Shown here one piece after another: positions 1 to 64,000 of a stretch of 64,000 nucleotides of DNA (positions are counted from its first letter, which is position 1; the number at the start of each line of letters is the position of its first letter). Location of the stretch: assembly GCA_023384675.1 (NCBI GenBank), contig JAHDVK010000001.1:1-64000 (forward strand), written 5' to 3'. The translations under genes were made by a program, and so were the position numbers. This DNA comes from Bryobacteraceae bacterium. Its GTDB lineage: Bacteria; Acidobacteriota; Terriglobia; Bryobacterales; Bryobacteraceae. Under the pieces are notes generated by a model. That model searched no databases and had not been told where the DNA came from. It saw only the letters and a program-made list of their open reading frames with translations.

Positions 1-41
1 CCAGGTGGGGCCATTTCACTTCATCAAATGGGGCCAATTGA
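1..41. mobile_element. probable terminus of an IS21-like insertion sequence
   Basis: Two copies of a TGGGGCCA(A/T)TT motif, beginning near positions 7 and 30, are separated by an AT-richer stretch. Repeated short motifs of this kind are typical of IS21-family ends. The open frame of the neighbouring gene starts immediately after this block, at an in-frame TGA (39-41), which is what an insertion into the 5' part of that gene would produce. No transposase is visible because the window starts here. This could instead be an unrelated intergenic repeat. Confidence 0.4.
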
Positions 42-659
42 GACTGGCGAAATCACGTCACTCTATTTAGTCCAGCTACAGACGGAGAATCGATCCCGGG
101 CGACCTGTTCGAAGAGTTCTCCCACCTAGCCTCGGAAAAAGGGATTGCCCACGCCCGACGGTGGTACTGGCGACAGACGGCAAAAAGTATCCCACATCTC
201 TTCGCCGCAGGATTCCGTACTGCTCCGTGGACTATCATCGCCGTAGTGACCGGGGCGTTCTTGCTGAGATGGTTCGTCTCCGGTCTGTCGAGACCAGCAA
301 TCAATGGAGCAATCGACGAAGTGCTCAGCAGGTACCTGGTCTACGAAGACGACCCTCAGGCTTACATATTTTGGCTGATTAGCAGCGTGTTAACTGTCCG
401 TCTTACCGTAAACGCGCTGGTCGGCGCCTTAGTTGCGTTGGCCGCCAAGGGGCAGGAGATGACGGCTACGATGACTCTGGGGTTCGTCGGCATGATGCTG
501 GCGATTCAAGCTGCTGTTTTGACGGTAGCGAAGACTGAGGATTACGGCGTGGTGTGGACGCTGCCACATACGTTCGCATTTTCAATCGCGATCGTTGTTG
601 CAGGAGCGATCGTGCGAACGTATCGAGCGCGGGCGTCAACACGCCGGTCCGTTACCTAG
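42..659 (+). pseudogene. 5'-truncated permease-prefix (ADOP-type) membrane protein
   Basis: The frame is open from 42 to the TAG at 657-659 (205 codons), but no start codon lies near its left edge. The N-terminal part reads GDLFEEF, then GIAHARRWYWRQ, which is the signature of the permease-prefix domain found in many acidobacterial ADOP-type proteins. About four hydrophobic segments follow (for example WTIIAVVTGAFLLRWF). The usual residues before GDL are missing and are replaced by an IS-like end, so the gene appears beheaded. An internal GTG at 246 could restart translation of the membrane part only. Such small proteins often accompany PadR-type regulators or ABC permeases; neither is visible here. 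Function is unknown. Confidence 0.55.
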
Positions 660-742
660 CACCTACTTGCATAAGTCAGAGTACTTAGACTTGGAGCTGT
701 CGAAAAGACAGCCGCCTTCCTCCATTCGAACGGCGCGGCCTC

Positions 743-795
743 AAAGGCCGACAAAGGCCGACAAGGCCCGACAAGGCCGACGGGTCAAGGCCGAC
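743..795. repeat. degenerate GGCCGACAA decamer tandem array
   Basis: About five tandem or near-tandem copies of an (A)AAGGCCGAC unit with a period near 10 lie between the truncated membrane gene and the RAYT transposase. The last unit runs directly into the left inverted repeat at 796. The array is not obviously coding. It may be slippage-generated or part of the repeat family mobilised by the RAYT. Confidence 0.65.
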
Positions 796-821
796 GGGGT
801 CAAAGACCTCGGTTCCTAAAC
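796..821. repeat. left arm of a 26-bp perfect inverted repeat flanking the RAYT gene
   Basis: The 26 bases here are the exact reverse complement of 1566-1591. The core GGTCAAAGACC can form a 4-bp stem around AAA, resembling a REP-type mini-hairpin. The two arms lie 42 bases before the transposase start and 31 bases after its stop. Confidence 0.85.
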
Positions 822-846
822 TACCCCTGAGAATTTTTGGGGGTAG
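821..846. repeat. REP-like hairpin CTACCCC...GGGGTAG
   Basis: A 7-bp perfect stem (821-827 with 840-846) has a 12-base loop and carries GTAG at its foot. It directly abuts the left inverted repeat and ends 17 bases before the transposase start. A GTAG tetranucleotide at a hairpin foot is characteristic of REP sequences recognised by RAYTs. It could also act as a terminator or attenuator, though no T-run follows it. Confidence 0.55.
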
Positions 847-863
847 ATCGCCACTATATCCAT

Positions 864-1534
864 ATGCCCCGACTGCCGCGCCTGGTTCTCCCAGGTATCC
901 CTCACCACATCACCCAGCGCGGGAACTACCGCCAAAAGACCTATTTCCGGGCCGAAGACTACCGGCTCTACCTCCAACTCCTCAAGGACAATTCGCGTCA
1001 CCTTGGAGTCGCCCTGGTCATGCCCACCTCGTCGCCGTACCGCAGCGCCCGGACTCCTTCGCGCGCACGTTTCGCCGGGTGCATTCCGAATATGCCCGCG
1101 CGATCCACATGCGGCTGCGGCGCGTAGGTCATTTATGGCAGGCACGTTACGGCTCGACGCCGATGGATGAAAAACATTTCTGGGCGGCTATGTTGTATGT
1201 AGAGCAAAATCCGCTCCGGGCCCGTTTGGTGGAACAGTCCGGGCAGTGGAGATGGTCCTCCGCGCAAGCGCACCTGAGAGGGGAGGATGCGGGCCTGCTG
1301 GACCTGGTTCCGTGGCGTGCCCGCCACACGCCAGAGACCTGGAAGTTGCACCTGGACAAAGGGTTACTGGAGGCGGCCCTGATCGAGCGAATCCGCGACG
1401 CCACCGAACGTGGCCACCCCCTGGGCGACGAAGCGTTCGTCAAGCGGGTCCGGGAAGACTGGAAGGCGCAGAAGACGCAGTCTCCGGCAGAACCGCTCGA
1501 AACTGTGATAAACCTTGAAATGGCAGCGACTTAA
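864..1534 (+). pseudogene. REP-associated tyrosine transposase (RAYT, IS200/Y1-like), inactivated
   Basis: The first part starts MPRLPRLVLPGIPHHITQRG, the standard N-terminus of the Y1 transposases that handle REP elements. After GVALVMP the reading frame breaks near 1020. The rest continues in another frame as HLVAVPQRPDSFARTFRRVH, then FWAAMLYVEQNPLRARLVE, to a TAA at 1534. The family's conserved YCLMPNHVHL block, which carries the metal-binding HUH motif, is collapsed by a small out-of-frame deletion, so one HUH histidine is gone. The presumed nucleophilic tyrosine (codon 1196-1198) remains. The gene is therefore very probably dead. It is flanked by perfect inverted repeats and REP-like hairpins, its likely substrates. 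Confidence 0.85.
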
Positions 1535-1565
1535 AGGAAGATGCTTACTAATCTTGACGAAATGA

Positions 1566-1591
1566 GTTTAGGAACCGAGGTCTTTGACCCC
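1566..1591. repeat. right arm of the 26-bp perfect inverted repeat flanking the RAYT gene
   Basis: This is the exact reverse complement of 796-821, beginning GTTTAGGAACC and ending TTTGACCCC. It lies 31 bases after the transposase stop codon and runs into a CAATTG-rich repeat cluster. The GGTCTTTGACC core can form a small hairpin. Confidence 0.85.
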
Positions 1592-1640
1592 AATTGCCAC
1601 CCCGATTGCCCAATTGACCCCAATTGCCCCAATTGCCTTC
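1590..1640. repeat. CCCCAATTGCC repeat cluster
   Basis: Four to five imperfect copies of CCCCAATTGCC or CCCGATTGCC are packed in about 50 bases just upstream of the membrane protein gene at 1669. The segment 1600-1615 matches the reverse complement of 2750-2765 at 15 of 16 positions, so the cluster has an inverted partner on the far side of that gene. Confidence 0.7.
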
Positions 1641-1668
1641 GGATTGATGGAGAAGCTACGGAGCAGGA

Positions 1669-2703
1669 ATGAGAATTGTGGTGGTGGCTGGGCTTCTCTT
1701 GGTGTGCCTGCTGGGGGAGTGGTGGTTTCTGCGCGAGAAGGATTTGCCCTACATGTGGGCGGTGGTTGCCGTACTGGGGGGCGGCCTTACGCAGATTAGC
1801 GCGGCATTGCCGGTGTTGTGCAAGGCGTTCCGCACAGCACAGCAACCGGAGACGGCCCCATCCGCGTGGCAGGATGGCAACCGGGTGCGGATTGGTGGGG
1901 TGGTTCAAGCCGCAGGCGAAACGCTAAAGACCCCCTTCACGGGCCAGGATGCAGTCTGCATGGAGTTTGTCTTGCGCGTGGCGGACACCGGCAAGGGCGA
2001 GGGGGATTCGGCCTACAGCGAACGCCTGCATATTCCACCGGGCATGTGCGGCTATGATCAGATCCCCTTTGGGATCGCAACCGCCCGCGGGTTCGTCGCA
2101 GTGGCCGGGACTCCCTCGCTGAAGCGCTTTGCCGGTTGGGCGAGTCTGGATCCAGGCAAGTGCGCCGAGGCCGGTGTCCTGTTGGCGCGCGCCCGCTGGC
2201 GCTTGGGCGACATGCGGCTGAGAGACGGCGTTTATCGCGGTTTTGTGGGTCAGGAGGACAAGGCCGTGCGGCTGTATTTGCTCAACACCAGGCTTGCGGA
2301 ACTCATGCTGATGCCGCCGGGGCAGCCCACGGCAGGCTGGGTGGAGGGCTATCCGCCGCCCCATCTCCAAGGCGATGAAGCGGCGGCAGTGCTGACCCGC
2401 CGGATGCGCCAGCGCATCTGGCAGTTCTATGAGCACTCCCTGAGGCCGGGTGCGGAGGTGACCGTGGAGGGCATCTTCCGCGACCGCCCGCCCCGCATCG
2501 AGATCAGCAACTGGATGCGGGATTCACGGGCGATGGAGGCGATCCGCCCCGGGCTGGCTGGCGTCACGGCAAAGGCCCAACTGCGGTTCGAATGGATTAG
2601 CCTGCTGCTTGGGGTCACTGTCACGGGCTGGCTGCACTACGCCGTCTATGCGCACGGGGGCGCCTTGTACCGGACTCTGGTTGACAAGTTCGCCGCCCTG
2701 TAG
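1669..2703 (+). CDS. membrane protein with a possible GIDE/BAM-like domain, unknown function
   Basis: A 344-residue protein with an AGGA Shine-Dalgarno just before the ATG. Two hydrophobic segments lie at the N-terminus (about residues 1-16 and 29-52) and one near the C-terminus (about 308-330), so the large middle part lies on one side of the membrane. The middle has IGGVVQAAGETLKTPFTG followed by CMEFVLRV, reminiscent of the GIDE/BAM-type domain of membrane E3-like proteins. This resemblance is weak and the RING part is absent. The gene stands alone between inverted CAATTG repeats, which suggests acquisition or relocation together with the repeats. The role is unknown. Confidence 0.7.
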   Translation: MRIVVVAGLLLVCLLGEWWFLREKDLPYMWAVVAVLGGGLTQISAALPVLCKAFRTAQQPETAPSAWQDGNRVRIGGVVQAAGETLKTPFTGQDAVCMEFVLRVADTGKGEGDSAYSERLHIPPGMCGYDQIPFGIATARGFVAVAGTPSLKRFAGWASLDPGKCAEAGVLLARARWRLGDMRLRDGVYRGFVGQEDKAVRLYLLNTRLAELMLMPPGQPTAGWVEGYPPPHLQGDEAAAVLTRRMRQRIWQFYEHSLRPGAEVTVEGIFRDRPPRIEISNWMRDSRAMEAIRPGLAGVTAKAQLRFEWISLLLGVTVTGWLHYAVYAHGGALYRTLVDKFAAL

Positions 2704-2743
2704 GGACTCCGGGGGCTACCGGCTTCGAGTGCGTAGTACGGGG

Positions 2744-5545
<2,802 letters not shown>

Positions 5546-5573
5546 ACGAAGTACCTATGCCCTTGTCCGATGC

Positions 5574-5592
5574 GGAGGGAGGGGGGGGGAGG
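5574..5592 (+). other. G9 homopolymer and G-rich tract in the uvrA-mutY intergenic region
   Basis: The tract reads GG-A-GGG-A-GGGGGGGGG-A-GG. It lies 29 bases upstream of the uvrA GTG and 25 bases before the mutY ATG. A run of nine G is prone to slippage, and the tract could form a two-layer G-quadruplex. It lies where the divergent promoters or leaders of both repair genes must be. Regulatory relevance is inferred only. Confidence 0.6.
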
Positions 5593-5617
5593 ATCAACTA
5601 AGATTGTACCAGCGCGA

Positions 5618-6607
5618 ATGCGAAATCTGAGACAGGCGCGGGCGGCATTGGCGGCATGGTTTGACGGGGCGCGGCGGGATCTGCCGTGGCGGCGGACCCA
5701 CGATCCGTGGCGGATTCTGGTGAGCGAGGTGATGCTGCAGCAGACGCGGGTGGCGGTGGTGGGACCCTATTACGAGCGGTTTTTGGAGAGGTATCCGGAC
5801 GCGGCGGCGCTGGCGGCGGCGCCGGAGCAGGAAGTGCTGGCGCAGTGGAGCGGATTGGGGTATTACACGCGGGCGCGGAACCTGCAAAGGGCGGCGCGGG
5901 CGGTGGTGGACACAGGCGGGTTTCCACGGAGCTACGAAGAGATCCGGGCGCTGCCGGGGGTGGGAGAGTACACGGCGGCGGCGGTGGCGAGCATCGCTTT
6001 CGGGCTGCCTCATGCGGCGGTGGACGGCAATGTGGTCCGCGTGACGGCGCGGGTGTTTGGCGAAAAGGGCGATGTGCAGACGCAGCGCGTGCGCGAGCGG
6101 CTGAAGAAGGAAGCGCAGAGGCTGCTGGACCCGCACCGGCCCGGCGATTACAACCAGGCGGTGATGGAGTTGGGGGCGACGGTCTGTCTGCCGCGGAATC
6201 CGCAATGTCTGCTGTGCCCGTGGCGGGACCAGTGCGCGGCTCGGGCGGCGGGCATCGAGCAGGAATTGCCGGTGAAGGGGCGGAAGCGGGAAGGTGTCCG
6301 GGTGCATTTGACGCTTTGCATTGTCGAGCGGGCGGGGGCGGTGCTGTTGCGGCAGCGGGAGGCGCATTCATCAAGGCTGGCGGGGTTTTGGGATCTGCCG
6401 GAAGCGCGGGAGTTGCCGCACGCGGAGATCGGCGACGTGCTGGGGCGGTTCAAACACTCGATCACGCGGCACGATTACACGGTGGAGGTGCGGGCGGCGC
6501 GGGTGGTCCGGGCGCCGCGGGGGTTCAAGTGGGTGGGACGCGAGGACCTGGCAGCACTGCCATTGTCGACGATGGCGCGAAAGGGGCTGGGGGCGGGCGG
6601 ACATTGA
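5618..6607 (+). CDS. mutY: A/G-specific adenine DNA glycosylase
   Basis: MutY removes adenine mispaired with 8-oxoguanine or guanine in base excision repair. The 329-residue product has the helix-hairpin-helix segment [12 protein letters not shown], the catalytic Glu37 (SEVMLQQT) and Asp136 (VDGNVVR), and the iron-sulfur cluster ligands Cys190, Cys197, Cys200 and Cys206 in the standard C-x6-C-x2-C-x5-C spacing. A NUDIX-like C-terminal 8-oxoG recognition domain follows from about residue 225. An ATG at 5570 is in frame but would translate the G-run, so the start at 5618 is preferred. It is divergent from uvrA. Confidence 0.96.
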
Positions 6608-6804
6608 AGCGGACATGAAGATGGGTCCGGCGGGAATGGTTCCTGCTCTATCGTCTTGATTCCTAATTACTTGACTCCCTCTATGCGAGGGCCCCCAAAG
6701 CGGACATCCCAGGCCCGGCCGGAGCGGCGCATATCCCCTATTCCCAACTTTCGAATGGGGAATCGACAAGCCGGGGCGGACCGGGTAGGATGGGGCCAGG
6801 CCTG

Positions 6805-7641
6805 ATGCGGACCTTATTGTCTGTTTTGGTGGCCGGCGCGCTGGTTGGAGCCGCGCACGCGCAGACGGCATCGCAGATGCCCCAGTATTCGGCGGAGACG
6901 GTGGTGAGCTACGCCAGCCTCGCGGAGGGTCCGCTTGCGCCGAACTCGCTGGTGACGATTTTCGGGCGGAATCTGGCCTGGGTGACGCAGTTCCGGTCGC
7001 AATGGGATGTGGCGGGCGACACGCTGCCGCTGATCCTGCCGGGAACGAGCGTAATGGTGATGGTGAACGGCCTGGCGGCGCCGGTGGACATGGTGTCGCC
7101 CGAGCAGGTGACCTTTCTGATGCCGCCGAATCTGGGGGCGGGGACGGCGGAGATCCGGCTGGTGCATGCGGGCAGGGCCGGTCCGGCGGTGCGGGTGCAA
7201 GTGAAGGAATACGCGCCTGCTCTGTATTTGTGGAATCACGGCGTGGCGCTGGCGCGCCATCCGGAGACGCACGAATGGGTGGAGCCGGGGTTGCCCGCCG
7301 AACCGGGACAGGAAGTGATTCTGTACGCGACGGGCTTGGGTGAGACGGAGCCGCCTCTCGAATACCGGCAGATTCCGAGGGAGGAGAGGCAGATCAAAGC
7401 GTGGCGGGAGTTCGTTGTGTGGTTCAACGATGAGCCGTTGCCGGAAGAGCGCCTGGGCTACGTGGGTGTGATGCCGGGCTTCCCGGGGATTTATGAGATC
7501 CATGTGCGGTTGCCGGACGAGTTGCCGTCGAACCCGCAGGTACGGCTGCAGGTTGGCGAGGCCGTCAGCCCCGAACAGGTCAGGCTGGCGGTGAAGGGGT
7601 TCGACGATCCCGAACCCGAACCCGAAGATCCCGGTGGATAA
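6805..7641 (+). CDS. secreted TIGR03437-family protein
   Basis: A 278-residue exported protein with a clear signal peptide ending AGALVGAAHA-Q. The body has the TIGR03437 hallmarks common in Solibacter-type secreted proteins: APNSLVTIFGRNLA (about residues 44-57), then VNGLAAPVDMVSPEQVTFLMP, and later VILYATGLGETEPP. In this family the domain often forms the C-terminal part of much larger proteins; here it makes up nearly the whole protein, ending in an acidic Pro-rich tail (DPEPEPEDPGG). The molecular role is unknown, perhaps cell-surface or carbohydrate binding. An in-frame ATG at 6790 exists, but a GG-rich stretch abuts it with no spacer. Confidence 0.8.
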   Translation: MRTLLSVLVAGALVGAAHAQTASQMPQYSAETVVSYASLAEGPLAPNSLVTIFGRNLAWVTQFRSQWDVAGDTLPLILPGTSVMVMVNGLAAPVDMVSPEQVTFLMPPNLGAGTAEIRLVHAGRAGPAVRVQVKEYAPALYLWNHGVALARHPETHEWVEPGLPAEPGQEVILYATGLGETEPPLEYRQIPREERQIKAWREFVVWFNDEPLPEERLGYVGVMPGFPGIYEIHVRLPDELPSNPQVRLQVGEAVSPEQVRLAVKGFDDPEPEPEDPGG

Positions 7642-7643
7642 GG

Positions 7644-8414
7644 TTAACCGTTTCCGACCTGGTCGTCAGTCAGGTTGTACCAATCGAGCGTTGCGTTCAG
7701 AACAGACCTGAGGTAAGTGGCGAGGCCGGGGCAATTGTCGTTGAGCGCCCCAATCTGGCGCAAAGTCAGTTCCCGTCGAGGCGGGGAGGCGGGACTGATC
7801 CAGGATTTTCGTCCGTGGGCGATTTGCTCGCGGACTGCGGCCTCAACCAGCGCGCCCGCCAATCGCTTCGCGGCTGCGGGGTCGAGTCCCGCGAGGCGGA
7901 GACACGCCAGAGCCGAATCCACCAGAGGCGCGGCGAGGGATTCGGCAGCCATGATCCCGGCGGCGTACACCTGCTTTAAGCCTGGCTTCAACTCAATCGC
8001 CCGGACGCCGGCATTCCGCCAGACGAGCCGCAGTGGCCGGAGGGCTTGAGTTTCCCCCTCGACGAGCAAGACCTGCTCCTGCCGGAGGGGAAGATGGGTG
8101 AGGCTGGCGACCGCCGCACCCTTGGCAGCAAGCGCTCCCAATGCCGAGCAATCCAGGCCCGGATCGACCAGGACCACAGTTTTTCCGCGCCATTGAATCT
8201 TCGTTCGCAGCAGGGCGAGTTGAGTGCTGGCAAGCTCGTGCTCGGGAACCTGGAGCCAGATCAAGCGGCACGGCGCGAGCGCCTCGAGATCTCCGGCTGC
8301 CCGGCCGAGGCGGAGGTAATTGGCGTAGCGGCTGGCAAGCCGTTTGGAACTGGCGACTACAGGGCCGAAAGCGGAGCCCAATTGGGGGACGCGCAGCAGC
8401 GTCGAGTCACTCAT
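7644..8414 (-). CDS. divergent Rossmann-fold/DUF2520-like protein
   Basis: A 256-residue protein. The C-terminal half has the helical pattern of DUF2520 proteins ([20 protein letters not shown], then [13 protein letters not shown]). The N-terminal half could be a degenerate Rossmann domain, but the usual GxGxxG is not evident, so cofactor binding is doubtful. The start chosen (MSDSTLLRV) overlaps the uvrB stop in an ATGAGTGA arrangement, indicating translational coupling; longer starts at 8438 or 8456 would run further into uvrB. It is the last gene of the yihY-uvrB operon. Function is unknown. Confidence 0.65.
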
Positions 8415-10434
8415 CCTTCCCGAGGCCAGCAGGCCCATCGGTTTCAGTGCGTTCATAGGGTTGGGGCGTCTTCAGCGCCTTGATTCGATCACGATACCCG
8501 GCTGCCTTCTCAAACTCAAATGCCTGAGCGGCCTGTTTCATGCGCTGTTCGAGGTCCTCGATCAACGCGTTGCGCTGGGGCACGGACAGAAGGGCGATCT
8601 CCTCGTCGCTTTCCAGAGGCGGGGTGACGTAGTCGGATTCGGCGATGGCGATGAGGTTCATGTCGATCGGTTTCACGATCGATTGCGGGACGATGCCGTG
8701 CTGCTCATTGTAATCGGTCTGGATGCGGCGCCGGCGGTTGGTTTCGTCGAGAGCGCGGCGCATGGAGTCGGTTACGGAGTTGGCGTAGAGGATGGCGCGG
8801 CCATTCAGGTGGCGGGCGGCGCGGCCGATGGTTTGGATCAGCGAGCCTGTGGAGCGAAGGAAACCTTCCTTGTCGGCATCGAGAATGGCGACGAGCGAGA
8901 CCTCGGGGAGATCGAGGCCCTCGCGGAGCAGGTTGACGCCGATGAGCACGTCGATATCGCCGCGGCGGAGATTGCGGAGGATTTTGACGCGCTCGAGGGT
9001 TTCGATCTCGGAGTGCATATAGGCGCATTTAACGCCCAATTCGGCGTAATATTCCTGCAAATCCTCGGCCATGCGCTTCGTCAAGGTGGTGATCAGGACG
9101 CGCTCGTTCTGGGCGGAGCGGGCGCGGATCTCGCCCAGCAGGTCGTCCACCTGGCCGCGGATGGGCCGGACTTCGACTTGAGGGTCGACCAGTCCGGTGG
9201 GCCGGATGATCTGTTCCACCACGCCGCCGCCGGTCTTTTGGAGTTCGTAGGGGCCGGGCGTGGCGCTGACGTAGATGGTCTGGTGGATGCGGTGTTCGAA
9301 CTCCTCGAAGGTCAGGGGGCGGTTGTCGAGGGCGCTCGGCAGCCGGAAACCGTAATTGACGAGGGTTTCTTTGCGGCGGCGGTCGCCGTGGTACATGCCG
9401 CCGACCTGGGGAACGGACTGGTGGGATTCGTCGATGAAAAGCAGGGCATCGGCGGGCAGGTAGTCGAGGAGGGTGGGGGGCGGCTCGCCGGGAAGACGGC
9501 CCGAAAAATGACGGGAATAATTCTCGATACCGTGACAATAGCCGACAGACCGGATCATTTCGACATCGAATAGTGTCCGCTGTTGTACGCGCTGGGCCTC
9601 AATCAGTTTGTTCTGCTTTTCCAATTCCGCGTGCCACCATTCGAGTTCGATTTCGATGGAGTTGATGGCGGCTTCCTTGGTTTCGGCGCTCATCACGTAG
9701 TGGGAGGCGGGATAGATGGGCAGCCGGTGGCAGGTGTGGCGGATCTGGCCGAGCAGGGGATCGATCTGGGAGAGCGAGTCGACTTCGTCTCCGAAAAGCT
9801 CGATGCGGTAGGCCCAGTCGTCGTAGGTGGGCCAGACCTCGATGATGTCGCCGCGGACGCGGAAGGCGCCGCGCTGGAAGTTGGCGTCGTCGCGTTTATA
9901 GAGGATTTCAACGAGTTTGCGAGTGATCTGTTCGCGGCGGATGCGCTGGCCCTTTTCAAGCATAAGGAGCATTCCGTAATAGGCTTCGGGCGAGCCGAGG
10001 CCATAGATGCAGCTCACGCTGGCGACGATCACGCAGTCGCGGCGCTCGAACAGGGACCGGGTGGCGGCGAGACGGAGCTTGTCGAGTTCGTCATTGATGG
10101 TGGCTTCTTTTTCGATGTAGGTATCGGAGGCGGGCACATAGGCTTCGGGCTGATAGTAGTCGTAATAACTCACAAAATACTCGACAGCATTATGAGGGAA
10201 GAATTGTTTGAATTCCTGGTAGAGCTGCGCGGCAAGGATTTTATTGTGCGCCAGAATCAGCGCCGGGCGCCCGGTGAGTTCGATCACCTTTGCCATGGTG
10301 AAGGTCTTGCCGGAGCCGGTGACGCCGAGCAGCACCTGATGCGCGTCGCCGTCGTTGACGCCTTGGACCAGGGCGCCGATGGCCGTGCGCTGGTCGCCGC
10401 GTGGTTCATAGGATGTGCCGAGTTGATATGCCAC
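8407..10434 (-). CDS. uvrB: excinuclease ABC subunit B
   Basis: UvrB is the damage-verifying helicase-like subunit of nucleotide excision repair and recruits UvrC. The 675-residue product shows Walker A GVTGSGKT (37-44), the beta-hairpin region [12 protein letters not shown], helicase motifs including DESHQSVPQ, and the C-terminal UVR motif ([18 protein letters not shown]) that binds UvrC. It is transcribed with an upstream YihY-family gene (18 bases away) and a downstream DUF2520-like gene (overlapping), and lies within 3 kb of uvrA. No LexA-type operator was recognised. Confidence 0.97.
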
Positions 10435-10452
10435 CTGTCTCAGTATAGGGAG

Positions 10453-11292
10453 TCAGCGGCGGGGCGCCCGGTCGTCGAGGCGCGCGTTGAATTCGCAACC
10501 GAGCATCGCGGACAGGCTCAGCAGGTAGAGCCAGACAAGCAGTGCCATCACCGCGCCGATCGAGCCATAAAGCACGTTGTAGTTGGCGATGTTCCGGACG
10601 TACCAGGCAAAGCCGGCTGTGATGGTCAGCCAGAATCCGGTGGCCAGGATGGCGCCGGGCCAGAGGTAGCGCCGGCGCGGCGCCTGTGGACCGAACCGGT
10701 ACATGACGGCGGTAACGGCGACGATGGCAAAGAAGGCGAGCGCGAGACGGATCGCGTGGGCGAGAACATTCACGCCCCCGGCCAGCACTTCGCCGGCGGT
10801 AAGGAAGCCAAGCTGGGTGAGCACCCAGGTTTCGGCCCGCTCGCCGAAGATGACCAGGCCGGAAGCGAGCAGCACCGGCAGCAGGGAGCCGATCACCAGC
10901 ACCATGGCCAACAGGCGCTGACGGATGACTCCGCGCGTATGCGGACGGCGGTAAGCGGCCTGGTAGGCTTCGAGCAGGCTGGTGGTGACGCCCGAGGCGG
11001 CCCACGTAGCGATCAATGCCGCAACGATGGGCAGCACAGCAGGGCGAGCGCCCCGCTCGAGCACGCTTGTGATCAGCGTATCCACACCAGGTGGTGCGAC
11101 CTGAGAAAGCCAGGTTTCAATTCGGCGGGAGACGGCTTCGGCATTGGCCTGGATCAGCAATGTAGTGACGGTAGTCAGGACCGGAAAGAAGGCGAGGAGC
11201 GCGGAATAGGCGGCGCCCTTCGCGTAGCCAAGAGCGCCGTGCGAATAGAGCCCCTCCATCGCGCGCCAGAAACTGGCCCAGTAATGCGCCAT
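10453..11292 (-). CDS. YihY/BrkB-family inner-membrane protein
   Basis: The 279-residue protein has about six membrane segments and the family signature [20 protein letters not shown] near the N-terminus, with the conserved [10 protein letters not shown] region in the middle. Members were once called ribonuclease BN, but most are membrane proteins of unknown transport function. The ATG at 11292 gives the usual family length; an open frame continues upstream without family similarity. It is the first gene of the operon with uvrB, and is divergent from the dienelactone hydrolase gene. Confidence 0.85.
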
Positions 11293-11321
11293 CAGTTTCC
11301 ATAATCCGCTATGGCGGACGC

Positions 11322-11327
11322 TACAAT
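11322..11327 (+). promoter_or_regulatory. possible -10 element (TACAAT) for the dienelactone hydrolase gene
   Basis: TACAAT lies 43 bases before the ATG at 11370 in the short divergent intergenic region. A TTTCCA at 11296-11301 is a weak -35 candidate with an over-long spacer, so this is only suggestive. Confidence 0.3.
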
Positions 11328-11369
11328 CAAAGTCAATCCCGCGATTCCAAAGCAAGGAGGCACTCGCCG

Positions 11370-12269
11370 ATGAACGAGATGGAACGTTTGGACCCGAGTC
11401 TGGCGGATCAAGCAAAGAGTCTGGAACCGGACCCAGTGCCCACCGGGCGGCGGGGTTTTGTCGTGACGAGTCTGGCCGCGGGTTTCGCACTGGCCACGCA
11501 GCCGATTTCGGCGCAGACGATCACGACGGATACGCAGGGGCTTACTGCGGGTGAGGTGAAGGTTCCGGCGGAGGGCGGCGAAATGCCCACTTACCGCGCC
11601 CAACCCGCGGGCGGCAAGGGTCTGCCGATCGTGCTGGTGGTACACGAGATTTTTGGCGTGCATGAACATATCAAGGACATCTGCCGGCGGTTCGCGAAAG
11701 CGGGATATCTGGCGGTGGCGCCGGATCTCTATGCGCGGCAGGGCCGGGTGGACAACCTTGAGAACATCCAGGAGATCTTCAAGGTAGTTTCGCAGGTGCC
11801 AGACGCGCAGGTGCTGGCCGATCTCGACGCGTCGTACAAATGGGCGGCGGCGAGCGGCGGCGACGGGGAGAGGATGGGGGTCACGGGCTACTGCTGGGGC
11901 GGGCGGGTTGTCTGGCTATATGCAGCTCATCAGGCGAAGACGAAGGCCGGCGGCGCGTGGTACGGCAGTCTGGTGGCGCGGGCGAACTCGAAGGCCGCGC
12001 TGCAGCCGAGGCATCCGGTGGACGTGGCGGGCGAGTTGAAAGCTCCGGTGCTTGGCTTGTACGGAGAGGCGGATCAGGGCATTCCGGTGGCGACGGTCGA
12101 GAAGATGCGCGAGGCGCTGAAGGCGGCGGGGAGTCCTTCGGAGATCGTTCTCTATCCGAAAGGCAACCACGGCTTTTACGCGGACTACCGGCCGTCTTAT
12201 CAGAAAGAGCACGCCGACGACGCCTGGCGGCGGCTGCTGGCATGGTTCAAGAAATACGGCGTAGCCTGA
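11370..12269 (+). CDS. Tat-exported dienelactone hydrolase family protein
   Basis: This is an alpha/beta hydrolase of the dienelactone hydrolase family, which cleaves cyclic or activated esters. The N-terminus has a twin-arginine signal ([16 protein letters not shown]), so it should act outside the cytoplasm. The catalytic triad is visible as Cys175 in GYCWGG, Asp235 in EADQGIP and His267 in NHGFYADY. The 299-residue length fits a family member with a signal sequence. Its 3' end overlaps the start of the following phosphodiesterase gene by 28 bases, so the two are probably co-expressed. The natural substrate cannot be inferred. Confidence 0.9.
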
Positions 12270-13987
12270 TTCCGCTGGCGCTGGCGCTGGCGCTCGGGTG
12301 GACGGGGACGGCGGCGGCGCAGCGGGTGGTGATCGTCTCCTTTGACGGGTTGGGGCATGAGTCGTTGACGTCGGAGCCCACGGCATCGGCATTGCCCACG
12401 TTTCAAAGGCTGCGGCGGTCCGGCGTGACGGCGGCGGGCGTGCAGCCGCATTTTCCGTCCACGACGGCGAATTCCCACGCGGCGCTGTTCACGGGGGCGT
12501 ATGGAAACGTTTCAAACATAACGTCGAACAGTTTGCCGCGCCTGCCGCGCGCCGCGCACCGGTTCACGGACCGGGCCGTGGGTTTTCGCAGCGATCAACT
12601 GGCGGCGGAGCCATTCTGGGTGGCGGCGGCGCGGCAGGGCAAGCGGGTGGTGGCGCATCAGGCGACACAGGCGTTTCCGTTCAACAAGGTGAACACGCAC
12701 CGGGGGGCGGTGGTGGTGAATGGGTACCAGACGCGGACGGTTGCGGGTTGGCAGGCGGTCGAACTCGAGGAGGGTGAGACGGCGAATTGGTTGGTTTCGG
12801 GGTATGCCTTCACGGCGGTCTTGCGGAAGGGCTGGGCGGAAGTGGGGGCGCGGGCATTGGGTGCTTCGGTGATGACGCCGGCGGCACAGGTGAGAGTAAA
12901 GGGAGAGAAGGCGGAGACCGGGCCGCCGCGGGGGCGGGCGCTCGCACGGCGGTTCAGCGAGGGGATGGTACTGCATCATTCGGCGGCTGATCCTCCCATG
13001 GCGATCCATTTCCGGCTGCTCCCGAGGGAGCGCGGATGGCTGCTGGTCCTGTCGCCGATGCAGGAATTGGGGCTGCACGATGGTGTGGGACGCAATGACG
13101 CGGTAGTGCGGCGATTGTTGAAGGAGGCTGGGGGCAGCCTCGGCAATGGCGCGGTGGCGCTGTTACGGCGGGGGACACTGTCGGAGGCGGAGTATCTCGA
13201 AACCGTTGAATTGCAGATCCGGCAGACGGTGCGCCATGCGGCGTGGCTGGACCGGCGGTTCCGGCCGGATGTGCTGCAGAGCTACCTGCCGTTTCCGGAC
13301 GAGACGGATCATGAGTGGGTCGGGCGAGGGGGAAAGTGGCGGGCATGGGCGTACTCGGCCGTGGATTGGGCGGCGGGCGAATTTGCCCGGCTGGCGGGGC
13401 CGAAGGATCATCTTCTGTTCGTTTCCGACCACGGGATGGCGCGGATCGAGCGGGGGGTGAATGTGAATCAGGCGCTGCGGGAAGCGGGGTTGGAGGGTCG
13501 CGCGGTGCATTTGTACAATTCGGTGCTGGTGAATACGACGGACTGGAAAGAGGGCGTGGTCGCGCCGGAGGCGAAGGCGGCGGTGGTGGAGCGGGTGCGG
13601 GCGGCGCTGGAGGGACTGACGGATCCGGAGACGGGCGAGCGGGTGGTGACGGCGTTCTTCACGCCGGAGGAGCATGGGAAGTTGTACGGAATCGGGGGAC
13701 CGGCGGGGGCGGACTTGTATTTCGACCTGCTTCCGGGTTGGCGGGTGGTGGACGGTGGGAAGGGCGAGGTGGTGGTCCGGTTCGAGCAGGTGACGGGGTC
13801 ACACGGTTTCGATCCGCTGCGGCGGGACATGCTGGCGATCTGCGTGGGACGCGGGCCGCGTTTCCCTCGTGGGGGTCGGTGGCCGAGGCTGCGGATCACG
13901 CAGATTGCGCCCCTGGTGACGGATCTGCTGGGTGTGTGGCCGCCGCGTCAAGCGAGGGAGAGGAGTCCGCTGGCATTGCAACCTTAG
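12242..13987 (+). CDS. exported type I phosphodiesterase / alkaline phosphatase-superfamily protein
   Basis: A 581-residue protein of the nucleotide pyrophosphatase/phosphodiesterase family (PF01663-like). After a signal sequence ([19 protein letters not shown]) come the metal-site motif [13 protein letters not shown], the presumed nucleophile segment [33 protein letters not shown] and [12 protein letters not shown], which together supply the two-metal ligands. The start at 12242 is chosen because it directly precedes the signal peptide; the frame is open upstream to 11840 only as a shadow of the hydrolase gene. The substrate is unknown: nucleotides, phospholipid head groups or sugar phosphates are possible. 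Confidence 0.85.
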
Positions 13988-14047
13988 GCGGCGGCGCGTT
14001 AGCGTGGTAGATGGTCCGATGGGCGGGCCGCGTGGAACTGGAACAGC

Positions 14048-14905
14048 ATGGATTGGTTCAAGAGATCGAAGAAGGTGGAGCGTGTCGCGGATGCCGACAC
14101 GCGCCACGTGCGCACTGAAGGGTTGTGGATCAAGTGCGACGGCTGCCGGCAGATCATCTGGCGAAAGGATCTCGAAGAGAATCTGAACTGCTGCCCGAAG
14201 TGCGGGTTTCATTTCAAGATCGACGCGCGGACGCGGCTGCGATTCCTGATGGACGAGGGCGAATGGACCGAGCATGACGCGGGCCTGGTGTCGACTGACC
14301 CGCTGGAGTTCGTCGATTCGAAGCCCTACAGCGAGCGCCTGCAGGCGATGCGGAAGGCGACAGGCATTGAGGATGCGCTGATCTCGGCGACGGGGCGGAT
14401 CGAGGGGCGGACCGTTGAAGTGTGCTCGCTGGAACTGAAGTTCATCGGCGGATCGATGGGCGCGGTGATGGGGGAGAAGATCACGCGAGCGATCGAAAGG
14501 TCGCTGGAGACGCGCCACCCGCTGATCATCGTGTCGGCTTCGGGCGGGGCGCGGATGCAGGAAGGCGCGGTCAGCCTGATGCAGTTGGGCAAGATCAGCG
14601 CGGCGCTGATGCTGCTGGACAAGGCCGCGGTCCCGTTCATCTCGCTGATGACGGATCCGACAACCGGGGGCGTGACGGCTTCGTTCGCCATGTTGGGCGA
14701 CTTGAACATCGCGGAGCCGGGGGCATTGATCGGGTTTGCGGGACCGCGAGTGATCGAACAGACCATCCGGCAGAAGCTGCCGGCGGGGTTTCAGCGGTCG
14801 GAGTTTGTCCTGGAACACGGGTTCCTCGACGCGGTGGTACCGAGACCCGAATTGCGGGCTTTTCTCGCGCGATCGCTTGATTTCTTCTGTGAATCCTCGC
14901 AATAA
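14048..14905 (+). CDS. accD: acetyl-CoA carboxylase carboxyltransferase subunit beta
   Basis: AccD with AccA transfers the carboxyl group from biotin to acetyl-CoA to make malonyl-CoA, the first step of fatty acid synthesis. The 285-residue length is typical. The N-terminal zinc ribbon has Cys30, Cys33, Cys49 and Cys52. The crotonase-fold core shows SASGGARMQEG and DPTTGGVTASFA, and the tail FAGPRVIEQTIRQKLP is diagnostic. The frequent partner folC does not follow; an ABC-F ATPase gene starts 12 bases downstream. Confidence 0.97.
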   Translation: MDWFKRSKKVERVADADTRHVRTEGLWIKCDGCRQIIWRKDLEENLNCCPKCGFHFKIDARTRLRFLMDEGEWTEHDAGLVSTDPLEFVDSKPYSERLQAMRKATGIEDALISATGRIEGRTVEVCSLELKFIGGSMGAVMGEKITRAIERSLETRHPLIIVSASGGARMQEGAVSLMQLGKISAALMLLDKAAVPFISLMTDPTTGGVTASFAMLGDLNIAEPGALIGFAGPRVIEQTIRQKLPAGFQRSEFVLEHGFLDAVVPRPELRAFLARSLDFFCESSQ

Positions 14906-14917
14906 AGGGCGGCAGCG

Positions 14918-16831
14918 ATGATCTCGCTGGTGAACGCCGGCAAGCGTTTCGGCGCGCGGGTCCTGTTTGAGGGCATCAACTGGCTTCTCACGCCGCAGGA
15001 CCGGGTGGGTCTGGTGGGGGCGAACGGTACCGGGAAGACGACCTTGCTGCGCATGCTCGCGGGGACGGAGCAGGCGGACGCGGGCGAAATCACCAAACAG
15101 AAGGGCCTGGTGACCGGCTATCTGCCGCAGGACGGCCTCCAACTCTCGGGGAGGACCGTGTTCGACGAATGCCTTTCGGTGTTCGACGAGCAGAGGGAGA
15201 TGGAGCGGGAGATGGAGCGACTGGCGCACGTGATGGCAGAGGCGGCGCCGGGATCCGATGAGTACCAGCAGGCGGCGGAGCGGTACGCTTCGCTGGATTC
15301 GCACTTTCGCAACCTGGACGGCTATTCGCTCGAGGCTAAGGTGGGGACGGTGCTGTCCGGGTTGGGCTTTCCCAAGGAAGATTGGACTCGGCGCACGGAG
15401 CATTTCTCCGGCGGCTGGCAGATGCGGATCGCGTTAGCGAAACTGCTGCTGCAGCAGCCCGATCTGTTGCTGCTCGACGAGCCGACGAATCACCTCGACC
15501 TCGAGGCGCGCAACTGGCTGGAAGACTACCTGGGCAGCTACCCGAATGCGTTCGTTCTCATCTCGCACGACCGCTATTTCCTGGATGTGACCGTGCGCAA
15601 AATCGCGGAGCTATGGAACCGCGGCCTGCATTTCTACCCGGGCAATTTCGAGAAGTACCTGAAGCAGAAGACCGAGCGGCGCGAACAACTGGAGTCGGCC
15701 TACAAGAATCAGCGCGACCGCATCGAGCAACTGGAAGCCTTTATCAATCGTTTCCGGGCGAAGGCGACCAAAGCGAAGCAGGTGCAGTCGCGGATCAAGG
15801 AGCTCGAGAAGATCGAGCGGATCGAGATCCCGCCGGAAGAGAAGACCATCCACTTCACGTTCCCGCAGCCGAAGCCCTCGGGGCGGGTGGTGGCGGAGTT
15901 CCGCGGCGTGGCGAAGGCCTACGGCGAGAAGCTCGTGTTGAGCGGCGTGAGCTTCGCCATCGAGCGGCATGACCGCGTCGCGCTGGTGGGTGTCAATGGG
16001 GCGGGGAAGTCCACGCTCATCAAGCTGCTGGCGGGCACGGAGCCGTTGACCCGCGGCGAATACACGCTGGGCCACAACGCGATGCCGGACTATTTCGCGC
16101 AGGACCAGTACAAGGAACTCGACCCGGAGGCGAAGCTGCTGGACGATTTGACGAGCGTGGCGAACGGAAAAACCGTGACCGAACTGCGCTCGCTGCTAGG
16201 CTGCTTCCTGTTCTCCGAGGACGACGTGTACAAACCGATCGGCGTGCTGAGCGGCGGCGAGCGGAACCGGTACGCGCTGGCGCGGCTGCTGCTGAACCCG
16301 TCGAATTTTCTGCTGCTGGACGAACCGACAAACCACCTCGATATGCGTGCGAAAGACGTGTTGCTGAGCGCGCTGGAGGAGTTTACCGGCACGGTGGTGT
16401 TCGTTTCGCACGACCGCTACTTCATCGACAAACTCGCGACGCGCGTCATCGAGATCGAGAACGGACAGGTCCAGGTGTATCCGGGTAACTACGAGGACTA
16501 TCTGTACCGGAAGGGCGGAGGCGCGGCCCCGGTTCAAGCAGCCGAAGAGACGTCGGCGGCATCCACCGAGAACGGCGCCACATCCGCCGCGGCCGCGAGG
16601 CGCGTGAACCCGATCCGGGTGCAGAAGTTGAAGCGGCGGGTGGCGGAGTTGGAGGGGCTGGCGGCGAACCTGGAGACGGAAATCGGTGAGCTTGAAGCGG
16701 CGCTCTCGCATTATGTAACCGCGGAGGAAACGCAGCGCCAGGGCCGTCAGCTTGAGCAGAAGCGGGCGGCGCTGGCGGAGGCGATGCGGGAGTGGGAAGC
16801 GGCGGCGATGGAGTTGGAAGAGGCCGGTTGA
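14918..16831 (+). CDS. ABC-F family ATPase (Uup/EttA-like)
   Basis: A soluble protein of 637 residues with two ABC ATPase domains and no membrane segment. Walker A motifs GANGTGKTT (about residues 34-42) and GVNGAGKST (about 358-366), signatures FSGGWQMR and LSGGERNR, and both LLLDEPTNHLD Walker B boxes are intact. A charged interdomain linker (YKNQRDRIEQLEAFINRFR) and a C-terminal coiled coil (from about 565) match the Uup or YheS type. ABC-F proteins act on the ribosome, relieving stalls or conferring antibiotic protection; the exact role here is not predictable. It is probably co-transcribed with accD. Confidence 0.93.
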   Translation: MISLVNAGKRFGARVLFEGINWLLTPQDRVGLVGANGTGKTTLLRMLAGTEQADAGEITKQKGLVTGYLPQDGLQLSGRTVFDECLSVFDEQREMEREMERLAHVMAEAAPGSDEYQQAAERYASLDSHFRNLDGYSLEAKVGTVLSGLGFPKEDWTRRTEHFSGGWQMRIALAKLLLQQPDLLLLDEPTNHLDLEARNWLEDYLGSYPNAFVLISHDRYFLDVTVRKIAELWNRGLHFYPGNFEKYLKQKTERREQLESAYKNQRDRIEQLEAFINRFRAKATKAKQVQSRIKELEKIERIEIPPEEKTIHFTFPQPKPSGRVVAEFRGVAKAYGEKLVLSGVSFAIERHDRVALVGVNGAGKSTLIKLLAGTEPLTRGEYTLGHNAMPDYFAQDQYKELDPEAKLLDDLTSVANGKTVTELRSLLGCFLFSEDDVYKPIGVLSGGERNRYALARLLLNPSNFLLLDEPTNHLDMRAKDVLLSALEEFTGTVVFVSHDRYFIDKLATRVIEIENGQVQVYPGNYEDYLYRKGGGAAPVQAAEETSAASTENGATSAAAARRVNPIRVQKLKRRVAELEGLAANLETEIGELEAALSHYVTAEETQRQGRQLEQKRAALAEAMREWEAAAMELEEAG

Positions 16832-16901
16832 CGGACGCAACCGGACTTGGCGCGCGGGCGTCAATCGGATGAGAATCGTTCGAGTAGCCTGAAAAGCAGC
16901 C

Positions 16902-18260
16902 ATGTCACAGCGCATTCTGATCGTCGAGGACGAAGACAAACTCCGGCGGGTGCTGAGCCTGCATTTGCAGGGCGAGGGTTACGAGGTCGATGAAGCACGG
17001 ACGGCGGAAGAAGCGATGCCGCTGGCGGATCGCGCGGCGCTGGTGTTGACCGATTTACGCCTGCCCACGCTGGACGGATTGACGCTGATGGAAAGACTGC
17101 GGCTGACCACGCCGGCGACGCCCGTGGTGGTGATGACGGCCTATGGCTCGGTGGAAGTGGCCGTGGAGGCGATGAAGCGCGGCGCGGCGGACTTTCTGCC
17201 GAAACCGTTTTCGCTCGATCACCTGATGACGGTGGTTCGCAAGGTGATGGAGGTGAAGACGCTGCGCGAGGAGAACGTGCGGCTCAAGGAGGAACTGGGC
17301 CACCGTTATGCGTTCGACAACATCATCGGGCGCGGCGCGCGGATGCGCGAGATCCTGGGGAGCGTGGAGCGCGTGGCTCCGACGCGCACCACCGTGCTGC
17401 TGTGCGGCGAATCGGGCGTGGGCAAGGATCTAATCGCGCGCGCGATTCACTTTCATTCGCCGCGCGCACGCCATCCCTTTGTCAAGATCAATTGCACCGC
17501 GATTCCCGAGAACCTGATGGAATCCGAGCTGTTCGGCTACGAAAAAGGCGCTTTTACGGGCGCGGCGCAGGCCAAGCCGGGCAAGTTCGAACAGGCGGAC
17601 ACGGGCACCGTGTTCCTGGACGAAATCGGCGACGTTCCGCCGTCGATCCAGGTGAAGCTGCTGCGCGTGCTGCAGGAGCGCGAGTTCGAGCGGCTGGGGT
17701 CCAACAAGACGCGCTCTATCGATGTGCGCGTGATCGCGGCGACGAATGTCGATCTGCAGCGGGCCATTGAGGAAGGCAATTTCCGCGAGGACTTGTACTA
17801 CCGTCTGAACGTATTTCCCATGACGATTCCCTCGCTGCGCGACCGCCGCGAGGACATTCCGTTTCTGGCCGAGCATTTCCTCGCCCGCTTCGCGGCACAG
17901 CAGGGGCGCCCGCCGCTCAAACTCTCGGCTGAAGCGCAGAGAAAACTGGTGCAGTACGACTGGCCGGGCAATGTGCGCGAGTTGGAAAACGCAATCGAAC
18001 GCGCGCTGGTGATGGCCGCGGGCGATACGCTGCGTGAGGACGACATCCGCCTGGATCACGCGCCGCGCCGCGGCTCGGCATCGGCGGGGCTGAATGGGGA
18101 CGGCTTTCTGCCGGAGGGCGTGACGCTCGACCAGCACGAACAGCAGTTGATCCGCGAGGCGCTTAGACGCACGGGCGGCAACAAATCACAGGCCGCGCGG
18201 CTGTTGGGGCTGAGCCGGAACGCACTGCGCTACCGGTTGGCGCAGATGGGCCTGGAATAG
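16902..18260 (+). CDS. NtrC-type sigma-54-dependent response regulator
   Basis: A 452-residue three-domain regulator. The receiver domain has the phosphoacceptor Asp51 (VLTDLRLPT). The AAA+ domain has Walker A GESGVGKD (about 168-175) and the sigma-54 contact loop GAFTGA (about 216-221). The C-terminus has a Fis-type helix-turn-helix ([20 protein letters not shown], about 425-445). No histidine kinase gene is adjacent, so its partner and target promoters are unknown. It follows the ABC-F gene by 70 bases on the same strand. Confidence 0.95.
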
Positions 18261-18263
18261 GGT

Positions 18264-19097
18264 TTACCCGCGCCGGGCGCGCGCGGCCCACGTCTTCAGA
18301 AACGTACTGGCCAGAATGATCAGACCGCCGAGCACAGCCCACCGTCCGGTTCGCTCGCCGTGCAGCAGCCAGGTCCAGACAGGGTTGGCGATAGGTTCGA
18401 TCAGCAGAAGTGTGGACGATTCGAAGGCGGGTACGCTGCGCATACCGCGGGTCAACAGCCAGTAGGCGGCTCCGATTTGGACGAAGCCCAGGTAGAGCAC
18501 CAGCAGCACATCGTTGACGGGCATGGAGTTCGCGGGCAGCGCAGACGGCAAACAAAACGCGAAGGCGAGCAGGTTCCCGGCGGTGACGGTGGCGAGCGCG
18601 GCGCCGGGATTCTCGCGGGCGGCCATCCAGCGCAGTCCGGCCAGCGTGAAGGCCCAGGCGACGGAGGACAGCAGGCCGTAGAGGTTGCCGCGCAGGGGGT
18701 CGGGCGCGGTGGCTTGCGGGTCCTGCACGCCGGCAAAGAAGAGGCTCATGCCGCCTGCGAGTGTAGCGGCGTAGAGTAAATCGCTGCGCCGGATGGGCTC
18801 CTTCAGCAGCAGCGGGCCCAGCAGCAGCATCCAGGCGGGCGCCGCGGATTGCAGGAAGATAGCGTTCGCAGCGGTGGTGAGCTTGGTGGCGTGGACGAAG
18901 AGCACAAGACACGAAGCGTAGGCCACGCCCACGGCCCACACGCGCCACTGGCCGATGGCCCGGGCTTCGCGGACGAAGACCCACAAGGCGACGGCGGCCA
19001 CGGCGGAACGGAAACCGGCGGTCTGCCAGGAAGTGATCGAAGTGGCCTTGATGGCGGCGCCGCCGGTGGAAAACAGCAGCGCGGCGCCGATCAGCAT
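18264..19097 (-). CDS. EamA/DMT-superfamily transporter
   Basis: Ten hydrophobic segments in two five-helix repeats (first repeat begins MLIGAALLFSTGGAAIK) mark an EamA-type permease, a group that exports or imports metabolites such as amino acids. The ATG at 19097 gives 277 residues and starts at the first helix. TTG codons at 19136 and 19211 are alternatives; the latter has a GAGG ribosome-binding candidate, but would overlap the start of scpA on the other strand. Substrate is unknown. It is convergent with the response regulator gene. Confidence 0.88.
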   Translation of the reverse strand: MLIGAALLFSTGGAAIKATSITSWQTAGFRSAVAAVALWVFVREARAIGQWRVWAVGVAYASCLVLFVHATKLTTAANAIFLQSAAPAWMLLLGPLLLKEPIRRSDLLYAATLAGGMSLFFAGVQDPQATAPDPLRGNLYGLLSSVAWAFTLAGLRWMAARENPGAALATVTAGNLLAFAFCLPSALPANSMPVNDVLLVLYLGFVQIGAAYWLLTRGMRSVPAFESSTLLLIEPIANPVWTWLLHGERTGRWAVLGGLIILASTFLKTWAARARRG

Positions 19098-19194
19098 GAG
19101 GCGCGGGGCGAGTCCGGATTGGGCGGCGGGGGTCAAAGAATCAGAATAGCGGCCGGGCGAGGCGGTTTGGCGGGGCTTGTTATCCTGATAGCTG

Positions 19195-19983
19195 GTGTCT
19201 TCCCCGCTCAATGTCCGCCTCGATCAGTACGAGGGCCCGCTGGATCTGCTACTGGACCTGATCCGGAGGCAGCAGATCAACATCTATGACATCCCGATCG
19301 CGAAGATTACGCAGCAGTATCTTGGATATCTCGAGCAAGCCGCGGATCTCGACATCGAGGTGTCGGCGGAGTTCGTCTACATGGCGGCAACGCTGATCCA
19401 CATCAAGTCGAAAGTGCTATTGCCGCGCGATCCGGAGTTGGACAGGATCGACCCCGAAGAGGACCCGCGCAAGGAGCTGGTGGACCGGCTGCTCGAGTAC
19501 GAACGCTTCAAGTCGGCCGCGGCCATGCTGCAGGAAAAGCGCATGATCGAGGAGGCCATCTGGACCAATCCTCAGATCCAGAACTTCGTGACGGACGACG
19601 GCGGGCCGAACCTCGCCGTATCGCTGTTCGACCTGGTGAAGACCTTCGAGCAGGTGCTGGAGCGCGCGAAATCGCGGCCCATGTACGAGGTGGACAAGGA
19701 GGACGTGTCGGTCCCCGACATGATCCTGCTGCTGAAGAACATTCTGCGCGACGTACCGAAATCGCAAAGCGTGCCGCTGGTGCCGCTGTTCGAGAAGCAG
19801 CGCTCGCGACGGGCGATGATCTGTCTTTTCCTGGCGATTCTCGAGATGGTGAAGCAGGAGGCCATCCGGCTCACCCAAAGCGAGAGTTTCGGCGAGATCC
19901 ACGTGAAGCGCGCCGACGGCTTCGATGGCGCACTGGGCGACGAAGAGCAGATCGCGCGCCTGCAAGACGAATACAAGAACTGA
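19195..19983 (+). CDS. scpA: segregation and condensation protein A
   Basis: ScpA is the kleisin that bridges SMC heads and, with ScpB, forms the bacterial condensin complex for chromosome segregation. The 262-residue protein has the family's start YEGPLDLLLDLIRRQ (about residues 13-27), the segment FVYMAATLIHIKSKVLLP, and a C-terminal winged-helix region. A GTG start is used. It heads an operon scpA-scpB-rluB-CoA-binding protein, with scpB starting one base after its stop. Confidence 0.95.
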   Translation: MSSPLNVRLDQYEGPLDLLLDLIRRQQINIYDIPIAKITQQYLGYLEQAADLDIEVSAEFVYMAATLIHIKSKVLLPRDPELDRIDPEEDPRKELVDRLLEYERFKSAAAMLQEKRMIEEAIWTNPQIQNFVTDDGGPNLAVSLFDLVKTFEQVLERAKSRPMYEVDKEDVSVPDMILLLKNILRDVPKSQSVPLVPLFEKQRSRRAMICLFLAILEMVKQEAIRLTQSESFGEIHVKRADGFDGALGDEEQIARLQDEYKN

Positions 19984-19984
19984 C

Positions 19985-20782
19985 ATGGATGAAATGAACG
20001 ACGAACAGGCGGCTCCGCAAGAGCAGCCCGAACAACAAGCGCCGGTGGAGCAGGAAACCATGGAGGCGGTGGAGTTGCTCGGCGCGACGGAGCAGCCGGC
20101 GAACACCGAAGAGGCCGAGCACGCGGAGCTGAAAGCGGTGCTCGAGGCGGTGGTGTACGTGCTGAACGAGCCGATGCCCGCGGCGCAGATCGCGCAGGCG
20201 CTGGACCGCGATCCCGAGCGCGTGGAAGCGTTGCTGCGTGAGCTGGCGGAAGAGACGAGCCGCGCCGATCGCGGCATCTTCATCCGCGAGGTGGCGGGCG
20301 GCTATCAGATGGCGACGAAACCGGAGCACCACGAGGTGCTGCGTCAGTTCGTGCGCAACCTGAAGCAGCCGTTGAAGCTGTCGCAGGCGGCTCTGGAAAC
20401 GCTGGCGGTGATCGCCTACAAGCAGCCCATCACGCTGCCCGAGATTCTCGAGATTCGCGGCGTGCAGGGCGGAGGCGTGCTGAAGACGCTGATCGACCGC
20501 AAGCTGGTGACCACGGCCGGTCGCAAGGCTGTGATCGGCAAGCCGATGATGTACAAGACGACGAAGGAGTTCCTGACGCAGTTCGGGTTGAAAGACGTCA
20601 GCGAACTGCCTTCGTTGAAGGAGTTCGAGGAGATCCGGCGGCAGTCGATGGCGGAAGACGAGTTGACGCCCGCGGAGCCGGCGCAACTGCCGCTGGACGA
20701 AGCGCCGGAAGAGCCCGCGGGCGAGCCGGACGCCCCGCCCGAAGTAGTGCCCGCGGATGAAGAGCCGCGCAACGATGGCTGA
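19985..20782 (+). CDS. scpB: segregation and condensation protein B
   Basis: ScpB is the winged-helix partner of ScpA in the SMC condensin. The core (about residues 45-200) has LKAVLEAVVYVLNEPM, the conserved GGYQMATKPEH and LAVIAYKQPITLPEILEIRG. Both ends carry long acidic Pro/Glu-rich extensions that are probably disordered. The ATG at 19985 follows the scpA stop; a second at 19994 is possible. Its last codons overlap the next gene's ATG. Confidence 0.94.
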   Translation: MDEMNDEQAAPQEQPEQQAPVEQETMEAVELLGATEQPANTEEAEHAELKAVLEAVVYVLNEPMPAAQIAQALDRDPERVEALLRELAEETSRADRGIFIREVAGGYQMATKPEHHEVLRQFVRNLKQPLKLSQAALETLAVIAYKQPITLPEILEIRGVQGGGVLKTLIDRKLVTTAGRKAVIGKPMMYKTTKEFLTQFGLKDVSELPSLKEFEEIRRQSMAEDELTPAEPAQLPLDEAPEEPAGEPDAPPEVVPADEEPRNDG

Positions 20783-21506
20783 AGAACGCATTCACAAGCT
20801 CCTGGCGCATGCGGGCGTCGCATCGCGGCGTAAAGCCGAGGACCTGATGCGCGAGGGCCGCGTGACGGTAAACGGCGAGATTGTCAGCGAGCCTGGCGCG
20901 AAGGCCGATATCGCGCGGGACCACATCAAGGTGGACGGCAAGCTGCTGAAGCCGCCGAAGGCCCACGTCTATCTCGCTTTGAATAAGCCGCGCGAGGTCG
21001 TGACGACGCTTTCCGATCCCGAGGGCCGCAGAAATGTGCGGCATTTGATTGAGCGCAAGGTGAGGGAACGCGTGTTTCCCGTGGGGCGGCTCGATTACCT
21101 GAGCGAAGGGCTGCTGTTGATGACTACCGACGGCGAATTCTCGAACCGCATCACGTCCCCGGCCGGCCACGTAGAGAAGACGTATGTCGCAAAAGTGAAC
21201 GGGGCGCTGACGCAGGAGCAGCTTGAACAATTCCGCCAGGGAATTGCGCTCCATGGCCGCCGGACGGCCCCCGCACGCATCAAACTACTGAAGCCTTCAA
21301 AGAATCCGTGGTACGAGATCACCATCACGGAAGGCCGCCAGAATCAGATCCGCATCATGTTCAAGAATCTCGGGCGGCTGGTGGAGAAGCTGCGCCGGGT
21401 GCAAATCGGATTTCTCAAGCTGGATGTAAAGCCGGGCGAGTTCCGGCATCTCACCCCGAAGGAAGTCGAACGGTTCCGCAAAATTCTCAAACTGGAGAAG
21501 GCATGA
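20775..21506 (+). CDS. rluB: RluB/RsuA-family 23S/16S rRNA pseudouridine synthase
   Basis: The 243-residue enzyme isomerises a uridine in rRNA to pseudouridine. An N-terminal S4 RNA-binding domain (IHKLLAHAGVASRRKAEDLM) precedes the synthase domain with catalytic Asp in GRLDYLSEGLLLMTTDG. The family segment EGRQNQIRIMF is present. RluB versus RluE or RsuA cannot be settled by eye; the scpB linkage is typical of RluB. The ATG overlaps the scpB stop (ATGGCTGA). Confidence 0.9.
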   Translation: MAEERIHKLLAHAGVASRRKAEDLMREGRVTVNGEIVSEPGAKADIARDHIKVDGKLLKPPKAHVYLALNKPREVVTTLSDPEGRRNVRHLIERKVRERVFPVGRLDYLSEGLLLMTTDGEFSNRITSPAGHVEKTYVAKVNGALTQEQLEQFRQGIALHGRRTAPARIKLLKPSKNPWYEITITEGRQNQIRIMFKNLGRLVEKLRRVQIGFLKLDVKPGEFRHLTPKEVERFRKILKLEKA

Positions 21507-21895
21507 GTGTCGAAAAAGAGATCTTCGCGATGTCGAAAACGATCGCGGTGGTGGGCTTGTCCTCGAACCCGGCGCGCGCAAGCCACGGCGTCGCGGCCTA
21601 TTTCCAGCAGCAGGGTTTTCGCATTATTCCCGTGAACCCGAACGAAACCGAGGTGCTGGGCGAGAAGAGCTATCCGGACCTCAAGAGCGTGCCCGAGAAG
21701 GTGGATCTCGTGAATGTCTTCCGGCGCTCCGAACACGTTCCGGGGATCGTGGACGATGCCATCGCCGCCGGAGCGGGCGCCCTCTGGCTGCAGCAGGGCG
21801 TGACCCACGCCGAGGCCGAAGCGCGGGCGCGCGAAGCAGGGATGCGGGTGGTCAGCGATGCGTGCATGATGGTGATGCACCGGGTGTACCGCTAG
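21503..21895 (+). CDS. CoA-binding domain protein (YccU-like)
   Basis: A 130-residue single-domain Rossmann-type protein starting MSVEKEIFAMSKTIAVVGLS. The glycine-rich VVGLSSNP and the conserved ALWLQQGVTHAEAEARAREAGM fit the small CoA-binding family (PF13380). The start ATG overlaps the rluB stop by four bases, indicating translational coupling. Biological role is unproven; family members bind CoA or acyl-CoA. Confidence 0.9.
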   Translation: MSVEKEIFAMSKTIAVVGLSSNPARASHGVAAYFQQQGFRIIPVNPNETEVLGEKSYPDLKSVPEKVDLVNVFRRSEHVPGIVDDAIAAGAGALWLQQGVTHAEAEARAREAGMRVVSDACMMVMHRVYR

Positions 21896-21920
21896 GCTCC
21901 CGTCGAATAGAATAGAGCGG

Positions 21921-22772
21921 ATGAAACGCCGCAGCTTCTTTCTCTCAACGCTGGCCGCGGGCGCCGCGTTCGCGCAGCAGAGTTCGCGTCTCCGCACCGG
22001 CCTCAACGCTTACTCCTTCCGCCGGGAACTCCAGGCCAAGACGATGACTTATGACGACATCGTCCGCCGCGCCGTCGATTGGGACGTGGACGGCCTGGAC
22101 TTGACCGTGTACTGGTTCCCCTCGAACAGTCCGGAATTCACGCTGCCGCTGCGCCGGCTTGCCTATGTGCAAGGCGTTGAGATCTATTCCATCTCGGTGC
22201 GAAGCGAGTTGACAAAGGCGGGCGCGGAAGACCGCCGCCGGGAGGTGGAATCGCTGTACCGCTGGATCGACGTGGCCAACAGCCTGGGCGCATCGCACAT
22301 CCGCGTCTTCGGCGGCAACGTGCCGAAAGGATTCACGGAGGAACAGGCCGTGCCCTGGGTGGTGGAATGCCTGCTGCGCGCTTCGGATTATGCGGCCACG
22401 CGCGGCGTGATTCTCGGCCTCGAGAATCACGGCGGCATCACCACGCGCGCCGAACGCATCATCGAGATCGTCGATAAGGTGGATTCGCCCTGGGTGAAGA
22501 TCAATCTCGACACGGGCAACTTCCGCGGTCAGGTTTTCGAGCAGATCAAGATGTGCCTCCCCTACACGGTCAACATTCAGGTGAAGGTGGAGGCGCCGGA
22601 CGAAGCGGGCAAGCGCGTCCCGCAAGATTGGGATCGCGTCGTGAAAATGGTGGCGGAGTCGGGCTATCGCGGTTACCTCGCGCTCGAGTACGAGGCGGCG
22701 GAACCGGCGCTTCAGGCCGTGCCGCGCCACATGGCGCGGATTCGCGAACTGACGCGCCGGTACTCGCGCTAG
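21921..22772 (+). CDS. exported sugar phosphate isomerase/epimerase-like TIM-barrel protein
   Basis: A 283-residue xylose-isomerase-like TIM-barrel protein (AP endonuclease 2 fold). The N-terminus MKRRSFFLSTLAAGAAFA-Q is a Tat-like signal, so it acts outside the cytoplasm, as is common for acidobacterial members. Metal-binding regions GLENHGG and INLDTGNF are present. It resembles the exported proteins at 36840 and 37807 only at family level. It overlaps by four bases with the convergent gene downstream. The substrate is unknown. Confidence 0.85.
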   Translation: MKRRSFFLSTLAAGAAFAQQSSRLRTGLNAYSFRRELQAKTMTYDDIVRRAVDWDVDGLDLTVYWFPSNSPEFTLPLRRLAYVQGVEIYSISVRSELTKAGAEDRRREVESLYRWIDVANSLGASHIRVFGGNVPKGFTEEQAVPWVVECLLRASDYAATRGVILGLENHGGITTRAERIIEIVDKVDSPWVKINLDTGNFRGQVFEQIKMCLPYTVNIQVKVEAPDEAGKRVPQDWDRVVKMVAESGYRGYLALEYEAAEPALQAVPRHMARIRELTRRYSR

Positions 22773-23509
22773 CGGCTTGGTTCCTCGACGCCCAACGGGC
22801 GCAGCGTGACCTGGATCGAATAGTAGTAGAGCTGCGTCAACCCTTCGTAGCCGGAGTCCGTGCCGACCAGAATCCACAGCTTCCCATCCGGGCGGCTGGT
22901 CACCGCTTCGGGATGATGATACACGCGGTGCAGGAAAACGTACGGACGCCCGTCGTCTTCGCAGGCACGGCCGTTGCCGATGTGGCCGATCGCGCCGGCA
23001 TCGCGGCCGCCGGTCACCTGCTGGCCCTTGTCGATACTGATGTCCACGTAATCGCCCACGAGCGTGGGCACAGGTTCGATGCGGCTGACGCCCGCCTTCA
23101 AAGTGACAGCCTCAGCCGGAGCGCCACCCACGCCTGCGCAACCTTCGGGCTCATTGGAGAGGAATTCGACGTCGATGGTGACGCTGTAACGCATATTCGC
23201 TTTCAGACCCATGCCATGGGTGAGCGGGCGCTTCAGAAACATGAAGATGTCATCGGAACGGTTCATGCTTTGCAGGAAGTAACCAAAGCGGGATGAATCC
23301 ACTTCCCCGGGAAGGCTGCGGATCTCGGCCAACCGCTGCAGATCGCCGGTTTCCAGGCCGTAATCGGTGAAGGAGGCGAGCCAGCCGCCGGTACCTTCGT
23401 TGAAATCCCAGCGCAGCACGAGTTCTTCGTCCGTGTTCTTCAGAACCTTTTGCGCCTGCACGGGGACCGCGGCAAACACGGCCGCGAGCAGAAAACCAAA
23501 ACAACGCAT
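22769..23509 (-). CDS. secreted hypothetical protein
   Basis: A 246-residue protein with a signal peptide (MRCFGFLLAAVFAAVPVQA-Q). The mature part looks beta-rich (WDFNEGTGGWLASFTDYGLE), suggesting a jelly-roll or carbohydrate-binding-like fold, with an apparent metal- or ligand-binding segment rich in Gly, Asp and His (GGRDAGAIGHIGNGRACEDDG). I do not recognise a named family. It overlaps the convergent isomerase gene by four bases. Confidence 0.75.
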   Translation of the reverse strand: MRCFGFLLAAVFAAVPVQAQKVLKNTDEELVLRWDFNEGTGGWLASFTDYGLETGDLQRLAEIRSLPGEVDSSRFGYFLQSMNRSDDIFMFLKRPLTHGMGLKANMRYSVTIDVEFLSNEPEGCAGVGGAPAEAVTLKAGVSRIEPVPTLVGDYVDISIDKGQQVTGGRDAGAIGHIGNGRACEDDGRPYVFLHRVYHHPEAVTSRPDGKLWILVGTDSGYEGLTQLYYYSIQVTLRPLGVEEPSR

Positions 23510-23604
23510 TGTCGCCCTTTCAGGATCCGGTTGATCCTTACTAAGCGACGTGGACTGCCGCGACTCTGTTTCGCCGCGCGGCCCGATGTGATCGACGTAA
23601 ACCT

Positions 23605-24252
23605 CTACAGGCGGACGCCCGGGCGGAGGAATGGATTACGCTCTTTCTCGCGTCCGATGGTGGTGCCGGCGCCGTGGCCGCAAATCACCTCGGTCTCCTC
23701 GGGCAGCGTGAGCAGGCGCGTGTGGATGGATTCGAGAATCATGCGCCCATCTCCGCCGGGCAGGTCGGTGCGGCCGATGGAATCGCGGAACAGGGTGTCA
23801 CCGGCGATGAGCAGATGCTCGGCGGGACAAAACAGGCAGACGCTGCCTTGCGTGTGGCCGGGCGTGTGAAGCAGGTGCAACTCAGCTTCGCCGAGCCTGA
23901 GCGATCCACCGTCGCGGGCATCGGAATCGATGTCCGTACGTTCCGGCGGCGCCATGTTGAGCCAGGCGGCCTGCATGTCAAGATGCTGATACAGGTCGTG
24001 ATCGGCGGCGTTCATGTAGACGGGCGCTCCGGTGAGCGCCTTGAGCTTCGCCGCTCCGCCGATGTGGTCGATGTGAGCGTGCGTGATGACGATGGCCTTC
24101 ACACTGAGGCCGTGGCGGGCGAGCACGTCCTGCAGGCGCGCAAGATCGGCCCCGTCGCCCGGGTCCACGACAATCGCCTCCCGAGTGGTTTCGTCGCCCA
24201 GGATGGTGCAGTTGCATTGCAGAAGGCCCACGGCCATCGTTTCTCGGATCAT
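23605..24252 (-). CDS. MBL-fold metallo-hydrolase (glyoxalase II-like)
   Basis: A 215-residue metallo-beta-lactamase-fold enzyme. The metal motif THAHIDHIGG (His58, His60, Asp62, His63), then HTPGHTQGSV, GDTLF and a late GHGAGT supply the two-metal site. The sequence resembles hydroxyacylglutathione hydrolase-like proteins, which cleave thioesters, but lacks the extra glyoxalase II C-terminal domain. The start at 24252 (MIRETMAVG) is preferred; an ATG at 24237 is possible. Confidence 0.9.
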   Translation of the reverse strand: MIRETMAVGLLQCNCTILGDETTREAIVVDPGDGADLARLQDVLARHGLSVKAIVITHAHIDHIGGAAKLKALTGAPVYMNAADHDLYQHLDMQAAWLNMAPPERTDIDSDARDGGSLRLGEAELHLLHTPGHTQGSVCLFCPAEHLLIAGDTLFRDSIGRTDLPGGDGRMILESIHTRLLTLPEETEVICGHGAGTTIGREKERNPFLRPGVRL

Positions 24253-24318
24253 TGAAGCCCAGTATAGGGGCTGGCGCATCGGTATAGTGAGAGTTGGGTT
24301 CCACCCACTGGGCAATCT

Positions 24319-24663
24319 ATGGGAGACATTCTTCTTTACATCCATCTGGCGCTGGCTGTGCTGCTCTTTGCGCTGATTCTCTTTAACCGCGTGAAGCAGT
24401 TCAGGAGCATTGCGGTGACAGCGTCCAGCCTGCTGCTGCTGACGGGCGCGCATAACTTCATGACCCGGATGGCGGACGCGCCGAAGGGCTGGCACGCTTT
24501 CGTCGGCATCAAGCTGCTGCTGGCGCTGCACGTGATCGCCATTGTGTTTCTGATCGCGCGCGGCGCGACCGCGGAGAAAGAGGCGCGCTGGCGGAAGTCG
24601 ATCCTGATCACCGGCACGCTGGTGATGCTGATCGGCCTCTACTACAGCAACTTCGCAAGGTGA
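24319..24663 (+). CDS. small membrane protein of unknown function
   Basis: A 114-residue protein with about four hydrophobic segments (residues 3-21, 31-47, 62-82 and 93-108). It begins MGDILLYIHLALAVLLFALI. No conserved catalytic residue stands out. It is likely co-transcribed with ygfZ, which starts eight bases after its stop. Divergent from the MBL-fold gene. Confidence 0.8.
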   Translation: MGDILLYIHLALAVLLFALILFNRVKQFRSIAVTASSLLLLTGAHNFMTRMADAPKGWHAFVGIKLLLALHVIAIVFLIARGATAEKEARWRKSILITGTLVMLIGLYYSNFAR

Positions 24664-24670
24664 TCTGTCA

Positions 24671-25588
24671 ATGACGGGCTATGAAGCGTTGCGGGAGAGC
24701 GCGGCTCTCCTGGATTTGAGAACGCGCGGCCGCATCCTGGCCACGGGCGAGGACCGCAAGAGGCTGTTGCACGCGATGTGTACCAACCACATCGAGGAAC
24801 TCACGCCGGGCCGCGGTGCCTATGCATTCTTCCTGACCGCGCAAGGCCGCATCCTCGCCGATGCGATTGTCCTGTGCCGCGAGGACGATCTGCTGCTCCT
24901 GCTGGAGGGCGAAACGCGCGAGAAGATCTACCAGCACCTGGACAAGTACATCATCGCGGACGACGTCACGCTGCGCGATGTGACGGATGAGCTTTGCGAG
25001 ATTGGCGTGGAGGGCCCCGGCGCTCGCGACTGGCTGCTGGCGCAGGGCGCGCCGGCTCCCGATGCGCCGTTTTCCTGGGAGTCCTGGGAGGACGCGATCG
25101 TGGTGCGCGCAAGCGTGACGGGCGCGCCGGGATGGCGGATTATCGCGCCGGCCTCTCGTTGCACTGAGCTGCTCGCCAAGTTGATTGTGGCCGCCTCGGA
25201 CGAAATCGAAACCGTACGGATCGAACACGGCCAGCCCCGCTATGGCGTGGACATCACCGAAGCGAACCTGGTGCAAGAAACCGGGCTGATGCAAGCCGTC
25301 AGCTTCAGCAAAGGCTGCTATTTGGGGCAAGAGATTGTGGAGCGAGTGCGCTCGCGGGGGCAGGTGAACAAACTGCTTACCGCGCTGCGGATGGAACTCG
25401 ATACCGTGCCCGCCGCCGGTGCGGAGGTGGTGGCTGGCGAGAAAGCGGTGGGCAACATCACGTCGGCCGTATGGTCGCCCGCCGAAAACGGCGTGCGCGC
25501 CCTGGCCTATGTGCGGGGCGAAGCCCTGAAAAGCGGCTCAGATCTGACGGTGAACGGCGGCCGCGCAGAGATCGTCAAACACGCCTAG
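24671..25588 (+). CDS. ygfZ: folate-binding protein YgfZ (GcvT-like)
   Basis: YgfZ proteins bind tetrahydrofolate and help maintain iron-sulfur enzymes such as MiaB. The 305-residue product has the diagnostic motif KGCYLGQEIVERVRSRGQVN (about residues 214-233) and the GcvT-like N-terminal domain (LLDLRTRGRILATGEDRKRL). A GGTGA ribosome-binding site lies upstream. Its 3' end overlaps by 51 bases with the convergent PHP-domain gene. Confidence 0.93.
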   Translation: MTGYEALRESAALLDLRTRGRILATGEDRKRLLHAMCTNHIEELTPGRGAYAFFLTAQGRILADAIVLCREDDLLLLLEGETREKIYQHLDKYIIADDVTLRDVTDELCEIGVEGPGARDWLLAQGAPAPDAPFSWESWEDAIVVRASVTGAPGWRIIAPASRCTELLAKLIVAASDEIETVRIEHGQPRYGVDITEANLVQETGLMQAVSFSKGCYLGQEIVERVRSRGQVNKLLTALRMELDTVPAAGAEVVAGEKAVGNITSAVWSPAENGVRALAYVRGEALKSGSDLTVNGGRAEIVKHA

Positions 25589-26407
25589 CGGAATCCCGAG
25601 CGGACTCTGGCGGCCGCAGCCGAGCGCGATCTCGCGTTTGTTGCCTCCGTGGTAATCGCTGCCGCCCGTCACAAGCAGGCCGTAGCGGCGCGCGTAGTCC
25701 CGGCAGCGCTCCGCGTAGGCATCGTCATGGTCGGAATGCCAGGCTTCAATCGCGCCGAGACCCGCGTCCACCAGCCTTCGTACGAACTCCTCTTCCTCCG
25801 AGGGATCGCGCTTGCCCAGCCGGTAAGCGTGGGCGAGCGAAGCGATGCCGCCTGCCTGGCGAATCCTCTGGATTCCTTCCGCGGCTGTGGGATCTTCGCG
25901 TTCCACATAAGCCGCGCCGTGCTCGCCGAGATAGCGCTCGAAGGCCTCGTCCCAAGTACGGATGTAACCCTTCTCCTTCATCACGCGGGCAAAGTGAGGC
26001 CGGCCGGTGATGTTGCGGCCGTAGGCTTCGGCTTCCTCGATCGTTACCTCGAGGCCGAGCGCCTGCAGCCTCTCCGCCATCCGTTCATTGCGTGCGCGGC
26101 GCCGCTCGCGCAAGGTTTGGAGCCACTCGCGGAAGTCCGGAGCGGGCCCGTTGGGAAAGTAGGCGAGGATGTGGACGCTGCGCGCCGTGGGGTCAGTCTC
26201 GTGCAGAACCCGCGTGCTGAGTTCCAGCCCGCGCAGGAAGCGCAGACCAGCGGCCTCAGCCAGCGGCGCGGCTTCGTCGCTGCCGCAGAGCGTATCGTGA
26301 TCGGTGATTGCCAGCGCTGTGATGCCCGCGCGGCAGGCTGAATCCACCAGCCTGGAGGGCGGATCGGTTCCGTCGGAGGCGGTGGTGTGAGTATGGAGAT
26401 CGATCAT
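25538..26407 (-). CDS. PHP-domain phosphoesterase (RNase AM/YciV-like)
   Basis: A 289-residue PHP-domain protein starting MIDLHTHTTASDGT, which gives the first metal motif (His5, His7, Asp12). Further ligands occur in AITDHDTL, GRPHFARVM, SLAHAYR and GGSDYHG. This architecture matches 3',5'-nucleoside bisphosphate phosphatases such as YciV/RNase AM. Its last 51 bases overlap ygfZ in antisense. Confidence 0.9.
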   Translation of the reverse strand: MIDLHTHTTASDGTDPPSRLVDSACRAGITALAITDHDTLCGSDEAAPLAEAAGLRFLRGLELSTRVLHETDPTARSVHILAYFPNGPAPDFREWLQTLRERRRARNERMAERLQALGLEVTIEEAEAYGRNITGRPHFARVMKEKGYIRTWDEAFERYLGEHGAAYVEREDPTAAEGIQRIRQAGGIASLAHAYRLGKRDPSEEEEFVRRLVDAGLGAIEAWHSDHDDAYAERCRDYARRYGLLVTGGSDYHGGNKREIALGCGRQSPLGIPLGVFDDLCAAAVHRQI

Positions 26408-26478
26408 GCAAAAAGAGCCGAAAAACCCTCCATGATACCCGATTTTGAGTCAAAAATGCGCGATTTGCGCGATGCCGC

Positions 26479-27138
26479 TCACGGCCGCCGGATCAGTTCG
26501 CCAGGATGCCGCAGGCTACCGATCTCGAAATCGAAGTGAGAGCTGTCGGGCGTGGCAACCAGGCGTCCGGGGCCGAATTCGCGGTTCTGGATGGAGAAAA
26601 ACACCGCGCCATCGGTGGACTCGCCCGGCTTCAGTTTGGTGGGCACCAGCGCGATGGCGGAAGCCGTGGCGGCGGCTTTCAGCTTCACCGACGTCTGCTC
26701 GGCCATGGCGTGGCGGCGGCGGACTTCGTAGCCGCTGGTGGAATGGAAGCGGCTCAATCCGTACAGCCCCAACTCATAGGTGCTGACGAGCTGAATCACA
26801 TCGTTCCGGCCGCCGCGCCGCAGGAATTCCTCCACCACCTTGCGCGCTGATGAAGCCTGCAGCGTGAAGCCGTCGGCTCCGAAGTAGCGGAAGTCCTCCG
26901 GTTTGATGGTGCGCACGGTCTCGGAGCCGTTGAGCACGGCGACCTGCAGCACGTAGTAGTCACGGATCTTGCTCGGCAGAGGCGCGAACATGATGGTGAG
27001 GCCTTCGCTCGTCAGGGTCTGGTACGTTAACCCGCCCGATTCGAAGGAGATCGCCTGCGCGCGGAGGTCCAGAGGCGCCAGGCACACCGCGAGCGCCAAT
27101 CCCCACCACGTACGGGCGCGGCGCCGCGGACACTTCAT
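26479..27138 (-). CDS. secreted hypothetical protein
   Basis: A 219-residue protein. A basic N-terminus and hydrophobic stretch (WWGLALAVCLAPLDLRA-Q) form a signal peptide. The mature part has alternating beta-like segments (for example YYVLQVAVLNGSETVRTIKP), resembling proteins with an immunoglobulin-like fold. I do not recognise a family. It is divergent from pckA with 56 bases between them. Confidence 0.75.
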   Translation of the reverse strand: MKCPRRRARTWWGLALAVCLAPLDLRAQAISFESGGLTYQTLTSEGLTIMFAPLPSKIRDYYVLQVAVLNGSETVRTIKPEDFRYFGADGFTLQASSARKVVEEFLRRGGRNDVIQLVSTYELGLYGLSRFHSTSGYEVRRRHAMAEQTSVKLKAAATASAIALVPTKLKPGESTDGAVFFSIQNREFGPGRLVATPDSSHFDFEIGSLRHPGELIRRP

Positions 27139-27194
27139 ACCTCCATGATAGACTGAGGGACAATTCGCGGCCTGACAGGGCCGCGTCCGCCTTT

Positions 27195-28799
27195 ATGAAT
27201 ACAACGGGAATCAACCCCAGCCGCTACGGACTGGAGCAGCAGGGGATCACGCAAGTTGCCAACGCCTGGTGGAACCTGGGCACGGCGCAACTCATGGAAA
27301 GAGCGTTGCAGAGCGATGAAGGGATACTTTCGGGCCGCGGCGCGCTCGTGGTGCGAACGGGCCAGTTCACCGGCCGTTCGCCCAAAGACAAGTTCATCGT
27401 CCGCGACGCCCTGACGGAAAACACGGTGGCCTGGGGCAGCGTCAATCAGCCCCTCGCTCCCGAGCAGTTCGCGGGCATCTGGAACCGGCTGCGGGGATTC
27501 CTGCAGGGGAAAGACGTCATCGTCGAAGATCTCTACGCGGGCGCCGACCCCGAGTTCCGCATGCCGATCCGCGTCATTGTGCAGCGCGCCTGGCACGGAC
27601 TGTTCGCGCGGCAACTCTTCATCCGGCCGCAGCGTCACGAACTCGAGGGACACAAACCCGAATTCACCCTGATCTTCGCGCCCGATTTCCAATGCGACCC
27701 CGAGTTGGACGGCACCCGCAGCGAGACCTGCATCGCCGTCGATTTCACGCGCCGCCTGGTGCTCATCATGGGCACCAGCTACGCCGGCGAGATGAAGAAA
27801 AGCGTTTTCACGATCCTCAACCACCTGCTGCCCGAGCGCGGTGTGATGCCCATGCACTGTTCGGCGAACATGGGCGACCACGGCCGCGTGGCACTGTTTT
27901 TCGGGCTTTCCGGCACCGGCAAAACCACTCTTTCCGCCGACCGGCACCGCCGCCTGATCGGCGACGACGAGCACGGCTGGAGCGACAAGGGCGTATTCAA
28001 TTTCGAGGGCGGCTGCTATGCGAAATGCATCCGGCTCTCGCGCGATGCCGAACCCCAGATCTACAACGCCATCCGCTATGGCGTGGTGCTGGAAAACGTG
28101 ATGATCGATCCCTGGACGCGGCGGCTCGACTTCAACAGCGAGGAGTACACCGAAAACACGCGCGCGGCTTACCGCGTGCATTTCATCGAGAATGCGCAGA
28201 TTCCGGGCGTGGGCGGCCATCCCTCGGATGTGGTCTTTCTCACGGCCGACGCCTTCGGCGTGCTGCCGCCCATCGCCCGCCTCACGCCAGAACAGGCGAT
28301 GTATCACTTTCTGAGCGGCTACACGGCGAAACTGGCCGGCACAGAACGTGGGCTCGGTAAGGAACCGCAGGCTGTGTTCAGCTCCTGTTTCGGCGAACCG
28401 TTCCTTCCCCGGCATCCGATGGAATACGCGCGTTTGTTGGGTGAGAAGCTGCGCCGCCACCATGCGCGCGTCTGGTTGATCAACACTGGCTGGACCGGCG
28501 GGCCGTACGGCGTTGGCCAGCGTATGAACCTCGCCTATACCCGCTCGATGGTGACGGCGGCGATTGAAGGCGAGTTGTCGGACGTGCCCACGCATCCGCA
28601 CCCGGTATTTCAGGTCCTGGTGCCTGAGTTCTGTCCCGGCGTGCCGAACGAAGTGCTGAATCCCCGCGGGCTGTGGGCCGATAAAACCGCCTATGACGAA
28701 GCGGCGCGCGACCTCGCCGGCCGTTTCCAGGACAATTTCGCGAAGAAGTTTGGAGAAGCGGCTCCGGATCTGGCCGGCGCGGGTCCGCGGCTGGGGTGA
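27195..28799 (+). CDS. pckA: ATP-dependent phosphoenolpyruvate carboxykinase
   Basis: PckA converts oxaloacetate and ATP to phosphoenolpyruvate and CO2, the entry step of gluconeogenesis. The 534-residue length is normal for the ATP type. The kinase-1 loop GLSGTGKTT (residues 237-245), the kinase-2/metal region GDDEHGW, the oxaloacetate-binding FTGRSPKDKF and FEGGCYAKCI are intact. The 3' end lies only 20 bases before the selenocysteine tRNA gene, so any promoter for that tRNA should be inside pckA or shared with it. Confidence 0.97.
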   Translation: MNTTGINPSRYGLEQQGITQVANAWWNLGTAQLMERALQSDEGILSGRGALVVRTGQFTGRSPKDKFIVRDALTENTVAWGSVNQPLAPEQFAGIWNRLRGFLQGKDVIVEDLYAGADPEFRMPIRVIVQRAWHGLFARQLFIRPQRHELEGHKPEFTLIFAPDFQCDPELDGTRSETCIAVDFTRRLVLIMGTSYAGEMKKSVFTILNHLLPERGVMPMHCSANMGDHGRVALFFGLSGTGKTTLSADRHRRLIGDDEHGWSDKGVFNFEGGCYAKCIRLSRDAEPQIYNAIRYGVVLENVMIDPWTRRLDFNSEEYTENTRAAYRVHFIENAQIPGVGGHPSDVVFLTADAFGVLPPIARLTPEQAMYHFLSGYTAKLAGTERGLGKEPQAVFSSCFGEPFLPRHPMEYARLLGEKLRRHHARVWLINTGWTGGPYGVGQRMNLAYTRSMVTAAIEGELSDVPTHPHPVFQVLVPEFCPGVPNEVLNPRGLWADKTAYDEAARDLAGRFQDNFAKKFGEAAPDLAGAGPRLG

Positions 28800-28819
28800 G
28801 AGAATCAGAACAGGTTAGC

Positions 28820-28915
28820 GGAAACTCATCCTGGCCGGTGCCGGGCCTGGTCTTCAAAACCAGTGGGCGTCGCTAAGCGTGCGCCGGTGGGTTCGACCCC
28901 CACGAGTTTCCGCCA
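28820..28915 (+). tRNA. selC: tRNA-Sec (anticodon UCA)
   Basis: This folds as a bacterial selenocysteine tRNA. The 8-bp acceptor stem is GGAAACTC paired with GAGTTTCC. The D arm has 6 bp (CCTGGC/GCCGGG) with a 4-base loop. The anticodon stem CTGGT/ACCAG encloses the loop CTTCAAA with anticodon TCA, which reads UGA. A long variable arm follows, and the T arm is GTGGG-TTCGACC-CCCAC. The 8+5 branch is the bacterial tRNA-Sec arrangement. The CCA end is encoded. It predicts SelA, SelB, SelD and at least one selenoprotein elsewhere; none was found in this window. Confidence 0.95.
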
Positions 28916-28927
28916 AATTGTCTGCCG

Positions 28928-29992
28928 ATGCGTTTCCTCCATACCTCGGACTGGCACATTGGCTTAAAGGCCGCCCACGCCGGCGCGGCCGGTGCACGCC
29001 TGCGCGCGGAACGTTTTGAAGCCGCGCGCCGCGTCGCCTCCATTGCCCGTGAAGAGGCCGTCGAGTTCGTCCTGATTGCCGGAGACGTGTTCGATGCCAG
29101 CGCGCCTGCCCCATCCGACATTCGCGAAACGGCCGCTTTGTTGAACGCCTTCCCAGCACCGGTTTACCTGATCCCTGGCAACCATGATCCGGATGTTCCC
29201 GGCGGCCCCTGGGAGCACCCTGCTTGGGGGGATTGCTCGAATGCGCGATGCCTGTTGAAACCAGAACCCATACGGCTAAACGGCGGCACGCTGTACCCAT
29301 GCCCGCTGCGTTCGCGCTGGCAGGGCGGGGATCCGCTGGCCTGGATCCCGGTGCGCGATGCCGGAGACGGAATTCGGATCGGCCTCGCGCACGGCGGCCT
29401 CGACACCTTCGGAGGGCCAATTGACGCCGGCGCGGCCGCGCGTCTCGATCTCGACTATCTGGCCCTCGGGGACTGGCACTCCGCGTCTGCCGATCTCGAC
29501 AAACAACCGCGGCAAGCCTATTCCGGCACTCCGGAACCCGACGCCTTCGACCAGCGCGATTCGGGCTTCGTACTCATTGTCGAGATTGCCGCGTCTGGCG
29601 CACCGCCGGTGATCCGCAAGCAGCGAGCCGCCCGGCTCGACTGGCGGCAGCGCACCATCACGTTGCGGCAGCAGGGCGATGCGCGCCGGCTGCGCGAAGA
29701 TGTGGAAGCTCAGGCATCGGCGGAGGCGCTGCTCGACTTGAGGATTTCAGGCGAATTGTACTCCGGCGATGAGCGTGAACTCGACGCGATCACCCAACTC
29801 ATTGAAGAGCGCTATTTCGCGGGCCGCCTGCGGCGTGGCACATTGTGGCCCGCCGGCACGGAGGCTGCACTGCCGCCCGGGGCGTTGAGCCTTGCGGAAC
29901 AAGCTCTGCGCGCACAGGCCGAAGGTGGTGACGCGGTGGCAGCGGAGGCGTTGCTGCTGCTCCGCCGGCTCGCCCTGGAGACGGGTGCATGA
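28928..29992 (+). CDS. SbcD/Mre11-like DNA repair metallophosphoesterase
   Basis: A 354-residue nuclease-type phosphoesterase. The metal motifs are HTSDWHIG (residues 5-12), GDVFD, GNHDPD, AHGG and a late LGDWHSA in place of the GHIH of classical SbcD, followed by the family phrase YSGTPEPDAF. It is expected to pair with the ATPase encoded next, whose ATG overlaps its stop (ATGA). The gene starts 12 bases after the selC CCA. Function in DNA end processing is inferred from the family and the partner. Confidence 0.87.
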   Translation: MRFLHTSDWHIGLKAAHAGAAGARLRAERFEAARRVASIAREEAVEFVLIAGDVFDASAPAPSDIRETAALLNAFPAPVYLIPGNHDPDVPGGPWEHPAWGDCSNARCLLKPEPIRLNGGTLYPCPLRSRWQGGDPLAWIPVRDAGDGIRIGLAHGGLDTFGGPIDAGAAARLDLDYLALGDWHSASADLDKQPRQAYSGTPEPDAFDQRDSGFVLIVEIAASGAPPVIRKQRAARLDWRQRTITLRQQGDARRLREDVEAQASAEALLDLRISGELYSGDERELDAITQLIEERYFAGRLRRGTLWPAGTEAALPPGALSLAEQALRAQAEGGDAVAAEALLLLRRLALETGA

Positions 29993-32535
29993 TCGTAACC
30001 CGCATCGAGGCCGGGAGCTTCCGCTGCTTTGTCGAGCCCTTCGGCGTGTCACTGAAGTCCGACACCATCAACCTGCTGCAAGCTCCGAACGGCAGCGGAA
30101 AGTCCACGCTGGTGGAAGCGCTGCGCATGGCGTTTCTCATCAGCCACAAGTCGGCGGGCGAGGATGTGAAGGCCTGCGCGCCTTGGGGACGCGCCCTGTC
30201 GCCGCGTGTCACGGTGGAGTATGAATCCGGCGGAACGCGGCGGCGCGCGGTGAAGCAGTGGCTCCTCGGGGCGTCGGCCACTCTCGAGGAATGGCGGGCC
30301 GGCGAGTGGGAAAAGATCGCCGAAGGCGCGACGGCCGACGAAATGCTGCGGCAGGCCGCGGGCATGCCGGGCGGTTTCGACAAGGGGGCCAAGGGCAAGG
30401 ACGAATTCTGGACTTCGGTGCTCTGGAGCGTCCAAGGCGGGCTTCAACTGAAGGCGGTGGACGATTCCGTGGCCGCTACGGTGCGCGCATCACTGAATCA
30501 ACAGATGGAAAGCGGCGCGGCCGACCGGATTCTCAAATCGATTGACGAAACTGCCGCCCGGTATTGGACACCCACCGGCAAAGCCGCAAAGCGTTCGCCC
30601 GTGGCCGTGGCGGAGGCCCGGCTCCACGAGGTCCGCAAGCGGTCGGGAGAAGCTCGGCACAGGCTGCGGGAACTCGAAACGTTGCGCGGCGACCTGATCG
30701 ATATGGAGAACGAGCGCGAGCGGTTCTCTCAGCGTCTCCCGGCCCTCGAAGAACAACTGGAAGCCGCCTCGGAAGCCCAGAAGCAGCGCGTGTTGCTGGA
30801 AGCCACGCGGGACAAAGAACTCGCGGCATTTCAGCTTCTGCGCCATCAAGCTGCTGGCATGCAGGAGGATTTGCGGCGCTGGCGGGAAGCCGTGCAACGT
30901 GTGAGGGAGTTCGAGACCAAAGCCGCTGAACTCGAAGCAGGCACCCCACCGGTGAGCGGCGATCCCGATGCGGCCTTGGCCGCCTCGCAAACCAAGTTGA
31001 AAGCGGCGCATGCGTATCTGGGCGCGCGGAAAGATCGGGACGAACGCAGATCGCAGTTGGATCGCTGCGAACAGGTGGCCGGTGAGATACGGGAAACGGC
31101 GGCGGCATTGGACGCGCTCTCCGCCCCGTCCGCCGCCGATTGGCCGCCGCTCGAGAAGCTCCACGCCGGGATTCTGGCGGCGCGCGAACGGCTGGAGAGC
31201 GCGCTGGTTCACCTGGAGGTGCAAGCCGGGCGGCAACTCGAACTCAATGTAATCACGGGCGAACCTTCCGGCATGCGCACACTCGCCTCCGGCGAAACGC
31301 TACGTGTGTCGGGGTCGCCCGCCGTCGAGATCAGCGCAGCCGGCATCGGCCTCTGGCGGGCGAGCGGGCCGCCGGCATCGGCAGCGGATTTGCGCAGCGC
31401 GCTGGAGCGGCTGCAGGAGCAGTGGACGCTACTCACATCAGGATTCGGGACGCATTCTTATGCCGAGTTGGCAGAGCGGCGCGCGCCGGCGGCTGAACTG
31501 GAGAAGGCGCTTCAGGAGAGGCGCACTCTGCTGGGGGCACTGCTCAACGGCGGCACGATTGAATCGCTGCGGCGAATTGTGCTTGAGCGCGATTCGGCCT
31601 GCGCCGCCCACGAGGCCAGTTATCCGGAATGGACCAGCGCGCCGCCCCAGCCTGAACAGATCGAACGCGAAGTCCAAGCCATGCACGCGTTGCGGGATGC
31701 GCGCGCCCTGCGCGAGCAGGCGCGCGGTCAAGCGGCGCAGATCGATGCGTGGACGAGCGCCCGCCAATCCCTGGAGACGCTCGCCCGGAATTACGATGAT
31801 GCCGCGCTGCGGCTGCGCGGCATCGAGTTGCAGATCCAATCGTTCGAGGAACAACTCCGGCAGTTCCCCGCGGATCTCGACGCGCAGGCCGCGACGCTTG
31901 CCGGAGAACTTGAAACCGCGAAGAGGCGGCTCGCGCAAAGCCGCGAGAACTCGCAGTTGATCCGCGGGCGCATTGAGCAGCTCGCCGCCACCGCACCCTA
32001 TCAGTCGCTTGCTGAAGCAGATGAAGAAGGCGAGGAGATCCTGCGGGAGTTGGCCGCGTTGAGCCTCGCCGCCGATGCCGCGCTGCTGCTGCGGAATACG
32101 GTGGCCGAGTGCCGCGCCGCTCTGCTCGATGACGTTGCGGGTACCGTCGCACGCGATGCCGGCGCCATCCTGAATGAGATCGCCGGCGCGCCGCTCGGCG
32201 AACTGCGCTTGTCCACGAAGCTCACTCCCGACGCACTCGTTCCCGCTTCGTGGAACGAAGCCGTGGATCTCAATCAGCTATCAGGCGGCGAAAACGAGCA
32301 GGTTCACTTCGCCACGCGGTTGGCCCTGGCGGACCGGCTGTCCGCGCAAGAACCCCAACTCGTGGTCTTCGACGATGTCCTGATGGCGACCGATCCGGAG
32401 CGCTTAGCACGCATCCTGGCGTTGCTGGAAGAGCGGCGCGGGCGCTTGCAGGTCCTGATCCTCACCTGCCATCCGGAACGCTTCGCGGGATTGTCAGAGG
32501 TTCACCGCGCGCCGCTCACTCGCGCTTCCCTTTGA
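29989..32535 (+). CDS. Rad50/SbcC-like ATPase without a zinc hook
   Basis: An 848-residue SMC-type ATPase. The N-terminal Walker A is APNGSGKST (32-40). The C-terminal signature is LSGGENEQVHFATRLAL (about 764-780) and Walker B is LVVFDDVL. Long Arg/Glu-rich coiled coils connect them. No CxxC zinc hook is found. Instead the middle (about residues 410-460) carries a beta-rich segment (LELNVITGEPSG...TLRVSGSPAVEI). This resembles YhaN-type or other atypical Rad50 relatives. It is translationally coupled to the phosphoesterase gene and overlaps pcm convergently by 20 bases. Confidence 0.88.
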   Translation: MIVTRIEAGSFRCFVEPFGVSLKSDTINLLQAPNGSGKSTLVEALRMAFLISHKSAGEDVKACAPWGRALSPRVTVEYESGGTRRRAVKQWLLGASATLEEWRAGEWEKIAEGATADEMLRQAAGMPGGFDKGAKGKDEFWTSVLWSVQGGLQLKAVDDSVAATVRASLNQQMESGAADRILKSIDETAARYWTPTGKAAKRSPVAVAEARLHEVRKRSGEARHRLRELETLRGDLIDMENERERFSQRLPALEEQLEAASEAQKQRVLLEATRDKELAAFQLLRHQAAGMQEDLRRWREAVQRVREFETKAAELEAGTPPVSGDPDAALAASQTKLKAAHAYLGARKDRDERRSQLDRCEQVAGEIRETAAALDALSAPSAADWPPLEKLHAGILAARERLESALVHLEVQAGRQLELNVITGEPSGMRTLASGETLRVSGSPAVEISAAGIGLWRASGPPASAADLRSALERLQEQWTLLTSGFGTHSYAELAERRAPAAELEKALQERRTLLGALLNGGTIESLRRIVLERDSACAAHEASYPEWTSAPPQPEQIEREVQAMHALRDARALREQARGQAAQIDAWTSARQSLETLARNYDDAALRLRGIELQIQSFEEQLRQFPADLDAQAATLAGELETAKRRLAQSRENSQLIRGRIEQLAATAPYQSLAEADEEGEEILRELAALSLAADAALLLRNTVAECRAALLDDVAGTVARDAGAILNEIAGAPLGELRLSTKLTPDALVPASWNEAVDLNQLSGGENEQVHFATRLALADRLSAQEPQLVVFDDVLMATDPERLARILALLEERRGRLQVLILTCHPERFAGLSEVHRAPLTRASL

Positions 32536-33205
32536 CCATCGGCACGAACATCACGCCATAAGCGCGGCGGCGCTTTACGCGGCTCTGTTCGTCTTTGTCG
32601 ATCACGATCAACTCCTGCCATTCGCGGCCTTCTGGCGCCACCAGGCGGCCGCCGGGCTTGAGTTGATCGATCAAGGCCTGCGGGATCTCGGGCGGGGCGG
32701 CGGTCAGAATGATGCGGTCGAACGGTGCTTCCTCCGGCCAGCCCGCGTAGCCGTCGCCGTAGCGCACCTCCACGTTGGCGTGGCCGAGCGTCTTCAGCAG
32801 CGCGGCGGATTGCTTCGCAAGTGGTTCGACAATCTCAATCGTGAAGACCTTCCCCACGAGCGGCGCCAGCACCGCGGCCTGATAGCCGGAACCGGTGCCG
32901 ATCTCCAGTACCTTGTGCTCTGGCTTGCACGCGAGCATCTCGGTCATTGAAGCCACGATGTAGGGCTGCGAGATCGTCTGGTTGTAACCAATGGGCAGGG
33001 GCGTATCGTGGTAAGCGCGGCTTTCGAGGGACTTTGGGATAAAAAGATGGCGCGGCGTGTCGCGCATCACCTTGAGCACGCGAGGATCTTTGATCCCGCG
33101 GGAGGCGATGTGCTCACGCACCATGCGTTCGCGCTCCTTCGCGTAATCCTGCTGGGCCGCCACTGGACTGGAGGCGAGCATCAACATGATGGCAACGGCC
33201 TTCAT
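32516..33205 (-). CDS. pcm: protein-L-isoaspartate O-methyltransferase with a signal peptide
   Basis: Pcm methylates isoaspartyl residues to start their repair. The 229-residue product has the family segments RHLFIPKSLESRAYHDTPLP and NQTISQPYIVASM, and the SAM-binding VLEIGTGSGYQAAVL. The first 18 residues (MKAVAIMLMLASSPVAA-Q) form a clear Sec signal, so the enzyme appears to be exported. That is unusual, because SAM is cytoplasmic; the start residues are part of the same continuous frame. An internal start (for example near MVREHIASRG) would give a cytoplasmic form. It overlaps the Rad50-like gene convergently by 20 bases. Confidence 0.88.
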   Translation of the reverse strand: MKAVAIMLMLASSPVAAQQDYAKERERMVREHIASRGIKDPRVLKVMRDTPRHLFIPKSLESRAYHDTPLPIGYNQTISQPYIVASMTEMLACKPEHKVLEIGTGSGYQAAVLAPLVGKVFTIEIVEPLAKQSAALLKTLGHANVEVRYGDGYAGWPEEAPFDRIILTAAPPEIPQALIDQLKPGGRLVAPEGREWQELIVIDKDEQSRVKRRRAYGVMFVPMVKGKRE

Positions 33206-33240
33206 CCTTCATTTCAGAGTAGCGCGTCCGGCAATCGGCG

Positions 33241-34911
33241 TTAAGGCCCGCCCGGCCAGGGCGTTACTTTCAACGTCACCTCGTGGAAGCCATCCGGTTC
33301 CACCTTCACCTGTTCGGCGGACTTCGCCAACTCCGCGACGAACGCCTCGTCGGAGAGCAGATCGTAGCGGCTCACCTGATTGAGAAGCCACACGTAATAT
33401 TCGGCCGGGCGGATGCCGCGAAGCTCCGCCGTGCGGCCGCCCAGGCTGAACATCATCAGGAACGGCGGCCGCCGCCACTCCGGTTTCACCGGCAGCAGCA
33501 CCAGCACTGGCTGGCGCTGCCCGGACATTGAGGCTTCGCCCTCAACCCGGATGTTCAGCGCCCCGCCGTCGGCGCGGTACACGATGCTCAAATCGGGCAT
33601 CCCTTCGCGGACGTCGATCGGCTTACCCAGCAGTTCTTCCTCACCAACCCGCACCGAGGCGAGATAAGTGCCGTATTGAAATCCGGAAAGCTCATAACGC
33701 CCCGGCTGCACGTCGTCAAGCGAAAACGTGCCGTCTTCGCGAGTCTCGATGGAGTAAGAACGCCCCCCGCCATCACGCGCCAGGGGGTTCAGGAAGAGCC
33801 GCATCGATTGACGGTGGTCCATGCCTTCCACAGGCACAATGTCCGTCGGACCGCCCTCGGGCATGGGCGGCAGGGGGATGTCCACCACGCCCTCCAAGCG
33901 AACGCCGCGGGCCATGCGCAACTCGAGATCGAGCAAATCGGCGTCGGTCACCTTGATGTCCAGCGCGGCGGTGCGCTGCTGGTTGCCGTCGAACTGATGC
34001 GCGGTCAGTGTGTACTCGCCCGGCGGCACGAGCCTCGCCTCGAAGCCTTCCGCGCCGCGTTGCTGAATGCTGACCCCGAGCCCGCCGCTGTCGCCGCTCT
34101 TTGGCCGGACGTGCAAGCCGGCGTTGGCCACGGGCTGGCCTTTCACGTCCAGCACGCGTCCGCGCAGTGTGTAGACCTTCGAGGAGCGCAACTGCAACTT
34201 GAGGTCGGCGATGGGCTCGCCGGGCTTCAACACCACCTCGCGCGCCTCGGCTGCATCGAGAGCGCTCGGATAATACGTGGTGACGTACATCTGTTCGGGA
34301 GCCTTCGTGGATACGAGAGGCGCAAAGCTCCGCGCGCTGAGAACCACCGCCCCGATTTGCGCCGTGGCGATGCGAAACCGGCCAAGGTCGTCGGTCGTCG
34401 TTGCCCCCATTCCAGCGTAGAGGACATCCTCGCCGCTCGACCGCCGCGCGAGCATCTGCACTTGCACGCCTTCCACGGGCTCGCCGTCCTCGTCGACCAC
34501 GATGCCGCTGAGGATCGAAGGCCGGGCCAGCGTCAGATCCTCCGCGATTGCACGCTGACCGGCGGCCAGGCGAACCGTCACTCCGGAGCCCGAAAAATAA
34601 CCCGTACGCCGGGCCTGCACCAGATATGCGCCCTCGGGCAGGTTCTCAAAGCGGTAGCGACCGTTCTCATCGGTCAACGTGGCCGCCTCCGGGGTGGGCG
34701 GGGCCGGTTGCCCGGGAATATTCACACCGCCGGCGAGCCCCCCCGAGATCTGCATGCCGCCCGCCGCCTGCGACGGGTCCTGGCGGGTCAAGATGACCTG
34801 CGCGCGCTCCACCGGCGCGCCGGTGTAGCGATTGACTACCGAACCCGCGATCACGCCTGGTTGCGCCTGCAGGAGGCCGCAACCCAGCAGCAAGAGAATG
34901 GATATGCGCAT
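33241..34911 (-). CDS. secreted carboxypeptidase-regulatory-like repeat protein
   Basis: A 556-residue exported protein (signal MRISILLLLGCGLLQA-Q). It contains several immunoglobulin-like carboxypeptidase-regulatory-type units, visible as repeated GxVxxxxTGxPxxxAxV, YRFENLPEGAYLVQARRTGY and FSLDDVQPGRYEL motifs. No TonB-receptor barrel follows. Such proteins are expanded in Solibacter-type genomes and probably act as cell-surface or periplasmic binding scaffolds. It is a tandem paralogue of the gene at 34956-36701, which lies 44 bases upstream on the same strand. Confidence 0.85.
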   Translation of the reverse strand: MRISILLLLGCGLLQAQPGVIAGSVVNRYTGAPVERAQVILTRQDPSQAAGGMQISGGLAGGVNIPGQPAPPTPEAATLTDENGRYRFENLPEGAYLVQARRTGYFSGSGVTVRLAAGQRAIAEDLTLARPSILSGIVVDEDGEPVEGVQVQMLARRSSGEDVLYAGMGATTTDDLGRFRIATAQIGAVVLSARSFAPLVSTKAPEQMYVTTYYPSALDAAEAREVVLKPGEPIADLKLQLRSSKVYTLRGRVLDVKGQPVANAGLHVRPKSGDSGGLGVSIQQRGAEGFEARLVPPGEYTLTAHQFDGNQQRTAALDIKVTDADLLDLELRMARGVRLEGVVDIPLPPMPEGGPTDIVPVEGMDHRQSMRLFLNPLARDGGGRSYSIETREDGTFSLDDVQPGRYELSGFQYGTYLASVRVGEEELLGKPIDVREGMPDLSIVYRADGGALNIRVEGEASMSGQRQPVLVLLPVKPEWRRPPFLMMFSLGGRTAELRGIRPAEYYVWLLNQVSRYDLLSDEAFVAELAKSAEQVKVEPDGFHEVTLKVTPWPGGP

Positions 34912-34955
34912 GAATCCTTCTCTTTCAGGGTAGCGGGTTCCGCGGCGCCCCGGCC

Positions 34956-36701
34956 TTAGTAGTCCAACGGCCAGGTCTCCAGCCGCGCCTTCGCCGAAGC
35001 GGTCTGCCCCGCATCGGCGCGGACCTTCACCGCGCGCTCCATCACCAGTTGCAGGAAGTCCGGGTCGCTCATCTCGTTGAGATCGGCGTCATCGAACACC
35101 CACAGCAGATACTCGCCCGGCCGCAGGTTGTCGAAGCTGAATGAACCGGTTTCGTCAACCTCGACTTGTTTGGGCTGAATGGCGGCCCGCAGTTCTGCGT
35201 CCGCGGGCAAAAGCACCGCCAGCGGCGGCGTTACCGGCTTCGCATCCGGCAGTTCCACCGTCCCCGTGACCGACGCGCCGTCTGTCCGGTAAATCAACTG
35301 CACCGGCCCCGGCACGCCGCCTGTCAAGTCGATCTCCTTGCTGAAATAATCCTGGCCGCCCAACATCACCTGCGCGAGATACACGCCCTGCGCGTTCGCG
35401 GGAGCCACGCGGTATTTGCCCGGAGTCACTCCCTGTATCGTGAAGCTCCCGTCATCGGACGGCACACCAGGACGTGTGCCCAGCATAAGCATGCCGGTTT
35501 CGGCCGGCAGCAGCGTCACGCGTAAGCTTCGCGATGAAACGGCCGCCGCAGGCTGTTGACCCTGGATTTCCACGCGGCCCGTCAGTGTCAAACCCTCGCT
35601 CACCTGGATCACCAGCCCCTCGAGATCCGCATTCCCGACGCTCGCGACCGCCGAGCCCGCCGCCTGGTTCTGCGGACCGCCCGCCAGCCGCCGTACCATC
35701 ACGCGGTAGTCCCCCGGTGGCAGGTTTGCCACATCGAATGTGCCGTCCTGCCGGGCCCCGCCCGCGAAGCCCGCCGGCCCCGCCCCGGCCTGATCCAAGC
35801 GTGTGGCGGTCACGATAAACCGCTGCATCGGCTCGCCGGTCGCATCGAGCGCCCTCCCCGTAATCCGGAAGACCTCTGTCTTCCTAAGCGTGATGTCGAG
35901 ATTTGTCAGTTCCGTGCCCGGTTTCACATCGATCGGCAGCGCCTGGCTGGGATCGAGCACGCCGGGATAATACATAGCCACATAGCCGCGCGCGGGCCCG
36001 GCGGGTGTTTGGCCGCTCACTCGCGGCGCGCCCCGGCGCGCGCCCGGCGGCGTAATCTGTAGCAGCACCTTGCCTGGCTGCACGCCCGCGATCCTGAACT
36101 CGCCCAGATCGTTCGTCGCAGTACCCCGCATTCCAATCCAATTCATTAGTCCGCGCTGCATGCGCCGGTTCATCACCTGGATCTGCGCTCCCTGCACTGG
36201 CTCGCCTTCCTCATCCAGCACGCGCCCCGCCAGCACGCCCTGCGGCAGCATCGCGTAATTCAACCCGCTCACGCGCCCGCCTTCCCGGACACTAACGGTC
36301 GCGGCCGAACCAGACCGGCGCGCCGCGATGAAACCCGTCCGGCTCGACACCACCCGGTACTCGCCCGGGGGCACGGCTTCGAAGCGGAAACGGCCCTGGT
36401 CATCCGTCAACACAGCCAATCCGCCGCCCCCTCCGCCCATGATCATGCCGAGCGCCTGCCCGCGCCCGCCCCCCGGTCCCATGCCGCCCCCCGGACCGCC
36501 CATTCCCGCCGCATCGCGCCCACCGCCCGGTCCACCCATCACCGTCGCCGGGGCCAGTCGCACCTCCGCCCGCCGCAGCGGTTCGCCCGTCAACTGGTTC
36601 ATCACCGCTCCTTCCACCACACCCGGACGGGCGTCCTGCGCTATCGCCCACGCCGGCCAAACCAGCAAGCCTGCCATCAGCGCCGTCATTTCGTATCGCA
36701 T
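34956..36701 (-). CDS. secreted carboxypeptidase-regulatory-like repeat protein with Gly-rich insert
   Basis: A 581-residue paralogue of the downstream protein. The signal peptide is best from the ATG at 36701 (MRYEMTALMAGLLVWPAWAIA-Q is just over that window) or 36689. The first repeat (VVEGAVMNQLTGEPLRRAEV) is followed by a Gly/Met-rich, low-complexity insert (about residues 50-90, MGGPGGG-type), then repeats with YRVVSSRTGFIAARR and FSFDNLRPGEYLLW. The Gly-rich insert is absent from the paralogue and could be slippage-generated. Function is unknown. Confidence 0.83.
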   Translation of the reverse strand: MRYEMTALMAGLLVWPAWAIAQDARPGVVEGAVMNQLTGEPLRRAEVRLAPATVMGGPGGGRDAAGMGGPGGGMGPGGGRGQALGMIMGGGGGGLAVLTDDQGRFRFEAVPPGEYRVVSSRTGFIAARRSGSAATVSVREGGRVSGLNYAMLPQGVLAGRVLDEEGEPVQGAQIQVMNRRMQRGLMNWIGMRGTATNDLGEFRIAGVQPGKVLLQITPPGARRGAPRVSGQTPAGPARGYVAMYYPGVLDPSQALPIDVKPGTELTNLDITLRKTEVFRITGRALDATGEPMQRFIVTATRLDQAGAGPAGFAGGARQDGTFDVANLPPGDYRVMVRRLAGGPQNQAAGSAVASVGNADLEGLVIQVSEGLTLTGRVEIQGQQPAAAVSSRSLRVTLLPAETGMLMLGTRPGVPSDDGSFTIQGVTPGKYRVAPANAQGVYLAQVMLGGQDYFSKEIDLTGGVPGPVQLIYRTDGASVTGTVELPDAKPVTPPLAVLLPADAELRAAIQPKQVEVDETGSFSFDNLRPGEYLLWVFDDADLNEMSDPDFLQLVMERAVKVRADAGQTASAKARLETWPLDY

Positions 36702-36839
36702 GCCCACACTACTCCTGTTCACTATTGTCAGACGAATGCCCGCGCCAAATGGTTGACATCGCCACGGCATGCCCCTGCACAAAGGACGAATCTCCCACCC
36801 GTGCTGTTACTCCCGGTGCTACGATGCCCACAAGGAACC

Positions 36840-37748
36840 ATGCCCGTGCCCATTTCGCATCTCCGCCGCCGCGACCTGCTCGCCGCCTTCGCCGCTACGC
36901 CCGCGCTCGCCGCCCAGCCGCGCTATCAGCCTGTTTTCGCGGGCCAGGCCTATGTCTGGAGCCAGCACTTCGGCCGCCGCGGGCAGAAACTTGAAGAACA
37001 CTTCGACGAGGTCCTGGGTTCGTTTCAGCGCGCGGGTTACTCCACCCTCGAACTCGTGGGCGCTTCCTTCTTCGCACCCGAGTTCGCCGAACGCACCGCC
37101 GGGCTGCTCCGCAAGTACAAACTGAAGGTTCCCGTTGTCTATCAGGGCGGCGAGATGCACACCGAAGCGGGCGCCGAGAAGACCATCGCCGCCGCGCTCG
37201 ACCTCGTGCGCCGCGTCCGCAAAGCCACCGGATTGCTCGAAGCCCTCAGCTTCAACGCCAACCCTCTCCCCCAGCGCGCCCGCAAGTCCGATGAGCAGCT
37301 CAAAATCCAAGCCGCCGCGATCAACCGCCTCGCCGCCGAACTGAAACGCGAGAACGCCTACGTCATGCTTCACCAGCACGCTCCGGAAATGGCTGAGAAT
37401 GCCAGAGAATGGCGGCATGTTCTCGCCAATACCGACCCCGGCACGGTGAAGATCTGCCTCGACACCCACTGGGTGCTCCGCGGCGGCGAGGACGTTATGA
37501 CCCACGTCCGCGAGGCTACGTCCCGCCTCGCCAGCCTCCACCTGCGCAACTCCCGCAACGGCATCTGGATCGAGGAATTCGCCGATGGCGATATCGACTA
37601 CCGCGAGATTGCGGCCCACCTGCGGGCGCATCAGTACCGCGGCTACCTCGTCGTCGAACTTGCCTACGACAAGGAAACCGAAATCACCGCGCCGCTCGAA
37701 TCCAGTCTTCGCCGCAGTCTGGACTACGCCCGCCGCGTCTTCGCCTAG
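36840..37748 (+). CDS. Tat-exported sugar phosphate isomerase/epimerase-like protein
   Basis: A 302-residue xylose-isomerase-like TIM-barrel protein. The N-terminus has RRRDLLAAFAATPALAA, a twin-arginine-type signal. Barrel metal-site regions include VMLHQHAPEM, KICLDTHW and SLHLRNSRNG. The start at 36840 is chosen because it is the nearest ATG to the signal. The next gene, 58 bases downstream, encodes a second isomerase-like exported protein, so the pair probably acts on related sugar substrates outside the cytoplasm. Confidence 0.83.
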   Translation: MPVPISHLRRRDLLAAFAATPALAAQPRYQPVFAGQAYVWSQHFGRRGQKLEEHFDEVLGSFQRAGYSTLELVGASFFAPEFAERTAGLLRKYKLKVPVVYQGGEMHTEAGAEKTIAAALDLVRRVRKATGLLEALSFNANPLPQRARKSDEQLKIQAAAINRLAAELKRENAYVMLHQHAPEMAENAREWRHVLANTDPGTVKICLDTHWVLRGGEDVMTHVREATSRLASLHLRNSRNGIWIEEFADGDIDYREIAAHLRAHQYRGYLVVELAYDKETEITAPLESSLRRSLDYARRVFA

Positions 37749-37806
37749 TAACCTTGGCGCCCTGCGGCGCGCTACGATAGGTGTTCAAGTCCTCCAGGAG
37801 GTATCC

Positions 37807-38643
37807 ATGCGTTCTTTCTCTGATCTCAGCCGCCGCCAGGCCCTGCAGCGTGCCCTTGGACTCGGCGCGCTCGCCGCCGCGCCCCTTCGCGCCGCCCAGA
37901 TTCCACTCGCCGTGCAGGTTTATTCGGTGCGCAAGGAGGCCGCCGCCGATCTAGCCGGCACCCTCGACAAGCTCGCCAAAATGGGCTACAACGGTGTGGA
38001 ATTCGCCGGTTTCTACAACCATTCGGCCGCCGCCGTAAAGAAGATGCTCGCCAATACCGGGCTCAAGGCCTACAGCTCCCACACCGGCATCAAAGTCCTG
38101 ACCGGCGATGAATTGCAGAAGACCATTGATTTCCACGCCGAAATCGGCTGCCCCCATCTCGTGGCTCCCAGCCTGCCCCGCACCGCTACCGCCGATGGTT
38201 GGAAGGCCCATGCCGCGGCCCTCACCGAAATCGCCGCCAAACTGAAGCCCCACAACATGAAAACCGGCTTCCACAACCACGCCATCGAGTTCGTCGCCGT
38301 CGAAGGCCAGGTGCCCATGGAGATCCTCTTCGACAACACCCCCGCGGACGTGATCATGCAACTCGACGTGGGCCACGCGGTCCGCGCCGGAGCCGATCCC
38401 ATCGCTTACATGAACAAATACCGGGGCCGCGCCCGCTCGCTTCACATCAAGGATTTTTCGCCCGACAGCGAGGATATCCTCCTCGGCCAGGGCGTCGTGA
38501 AATGGCCTGAGGTCTTTAAGGCCGCCACTACCGTAGGCAACACGGAAGTTTACATCGTCGAGCAGGAACGCTACCCCTTCCCGCCGCTCGAATGCGTGGA
38601 ACGCTGCCTCAAGACACTCAAACAGATGCTCGGTCGCGCCTGA
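37807..38643 (+). CDS. Tat-exported sugar phosphate isomerase/epimerase-like protein
   Basis: A 278-residue TIM-barrel protein of the same superfamily as its upstream neighbour. A good ribosome-binding site (AGGAGG) precedes the ATG. The signal has RRQALQRALGLGALAAAPLRA. Motifs KTGFHNHAIEF, IMQLDVGHAV and SLHIKDFSPDS supply the expected metal ligands. Two tandem exported isomerase-like genes suggest a periplasmic sugar-modifying function; the substrate is not inferable. Confidence 0.88.
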   Translation: MRSFSDLSRRQALQRALGLGALAAAPLRAAQIPLAVQVYSVRKEAAADLAGTLDKLAKMGYNGVEFAGFYNHSAAAVKKMLANTGLKAYSSHTGIKVLTGDELQKTIDFHAEIGCPHLVAPSLPRTATADGWKAHAAALTEIAAKLKPHNMKTGFHNHAIEFVAVEGQVPMEILFDNTPADVIMQLDVGHAVRAGADPIAYMNKYRGRARSLHIKDFSPDSEDILLGQGVVKWPEVFKAATTVGNTEVYIVEQERYPFPPLECVERCLKTLKQMLGRA

Positions 38644-38647
38644 TTTT

Positions 38648-38672
38648 GTTTCAAACAACTCTTAGTTGAAAC
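38648..38672 (+). terminator. possible GTTTCAA...TTGAAAC inverted repeat after the isomerase gene
   Basis: A 7-bp perfect inverted repeat (38648-38654 with 38666-38672) with an 11-base loop lies five bases after the stop codon of the isomerase-like gene. It is AT-rich compared with the surroundings and has no T-run, so it may be a regulatory palindrome rather than a terminator. Confidence 0.3.
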
Positions 38673-38736
38673 GTTTGACCCAGAAGTCACGCGCCGGTCA
38701 TCACCCTGTGAGATGGAGAAGGGATGATCCGATCGA

Positions 38737-39615
38737 ATGATCACCCGGCGACTTCTACTGACGCTGCCCTTCGCGCCGTTCCCGGCGCGGGGATCTTTCC
38801 GGCCCCCGCGCTCTCCGCTCGACGCCGCCGCTCCCGGCGCGAGCCACGCCAGCGTCACGGCGCTCTATCGCGTGGACGCCGTCATCCTGCTCCTTGGAGT
38901 CCCTATCTTCTCCCGCTCGGGCGTGGGCGGAGGCTACGCCATTGCCGGCGAATCCGCCTCCTCCCGCTCGCTTCAATTCGCCGCCGGCTCGGTGCCCAGC
39001 CGGGCGCGCGGGCTGAACCGGCTCGGCTTCATCCATGAGGTGTGCGGGCCGGAAGGCTCCCGATACTTCGGTTTCATGACCGCCTCCGGCGAGGAATCTT
39101 TCTCCGAGGCGCGGCGCGCCCTGGAAGAACCCGGCGGCGAAGAGGCGCCCTACACCGCCATCTCCGGCCACGTCGGCGGAGGCGCGGCCCGCAGCCGCGT
39201 CTGCCGGTTTCTTTTCCCTGCCCGGTTGAGTTGGGCCGATTGGGACCGCCTGCTGCCCGCCGCCTTCGCGGCCTCCGAGGACTCCAATGGCGGCGAGCCG
39301 GAGACGGCACGCCCCTGCTCGGGGCGGTTTCAAGAATCGTTTCTTGCCGCCCTCCACCGCGCCATGCTCGCTGGTCCCGGCCGCGCCGAGTACTCTTTCG
39401 TCTATGGCGCCCGCGATCTCACCCTCCAGGCCTCGGTCCGTCGGGACGCCAAACTGGCGTTTCTGCGCCTTGAGGGAAAGATCTTCCACGGCGCGAAGAC
39501 CCTCTCCTCCTTCCGCCTCTGGTACTCGCCCAGCCGCCTGGTCCCAGAGCGCATCGAGATTCAGCCGCGCTCCTTCCTTCGACTTGTCCTGCGCGCCGAG
39601 CCTCCTCCTGCTTGA
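38737..39615 (+). CDS. hypothetical exported protein
   Basis: A 292-residue protein with a short basic N-terminus and a hydrophobic, Pro-rich stretch (MITRRLLLTLPFAPFPARG), possibly a Tat-like signal. It includes AGESASSRSLQFAAGSVPSRA and a C-terminal segment with YGARDLTLQASVRRDAKLAF that looks beta-rich. I do not recognise the family. Its stop is 18 bases before the following lipoprotein gene. Confidence 0.7.
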   Translation: MITRRLLLTLPFAPFPARGSFRPPRSPLDAAAPGASHASVTALYRVDAVILLLGVPIFSRSGVGGGYAIAGESASSRSLQFAAGSVPSRARGLNRLGFIHEVCGPEGSRYFGFMTASGEESFSEARRALEEPGGEEAPYTAISGHVGGGAARSRVCRFLFPARLSWADWDRLLPAAFAASEDSNGGEPETARPCSGRFQESFLAALHRAMLAGPGRAEYSFVYGARDLTLQASVRRDAKLAFLRLEGKIFHGAKTLSSFRLWYSPSRLVPERIEIQPRSFLRLVLRAEPPPA

Positions 39616-39633
39616 ATGTGGTAAATCCTCTCT

Positions 39634-41358
39634 ATGAAGAGCCACTCCGCCGTGGCGGCCGCGCTCGCGATTGCCGCCCTACTGTCCGCATCCGCCTGTA
39701 GCCGTTCACCACAGTTCGAACTCCGCGTCACCGCCCCCGGCGCGGAAGGCCCCGTGGATGGCCGCCTGCTGGTCCTTCTCTCCACCAACGCGGACAAGGA
39801 GCCGCGCTTCCAGATCACCGACAGTCTGAACACGCAGATCGTCTTCGGCATCGATGTGGAAGACTGGAAGCCCGCCAATCCGGCAGTTCTGGACCAGGGC
39901 GCCTTTGGCTACCCCATACGCAACCTGGGCGACCTGAAACCCGGCGAATACCACGTCCAGGCTCTGCTCCACAAATACGAGACCTTCCGCCGCGCCGATG
40001 GCCACACCGTGAAACTCCCAATGGATCGCGGCGAAGGCCAGCAGTGGAACCGCGCCCCCGGCAACCTCTATTCCACGCCGCGCAAAATCACCATCGACCC
40101 AGCCAAAGGCGGCCGCATCGACATCTCCCTCGACCAAACCATTCCGCCCATCGAAGAGCCCAAGGACACTAAGTACATTCGTCACATCAAGATCCGCAGC
40201 GAAATGCTCTCGAAGTTCTGGGGGCGCGACATGCACCTCGGCGCGCACGTCCTGGTGCCCGAAGGCTTTGACGATAACCCCAACGCCCGCTACCCGCTGA
40301 TGATCTTTCACGGCCATTTCCCCGCCGATTTCGACGGCTTCCGGCCCGAGCCGCCCGACCCGAATCTCGAACCCGATTACAGCGACCGTTTCAAGATGAA
40401 AGGCTACAACCGCATTGTTCAACAGGAAGCGCACGATTTTTATAAACAGTGGATTCGACCGGATTTTCCCCGCTTCCTGATCGTAGAGATTCAGCACGCC
40501 AACCCCTATTACGACGATTCGTATGCCGTAAATTCCGCAAATGTCGGCCCTTACGGAGACGCTATTATGAAAGAATTGGTTCCGGAAATCGAACGCCAGT
40601 TCCGCGGCGTGGGCGAAGGCTGGGCGCGCTTCACCTACGGCGGTTCCACCGGCGGCTGGGAAGCGCTCGCCGTGCAGATCCTCTACCCCGACGACTTCAA
40701 TGGCTGCTTCGCCGCCTGCCCAGACCCGATCGACTTCCGCGCCTACACCCTCGTGAATATCTACGAAGACAAGAACGCTTACCACTACGAAGCGCCTCAC
40801 CTGAGCCTTCTCCGCCCCGGCAAGCGCGACTATCTCGGCCAGATTACCGCCGTTCTCCGCGACATGAACCACTACGAACTCGCCCTTGGTACGCGCGGCC
40901 GCTCCGGCCAGCAGTGGGACATCTGGGAAGCGGTCTATTCACCCGTGGGCCCCGATGGCTACCCGAAACGCCTCTGGGACAAGGAAACCGGTGAAATCGA
41001 CCACGCGGTCGCCGAACATTGGCGCGAAAATTACGACCTTCGGCATATCCTCGAACGCGATTGGCCGCAACTCGGTTCGAGACTGCAAGGTAAGATCCAC
41101 ATCTATTGCGGAGACATGGACAATTATTATTTGAACAACGCCGTTTATTTGATGGAAAATTTTCTCAACTCTACGAAGAACCCGCACTACGGCGGCGAAG
41201 TTGCCTACGGCGACCGCGCCGAACACTGCTGGAACGGCGACCCCGCGCTACCCAACCATATCACCCGCCTGCGCTACAACACCATGTACCTGCCCAAAAT
41301 TCGCCAGCGCATCCGCGCCACCGCACCCCCCGGAGCGCCTCTCGTCAACTGGCGATAG
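39634..41358 (+). CDS. esterase-like lipoprotein
   Basis: A 574-residue protein with a lipoprotein signal (lipobox LSASAC, Cys22), so it is anchored in a membrane facing the periplasm. The C-terminal half has an alpha/beta-hydrolase look, with GGSTGGW carrying the likely nucleophilic Ser (about residue 337), LMIFHGHFP, and a late His in EHCWNGD. The N-terminal part (about residues 25-180) is beta-rich. It resembles putative esterases (PF00756-type) in overall layout. The substrate is unknown. Confidence 0.75.
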   Translation: MKSHSAVAAALAIAALLSASACSRSPQFELRVTAPGAEGPVDGRLLVLLSTNADKEPRFQITDSLNTQIVFGIDVEDWKPANPAVLDQGAFGYPIRNLGDLKPGEYHVQALLHKYETFRRADGHTVKLPMDRGEGQQWNRAPGNLYSTPRKITIDPAKGGRIDISLDQTIPPIEEPKDTKYIRHIKIRSEMLSKFWGRDMHLGAHVLVPEGFDDNPNARYPLMIFHGHFPADFDGFRPEPPDPNLEPDYSDRFKMKGYNRIVQQEAHDFYKQWIRPDFPRFLIVEIQHANPYYDDSYAVNSANVGPYGDAIMKELVPEIERQFRGVGEGWARFTYGGSTGGWEALAVQILYPDDFNGCFAACPDPIDFRAYTLVNIYEDKNAYHYEAPHLSLLRPGKRDYLGQITAVLRDMNHYELALGTRGRSGQQWDIWEAVYSPVGPDGYPKRLWDKETGEIDHAVAEHWRENYDLRHILERDWPQLGSRLQGKIHIYCGDMDNYYLNNAVYLMENFLNSTKNPHYGGEVAYGDRAEHCWNGDPALPNHITRLRYNTMYLPKIRQRIRATAPPGAPLVNWR

Positions 41359-41502
41359 GCTTGAGGAACGCCTCTCTGGAGGCAGCAGCGAGGTGCTGTC
41401 GTCCCGCGCCTTTCTCAGGCTCGGCGCGTGTGCGATTCCGTTGGAACTGGAGACAGCAAACTTCAAAAGCAGCATAGTCAAGAGAACGCACTAAAAAGAC
41501 CC

Positions 41503-41533
41503 TTGACTCCGGTATTAAAGTCGTCCATATAAG
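41503..41533 (+). promoter_or_regulatory. sigma-70-type promoter for the lipoprotein gene
   Basis: TTGACT (41503-41508) and TATAAG (41528-41533) are separated by 19 bases. AGGAGG (41538-41543) follows with nine bases to the ATG at 41553. This is the most complete promoter and ribosome-binding-site set seen in the window. Confidence 0.5.
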
Positions 41534-41552
41534 TACCAGGAGGTCAAGAGTG

Positions 41553-42359
41553 ATGCTTTCGCCGCGTTCGCTGCTCGTTTTGACCCTTGTCCTCGGGGTC
41601 TGCTTCATTTCTTGTACGACTGCCGAAAAGGCTGAGCGCGCCAAACCTGGCACGCCGGCCTATTTCTGGGCACTGGCACAGGCGGCTTGGGAGAAGGGCG
41701 ACTATCTCACCACGACGTCCAACTTGGACAAACTCGTCGTCCGCGACAACGAATTTCGCCACCAGGCTCAACTCTGGCTGATGGCCATTCACGCCGGCAT
41801 CGCCAAGGGCGATATGAATTGGGCGGACACCCTCGAAACCGGACGCAAGGTCACCCGGACGGGTGAAGCCGCCTATCGCCGTGAGATGGCTGCCGCGCGG
41901 GCGTCGGCATCCCAATCCGTGATGAGCTATCTCGAACTGGCCAATCAGCACCTAAGCGCCGGCGTGCCCGATGCGCCTGTCGTCCCGTTCAAAGCCGCGC
42001 CGCCGGCCACGCGGCCAGTCGAAATTGCCAAGGTCGAAAAGGGGACATTCCCGCCACCGCCGGAATTGGAACTGATCCGCGACCGTCTCCGCGCCCAGGC
42101 CATCGCCGAGACCACGAAAACGATGGCGCCGGAGCAGGAACCGCTCAACCGGAACCTCTATCTCGCCGCCATGGCGAGCGAGATGATCAGCCTTTGCGAC
42201 CTGTATGGCCCCAAGAGGCTCAATGAGACGGGCCGCATCCGGATGATCACCCAGGTCGCAGGGCATGCCGTGGAGAGCATGACTCCCTGCGAAGTCTCCA
42301 AAGCACTCGAAAAGAAGATCGCCGAACTGAAAAAGAAAACGTCAAAGCCGATTTCCTGA
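41553..42359 (+). CDS. lipoprotein with TPR-like helical repeats, unknown function
   Basis: A 268-residue protein with a lipoprotein signal ending GVCFISC. The mature part is helix-rich, and its first half (AYFWALAQAAWEKGDYLTTT, HQAQLWLMAIHAGIAKGD) has a TPR-like pattern. A basic coiled tail (SKALEKKIAELKKKTSK) ends it. I do not recognise a family. It has its own promoter and strong ribosome-binding site, so it is probably expressed independently. A GTG at 41550 is a possible earlier start. Confidence 0.75.
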   Translation: MLSPRSLLVLTLVLGVCFISCTTAEKAERAKPGTPAYFWALAQAAWEKGDYLTTTSNLDKLVVRDNEFRHQAQLWLMAIHAGIAKGDMNWADTLETGRKVTRTGEAAYRREMAAARASASQSVMSYLELANQHLSAGVPDAPVVPFKAAPPATRPVEIAKVEKGTFPPPPELELIRDRLRAQAIAETTKTMAPEQEPLNRNLYLAAMASEMISLCDLYGPKRLNETGRIRMITQVAGHAVESMTPCEVSKALEKKIAELKKKTSKPIS

Positions 42360-42521
42360 GGCAGGTATCGCGAGCGTTTCGCCGGTAAGCCGCCACAGGG
42401 GGAAAGGGGCGGTACGCGTGTCTGCCAGATAACGGCAGTGATCCGCGTGCAAGGCAGCAGCACGCTCCGATCCTGTCAGAGCGCCAGGGATGCCAGGCCG
42501 CGTTGCTATCCTGATAACTGC

Positions 42522-43007
42522 ATGGATATTCGCATTGGGTTGGGTTGGGACAACCACCGCATCGCCGCCGGACGGCTGCTCATCCTCGGCGGCGTCACGG
42601 TACCGTGCGAGTTCGGCCTCGATGGCCACTCCGATGCCGATGTGCTCGCCCACGCGATCACCGACGCCCTGCTTGGCGCGCTGGCGCTGGGCGACATCGG
42701 CCTGCATTTCCCCGATTCGGACCCGCGCTGGAAGGGCTGCGATTCGCTCGTCTTCCTGCGCCATGCCGCCGGTCTGGTGCGCGAGGCGGGCTACCGGATT
42801 GCGAATATCGACTCCACCGTGATCCTGCAGCGGCCGAAATTGAAGGATTACCGCCTGCCGATTCGCGAAAAACTCGCGGAGACGCTCGAATTGGACGTGA
42901 ACCAGGTGTCGGTGAAATTCAAGACGGCGGAACAGGTGGGTCCGGTCGGCGAAGGCCTGTCCGCCGAAGCGCAGGCCCTCGCCACGCTGGTGCGCGCGAC
43001 TACTTAG
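42522..43007 (+). CDS. ispF: 2-C-methyl-D-erythritol 2,4-cyclodiphosphate synthase
   Basis: IspF makes the cyclodiphosphate intermediate of the MEP isoprenoid pathway. The 161-residue protein has the DxH zinc site (Asp10, His12), then GHSDADVLAHAITDALLGA, DIGLHFPDSDPRWKG and the C-terminal TAEQVGPVGEGLSAEA. The start at 42522 matches the family N-terminus; the longer frame upstream has no similarity. It overlaps the convergent phosphatase gene by eight bases. No ispD is adjacent. Confidence 0.96.
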   Translation: MDIRIGLGWDNHRIAAGRLLILGGVTVPCEFGLDGHSDADVLAHAITDALLGALALGDIGLHFPDSDPRWKGCDSLVFLRHAAGLVREAGYRIANIDSTVILQRPKLKDYRLPIREKLAETLELDVNQVSVKFKTAEQVGPVGEGLSAEAQALATLVRATT

Positions 43008-44085
43008 CTTCCACTTCGAACGTGTCGTGCACGGTGCCGTCGATGCCCACGGCCTGCACTTTGGCCATGCCGGGCGAGATCAGCAGGCGCACGAAATGCT
43101 CGGTTGAAATCATCGTCCGCGTGAGGCCCTCGATGGGAGAGTCCACCGGATACAAGGGCGCTCCCCCGCCTCCGGTGACGATGTACTGGACGCCGCCGAA
43201 CTCATGGCGCTGGTAGTTGTGGTCGTGGCCGGTGAAGACGAAATGGACCTTGAACTGCTCGAAGACCGGCACCAGGGTGCGCGCCCACACGTTGCCGCCG
43301 CCGCCCTGCCGCCGGCCCACGCCGGTGAAGGGCGGATGGTGCATCACGACAACGCGGAACTGCGCCTTCTGCGCGCGCGTGAGATCGTCGATCAGCCAGC
43401 GTTTCTGATCCTCCCAGAAGCGTTCGCGCTCCGCGGTGCTGGGCGAGAAGTTGCCCAGGTCGGTATTGAGGAAGGTGAAGTGGACCTGGCCCCAGTCGAG
43501 GCTGTAATAGGGTGAGTTGACCTCGAAGAAATCGTAGTACTTGTAGTTGTTCCGCTCGTGGTTGCCGAGCACCGGGAAGAACGCGGCGCGCCTCAGCAGG
43601 TCGCCTTCGACATCGAAGAAGATCGGCCATTGCGCGGTGTCGGCGCCGTCGGCCACCAGATCGCCGGTGTGGATCGTCAGGTGGGGATCGGCGAACTTGA
43701 GGATGGCTTCGATCACCTTCCGGTGCATGTCGTGGCGCGTACGGGTATCGCCAAAGACCAGGGCTTCGAAGGTGGCTTCCGTGCCCGCGGGCGGCGGCGT
43801 GCGGAAGAAGCCTTTGCCTTCCTTGCGGCCGTTGAGCACGTCATAGTGAATCATCTGGCCCGGCGGCAGCCCGGTGAAAGTCACTTTCTCCGAACGCAGC
43901 ACCGGCGCGGCGCGGTCCAGTTTGTCCTGATCGGCGCCGGCTTTGACCTGTCCGGTCTCGACGAGCCAGCCGATAGTGGCCGAGCGTCCGGAGACATTCA
44001 CGGCGTAGGGGCCGCCCACCACCTTGTCCTGCGCCACGGCCAGCGTGGACAGGACGAGTATAAGAAGCGAAGATTTGAGTTTCAT
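43000..44085 (-). CDS. exported metallophosphoesterase (purple acid phosphatase-like)
   Basis: A 361-residue protein with signal MKLKSSLLILVLSTLAVA-Q. A fibronectin-like domain (about 25-105) precedes a metallophosphoesterase domain with FGDTRT, HTGDLVADG, LGNHERNN, VVVMHHPPF and FTGHDHNYQRHE. The GNHE and GHDHNYQR motifs are characteristic of the purple acid phosphatase type. It is the last gene of an operon with a SIS-domain protein and a propeller protein. Its ATG overlaps the upstream stop (ATGA). Confidence 0.9.
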   Translation of the reverse strand: MKLKSSLLILVLSTLAVAQDKVVGGPYAVNVSGRSATIGWLVETGQVKAGADQDKLDRAAPVLRSEKVTFTGLPPGQMIHYDVLNGRKEGKGFFRTPPPAGTEATFEALVFGDTRTRHDMHRKVIEAILKFADPHLTIHTGDLVADGADTAQWPIFFDVEGDLLRRAAFFPVLGNHERNNYKYYDFFEVNSPYYSLDWGQVHFTFLNTDLGNFSPSTAERERFWEDQKRWLIDDLTRAQKAQFRVVVMHHPPFTGVGRRQGGGGNVWARTLVPVFEQFKVHFVFTGHDHNYQRHEFGGVQYIVTGGGGAPLYPVDSPIEGLTRTMISTEHFVRLLISPGMAKVQAVGIDGTVHDTFEVEAK

Positions 44086-45293
44086 GTAGTCTTTCCTGTG
44101 ATATCGATCAGGTAGATTTGACGGCCGCCGCCGCCGTGCGGCGAGTCGATGGTGATCTTGTTGCCGTCGGGGGAAAAGCGCGGGTGCAGGTCGCAGCGCC
44201 ACTCGCCGGTGTATTCCTTCGGCGAATGAAAGCGGCCTAAGTCCACCACGTGGCCGGTGGCCACTTCGTACAGGTAGAGCGGCTGGTTGCGCTCCTTGTC
44301 CGGGTAGGCGTCGTTGAGGATCCAGCGGTTGCCGGGCAGGTAGGTGCAGTGGCCGTTGCGGGTCATGGCATCCTTGCCGACGATCTCCGCCTTGCCGGTC
44401 TTGTCTTCGAGCAGGTAGAACGCGTCCTTGTGCGACGGGTGCCAGGCCCAGGCAAGGATGTGGCTGGGGTCGCGCCAGATGAAGTGCGAGGTCCGGCCGT
44501 AGGGATCGATCACGAACAGGTCCTTGCCGTCCTGGTCCGCGGTGATCATGCGCGTGGACCAGCTGTTCTTGTGCCGCTCGCCGCGCCAGCGGTGCAGGAA
44601 GGTAAAGCGCGAGCCGTCGGTGTTGTAGAGCAGGTGATTGAACCAGTGCTTGCAGCCGCGCATGTCCTCGTGGGGATTCTCGAGGGCGGCGATGCGGGCG
44701 AAGCTCAGCAGCAGTTCGGTGCGGCCGGTGGCGAGGTCCATGCGCCACAGGCCTGCGTCCTTGGGTTCGAGCACGTTTGCGTTCGGGTCCGGCAGACCCG
44801 CGTAGCCGTAGCCGGGGCGGGTGTCGTTCAGGCGGCGGAAGTCGGGGTAGATGGCCCAGCGGCCATCGGGTGAGAGGGCGTAAACGGGATGCGGAAGCAC
44901 GCGTTTTTTGCCGCTTTTTGTGTCCAAAACGACGCTTTCGAAGCGTTTTTCGCGCTCATTCCGGGTGTTCCAGATCACCTCGCGGTCCGAACCGGGCACC
45001 CACTGCAACATGCAGCCCTGCTGCCAGTTCCAGGCCTTTGTGGCTCCGATTTCGGTCCAGCGGTCATGGTCTTCGAGGTCGATCACGCCGAGCCGGATTT
45101 CGTCGTCCGGGCGCGGCGAGCGGTGCTCGAAGCGCACCTGCATCCCCAGCACCCGGCGCGAGGCGGGGTCGAACTGCAGCTTGTCGTAATAGCCGAACCA
45201 GTGGAAGTGTGGCCCGCGCGTGAGGGCGCGCACCGGAGCAGGCTGGGCCGCAAGCGTGAGCGGGGCCAGCAACAGACCGCGGCGGGAAAGCAT
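44082..45293 (-). CDS. Tat-exported beta-propeller-like protein of unknown function
   Basis: A 403-residue protein with RRGLLLAPLTLAAQPAPVRA, a twin-arginine-type signal. The body looks like a TolB/PD40-type propeller, with HFHWFGYYDKLQFDP, TKAWNWQQGCMLQWVPG, YALSPDGRWAIYPDF and PRFSPDGNKITIDSPHGGG. Members of this kind are conserved among Acidobacteria and Planctomycetes but not functionally defined; resemblance to oligogalacturonate lyase-type propellers is possible. It lies between a SIS isomerase and a phosphatase, so a sugar-linked role is plausible. Confidence 0.75.
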   Translation of the reverse strand: MLSRRGLLLAPLTLAAQPAPVRALTRGPHFHWFGYYDKLQFDPASRRVLGMQVRFEHRSPRPDDEIRLGVIDLEDHDRWTEIGATKAWNWQQGCMLQWVPGSDREVIWNTRNEREKRFESVVLDTKSGKKRVLPHPVYALSPDGRWAIYPDFRRLNDTRPGYGYAGLPDPNANVLEPKDAGLWRMDLATGRTELLLSFARIAALENPHEDMRGCKHWFNHLLYNTDGSRFTFLHRWRGERHKNSWSTRMITADQDGKDLFVIDPYGRTSHFIWRDPSHILAWAWHPSHKDAFYLLEDKTGKAEIVGKDAMTRNGHCTYLPGNRWILNDAYPDKERNQPLYLYEVATGHVVDLGRFHSPKEYTGEWRCDLHPRFSPDGNKITIDSPHGGGGRQIYLIDITGKTT

Positions 45294-45303
45294 GCCTACT
45301 GTT

Positions 45304-46383
45304 TTATAACGTCTTGGTCACCTTGTTCAGCCCGCGCGGCTGATCGGGATTCAGGCCCTTCACCACGGACAGCGCGGCGGCGAAGGTCTGCGCGGGAATG
45401 ATATAGGGGATGGGGGTATAGACGTCGGCGGGCAGTTCGCCCTTGTGCGCCAGCGAAGCGGGCACGCGGACGGCGTTCGCGGGGGCTTCGCGGTTCGAGC
45501 GGTCGGTGATCATCAAGGTTTCGGCCATGAGGCCGGCGAGCCGCTCGGAGAGCTGGCTCATCACGGGCCAGGTGACGCCGGGCGGGCAGAACAGGAACGC
45601 GGGGATGGCGCTGTCGACCATGGCGATGGGGCCGTGGAGGATGTCGGCCTGCGAGAAGCGTTCGGCGATGACGTAGCTGGTCTCCATCAGCTTCAGCGCC
45701 CATTCGAAGGCGTTGGCGTAGTTCAGTCCGCGGCCGACCACCACGGCCTGGTTCATGAAGCGGTAGCGTTCGGCGCGCGCGATGATCTCCTTTTCGAGCC
45801 TGATCGCGGCGGCGGCGTGGCCGGGCAGGCGGTCGAGATCCGTTCGCCGGATGGGCGCGCCGAGAGCATAGGCGAGCAGGTAGAAGCTCATCAGCTGGCC
45901 GGTGTAGGTCTTGGTGGCGGCGACGCTTTTTTCGCGGCCGGCCCGCACCAGGATGGTTTCGTGCGCGAGGTTCGCGAGGGTGCTCTTGGCCTCATTCGTA
46001 ATGCCGAGAGTGAAGGCGCCCTGGGCTTTGGCCTGTTCGAGTACGACGTTCGTGTCAGTGGATTCGCCGGACTGCGAAATGGCGACAACCATGGCGCCGT
46101 CGTAGCTCAGCGGCGCGTGGTAGAGCGTGCTGACTGATGGCGCGGCCAGCCCCACGGGAATGCCGGTGGTGATTTCGATCAGGTAGCGGCCGAACTGCGC
46201 GGCGTTATCGGACGTGCCGCGGGCGGCGAGCATGATAAATCGCGGGCGCCGCTTCTCGAAATGCGCGCGCAACTTCTCGATGCCGGGCCAGCCGGCGCGA
46301 AGCGTCTTTTCCAGCGCGCCGGGCTGCTCGCGAATCTCTTCCAACATTTTGGACATTGCGTGTTTGAACTCCCGTGCTCTCAT
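45304..46383 (-). CDS. SIS-domain sugar-phosphate isomerase (GlmS isomerase-like)
   Basis: A 359-residue protein with two SIS domains, as in the isomerase half of glucosamine-6-phosphate synthase but without the glutaminase domain. Motifs include ARGTSDNAAQFGRYLIE, VVAISQSGESTDTN, SVAATKTYTGQL and VVGRGLNYANAFEWALKLME. It may be a deaminase or isomerase acting on amino-sugar phosphates. An ATG at 46356 is an alternative start. It heads the operon with the propeller and the phosphatase. Confidence 0.88.
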   Translation of the reverse strand: MRAREFKHAMSKMLEEIREQPGALEKTLRAGWPGIEKLRAHFEKRRPRFIMLAARGTSDNAAQFGRYLIEITTGIPVGLAAPSVSTLYHAPLSYDGAMVVAISQSGESTDTNVVLEQAKAQGAFTLGITNEAKSTLANLAHETILVRAGREKSVAATKTYTGQLMSFYLLAYALGAPIRRTDLDRLPGHAAAAIRLEKEIIARAERYRFMNQAVVVGRGLNYANAFEWALKLMETSYVIAERFSQADILHGPIAMVDSAIPAFLFCPPGVTWPVMSQLSERLAGLMAETLMITDRSNREAPANAVRVPASLAHKGELPADVYTPIPYIIPAQTFAAALSVVKGLNPDQPRGLNKVTKTL

Positions 46384-46429
46384 GATCGCATGGAGCAGCC
46401 TGACGGGTTCGGCGTACAGGCGGTTCCCT

Positions 46430-46855
46430 TCAGGAGAGCGCGGACTCGACAGCATCCGGGTCGCGCGATATGACTGTCAAGTAGGCGCGGACCGCGGCCC
46501 CTGGATTCGCATGTCCGCGCTCCCAATCCTGGAGCGTCCGGAGGTTGAATCCAAACCGGCGCGCGAAGTCGGCTTGCGAGAGTCCGCACCGGATCCGAAC
46601 GCGCTTCACGTCAACAGAGGCCGGAATACGAACGGCCGCGCCCGATCCTGGCGGGGGAACAGGATCCGAGTGTTTCTGGCAACTGATGACATAGGCGCGA
46701 AGCGCCTCCCGCCCCTGCCTGATCGCCTCCTCCGGCGTTTCGCCGTCGGAAACGCATCCGGGCAGGTCCGGATACTCGATCAAATAGCCGCCGCCATCTT
46801 CTTCGGATAACGGGCGGATGAGGAATGGATAGGCGTCGATCTCATGTTCAGTCAT
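46430..46855 (-). CDS. hicB: HicB-family antitoxin with C-terminal helix-turn-helix
   Basis: A 141-residue antitoxin. The N-terminal HicB domain has GGGYLIEYPDLPGCVSDGET and EEAIRQGREALRAY. The C-terminal part (about residues 90-140) is an XRE-type helix-turn-helix (CGLSQADFARRFGFNLRTLQ) that would bind the operator upstream of hicA. The ATG overlaps the hicA stop by four bases (ATGA), in the usual toxin-first order. It should neutralise HicA and repress the operon. Confidence 0.92.
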   Translation of the reverse strand: MTEHEIDAYPFLIRPLSEEDGGGYLIEYPDLPGCVSDGETPEEAIRQGREALRAYVISCQKHSDPVPPPGSGAAVRIPASVDVKRVRIRCGLSQADFARRFGFNLRTLQDWERGHANPGAAVRAYLTVISRDPDAVESALS

Positions 46856-47091
46856 GGCGTACCCTCCAATCTGGCCAGGTAATCAAGGAAGAGCCGCACA
46901 TAAACGGGCTTAACCGGACGATCCGCTGGAACGGTCAGCCTCCCCGCGACGCGGTGCCGGAAGACGACGTGGCTTGTTCCGTCCTGGTCCACCTCGATTC
47001 CGTTTTGGACTGCGACCGACTTGAGTTCCTGGATTCGCCAGCCGCGCGGGTTGTTCCGCATGCGCTCAATCGTCTTCCGCGCGCGAGCCAC
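46852..47091 (-). CDS. hicA: HicA-family mRNA interferase toxin
   Basis: A 79-residue toxin with a GTG start. HicA toxins are double-stranded-RNA-binding-fold ribonucleases that cleave mRNA and inhibit translation. The catalytic His lies in GTSHVVFRH and the segment LTVPADRPVKPVYVRLFL matches the family. The N-terminus (ARARKTIERMRNNPRGW) is longer than in the shortest HicA proteins. The ORF is intact and directly followed by the antitoxin. Confidence 0.88.
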   Translation of the reverse strand: MARARKTIERMRNNPRGWRIQELKSVAVQNGIEVDQDGTSHVVFRHRVAGRLTVPADRPVKPVYVRLFLDYLARLEGTP

Positions 47092-47099
47092 GATTTCAG

Positions 47100-47118
47100 T
47101 ATACGGGATATCCGTATA
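47100..47118. promoter_or_regulatory. palindromic operator of hicAB
   Basis: TATACGG (47100-47106) and CCGTATA (47112-47118) form a perfect 7-bp palindrome around GATAT, nine bases upstream of the hicA start. This is the expected binding site for the HicB helix-turn-helix, giving autoregulation. Confidence 0.65.
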
Positions 47119-47133
47119 GCAGGCAAGGGCTGG

Positions 47134-48744
47134 CTACTCCAGCGGCGTCAGCGGGCGGCTTTCGCTGCCGGAGCGGATGGGCGGGGTGGCGGTTTCGGTG
47201 GGGGGCAGTGAGACCAGGCGCGGACGGAGCGTCACAAGAAACTGCGAATCCTCTTTTTCGATCGTGTTCGCCCGCAGCGGAAACGGCAGCGGCAGGCCCG
47301 AGGTGGAGCGGCTGTCCCGCCGCGCCGAGAGTCCGGCGATCACGGCGAGTTCATCGAATCGCATCCGGACAGTAGAGGCCAGCGACCGGTTGGCGATGAC
47401 GGGAATGCCGTTGGCGGCCTCTCCGCTGAGCGCCTTCAATTCCACTTCGATTTGCAGCGAGACCTCGTCCGGGTTGTGGATGCGGGGCGTGACTTTCACA
47501 ACGAGCCCGAGTTCCTCGAACTGGATGGCGGGGAAGGGCAACGTGGACTGCTCGCCGGGCGCGCCGATGAATGCGCTGGTGATCACCGGATACCGTTCGC
47601 CCAGATGGATGCTGAGCGGCTGGCTGTCGAGGCCGCGCATGTGGGCGCGCTGGAGCGACCGCGCGGAGGAGCGTGTCATGTCGGCGAACATCTGCGCGCC
47701 CGTCAGACCAATTCCGAACAGCGTGCGTCCCGCGCCGAATGCGATGAAATTGGCGAATCCCGAGGGGATTTGCGGCGTGGAGTTCCACACGCGTCCAAAG
47801 TGAACGATGGGGAAACTGGTGGGCAGGCGCAGGCCATAGCCAATGGCGGAGCGCTCGTCGTAGGAGAGGATTTCGATCTCCACATCGACCTGCGCGCGGT
47901 GGCTCATGAGCTGGTGGAAGAGATCGAGGGCGGGCTTGAGCCGGGAGACGCGGTCGCGGAACAGCACGAGTCTTCGCGCATTGTCGATGCCCACCTTGGT
48001 CATGTCGAAGGTGGTTTGGACGGCGCGCACGCCCTCCTGGACTTCGATGGGGGTGAGCGGCTCCGGGAAGGGGATGAGAACGGACATGTAGGGCTCGATC
48101 TGTGTCCGTTTCTGGGCGTTGTCGCGCGCGACAAGGGCAATGGATTCGTGGATGGCGACGGTGAAGGAATTGGTGACGGCTTCGAGCGCGAGGACGGCTT
48201 CGGCGAAGCCCGCCTGGGAGAGACGGAAGCGCTGCGGGGGCGGGTCCTGGTAGTCGGAATCGAAGACGACCTGAACGCCGTAGGCGCCGAGGACCTCCTC
48301 GAACAGTTCACGGCCGCCGCCGGTCAGGTCGAAGTCGTGCAAATTGGCCGTGCCTCGCAGCGAAGGGGGGGGCTGGAGCCTCCGGACCTCGGAAAAGTCC
48401 TCTGCCTCGATGGGCGGGAGCGGTTCCTGCTGCGCGGCGGGGGGCGGAGCGGTCCGGGCGGGGAGTTGGATCTCCAGGTTTTCGAGGCCGCGGCGCTGGA
48501 CGGCGAGCAGGTGGGCGCGATAGCGCAAGTTCCCAGGTTCGCGGGCAAGTGCTTCTGCATAAAGCAGATAGGCGTCGGGGAAGCGCCCCTTGGCTTCAGC
48601 TTGGCGACCCTGCTTGAAGGCGTTGCCACCCGCGCCGGCGCCGAGGCAGAGCGCGGCGGCGAGCAACAAGACAGATCCTGGGCGCAGAATTGTCAAACCA
48701 TCAGGGATAGACGATGAAACTGGCTCCGGCGTGCAGACGGCCAT
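47134..48744 (-). CDS. secretin-like outer-membrane pore protein (GspD/PilQ-type)
   Basis: A 536-residue protein with a signal-like N-terminus (SVLLLAAALCLGAGAGG). A TPR-like part (about residues 42-75) precedes an STN/N0-type domain (FDLTGGGRELFEEVLGAYGV), a NolW-type segment (VQTTFDMTKVGIDNARRLVL) and the secretin domain, with VDVEIEILSYDE and NGIPVIANRSLASTVRMRF. Other secretion or pilus components are not adjacent. It is divergent from an AAA ATPase gene. It could belong to a type II-like secretion or pilus-like machine encoded elsewhere. Confidence 0.85.
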   Translation of the reverse strand: MAVCTPEPVSSSIPDGLTILRPGSVLLLAAALCLGAGAGGNAFKQGRQAEAKGRFPDAYLLYAEALAREPGNLRYRAHLLAVQRRGLENLEIQLPARTAPPPAAQQEPLPPIEAEDFSEVRRLQPPPSLRGTANLHDFDLTGGGRELFEEVLGAYGVQVVFDSDYQDPPPQRFRLSQAGFAEAVLALEAVTNSFTVAIHESIALVARDNAQKRTQIEPYMSVLIPFPEPLTPIEVQEGVRAVQTTFDMTKVGIDNARRLVLFRDRVSRLKPALDLFHQLMSHRAQVDVEIEILSYDERSAIGYGLRLPTSFPIVHFGRVWNSTPQIPSGFANFIAFGAGRTLFGIGLTGAQMFADMTRSSARSLQRAHMRGLDSQPLSIHLGERYPVITSAFIGAPGEQSTLPFPAIQFEELGLVVKVTPRIHNPDEVSLQIEVELKALSGEAANGIPVIANRSLASTVRMRFDELAVIAGLSARRDSRSTSGLPLPFPLRANTIEKEDSQFLVTLRPRLVSLPPTETATPPIRSGSESRPLTPLE

Positions 48745-48781
48745 AAACTCAAGGGCCTCGCACGCCGATAGTTAGGTTGAC

Positions 48782-50038
48782 ATGACGACAATCAGCGGCC
48801 TCCGGGCCAGTTTTGCTCCGCCTATCCCGGAAACGACTGAGGAACTGCGCATTGCGCAGTCCCTGGTGCTGGACCTCGTGCTGCGGCGCACGCTGATGGA
48901 CGGCTTCAGCACGCTGGGCAGCCTGAGCCAGGCGCTGCGGCTGTCGATTCCGATCATCGATCAAGCCTTCCGCACCATGAGGGCGCAGCAACTGATTGAA
49001 GTGAAAGGGATGATCGGCAACGACTACCAGTTCGTGCTCACCAGTTCGGGCAAGCAACTGGCCTCGGACCGTTTTCAGATCTCGCAATACGCAGGCGCCT
49101 GTCCGGTGACATTGAAGGACTATCACGCGGCGACCAAGCGGCAGTCGGCGCGCATCGCCGTGGACCGGCGGGCATTGCGGGCGGCGTTTTCCGATCTGGT
49201 CGTGCCGGACCGGATGCTGGACCAGCTTGGACCGGCTCTGATCTCCCAGAATTCGATCTTCCTCTACGGTCCCTCCGGCAACGGCAAGACATCGATCGCC
49301 GAGCGCATGTTGCGGGTGTACCAGGACGCCGTGCTGATCCCCTACGCGGTGGAAGTGGACAACCAGATCATCAGCCTCTACGACCCGGTGGTGCATCACC
49401 GGATCGAGGTGGAGGATCCGGATGTCGACCCGCGCTGGGTGCTTTGCAAGAGACCCTGCATCGTGGTGGGCGGCGAGCTGATTCCTTCGATGCTCGAACT
49501 GCGGCTGGACGAAAGCTCGGGCATCTACGCCGCGCCGCTGCAGATGAAAGCCAACAACGGCATCTTCATCATCGACGACTTCGGCCGCCAGTTGATGAGC
49601 CCGCGCGACCTGCTGAACCGCTGGATCGTTCCGCTGGACCGCCGTGTGGACTACCTGACCCTGCGCTATGGCGTCAAGTTCCAGATCCCGTTCGAGCTGA
49701 TGGTGGTGTTCTCGACGAACCTCGAGCCTTCCGACCTCGCCGACGAGGCCTTCCTTCGCCGTATTCAGAACAAGATTGAAGTGGAGCCGGTGTCCGCGGA
49801 GGTGTTCGACCAGATTTTCCAGCGGGTTGTCACGTCGAAGAACGTGCCGTCGGAATACGACAGCGCGGAATACCTGCGCCGGCTGTGCCTGTCGGATGGC
49901 CGCTCCGAGCTGCGCGCATGCTACCCGATGGACATCCTGAACATCATCTACTCGATCAGCCAGTACGAGACGCGAACGCCGCAGATCACCAAGCTGGACC
50001 TGGAGCGTGCGGTGTCGCTTTACTTCGCGCGGACGTGA
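48782..50038 (+). CDS. AAA ATPase with N-terminal winged-helix domain
   Basis: A 418-residue ATPase. The N-terminal part (about 20-110) looks like a winged-helix DNA-binding or protein-interaction domain. The ATPase core has Walker A YGPSGNGKTS (about 162-171) and Walker B GIFIIDDFGR (about 259-268). LDRRVDYLTLRYG and VVFSTNLEPSDLADEAFLRR supply later motifs. Such proteins are common in Acidobacteria and Planctomycetes but uncharacterised. It is divergent from the secretin gene by 37 bases; a joint role is a hypothesis. Confidence 0.85.
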   Translation: MTTISGLRASFAPPIPETTEELRIAQSLVLDLVLRRTLMDGFSTLGSLSQALRLSIPIIDQAFRTMRAQQLIEVKGMIGNDYQFVLTSSGKQLASDRFQISQYAGACPVTLKDYHAATKRQSARIAVDRRALRAAFSDLVVPDRMLDQLGPALISQNSIFLYGPSGNGKTSIAERMLRVYQDAVLIPYAVEVDNQIISLYDPVVHHRIEVEDPDVDPRWVLCKRPCIVVGGELIPSMLELRLDESSGIYAAPLQMKANNGIFIIDDFGRQLMSPRDLLNRWIVPLDRRVDYLTLRYGVKFQIPFELMVVFSTNLEPSDLADEAFLRRIQNKIEVEPVSAEVFDQIFQRVVTSKNVPSEYDSAEYLRRLCLSDGRSELRACYPMDILNIIYSISQYETRTPQITKLDLERAVSLYFART

Positions 50039-50044
50039 GCGGAA

Positions 50045-50344
50045 TCAACCCTGGCTCGGGGGCACATAATCGGGGGGCAACTCGGCTCCCTCGCCGAAGA
50101 AATACTCCTCCATCTTCTGCAGCAGGAGCTTCTGATGATCCGGTGAGCCCAGATTCAGCCGATACTCGTTCATGATCATCTTCATATGCTCCACCCACGA
50201 CCGCCAAGCCTCTTTCGAGACATTGTCGTAGATGCGCAGCCCCAGCGGATGGTTGTCGAAAGGCACTTCGTCCAGCCCTTCCAGTTCCTTGCCGAGTTTC
50301 ACGCACTGCACCATGCGCTTGGGTTTTTGTTCCTGAGGGTTCAT
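50045..50344 (-). CDS. yggX: Fe(2+)-trafficking protein YggX
   Basis: A 99-residue protein with MVQCVKLGKELEGLDEVPF (Cys near residue 14) and the conserved WVEHMKMIMNEYRLNL. YggX protects iron-sulfur clusters and limits oxidative damage. The ATG at 50344 has a GGAG ribosome-binding site; the codon just upstream is a GTG. It is convergent with the AAA ATPase gene. Confidence 0.93.
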   Translation of the reverse strand: MNPQEQKPKRMVQCVKLGKELEGLDEVPFDNHPLGLRIYDNVSKEAWRSWVEHMKMIMNEYRLNLGSPDHQKLLLQKMEEYFFGEGAELPPDYVPPSQG

Positions 50345-50421
50345 CACGATCTCCGGTCTTGAGAAGCCCCAGGGTGTAGGGGCCTAAAAGATCAGGATAA
50401 CGCACGCGGAAGGCGGCCGAA

Positions 50422-50715
50422 CTAGCGGGCGGCGATGGGATCGCGATGTTTCTTGGCGAGATAGTCGGAGAGTTTCAGGAGCGAGCGTCCGCCGCGCTCG
50501 ACATACCGGTTGGCGGCTTTCTGGTAGCGGCGCAAGGTTTCGCGGCGGCTGGATTCGCGCACGTGGCAGGCTTCGATATCGAGCAGGATCTCGATCTCCC
50601 ATGGTTGGAACGTGTTGCGTTGCATGCGGCCGCGGAGCAGTTCGGCGATCAGCCGGTTAAACTGCGTCAGCAGCGGATCGAGCTCATCCACTGGTTTGTT
50701 CGCGAAAACGCTCAT
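50422..50715 (-). CDS. small helical protein of unknown function
   Basis: A 97-residue, highly charged protein (FNRLIAELLRGRMQRNTFQP, ETLRRYQKAANRYVERGG). It appears to be all-helical, without membrane segments or a signal. I do not recognise the family. The segment WEIEILLDIEACHVRESSRR is the most distinctive part. It lies between yggX and the transglutaminase-like gene on the same strand. Confidence 0.65.
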   Translation of the reverse strand: MSVFANKPVDELDPLLTQFNRLIAELLRGRMQRNTFQPWEIEILLDIEACHVRESSRRETLRRYQKAANRYVERGGRSLLKLSDYLAKKHRDPIAAR

Positions 50716-50757
50716 GCTCGTCTCTAAGTTACCCTATCGGCGTCTGGGGCGAAAAAC

Positions 50758-51414
50758 TTAATACCGAGGCCGCAGCAGCGAATCGATCTGGCGGACGCGC
50801 GCGGCGTCGCCCTGCTGCTGGTAGGCGTTGCGCAGATTGCGCAGCATTCGAAGAACGATGGATTGGCGCGAGGCGGGCTGAAAAGAGGATGGAGTCAGGA
50901 TGTGGGGCCGGCCGGTCAGCGCCTCCACCAGGGCCAAGGCGTCTCCCGGCGCCAGCAGCGCCCCCTCGTGAAAGACATCCACCACCACGTTCACCAATCC
51001 ATCGTTGTACTGGCAGACGAAATGGCCGGGGAGGCCGATGCCGTGGATGGGCCGCAACAGACGCCGGGCGATCTCAATGTATACGACGGAAAGCGTGAGG
51101 GGAAGACCGCGGCGGCGGGCGATGACCTGGTCGAGGCAGGAGTTCTCCGCCGCGAAGTAAGTCTCGCGATCGCCCCGCAGGCCGATTTCGCCAAATAGGA
51201 AGCGGTGGGCGGTGTCCAAATACTGAAGCCCGCCGGCGGCGGGCGGCAGGGATTGCTGGATGGCCCCGGCCCAGCGGTCGAGCGTGGCCAAGGCCGCACC
51301 GGTGTCGGCGCCAGGATTATGCAGGCGCGCGATCTCGAGCGCGGCCTCATCCAGCTCCAGTGGCGCAGGACGGCCTGCGAGAAGTTCCTGGAATTCCGTG
51401 GCGAGCGTATTCAC
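50758..51414 (-). CDS. SirB1/transglutaminase-like family protein
   Basis: A 218-residue protein of the transglutaminase-like SirB1 type. The region NSCLDQVIARRRGLPLTLSV, then GIGLPGHFVCQYN, holds the Cys and His of the transglutaminase-like core. Activity is usually unproven in this family. The start is a GTG that overlaps the stop of the upstream TPR gene (GTGA), so the two are coupled. Confidence 0.88.
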   Translation of the reverse strand: MNTLATEFQELLAGRPAPLELDEAALEIARLHNPGADTGAALATLDRWAGAIQQSLPPAAGGLQYLDTAHRFLFGEIGLRGDRETYFAAENSCLDQVIARRRGLPLTLSVVYIEIARRLLRPIHGIGLPGHFVCQYNDGLVNVVVDVFHEGALLAPGDALALVEALTGRPHILTPSSFQPASRQSIVLRMLRNLRNAYQQQGDAARVRQIDSLLRPRY

Positions 51415-52358
51415 GAACGGGTCCTATCTTCCAGGAGACGATGAATGCTCTCACGGAGATTACGCAAATGGTCCTGGGGCGCGGGATTATTCCTGTCGGC
51501 CTCCATGCGGGCAAGGCCGGCCATCGCCGCGTCACGCTCACCAGCCCGGGCGTGCAGCAGGAGCACCTCGCTCCGATACAGGTAGTTCCGCGGGAATGCC
51601 TCGCTCAACTCACGCATGAGGGGGAGCGCCTTCTTCGGCTTCTGTTCGCGGTTGTAAGTGAGCGCCAGCAGTAACCGTGCCTCGACGCCGGTCTTTTTGC
51701 CACGCTTCGAGGCCTCCTCAATCATGGCGATACCGCGTTCGCGGTTGCCGGAAAACCCGGTCATCGCGGCGAGCATGCGAACGAAAAACGAGAGATTGCC
51801 GGCAATGTATTCGTGCATGCCGGGGATGAGCAGGGCGTCGGGGTTCGAGGGGTCGGCTTTGCGCAGCCGGTTGTGGAAGCCGCGGCTGCGGTTGGCGTCG
51901 CGGAGGGCATCGAGGTAGGCCTTCCGCACCAGCAGATGGTATTTGCCGCGATGGGCATAGGCGACACCGGCGGCGTAGAGGGCGATGGGATCCTCCCGGC
52001 GTATTTCCAGCCTCTGCTCGCAGATGGCAATGGACTTCTCGACGGCTTCGAGGAATCGTTTCTCCTCGGTTTCGGGCATGTTCAACTTCTGGCGGCGCAG
52101 GAACGAGTTGGAACTGCCCACCAGTTCGGAGGACATCGCTCCTTCCAGAAACAGCCGCCGGTGGAGAAGGGCGTGCGCAAGGTGGTTCCAGGCCTCGGGA
52201 TTCTGGGGATCCTGCCCGGTCTCACGTTCGAACAGGGCAAGCGCGCGGTCGTAGTCGAGGTTGTAGAACGCGGCGTAGCCATCCGATTGCGCGGGAATAG
52301 CGGCGAAGGCGGGCGCAAGGATGGCGAAGAAGCTCAGCACTGGAATGCGAGCGCTCAC
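51411..52358 (-). CDS. exported TPR-repeat protein
   Basis: A 315-residue protein. The GTG at 52358 gives a signal peptide (MSARIPVLSFFAILAPAFAA) and avoids overlap with the next gene; a longer frame with an ATG at 52436 would overlap it. TPR-type helix pairs are visible (YAAFYNLDYDRALALFERET, AWNHLAHALLHRRLFLEGA), and a middle segment NPDALLIPGMHEYIAGNLSF is characteristic of the protein. It is coupled to the SirB1-like gene. Function is unknown. Confidence 0.78.
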   Translation of the reverse strand: MSARIPVLSFFAILAPAFAAIPAQSDGYAAFYNLDYDRALALFERETGQDPQNPEAWNHLAHALLHRRLFLEGAMSSELVGSSNSFLRRQKLNMPETEEKRFLEAVEKSIAICEQRLEIRREDPIALYAAGVAYAHRGKYHLLVRKAYLDALRDANRSRGFHNRLRKADPSNPDALLIPGMHEYIAGNLSFFVRMLAAMTGFSGNRERGIAMIEEASKRGKKTGVEARLLLALTYNREQKPKKALPLMRELSEAFPRNYLYRSEVLLLHARAGERDAAMAGLARMEADRNNPAPQDHLRNLRESIHRLLEDRTRS

Positions 52359-52399
52359 ACTTGGACTGACGCGATGAGTCCTGGCGGGGTTGCCGGAGA

Positions 52400-52867
52400 T
52401 TACGGGGCGGCCGGCGCCTGCCAGCGGGGATTGCACACGGGCCAGGGCGCGAAGCCGAGGGTCAAGTCGCTGCGCTGCACGTAGATATGCACAACGTCGT
52501 CCTCGGTCTTTCCGTACTCGATGTACTGGATGATGCCGCCCTCACAGGAGCGTTTTTCAGCGAGTTTGAGGGGTTGATTGCGCGTATAAACGCCCTTGGG
52601 CCCCCAATCCTCCATGAATTTGTCGAGGCTGTAGTCGCGGCAGGGATCGCCCGGATCGCAGCCCCAGAGGCGGTAGGCTGCACCGTAGTCCTTCTTCTCA
52701 AGCAGTTGGACGAAGCGGCTGATCTGCTGTTTCTCGGTGAAATCCCGCGAGAACCACCATCCGGCGGCGGCGAGCACGCTCAGCGCCACCGCGGCCAGGA
52801 TGATGCGTTTGAAGACGCGCTCGCGCCGCGCGTCGGTTTCGCCGTAGCCCTGGAGGAAGTCCGACAC
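52400..52867 (-). CDS. single-pass membrane protein of unknown function
   Basis: A 155-residue protein with a short cytoplasmic N-terminus, one membrane helix (ILAAVALSVLAAAGWWF, about 23-39) and an extracytoplasmic domain with two Cys pairs (CDPGDPC and others), suggesting disulfides. No known family recognised. It lies 13 bases after the OmpH/Skp gene in the same orientation. Confidence 0.72.
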   Translation of the reverse strand: MSDFLQGYGETDARRERVFKRIILAAVALSVLAAAGWWFSRDFTEKQQISRFVQLLEKKDYGAAYRLWGCDPGDPCRDYSLDKFMEDWGPKGVYTRNQPLKLAEKRSCEGGIIQYIEYGKTEDDVVHIYVQRSDLTLGFAPWPVCNPRWQAPAAP

Positions 52868-52880
52868 GGCGATGGTCTCC

Positions 52881-53408
52881 TTACGGCTTCACCGGGAACT
52901 TTTTGTCGTACTCGGCGGAAACTTCGGCGGAGATATTAAGTGCGGGTTTCGCATACAGCGAGGATGAGACGTCGATCACCAGATCGAGTTCCTTCGCTTC
53001 GGCGATGGCCTGCACGACTTCCTGGAGCCGCTGGCCGACGCGATTGAGAACAGCCTGGCGGTCGCGGTTGACCTCTTCCTGCAGGGCCTGGGCCTGCCGC
53101 TGATACTGGCGCTGCTTGGTCTGCAACTGGCTCATCATTTCGGCCATGGCGGCCTCGGTGAACTTGCCCTGGCCGGTTTCGGCCTCCCGCTGCAGCTTGG
53201 CGATTTCCTTTTCAAGCGTCGCGACTTGTTCCTGGCGGGGTCCGAAGCGCGCCTTGAGGTCGGCTTCGGCCTGCTTGATTTCGGCGGTCTCCTGCAGCGC
53301 CTGCTGCAGGTCCACTACCGCCACTTTCAGTTGAGCGCTGGCGGGCACGGCCGCGGTGAACAGTACGATGGCGGAGGCCGCCAGCAAAGTGCAAAACTTC
53401 GAGATCAT
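52881..53408 (-). CDS. OmpH/Skp-family periplasmic chaperone
   Basis: A 175-residue protein with signal MISKFCTLLAASAIVLFTAAVPASA-Q split around the cleavage site, an initial LKVAVVDLQQALQET, and a long coiled coil (about residues 40-135) of the Skp type. Skp traps unfolded outer-membrane proteins in the periplasm. The family C-terminus LVIDVSSSLYAKPALNIS is present. It lies 45 bases after groES on the same strand, without bamA or lpxD nearby. Confidence 0.9.
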   Translation of the reverse strand: MISKFCTLLAASAIVLFTAAVPASAQLKVAVVDLQQALQETAEIKQAEADLKARFGPRQEQVATLEKEIAKLQREAETGQGKFTEAAMAEMMSQLQTKQRQYQRQAQALQEEVNRDRQAVLNRVGQRLQEVVQAIAEAKELDLVIDVSSSLYAKPALNISAEVSAEYDKKFPVKP

Positions 53409-53453
53409 GAGACTTCCTTTGACTCCTATTAGGGGCTTCCGATCGCGGAACAG

Positions 53454-53741
53454 CTAGTCCAGTACGGCGAGGATTTCGTCCTCGCGCAGGATAAAGAGTT
53501 CTTCCCCTTCGATGGCGACTTCCGAGCCGGCGTACTTGCCGAACAAGACCCGGTCGCCCGCCTTGACATCGAGCGCGACCCGTTTGCCGTCTTTCAGAAT
53601 CCGGCCGTCCCCTGCGGCGGCGACGGTGCCCTGCTGCGGCTTTTCCCGGGCGGTGTCCGGGATGTAGAGGCCGCTCGAAGTGGTTTCGCCTCGCTCCTCA
53701 CGCTTCACCAGCACACGGTCGTGTAACGGGCGCAACTTCAT
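53454..53741 (-). CDS. groES: co-chaperonin GroES
   Basis: A 95-residue GroES with the mobile-loop region [17 protein letters not shown] and the family tail [21 protein letters not shown] in two parts. It caps GroEL during protein folding. No groEL is adjacent on either side; the next gene is the OmpH/Skp chaperone. No CIRCE palindrome was found upstream. A good AGGAG ribosome-binding site precedes the ATG. Confidence 0.96.
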
Positions 53742-53875
53742 CGAAACTCCTTTGCCAATTCTTTAGACGCCGGGAAAGCGAATTCGGCTTCCGCGCCCGG
53801 ACGCTCACGCGCGGGCACAAGACCACCACTTCGCATTGTAGGGAGCGCGCGCGGGGAGTGTCAAACCACGGGAAT

Positions 53876-55837
53876 TCAGCGCAGTTCTCCGCCGACGGCC
53901 AGGGCCCAGGCGGCCGCGGCGCTTTGGCGAATCCGGGCGCGGTCCGCGGGCAGAAGGAACCGGCGCCGCTCGAGTTCCCGGGCCGCGGCCTCGACTTTCT
54001 CGACGTAAGCTTCGCGATCCGGATAGCGGGCCAGGATCTCCGCGGCGGTGAATCGAAGGAAAGAGCCCGACAGGCCGGCGAGTTCGTCCGCGGCTCCGGT
54101 TTCCGGAGCGCGCAGGTTCCAGCCGGTGTAAATCCCTAATGGCTCAGCGACTTCCGGCAGGCGGAGACCGCCGGCGTCGATGCCGTTGGCGCCTGCCTGA
54201 GGCACGAGCAGACGGTACGGCTTGCCGAGGGCGGGCGGTTCCCGGGTGATGATGCCGCGGTCCGGAAAGCCCGGGCCGAAGTCCATCGGATGAGTCGCTT
54301 TCGGCCGGAACGGAACAGCCACGCCGTCTCGAGCGGAAAACCGTAGGCCGCCGCGCTCGGTGAGTTCGCCGCGGTCCAGCCGGGGATAGACCGAATCGGG
54401 CGGCGGCACGCCATCTCGAACCCAGGCGTGCGTAGCGGCGAGAACGGCGCGCTGGAAGGGGCGGTGATCGAGAGGATTCAGTAAGTAGCGCGTGCCGGAC
54501 CGGCGCGGCGGCCAGGAACCGGGGCCGTGCTGCGCGCCGCTCAGCACGTAGAGACGGACGTTTTCCGGCAGCGGCGTGTCGGCCCGGCCGTCCGGCGTGG
54601 TATGGATGAGCGCGGCGGCGCGGCTCCAGTATTCGGCCGAGCCATTCGTGTAAATCAACTTGGGCCGCAGGGCGGGCGGGGTGCGCTCGATCAAGCCGTC
54701 GCGCCGCCCCGTGGCCGGGCAGGTTTGCGGGAGGTCCGTAAAGGGAAACAGGTCCGTGGGATAGAGGGTATTGAAGTAGGCGTACCCGTCGCGCGAGGCC
54801 TGGGCAAAGCGGTGGTTGAAGCTGCCGCGCCCCGCCCCGGCGACATCGGCCCAGAGCGCATCGTAGGCGGGACGGCCGGTTTCGCTCGCGTTGAAACCGT
54901 AATACAGAAAAGTCCGCAGAAAACGGCCCGACTGGGAAATGCCGAAGGCGATGGCGCGGCGGATCAGTCGCGGCTCGCCAATCAGCGGAGAGTCCGCCGG
55001 GCCATCGTACTTGAGCCACGCGGCGAGGTCGCGGTAAGCGGCCAGACTGACGCCCGCCACGCGCGGATCCCGCGCCTGGTACACCGCTTCATAGAGCACG
55101 CCCGCCTCGAAGCCCGCGTTCATCTCGATCGCTGTGCGGGCGGCATTGAAGCGCCACGCCGAGGGGGGAATCGTGCGGCGCGGGCCATCGACGGCCGTGC
55201 GGGCAGTCAGCGTGGCGGGAGTGTCCGGCAGCGCGGGATGGGCGATGTGGTCCCGGTCGCCGAGCGGCATCACCGTGGCCGAGGACGTTGCGACAAACTC
55301 GCTGCGAATCAGACCCGTGATGGGCACGCCGCCATTGGTGGCGATGGGAGCGTGCAAGCGCAGCAGGCCATCGCGCTGCGGCACGTCCCACTGCCAGCCC
55401 AGCCATGCAAGCGTGAAGCCTTCCCGCATGAGCCAGGGATCTGCGCCGAATTCCTCCCCGGTGCGCGGATCCAGGGAGGCGCGGGCATACTGGAAGCGGC
55501 TCAGCAGCCCCTTGCCGCCCCGGTTCGGCACTTCGATGAACAGCGTGCCATTGGCGCGGGCGGGGTCCGTCGGCTTAAGGAGATAGAGATCCGCGTGGAA
55601 TTCCACGAGCCCATCCGCATTGACCGGCGCGAGCGCGAGGTCGCGAATCTCCCGGTTCGCCGGTGCCTTGGGATCGAGGGCGAAATGCGCGCGGGCGACG
55701 ATGCGCTCGTAACTCCCCGCGGCGCCGAACGGGCGGCCTTCCAGAATGACCGACCGCTCCAGGACCTCCACGCGGGTGAGCGCGGCCGGCAGGATGGCCG
55801 CGACAAACAAAAGGCAGAGGACGGAACGGCGGATCAT
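53876..55837 (-). CDS. exported alpha/beta-hydrolase-domain protein (PF20091-like)
   Basis: A 653-residue protein with signal MIRRSVLCLLFVAAILPAA. The region AIAFGISQSGRFLRTFLYYG carries the likely nucleophilic Ser in GxSxS form, and QHGPGSWPP may hold the catalytic His. A large N-terminal beta-rich part (about 20-230) starts with TRVEVLERSVILEGRPFG. The fold resembles the alpha/beta-hydrolase-domain proteins of unknown substrate. It is ten bases after the BNR-propeller gene and probably in its operon. Confidence 0.8.
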   Translation of the reverse strand: MIRRSVLCLLFVAAILPAALTRVEVLERSVILEGRPFGAAGSYERIVARAHFALDPKAPANREIRDLALAPVNADGLVEFHADLYLLKPTDPARANGTLFIEVPNRGGKGLLSRFQYARASLDPRTGEEFGADPWLMREGFTLAWLGWQWDVPQRDGLLRLHAPIATNGGVPITGLIRSEFVATSSATVMPLGDRDHIAHPALPDTPATLTARTAVDGPRRTIPPSAWRFNAARTAIEMNAGFEAGVLYEAVYQARDPRVAGVSLAAYRDLAAWLKYDGPADSPLIGEPRLIRRAIAFGISQSGRFLRTFLYYGFNASETGRPAYDALWADVAGAGRGSFNHRFAQASRDGYAYFNTLYPTDLFPFTDLPQTCPATGRRDGLIERTPPALRPKLIYTNGSAEYWSRAAALIHTTPDGRADTPLPENVRLYVLSGAQHGPGSWPPRRSGTRYLLNPLDHRPFQRAVLAATHAWVRDGVPPPDSVYPRLDRGELTERGGLRFSARDGVAVPFRPKATHPMDFGPGFPDRGIITREPPALGKPYRLLVPQAGANGIDAGGLRLPEVAEPLGIYTGWNLRAPETGAADELAGLSGSFLRFTAAEILARYPDREAYVEKVEAAARELERRRFLLPADRARIRQSAAAAWALAVGGELR

Positions 55838-55847
55838 GCTGCGATTA

Positions 55848-56975
55848 TCACGCAACCTGATGTTTGTCGAAGCAGACCGCGTGGACTGGCGGGAGGTTGG
55901 TGGAGATGGTGCTCCAGTTGTCCCCGCTGTCTTCGCTGATCCACACCGAGCCGGTCGTGGAGCCGAACACAAGCCGCTCTCCGCTTTCGTCCACATCGAG
56001 GGCGTGGCGGTACACCAGATCGTAGGCGTGCTCCTGAGGCAGCCCGTTGGAGAGAACTTCAAAGCTCTTTCCGCCGTCGCGCGTGCGGGTGACCACGACG
56101 CGGCCATCGGCGGGAATGCGCTTTTCGTCCTTAATGGCGGGCACGAACCAGGCTGTATCCGGGTCGTGGGGGTGGACGGCCACGGCGAAGCCGAAGACGG
56201 ACGGCTGCACGCCGGTGATCTCGCTCCAGGAGGCGGCCGCGTCGGTGGAGCGGAAGATGCCGTTATGGTGCTGGACCCAAAGGACATCCGGGTTGGCGCG
56301 GCATTGGGCGATGAGGTGCGGGTCCTGGGAGTTGGGTTCGTATTCCTGCCCGGGAGGCAAGTACTCGGCGCGCATGCCGCGTCCGCCACGCCGCCAGTTG
56401 GCGCCGCCATCGTCCGTTACCCACGCGCCGCCGCAGGAGACGCCGATGACGATGCGGCGGGAGTCGCGCGGGTCCACGCAGATCGAATGAATTCCGGGTT
56501 CATCGGCGCCGCCGCCGGACCATTGCTCGCGGAGCGGATCATCCCACAGCGGGCGGTTCAGTTCCCAGGAATCGCCGCCATCGGTGGACTTGAACAGGCC
56601 GCCGGGCAGGGTGCCGCACCAGATCACGCCCGGTTCGTCCGCGCCGCCGGGCGCGAACGACCAGACGAGCTTGAGCGACCAGTCGGCGGGGCGGCCTTCC
56701 ACGGGCGTGTGCTTCGGGACGTAATCCGCGGGCTTTTCCGGATACGCGGGCGTGGCGATTTCCTGCCAGTTTGCGCCGCCATCGCGGCTGCGGTGGAGTT
56801 TGACGCCGAAGTGGCCGTGGTTCAACGCGGCGATGAGGGCGCCGTCGCGCGGGTCGTGCATCGCGAGGGTGCAGTTGTCCCCGAGGAAACTGGCGCGTTC
56901 GATGCGCCAGGCCGCGTCGCCGCGGGTCAAAGAAAAAAGGCCTTTGCGGGTGGCAATGTGGCAACGGTTGCTCAT
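55848..56975 (-). CDS. BNR/sortilin-like beta-propeller protein
   Basis: A 375-residue protein without an obvious signal peptide. Repeated Asp-box motifs (SRDGGANWQE, STDGGDSWEL, TDDGGANWRR, TRDGGKSFEV, SEDSGDNWST) form at least five propeller blades of the BNR/sialidase type. The N-terminus reads CHIATRKGLFSLTRG. The sialidase catalytic residues are not evident. It follows a MoaD/ThiS-like gene by six bases; such pairing recurs in many bacteria and suggests a functional link. Confidence 0.85.
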   Translation of the reverse strand: MSNRCHIATRKGLFSLTRGDAAWRIERASFLGDNCTLAMHDPRDGALIAALNHGHFGVKLHRSRDGGANWQEIATPAYPEKPADYVPKHTPVEGRPADWSLKLVWSFAPGGADEPGVIWCGTLPGGLFKSTDGGDSWELNRPLWDDPLREQWSGGGADEPGIHSICVDPRDSRRIVIGVSCGGAWVTDDGGANWRRGGRGMRAEYLPPGQEYEPNSQDPHLIAQCRANPDVLWVQHHNGIFRSTDAAASWSEITGVQPSVFGFAVAVHPHDPDTAWFVPAIKDEKRIPADGRVVVTRTRDGGKSFEVLSNGLPQEHAYDLVYRHALDVDESGERLVFGSTTGSVWISEDSGDNWSTISTNLPPVHAVCFDKHQVA

Positions 56976-56981
56976 GGATTT

Positions 56982-57251
56982 TCACCCTCCTGACAGGGAT
57001 TGGATGATGTCGATCTCGGCATCGGGCGGAACGGGATCGCTGAGTCCCGTGGCATCGCGCAGTTGGCGGCCATCGATGAAGATTGCCATGTGCTGCCGCA
57101 AGCGCCCCTGGTCATCGAGGACGTAGCCGCGGACCGCCGGGTAGCGATGGAAGTAAGCCTGCATCGCTTCCCGGACCGTCGCTCCCATGACCCGCAGGGT
57201 GGGGCAGGCGACATGACGCTGCAGATTCCGGGTGAAGCGCACCGTAATCAT
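56982..57251 (-). CDS. MoaD/ThiS-family ubiquitin-like protein
   Basis: An 89-residue beta-grasp protein ending DIIQSLSGG. The C-terminal Gly-Gly is the adenylation and thiocarboxylation site of sulfur carriers such as MoaD and ThiS. No MoaE, ThiG or E1-like partner is adjacent; a propeller gene follows after six bases. The natural partner is therefore uncertain. It lies between tsaD and the propeller gene in the same direction. Confidence 0.88.
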   Translation of the reverse strand: MITVRFTRNLQRHVACPTLRVMGATVREAMQAYFHRYPAVRGYVLDDQGRLRQHMAIFIDGRQLRDATGLSDPVPPDAEIDIIQSLSGG

Positions 57252-57302
57252 GGCGAATAGGCACAGTATAGCCCGAGCGCTCCGTGACAGAGGTAAAGGA
57301 TT

Positions 57303-58385
57303 TCAGGCCAGTGCAAGATTCGCGCTGGCCCGGAGGGTGAGATCGTCGAACTCGCCGCGTTCGAACCTGGGCAGCGCGGCGGCGGCGATCATGGCGGCGT
57401 TGTCGGTGGAGAGGCCAGGGGTAGGGAAGTAGACGGGGCAATGCAGGCGGCCGCTGCGTGCCTCGCGCCGCAGGCCGGCGTTGCAGGCCACGCCGCCCGA
57501 GATGATTACGCTGCGCGAGTCGCACGCCTCGGCGGCGCGTGCGGCGCGGGTGAGGAGTTCCTCGACCACCACGTTCTGAAACGCGGCGATCGCATCCAGC
57601 GTGCGCTGCGGCGTGACCGAAAGCCACTGTTCCACGGAGGGCCGGGGATGAAGCTTTTGCAGCGCGCGCCGGGCGAGAATCTCGCCGGTCATGTCCTCAA
57701 TACGGGACCAGCGCAGCATCGCTGTTTTCAGCCCGCTGAAGCTGAAGTCGAGGGTGTTGCCTTTCATCTTGGAGAGCGTGAGCCGGAGTCCGTCGGGGTC
57801 GCCGTGGGGAGCGAGCAGGTCGAGGATGGGCCCGCCGGGATAACCGAACCCGAGCAGCTTCGCCACCTTGTCGTAAGCCTCGCCTGCCGCATCGTCGCGG
57901 GTTTTGCCGAGCAGGCGGTAGTGCATGCCGGGCAGGACCTCGAACAGGTGGGTGTGACCGCCGCTGGCCACGAGCGCGAGCGCGGGCAGCTCCACTTCGG
58001 CGCCATCGGCGCGCGCCTCCAGCAGCACGGCGTGAATGTGGCCCTCGATGTGATTGACGCCGATGAGCGGCAGTCCGCGCACGGCGCAGATCGCCTTGGC
58101 ATAGGTCATGCCCACGAGTAAGGAGCCGACCAGGCCGGGTCCGGAGGTGACGGCGACGGCCGCGAGATCCGCCCAGCCGGCGCGCGCTTTGGTCATCGCT
58201 TCACGAACCACGGGCACGATGGCGCGCAGATGCTCCCGCGAGGCCAGTTCGGGCACCACGCCGCCGTACTTGCCGTGGGTGGCGATCTGCGAAGCAACCA
58301 CGCTCGAGCGGATGTCCGCCGGAGCGGCCACCACAGCCGCGGCGGTCTCATCACAGGAGCTTTCGATAGCTAAGATTTGAACCAT
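57303..58385 (-). CDS. tsaD: tRNA N6-adenosine threonylcarbamoyltransferase
   Basis: TsaD transfers threonylcarbamoyl to A37 of ANN-decoding tRNAs (t6A). The 360-residue length is typical. Metal ligands are His112 and His116 ([10 protein letters not shown]), and a later Asp in STDNAAM. The N-terminal [16 protein letters not shown] is diagnostic. An ATG at 58403 could extend the protein by six residues. It is divergent from queA by 52 bases. No tsaB or tsaE gene is nearby. Confidence 0.97.
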
Positions 58386-58437
58386 GTCTCTGCGGCCGGA
58401 CAACCGGTAACGATATCCTGGGATTGTAAGCGTACCG

Positions 58438-59457
58438 ATGCGATTATCCGAATTCGATTATCACCTGCCCGATGAACTGATTGCTCAACAACCACTGGAG
58501 GACCGCGCCGCGTCGCGCATGCTGGTGCTGCATCGCGATTCCGGGCGGATAGAGGACCGCCGGTTTGCCGACCTGCCCGAGTATATCGGTCCCGGCGACT
58601 GCCTGGCGCTCAACAACACGCGCGTCTTTCCGGCGCGGCTGTTCGGCCGCAAACCCGGCTACGACCGTCAGGTGGAGATCTTCCTGCTCAAGCCCGCCGC
58701 TCCGGACCGGATGCGGTGGAGCGCGCTGGCCCGGCCCGGACGGCACCTGCACGCGGGGGCGCGGGTGGAATTCAGCGAACGGCTCTCCTGCGACATTCTG
58801 GAGAGCGGCGTGCGCGGTGAACGGGTGATCCAGTTCCACTGCGACGGCGACCTGGACGCGGAACTCGAAGCCGCGGGCCACGTGCCGCTGCCGCCGTACA
58901 TTCACCGCCCCGATGAGGCGGGCGACCGCGATCGCTACCAGACCGTATATGCCGAAAAACGCGGCTCGGTGGCCGCGCCCACGGCGGGGCTTCATTTCAC
59001 GCCCGAGGTGCTGGCCGCTTGCGCCGCGCGCGGCGCGGAGATCTCCAAGGTGACGCTGCATGTCGGGCTTGCCACGTTTCAGCCGCTTGCCAGCGAGGAG
59101 GTGATGGCCAATCAGCTCCACGAGGAAACGTACGAGATCTGCGGCGTGAACGCGGAGCGGCTCCGCCAGGCGCGGCGCATTGTCGCGGTGGGCACCACGA
59201 CGGTCCGCACGCTGGAATCGGCGGCATTGAATGGCGGGCTCGAACGCCAGACGGGCGAGACGCGGCTGTTTATCTACCCGGGTTTCGAGTTCAAGGCCAC
59301 CGGAGCGATGCTGACCAACTTTCACCTGCCGAAATCGAGTCTGCTGCTGCTGGTGTGCGCCTTCGGCGGCGTGGAGCACGTGCTGAACGCCTACCACTAC
59401 GCAGTGGATCAGCGCTACCGCTTCTTCAGCTACGGCGACTGCATGCTGGTAGTTTGA
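58438..59457 (+). CDS. queA: S-adenosylmethionine:tRNA ribosyltransferase-isomerase
   Basis: QueA makes epoxyqueuosine from preQ1 in tRNA. The 339-residue protein starts [17 protein letters not shown] and has [35 protein letters not shown] and the C-terminal [18 protein letters not shown], all family hallmarks. tgt is not adjacent. It is divergent from tsaD, so the two tRNA-modification genes share an intergenic region. Confidence 0.97.
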
Positions 59458-59512
59458 GGTGGGTGCGCGGCTCCCTCGGTGAACACGGCATTCGTGTACG
59501 ATGAGTATCCTC

Positions 59513-61051
59513 ATGCGGATCCGCCACCTCGCCTTTGCTCTGATCTCTTGCTCTCTTTGCCATGCCGCTCCGCGGGACGGAGTGTGCAATGTCATGGAGT
59601 TCGGAGCGGCGGCCGACGGCGCGACCAACGACGCGCCCGCCATTCAGAGAGCGATTGAAGCCTGCGCGAAGGCGGGCGGGGGAGTGGTGTTGTTGCCTGT
59701 GGGTAATTTCGTCTCCGGCAGCATCGAGTTGCGCAGCAACATCACGCTGCGTATTCTGCCGGGAGCGACGCTGACGGGCAGCCGGCGGCTGGAGGATTAT
59801 TCCCCGCCGCACCTGATCAATATCAAGGGCGTGGAGAACGCGGCCGTCGACGGCGGCGGGCGGATTCACGCCAGCGGCGACGCCTGGCGGCGCGACCGGT
59901 CCGACCATCCCTATTTGCTTGGCCTGCGGCCGCGTCCGTCGCCGACGGTCGAGATCGCCGACAGCAAGGGAGTGCGGGTGGAGAATGTGGGCATCCGCGA
60001 AACGCCCGGTTGGGGCATCCACCTGCTGCGGTCGGATGAGGTGGTGATCCGTGGGGTGTCGCTGATCAGCCACCTGCGGGGGCCGAACACAGACGGCATC
60101 GACATCGACTCGAGCCGGAACGTCCGCGTGGCGGATTGCTATATCGAGGGCGGCGACGACGCGATCGTCCTCAAAACCCCGCGCCGCGCGGGCGCCGAGC
60201 CGCGGCCCGTGGAGAACGTCACGATCACCAACTGCGTGATGACCAGCACGTCCAATTGTTTCAAAATCGGCACGGAGAGCGCGTCGGACTTTAAGAACAT
60301 CGCCATCACGAACTGCGTGATGTACAAACTGCCGCACGCCTTCCGCGCGCCGATTTCGGGCATCGCGATCGAGTCAGTGGATGGCGGGACGATTGACGGG
60401 CTGGTGGCGTCGAGCATCACCATGCGCGACGTGGGGACGCCCATCTTTATCCGGCTCGGCAACCGGGGCCGGGGCATGGAAACGCCGCGGCCGGGCGAAC
60501 TGCGGAATGTGTCGATCTCGAACGTCGTTGCGACCGGTTCTTTGATCACAAGTTCGGTGACCGGGCTGCCGGGGCACCGCGTGCGGCGTGTAAGCCTCGA
60601 CAACATCAACATCTCGATGAAGGGAGGGGAGCGTGAGCAGCCAGGGTTGGACGTGCCGGAACTGGCGGACCACTATCCCGAAGCGTGGATGTTCGGCACG
60701 CTGCCCGCGCATGGCCTGTATGCGCGGCACGCCGAGGGTTTGACGCTGAGAAACGTGCAATTGCATTGGGAGGCCGAGGATGTGCGTCCGGCGATGGTGC
60801 TGGACGACGTCTGGGGCCTGACCGTCGATGGATTCCAGACCGAAACCGCCGCGGGCGACGCGGCGCTCATCCGGATGCATAACGCCGGGGAGGCCTTGAT
60901 TCACGGCGCGCGAGTGCCCGCCGGGACGAAGGCGCTGGTCGAAGTCACCGGAAGCGAAAGCCGCGATATCCGGATTCACGGCGGGCTGCTGCGGGGCGCC
61001 CGCCCGGTGATCCATGGCCCGGAGGCGCCCGCCCCGGCCGTGGGTCCCTGA
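59513..61051 (+). CDS. GH28 polygalacturonase-like exported protein
   Basis: A 512-residue right-handed beta-helix protein with signal MRIRHLAFALISCSLCHA-A. Glycoside hydrolase family 28 motifs NTDGIDID (about 192-199) and GGDDAIVLK (about 214-222) carry the catalytic Asp residues. The third GHG motif is replaced by NCFKIGTES and RIK by IRLG, so substrate or activity may differ. It probably acts on pectin-like or related polyuronides. It is convergent with the sugar isomerase gene. Confidence 0.85.
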   Translation: MRIRHLAFALISCSLCHAAPRDGVCNVMEFGAAADGATNDAPAIQRAIEACAKAGGGVVLLPVGNFVSGSIELRSNITLRILPGATLTGSRRLEDYSPPHLINIKGVENAAVDGGGRIHASGDAWRRDRSDHPYLLGLRPRPSPTVEIADSKGVRVENVGIRETPGWGIHLLRSDEVVIRGVSLISHLRGPNTDGIDIDSSRNVRVADCYIEGGDDAIVLKTPRRAGAEPRPVENVTITNCVMTSTSNCFKIGTESASDFKNIAITNCVMYKLPHAFRAPISGIAIESVDGGTIDGLVASSITMRDVGTPIFIRLGNRGRGMETPRPGELRNVSISNVVATGSLITSSVTGLPGHRVRRVSLDNINISMKGGEREQPGLDVPELADHYPEAWMFGTLPAHGLYARHAEGLTLRNVQLHWEAEDVRPAMVLDDVWGLTVDGFQTETAAGDAALIRMHNAGEALIHGARVPAGTKALVEVTGSESRDIRIHGGLLRGARPVIHGPEAPAPAVGP

Positions 61052-61061
61052 TCGATAGAAG

Positions 61062-62477
61062 TTATCCGCCGCCGCCGTTGTGCAGATAGGTCTCCCAGCC
61101 CAGGTATGTTTCAAAAGCTTCGGCCAGCACCCCAGCACAGCTCGAGGCGTTCATCGCCACGTGATGCTCGAACCCGTTCAGGCAGACGTAACGCAGCAGA
61201 CGTTGCAGACCTTCGACCTGCACCACGGCGCGGCAACCGAATGTATCGAGCGGATCGTCAGTGAAGCGGCCCTCGCCGGCATACGCGCGGATCTCGCCGA
61301 GCCGGTCGTCGGTGGTGATCCGGGCGAAGGAAACCGGGCCGGGCGGTGTGCGGCCGCGCATCGCGCCGTAAGTGTTCTCTTCTCCCAACGTGGTGCCGAG
61401 AATGGGTGCGGTGGCGATTTGAATCTCAGGGACAAAGGTTTTAGCCCAATTGCCGCAATGGAAGAGCACGCAGCGGTCCGGGTCGTTCCCGTAGTTGTTG
61501 TTCCAGTCCACCAGGGCGCTGGGTGTGCCGGAGGCAAGCTGAAGGGCGTACATGGCCACCGTACCCGCCACGTCCACCTCGCAAGCGCTGGGCATGAGCT
61601 TTTCGCTCATCATGCTCATCAAGGTGCAGCAGTTCACGCCGTAGTTCTTCTGGAGCGAACTCCAGCATTGCAGCGCCGTGGCCTGAATGTCATACTTCTC
61701 CATCCAATCGGCGAGCACCAGGCCGAGCTTCGCCATGCGGACCAGCGCTTCCCTTGGCACGCCGGTGGAGTCGGCGTAAGCGCGGATCTCGTCAAGTTTC
61801 CGCGTCACACGGGCATCGCCATCCGCGATCCTGTTTGCGTCTCCAAGCGCCTCGGATAGATCCATCGTGCTGACGCTGATGCCCGCGGCTTCAAGCAGTT
61901 TTTCGCTGTAACGGGTCGTGTTGAACGCATTCGGACGCGCGCCCACCGCCCCGATGCGCGCCTTGCGCAACCCGTTCACCACGCGGCAGACGCCGAGAAA
62001 ACCGGCCAGATCCTTCCGGAACGTGTCTGTCAAAACCGCGCAGGTATGCAGTGAGGTGAGCGAGTAAGGGAACCCATACTGGCGAAGGTTGTTGCAGACC
62101 GAGACTTTGCCGCAGAAAGCGTCGCGGCGGCGTTCCACGTTGAGTTGCGTCAGATCGTCCGGGTACGCCTGGACGAGCACAGGCACATCGAGCGCGGAGA
62201 GCTTCAATGTGTCCGCCACGGCCTTCTCGTCGCCGAAGTTCGGCAGAGAGACCAGCACGCCGTCAATCCGGCCGCGCTGAGCGCGGAACAGATCCGCGCA
62301 GCGCTTCGCGTCGGCCCAGGTCTCCACCGAGCCGAGCTTCGAGTCGTTCTCGCCGAGCAGAACCGGTGTGATATCCATCTCGCCGAACAGAGTGAGCAGA
62401 TCCTTCCGGGCCTCGATGACCAGACGGTCCGGAAAAAAATCGCGGTTACCGATGATGACGCCAAGGGTCATTGCCAT
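61062..62477 (-). CDS. L-fucose/L-arabinose isomerase-family protein
   Basis: A 471-residue protein of the fucose isomerase-like family, which converts aldoses to ketoses with Mn2+. Typical segments are [39 protein letters not shown] and [20 protein letters not shown], the last carrying probable metal or substrate ligands. Its C-terminal domain ([20 protein letters not shown]) is family-like. It follows a SorC-family regulator gene in the same operon as an FGGY kinase, so it belongs to a sugar catabolic set. Confidence 0.88.
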
Positions 62478-62510
62478 GGTGCATTCTCCTTCTCGCGCAA
62501 GTGCGCGGTG

Positions 62511-63494
62511 CTAATCACCCGAACCGGCTGCCCGCGCAGTGGGCTGTTCCTTGAGCAACCTTTGCGCCATGGCCCGATCCGTAATCAAGACATTGATCCA
62601 GCCGCCGGCAAGCGCGCCGCACACCGCGTCCGTCTTGCGCGCGCCTCCGGCCACGCCGATCACCCGGGAAACCCGCCGCAATTGCGGAAGGTCCATACTA
62701 ATCACACAGTCGTTCAGCAAGGTGATGACGGGTTGACCCCTGCGGTCGAAAAACCGCAGGCAAATATCGCCTACAGCGCCTTTTGCGCTGAGCTTTTTGA
62801 GCTGTTTTGGCGGAAAGACGTTGCCGCTATCGGCCAGCATCTTTGAGGGTTCCACCGCCCCGATGCCCACTACCGCAACGTTCACTGTGGGGAACAAATG
62901 CACCGCCTCTTGCACATACTGGTCCTTCATCAATATGTGCCGGGCCTCCGGCGAGCCCACAATGCCCGGCGCGGGCAGCATCGTGACCTCGGCGCCGAGC
63001 AACTGCGCGAGCCGCCGCGTGACATTCGTGGCGTGCATGGCCGCACCCGGACTGCCCACCCCGCCCAGGATCTGAACTACCCGCGATCCTGGGCAGCGGT
63101 GCGTGGGATGCATGGCCTCGACCATCGCCAGCAGTGCGGCGCTCCAGCAGGAGATGCCGATCACGTCCGCCGGCTTCAGCGTGTTTTCCAACGTGAAGGC
63201 CGCGGCGGCGCCGAGGTCGCGAACGATTTGTTCCTCGCCCTCGCCGCTATCTACCACCACTGCGTCCTCCAGTCCGTAGGCGGCCTCGAGCGCATCCTCC
63301 AACTCCGGGTGAGTGCCCGCGGGCGAGGTCACCACTATGCGCACGATGCCTTCTTTCCTGGCGCGCTGCAGCAGACGCGACACTGTGGATTGATGGACGT
63401 TCAGCCGCCGCATGATCGCGGTTTGGGTCAATCCCTGCTGGTGGTACATTCTGGCCACCTTGGTCATCAGCCGGAGTTCGTCGATTCGCGCCAT
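62511..63494 (-). CDS. SorC-family sugar-responsive transcriptional regulator
   Basis: A 327-residue regulator. The N-terminal helix-turn-helix (LTQTAIMRRLNVHQSTVSRL, about 22-41) precedes a sugar-binding domain of the SorC/DeoR-type (ADVIGISCWSAALLAMVE, GSRVVQILGGVGSPG, VAVVGIGAVEPSKM). These proteins sense a phosphorylated sugar and control catabolic operons. The start at 63494 gives the family N-terminus (MARIDELRLMTKVARMYHQQ). It lies between the kinase and isomerase genes, and the kinase stop codon is four bases upstream. Confidence 0.92.
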   Translation of the reverse strand: MARIDELRLMTKVARMYHQQGLTQTAIMRRLNVHQSTVSRLLQRARKEGIVRIVVTSPAGTHPELEDALEAAYGLEDAVVVDSGEGEEQIVRDLGAAAAFTLENTLKPADVIGISCWSAALLAMVEAMHPTHRCPGSRVVQILGGVGSPGAAMHATNVTRRLAQLLGAEVTMLPAPGIVGSPEARHILMKDQYVQEAVHLFPTVNVAVVGIGAVEPSKMLADSGNVFPPKQLKKLSAKGAVGDICLRFFDRRGQPVITLLNDCVISMDLPQLRRVSRVIGVAGGARKTDAVCGALAGGWINVLITDRAMAQRLLKEQPTARAAGSGD

Positions 63495-63498
63495 GATT

Positions 63499-64000
63499 TC
63501 AAACCGCAGGCGTGGAACGCGCCTTCGCCACCGCTTCCAGCCAACCCGCATAACGCCGCTCCCGCGCGGATGCCTGCATCCGCGGGATGAAGAGATCCTG
63601 CTGGCGGGGCAAGCTGGCGAGCTGGTCCGTCGATTTCCAAATACCCAGAGCCAATCCCGCAAGCCAAGCCGCGCCAACGGCGGACAAGTCGCCCGAGAGA
63701 TTCCGGCGCACGGGGCGGTCGAGGATGTCAGCCTGGAACTGCATCAGGTCGTCGTTACGGCTTGCGCCGCCGTCGGCCAGCAATTCCGGAAGTTGTGAGG
63801 ATGCGTCGGCCTGCATTGCCTCGAAGACATCTCGCACCTGATAGGCAATTGATTCGAGCGACGCCCGCGCCAGCTGGGCGGCGTTGGCCCCGCGCGTCAG
63901 CCCGCAGATCACACCGCGCGCGCCGGCGTCCCAATACGGCGCGCCGAGGCCAGCGAACGCGGGCACTAGGTAGACACCGGCAGTGTCAGTCATTCCTCGC
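63499..64000 (-). CDS. FGGY-family carbohydrate kinase, C-terminal part (cut by window edge)
   Basis: The visible part is the FGGY C-terminal domain, running off the right edge. It has GVYLVPAFAGLGAPYWDAG and DGGASRNDDLMQFQADILD, closest to glycerol kinase-type FGGY proteins. The full gene must extend rightward for about 1 kb. It precedes the SorC regulator and isomerase-like genes in one operon, so its substrate is more likely a sugar or polyol than glycerol alone. Confidence 0.88.
   Translation of the reverse strand, partial: RGMTDTAGVYLVPAFAGLGAPYWDAGARGVICGLTRGANAAQLARASLESIAYQVRDVFEAMQADASSQLPELLADGGASRNDDLMQFQADILDRPVRRNLSGDLSAVGAAWLAGLALGIWKSTDQLASLPRQQDLFIPRMQASARERRYAGWLEAVAKARSTPAV

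Follow-up and report, generated by a model that had tools for sequence, protein, structure and literature searches.

The sequence at positions 28820-28915 of the window (the whole stretch of DNA analysed, 64,000 nucleotides) is almost certainly selC, the tRNA gene of the standard bacterial selenocysteine-decoding system. ARAGORN predicts just one tRNA gene across the 64-kb window: tRNA-SeC(tca), on the forward strand at 28820-28915. The single Rfam match in the window at the gathering threshold is RF01852 (tRNA-Sec), with 74.7 bits (E 1.7e-13; gathering cut-off 47 bits), and its alignment at 28820-28915 spans the model end to end. The first-pass annotation had placed a tRNA-Sec gene in this interval on the basis of a UCA anticodon, an 8-bp acceptor stem, a 6-bp D stem, a long variable arm and an encoded CCA. 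ARAGORN and Rfam return its coordinates exactly, and every one of these elements is present in the fold and the pair list. The features of the gene are as follows.

28820..28915, + strand: selC, selenocysteine tRNA gene with encoded CCA (ARAGORN tRNA-SeC(tca); RF01852, 74.7 bits)
28820..28827, + strand: acceptor stem 5' side, 8 bp, paired with 28904-28911 (fold, pair list)
28830..28845, + strand: D arm, 6-bp stem 28830-28835/28840-28845, 4-nt loop (fold, pair list)
28847..28863, + strand: anticodon arm, 5-bp stem, loop CUUCAAA, anticodon UCA at 28854-28856 (ARAGORN, fold, pair list)
28866..28885, + strand: long variable arm, 8-bp stem with one bulge (fold)
28887..28903, + strand: T arm, 5-bp stem, 7-nt loop (fold)
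28904..28911, + strand: acceptor stem 3' side (fold, pair list)
28912..28915, + strand: discriminator G73 (28912) and encoded CCA (28913-28915) (sequence)

The selC cloverleaf is recovered by free, unconstrained folding at -45.5 kcal/mol, with a z-score of -2.59 against 200 shuffled sequences, one of which folds equally well. The acceptor and T stems add up to 13 bp in the 8+5 arrangement with standard pairs throughout the pair list, and one of the six D-stem pairs is U-G. Upstream, selC is flanked by a phosphoenolpyruvate carboxykinase gene (27195-28799; NF006820, 827.8 bits, cut-off 636). Its other neighbour is an SbcD-like gene (28928-29992) that scores 57.1 bits with TIGR00619, under the cut-off of 77.65. 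Elsewhere in the window, two adjacent genes for large proteins at 33241-36782 on the reverse strand resemble, by eye, exported carboxypeptidase-regulatory-like proteins.

A tRNA-Sec gene had been taken to predict selA, selB and selD elsewhere, and all three are in the genome (5,734,819 bases in 60 contigs, 97.4% complete, 0.9% contamination), each above its curated cut-off.

selA: contig C34, 25152-26444; profile match 493 bits, curated cut-off 267.9
selB: contig C13, 31059-32879; profile match 358 bits, curated cut-off 242.25
selD: contig C42, 114913-115809; profile match 350.9 bits, curated cut-off 125 (TIGR00476 passed)

In Pfam, SelA contains a 401-bit SelA domain and the N-terminal domain, and SelB contains the GTPase, beta-barrel and winged-helix domains. 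The gene 3' of selD resembles pyrF by eye, and selC, selA, selB and selD lie on four different contigs. In the bacterial system, seryl-tRNA synthetase loads tRNA-Sec with serine, and SelA turns the Ser-tRNA into Sec-tRNA using the selenophosphate donor made by SelD. SelB then delivers Sec-tRNA to UGA codons that have a downstream mRNA hairpin (bSECIS). The selC tRNA described here would follow the same route of serine charging, conversion by SelA and SelD and delivery to UGA by SelB. We infer its charging, the decoding of UGA as selenocysteine and the redox function of the products from gene content and UGA position.

Which proteins would this system serve? UGA-containing genes, likewise anticipated in the first-pass annotation, were found for SelD, two peroxiredoxins, a Prx-like protein and an AhpD-like protein. 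SelD contains one in-frame TGA at its catalytic position (GUASK within MSKKLTAHVKAAGUASKLGPK). Three of the 22 AhpC-TSA matches in the genome carry one TGA each, always at the catalytic position, and one of the five CMD matches, the AhpD-like protein with its CPFU motif, holds a TGA.

PrxA, peroxiredoxin (TxxU): contig C8, 124798; motif FTGGUTKE
PrxB, peroxiredoxin (TxxU, PrxQ-like): contig C36, 14605-14964, - strand; motif PADDTPGUTAQ
Prx-like thiol oxidoreductase (UxxC): contig C8, 104240-104635, - strand; motif SADWUPWCK
AhpD-like protein (CxxU): contig C29, 1142; motif NQCPFULKSH; TIGR01926, 93.6 bits (cut-off 81.8)

The three Prx-type UGA proteins pass Pfam AhpC-TSA and fall below every NCBIfam cut-off. 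The start of PrxA resembles a signal peptide by eye, and the Prx-like UxxC candidate has a C-terminal DsbD_N domain (PF11412, 32.7 bits, cut-off 25). In the same-family genome G187, a protein alignable to PrxB along its length has cysteine at the selenocysteine position. PrxB (TPGUTAQLGGLRD) has glycine where its cysteine-containing relative in the family member G289 has a second cysteine (TPGCTKEACEFRD), and PrxB may work as a 1-Sec peroxiredoxin. These genes are a consistent example of Sec/Cys exchange inside one bacterial family, a pattern that is already known. The five UGA genes, which would encode proteins of 325, 177, 150, 355 and 197 residues, are a lower bound because the families covered were few: SelD, AhpC-TSA, CMD, thioredoxin and Fdh-alpha. 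Annotation pipelines that read UGA as a stop would be expected to call these five genes truncated or mis-started.

The catalytic column of SelD was followed in the best 80 of 580 related loci and the genome's own gene, 81 sequences in all, and could be placed in 80 of them, the own gene included. The column reads TGA in 71 and TGC in nine, with no other codon. The closest named relative among the best 80 is a metagenome-assembled genome (MAG) of Candidatus Solibacter usitatus (76% identity, UGA form), and the next are acidobacterial and Bryobacterales MAGs, mostly with UGA and some with cysteine. These SelD relatives are the ground on which the organism is placed among the acidobacteria. Across 68 distinct UGA forms, 384 of the 476 cells of the stem that follows the UGA are paired; the nine cysteine forms have 30 paired cells out of 63. 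This is a comparison that leans towards pairing in the own sequence, on which the stem was defined, and that draws on related, protein-coding sequences with few cysteine forms. Controls in which the partner strand was slid are paired in at most 49.8% of cells in the UGA forms and at most 39.7% in the cysteine forms. At the inner end of the stem, 26 of the 68 UGA forms have an A-U pair and 35 a G-C pair. Such pairing among relatives is support, not proof, for a putative SECIS element in selD.

The single-sequence evidence for SECIS elements at the five UGA sites is weak. The hairpin of the own selD, taken alone, has a z-score of -0.46, and 56 of 200 shuffled sequences fold as well. A simple bSECIS score, whose loop rule is in part a published one (PMC1088965), is equalled or exceeded by 10% of null positions for SelD, 73% for PrxA, 60% for PrxB, 23% for the Prx-like protein and 10% for the AhpD-like protein; the null set was 3,781 positions drawn from nine ORFs of the window. 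Folding energies separate the five sites from the coding background no better than this score, and PrxB, examined as a single sequence, has no convincing hairpin after its UGA.

Across the phylum the selenocysteine trait is widespread, and at lower ranks its distribution is patchy. Among 396 sampled Acidobacteriota genomes, tRNA-Sec is found in 238 (E 1e-9) and selD in 261 (E 1e-30); both are present in 226, the tRNA only in 12, selD only in 35 and neither in 123. Several of the selD-only genomes have TGA in SelD, so that some tRNA-Sec genes are probably missed through assembly gaps or the threshold. The other two sampled family members, G187 and G289, have neither a tRNA-Sec match (E 1e-9) nor a selD match (E 1e-30), and with 238 of 396 genomes positive, this distribution fits the earlier description of the trait as patchy among Acidobacteria. 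Two genomes of the same class, G147 and G376, listed as 99-100% complete, have a tRNA-Sec match without a selD match at E 1e-30, and an orphan selC is possible in both. Selenocysteine use in Acidobacteriota is published: for Occallatibacter riparius, the deep-Sep paper (PMC12013277) lists three selenoprotein genes as known. A literature search pairing Solibacter usitatus with selenoprotein found no paper, and the main text of PMC5029168 mentions none of Acidobacteria, Solibacter and AhpD.

Could the structure programs have mistaken a tRNA-Ser, or some other class II tRNA, for tRNA-Sec at the selC locus? The tRNA-Ser and tRNA-Leu genes of the genome reach 43.6-46.9 bits on the tRNA-Sec model, barely below its cut-off. 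In the whole-genome RF01852 search, however, 14 places score at E 0.001 or better and just selC exceeds the cut-off. The best score away from it is 46.9 bits for a tRNA-Leu, and the runners-up identified by ARAGORN, seven in all, also include tRNA-Ser genes at 45.9, 45.3 and 43.6 bits and tRNA-Gly, tRNA-Cys and tRNA-Trp genes; the six further places are all weaker. A model preference for tRNA-Ser, which the first-pass annotation had named as one of two results that would speak against its assignment, was looked for, and the model favours selC with 74.7 bits against at most 46.9; the other such result, a genome lacking selA, selB and selD, is contradicted by the presence of all three. The UCA anticodon, the 8/5 arrangement of the acceptor and T stems and the 6-bp D stem argue in the same direction, and the genome holds separate tRNA-Ser genes (anticodons tga, gct and cga seen). 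The probability that selC is such a misread tRNA is negligible. A different objection would explain the UGA codons as errors of sequencing or as genuine stops of pseudogenes, the tRNA having some other role. In favour of it, for four of the five UGAs the stem that follows was assessed in a single sequence, where it does not reach significance. Against this objection stand the UGA at the catalytic cysteine in all three TGA-bearing Prx genes of this genome and the SelD column, which is exclusively TGA or TGC in the 80 placed sequences. Further evidence comes from 14 relatives, two from the same family and 12 from the same class. Four of these have a tRNA-Sec match and ten lack one, and together the 14 yield 183 AhpC-TSA matches. 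Among the matches listed, ten carry a TGA, five in G210 and five in G257, both tRNA-Sec-positive, and all ten have it at the catalytic site; in five of them, all Prx-type, the active site reads UT (four TxxU, one SxxU), and the other five are of the UxxC or UGC type. No TGA occurs among the AhpC-TSA matches listed for the ten relatives without a tRNA-Sec or selD match. The tRNA-Sec-positive G084 and G394 also lack a TGA among their listed matches, and one listed match of G084 has a TAG. Errors or pseudogene stops are an extremely unlikely explanation of the five UGAs.

A third reading accepts selC as a tRNA-Sec gene and holds it to be decayed or orphaned, with the selenocysteine system out of use. 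The dispersal of the four parts over four contigs would suit such decay, as would the absence of both a tRNA-Sec and a selD match from the other two family members sampled. The 12 of 238 tRNA-positive phylum genomes without a selD match at E 1e-30 indicate that orphans or assembly gaps exist. The matches to selA, selB and selD are nevertheless full-length and above cut-off, and UGA is retained at the catalytic site in five genes, and a disused system is very unlikely here.

The first-pass annotation had also suggested a UGA-containing formate dehydrogenase, and this part of its prediction failed: none of the 13 TIGR01591 (Fdh-alpha) matches in the genome holds any stop or rises above the cut-off, and formate dehydrogenase was rejected as a selenoprotein candidate with a top match of 459.6 bits against 666.25 (C41:242060). 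That gene, at 242060-244219 on the + strand of the window's own contig, resembles by eye a periplasmic nitrate reductase NapA with cysteine. Two molybdopterin oxidoreductase genes, C17:216562 and C5:58196, are 820-codon frames near contig ends; their DNA is 71% identical over 2.6 kb, which points to paralogues rather than an assembly duplicate. The selenouridine synthase SelU (TIGR03167) reaches just 23.4 bits in the genome, over profile positions 5-28 and with a cut-off of 219.75. Thioredoxin (PF00085) has nine matches in the genome, eight above the cut-off, and none contains a stop. Within the window, 349 TGAs have 30 open codons on each side, and the best 25 show no redox motif in a scan that relies on codon usage alone and is insensitive.

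What, then, is the selenocysteine system kept for? Its products in this genome would be SelD itself and four thiol-redox proteins. We tentatively propose, at somewhat less than an even chance, that peroxide and thiol redox defence is the only role for which the system is retained, through SelD, the two peroxiredoxins, the Prx-like/DsbD_N fusion and the AhpD-like peroxidase-related protein, with no use in a Sec-formate dehydrogenase or in selenouridine, and that the family relatives without the system have cysteine versions.

Compared with known systems, selC shares with bacterial tRNA-Sec (RF01852) the UCA anticodon, the 8/5 acceptor and T stems, the 6-bp D stem with its 4-nt loop, the long variable arm, G73 and a full-length match, with no notable difference. 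The Secmarker paper (PMC5330540) lists matching features for bacterial tRNA-Sec, and the 8/5 form found here differs from the unusual 7/5 tRNA-Sec that it also describes. All four parts of the bacterial Sec-decoding trait (SelA, SelB, SelC and SelD) are present above curated cut-offs, as in that trait, whereas the genes here are scattered over four contigs and neither a Sec-formate dehydrogenase nor a selenouridine synthase was found. According to PMC1794560, selenocysteine users without FdhA all possess Sec-SelD and most also have the selenouridine trait; the genome described here agrees with them in its Sec-SelD and differs in the absence of the selenouridine trait. The Prx-like protein adds a C-terminal DsbD_N domain to the Prx-like selenoprotein family with its UxxC motif. 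The motifs and domains of SelD (UxxK), Prx (TxxU), Prx-like (UxxC) and AhpD-like (CxxU) agree with table 1 of PMC13188914, and the last three had been described by 2005 (PMC1088965). The identification of selC and the prediction drawn from it are right, and the system to which selC belongs is an ordinary one of a known kind.
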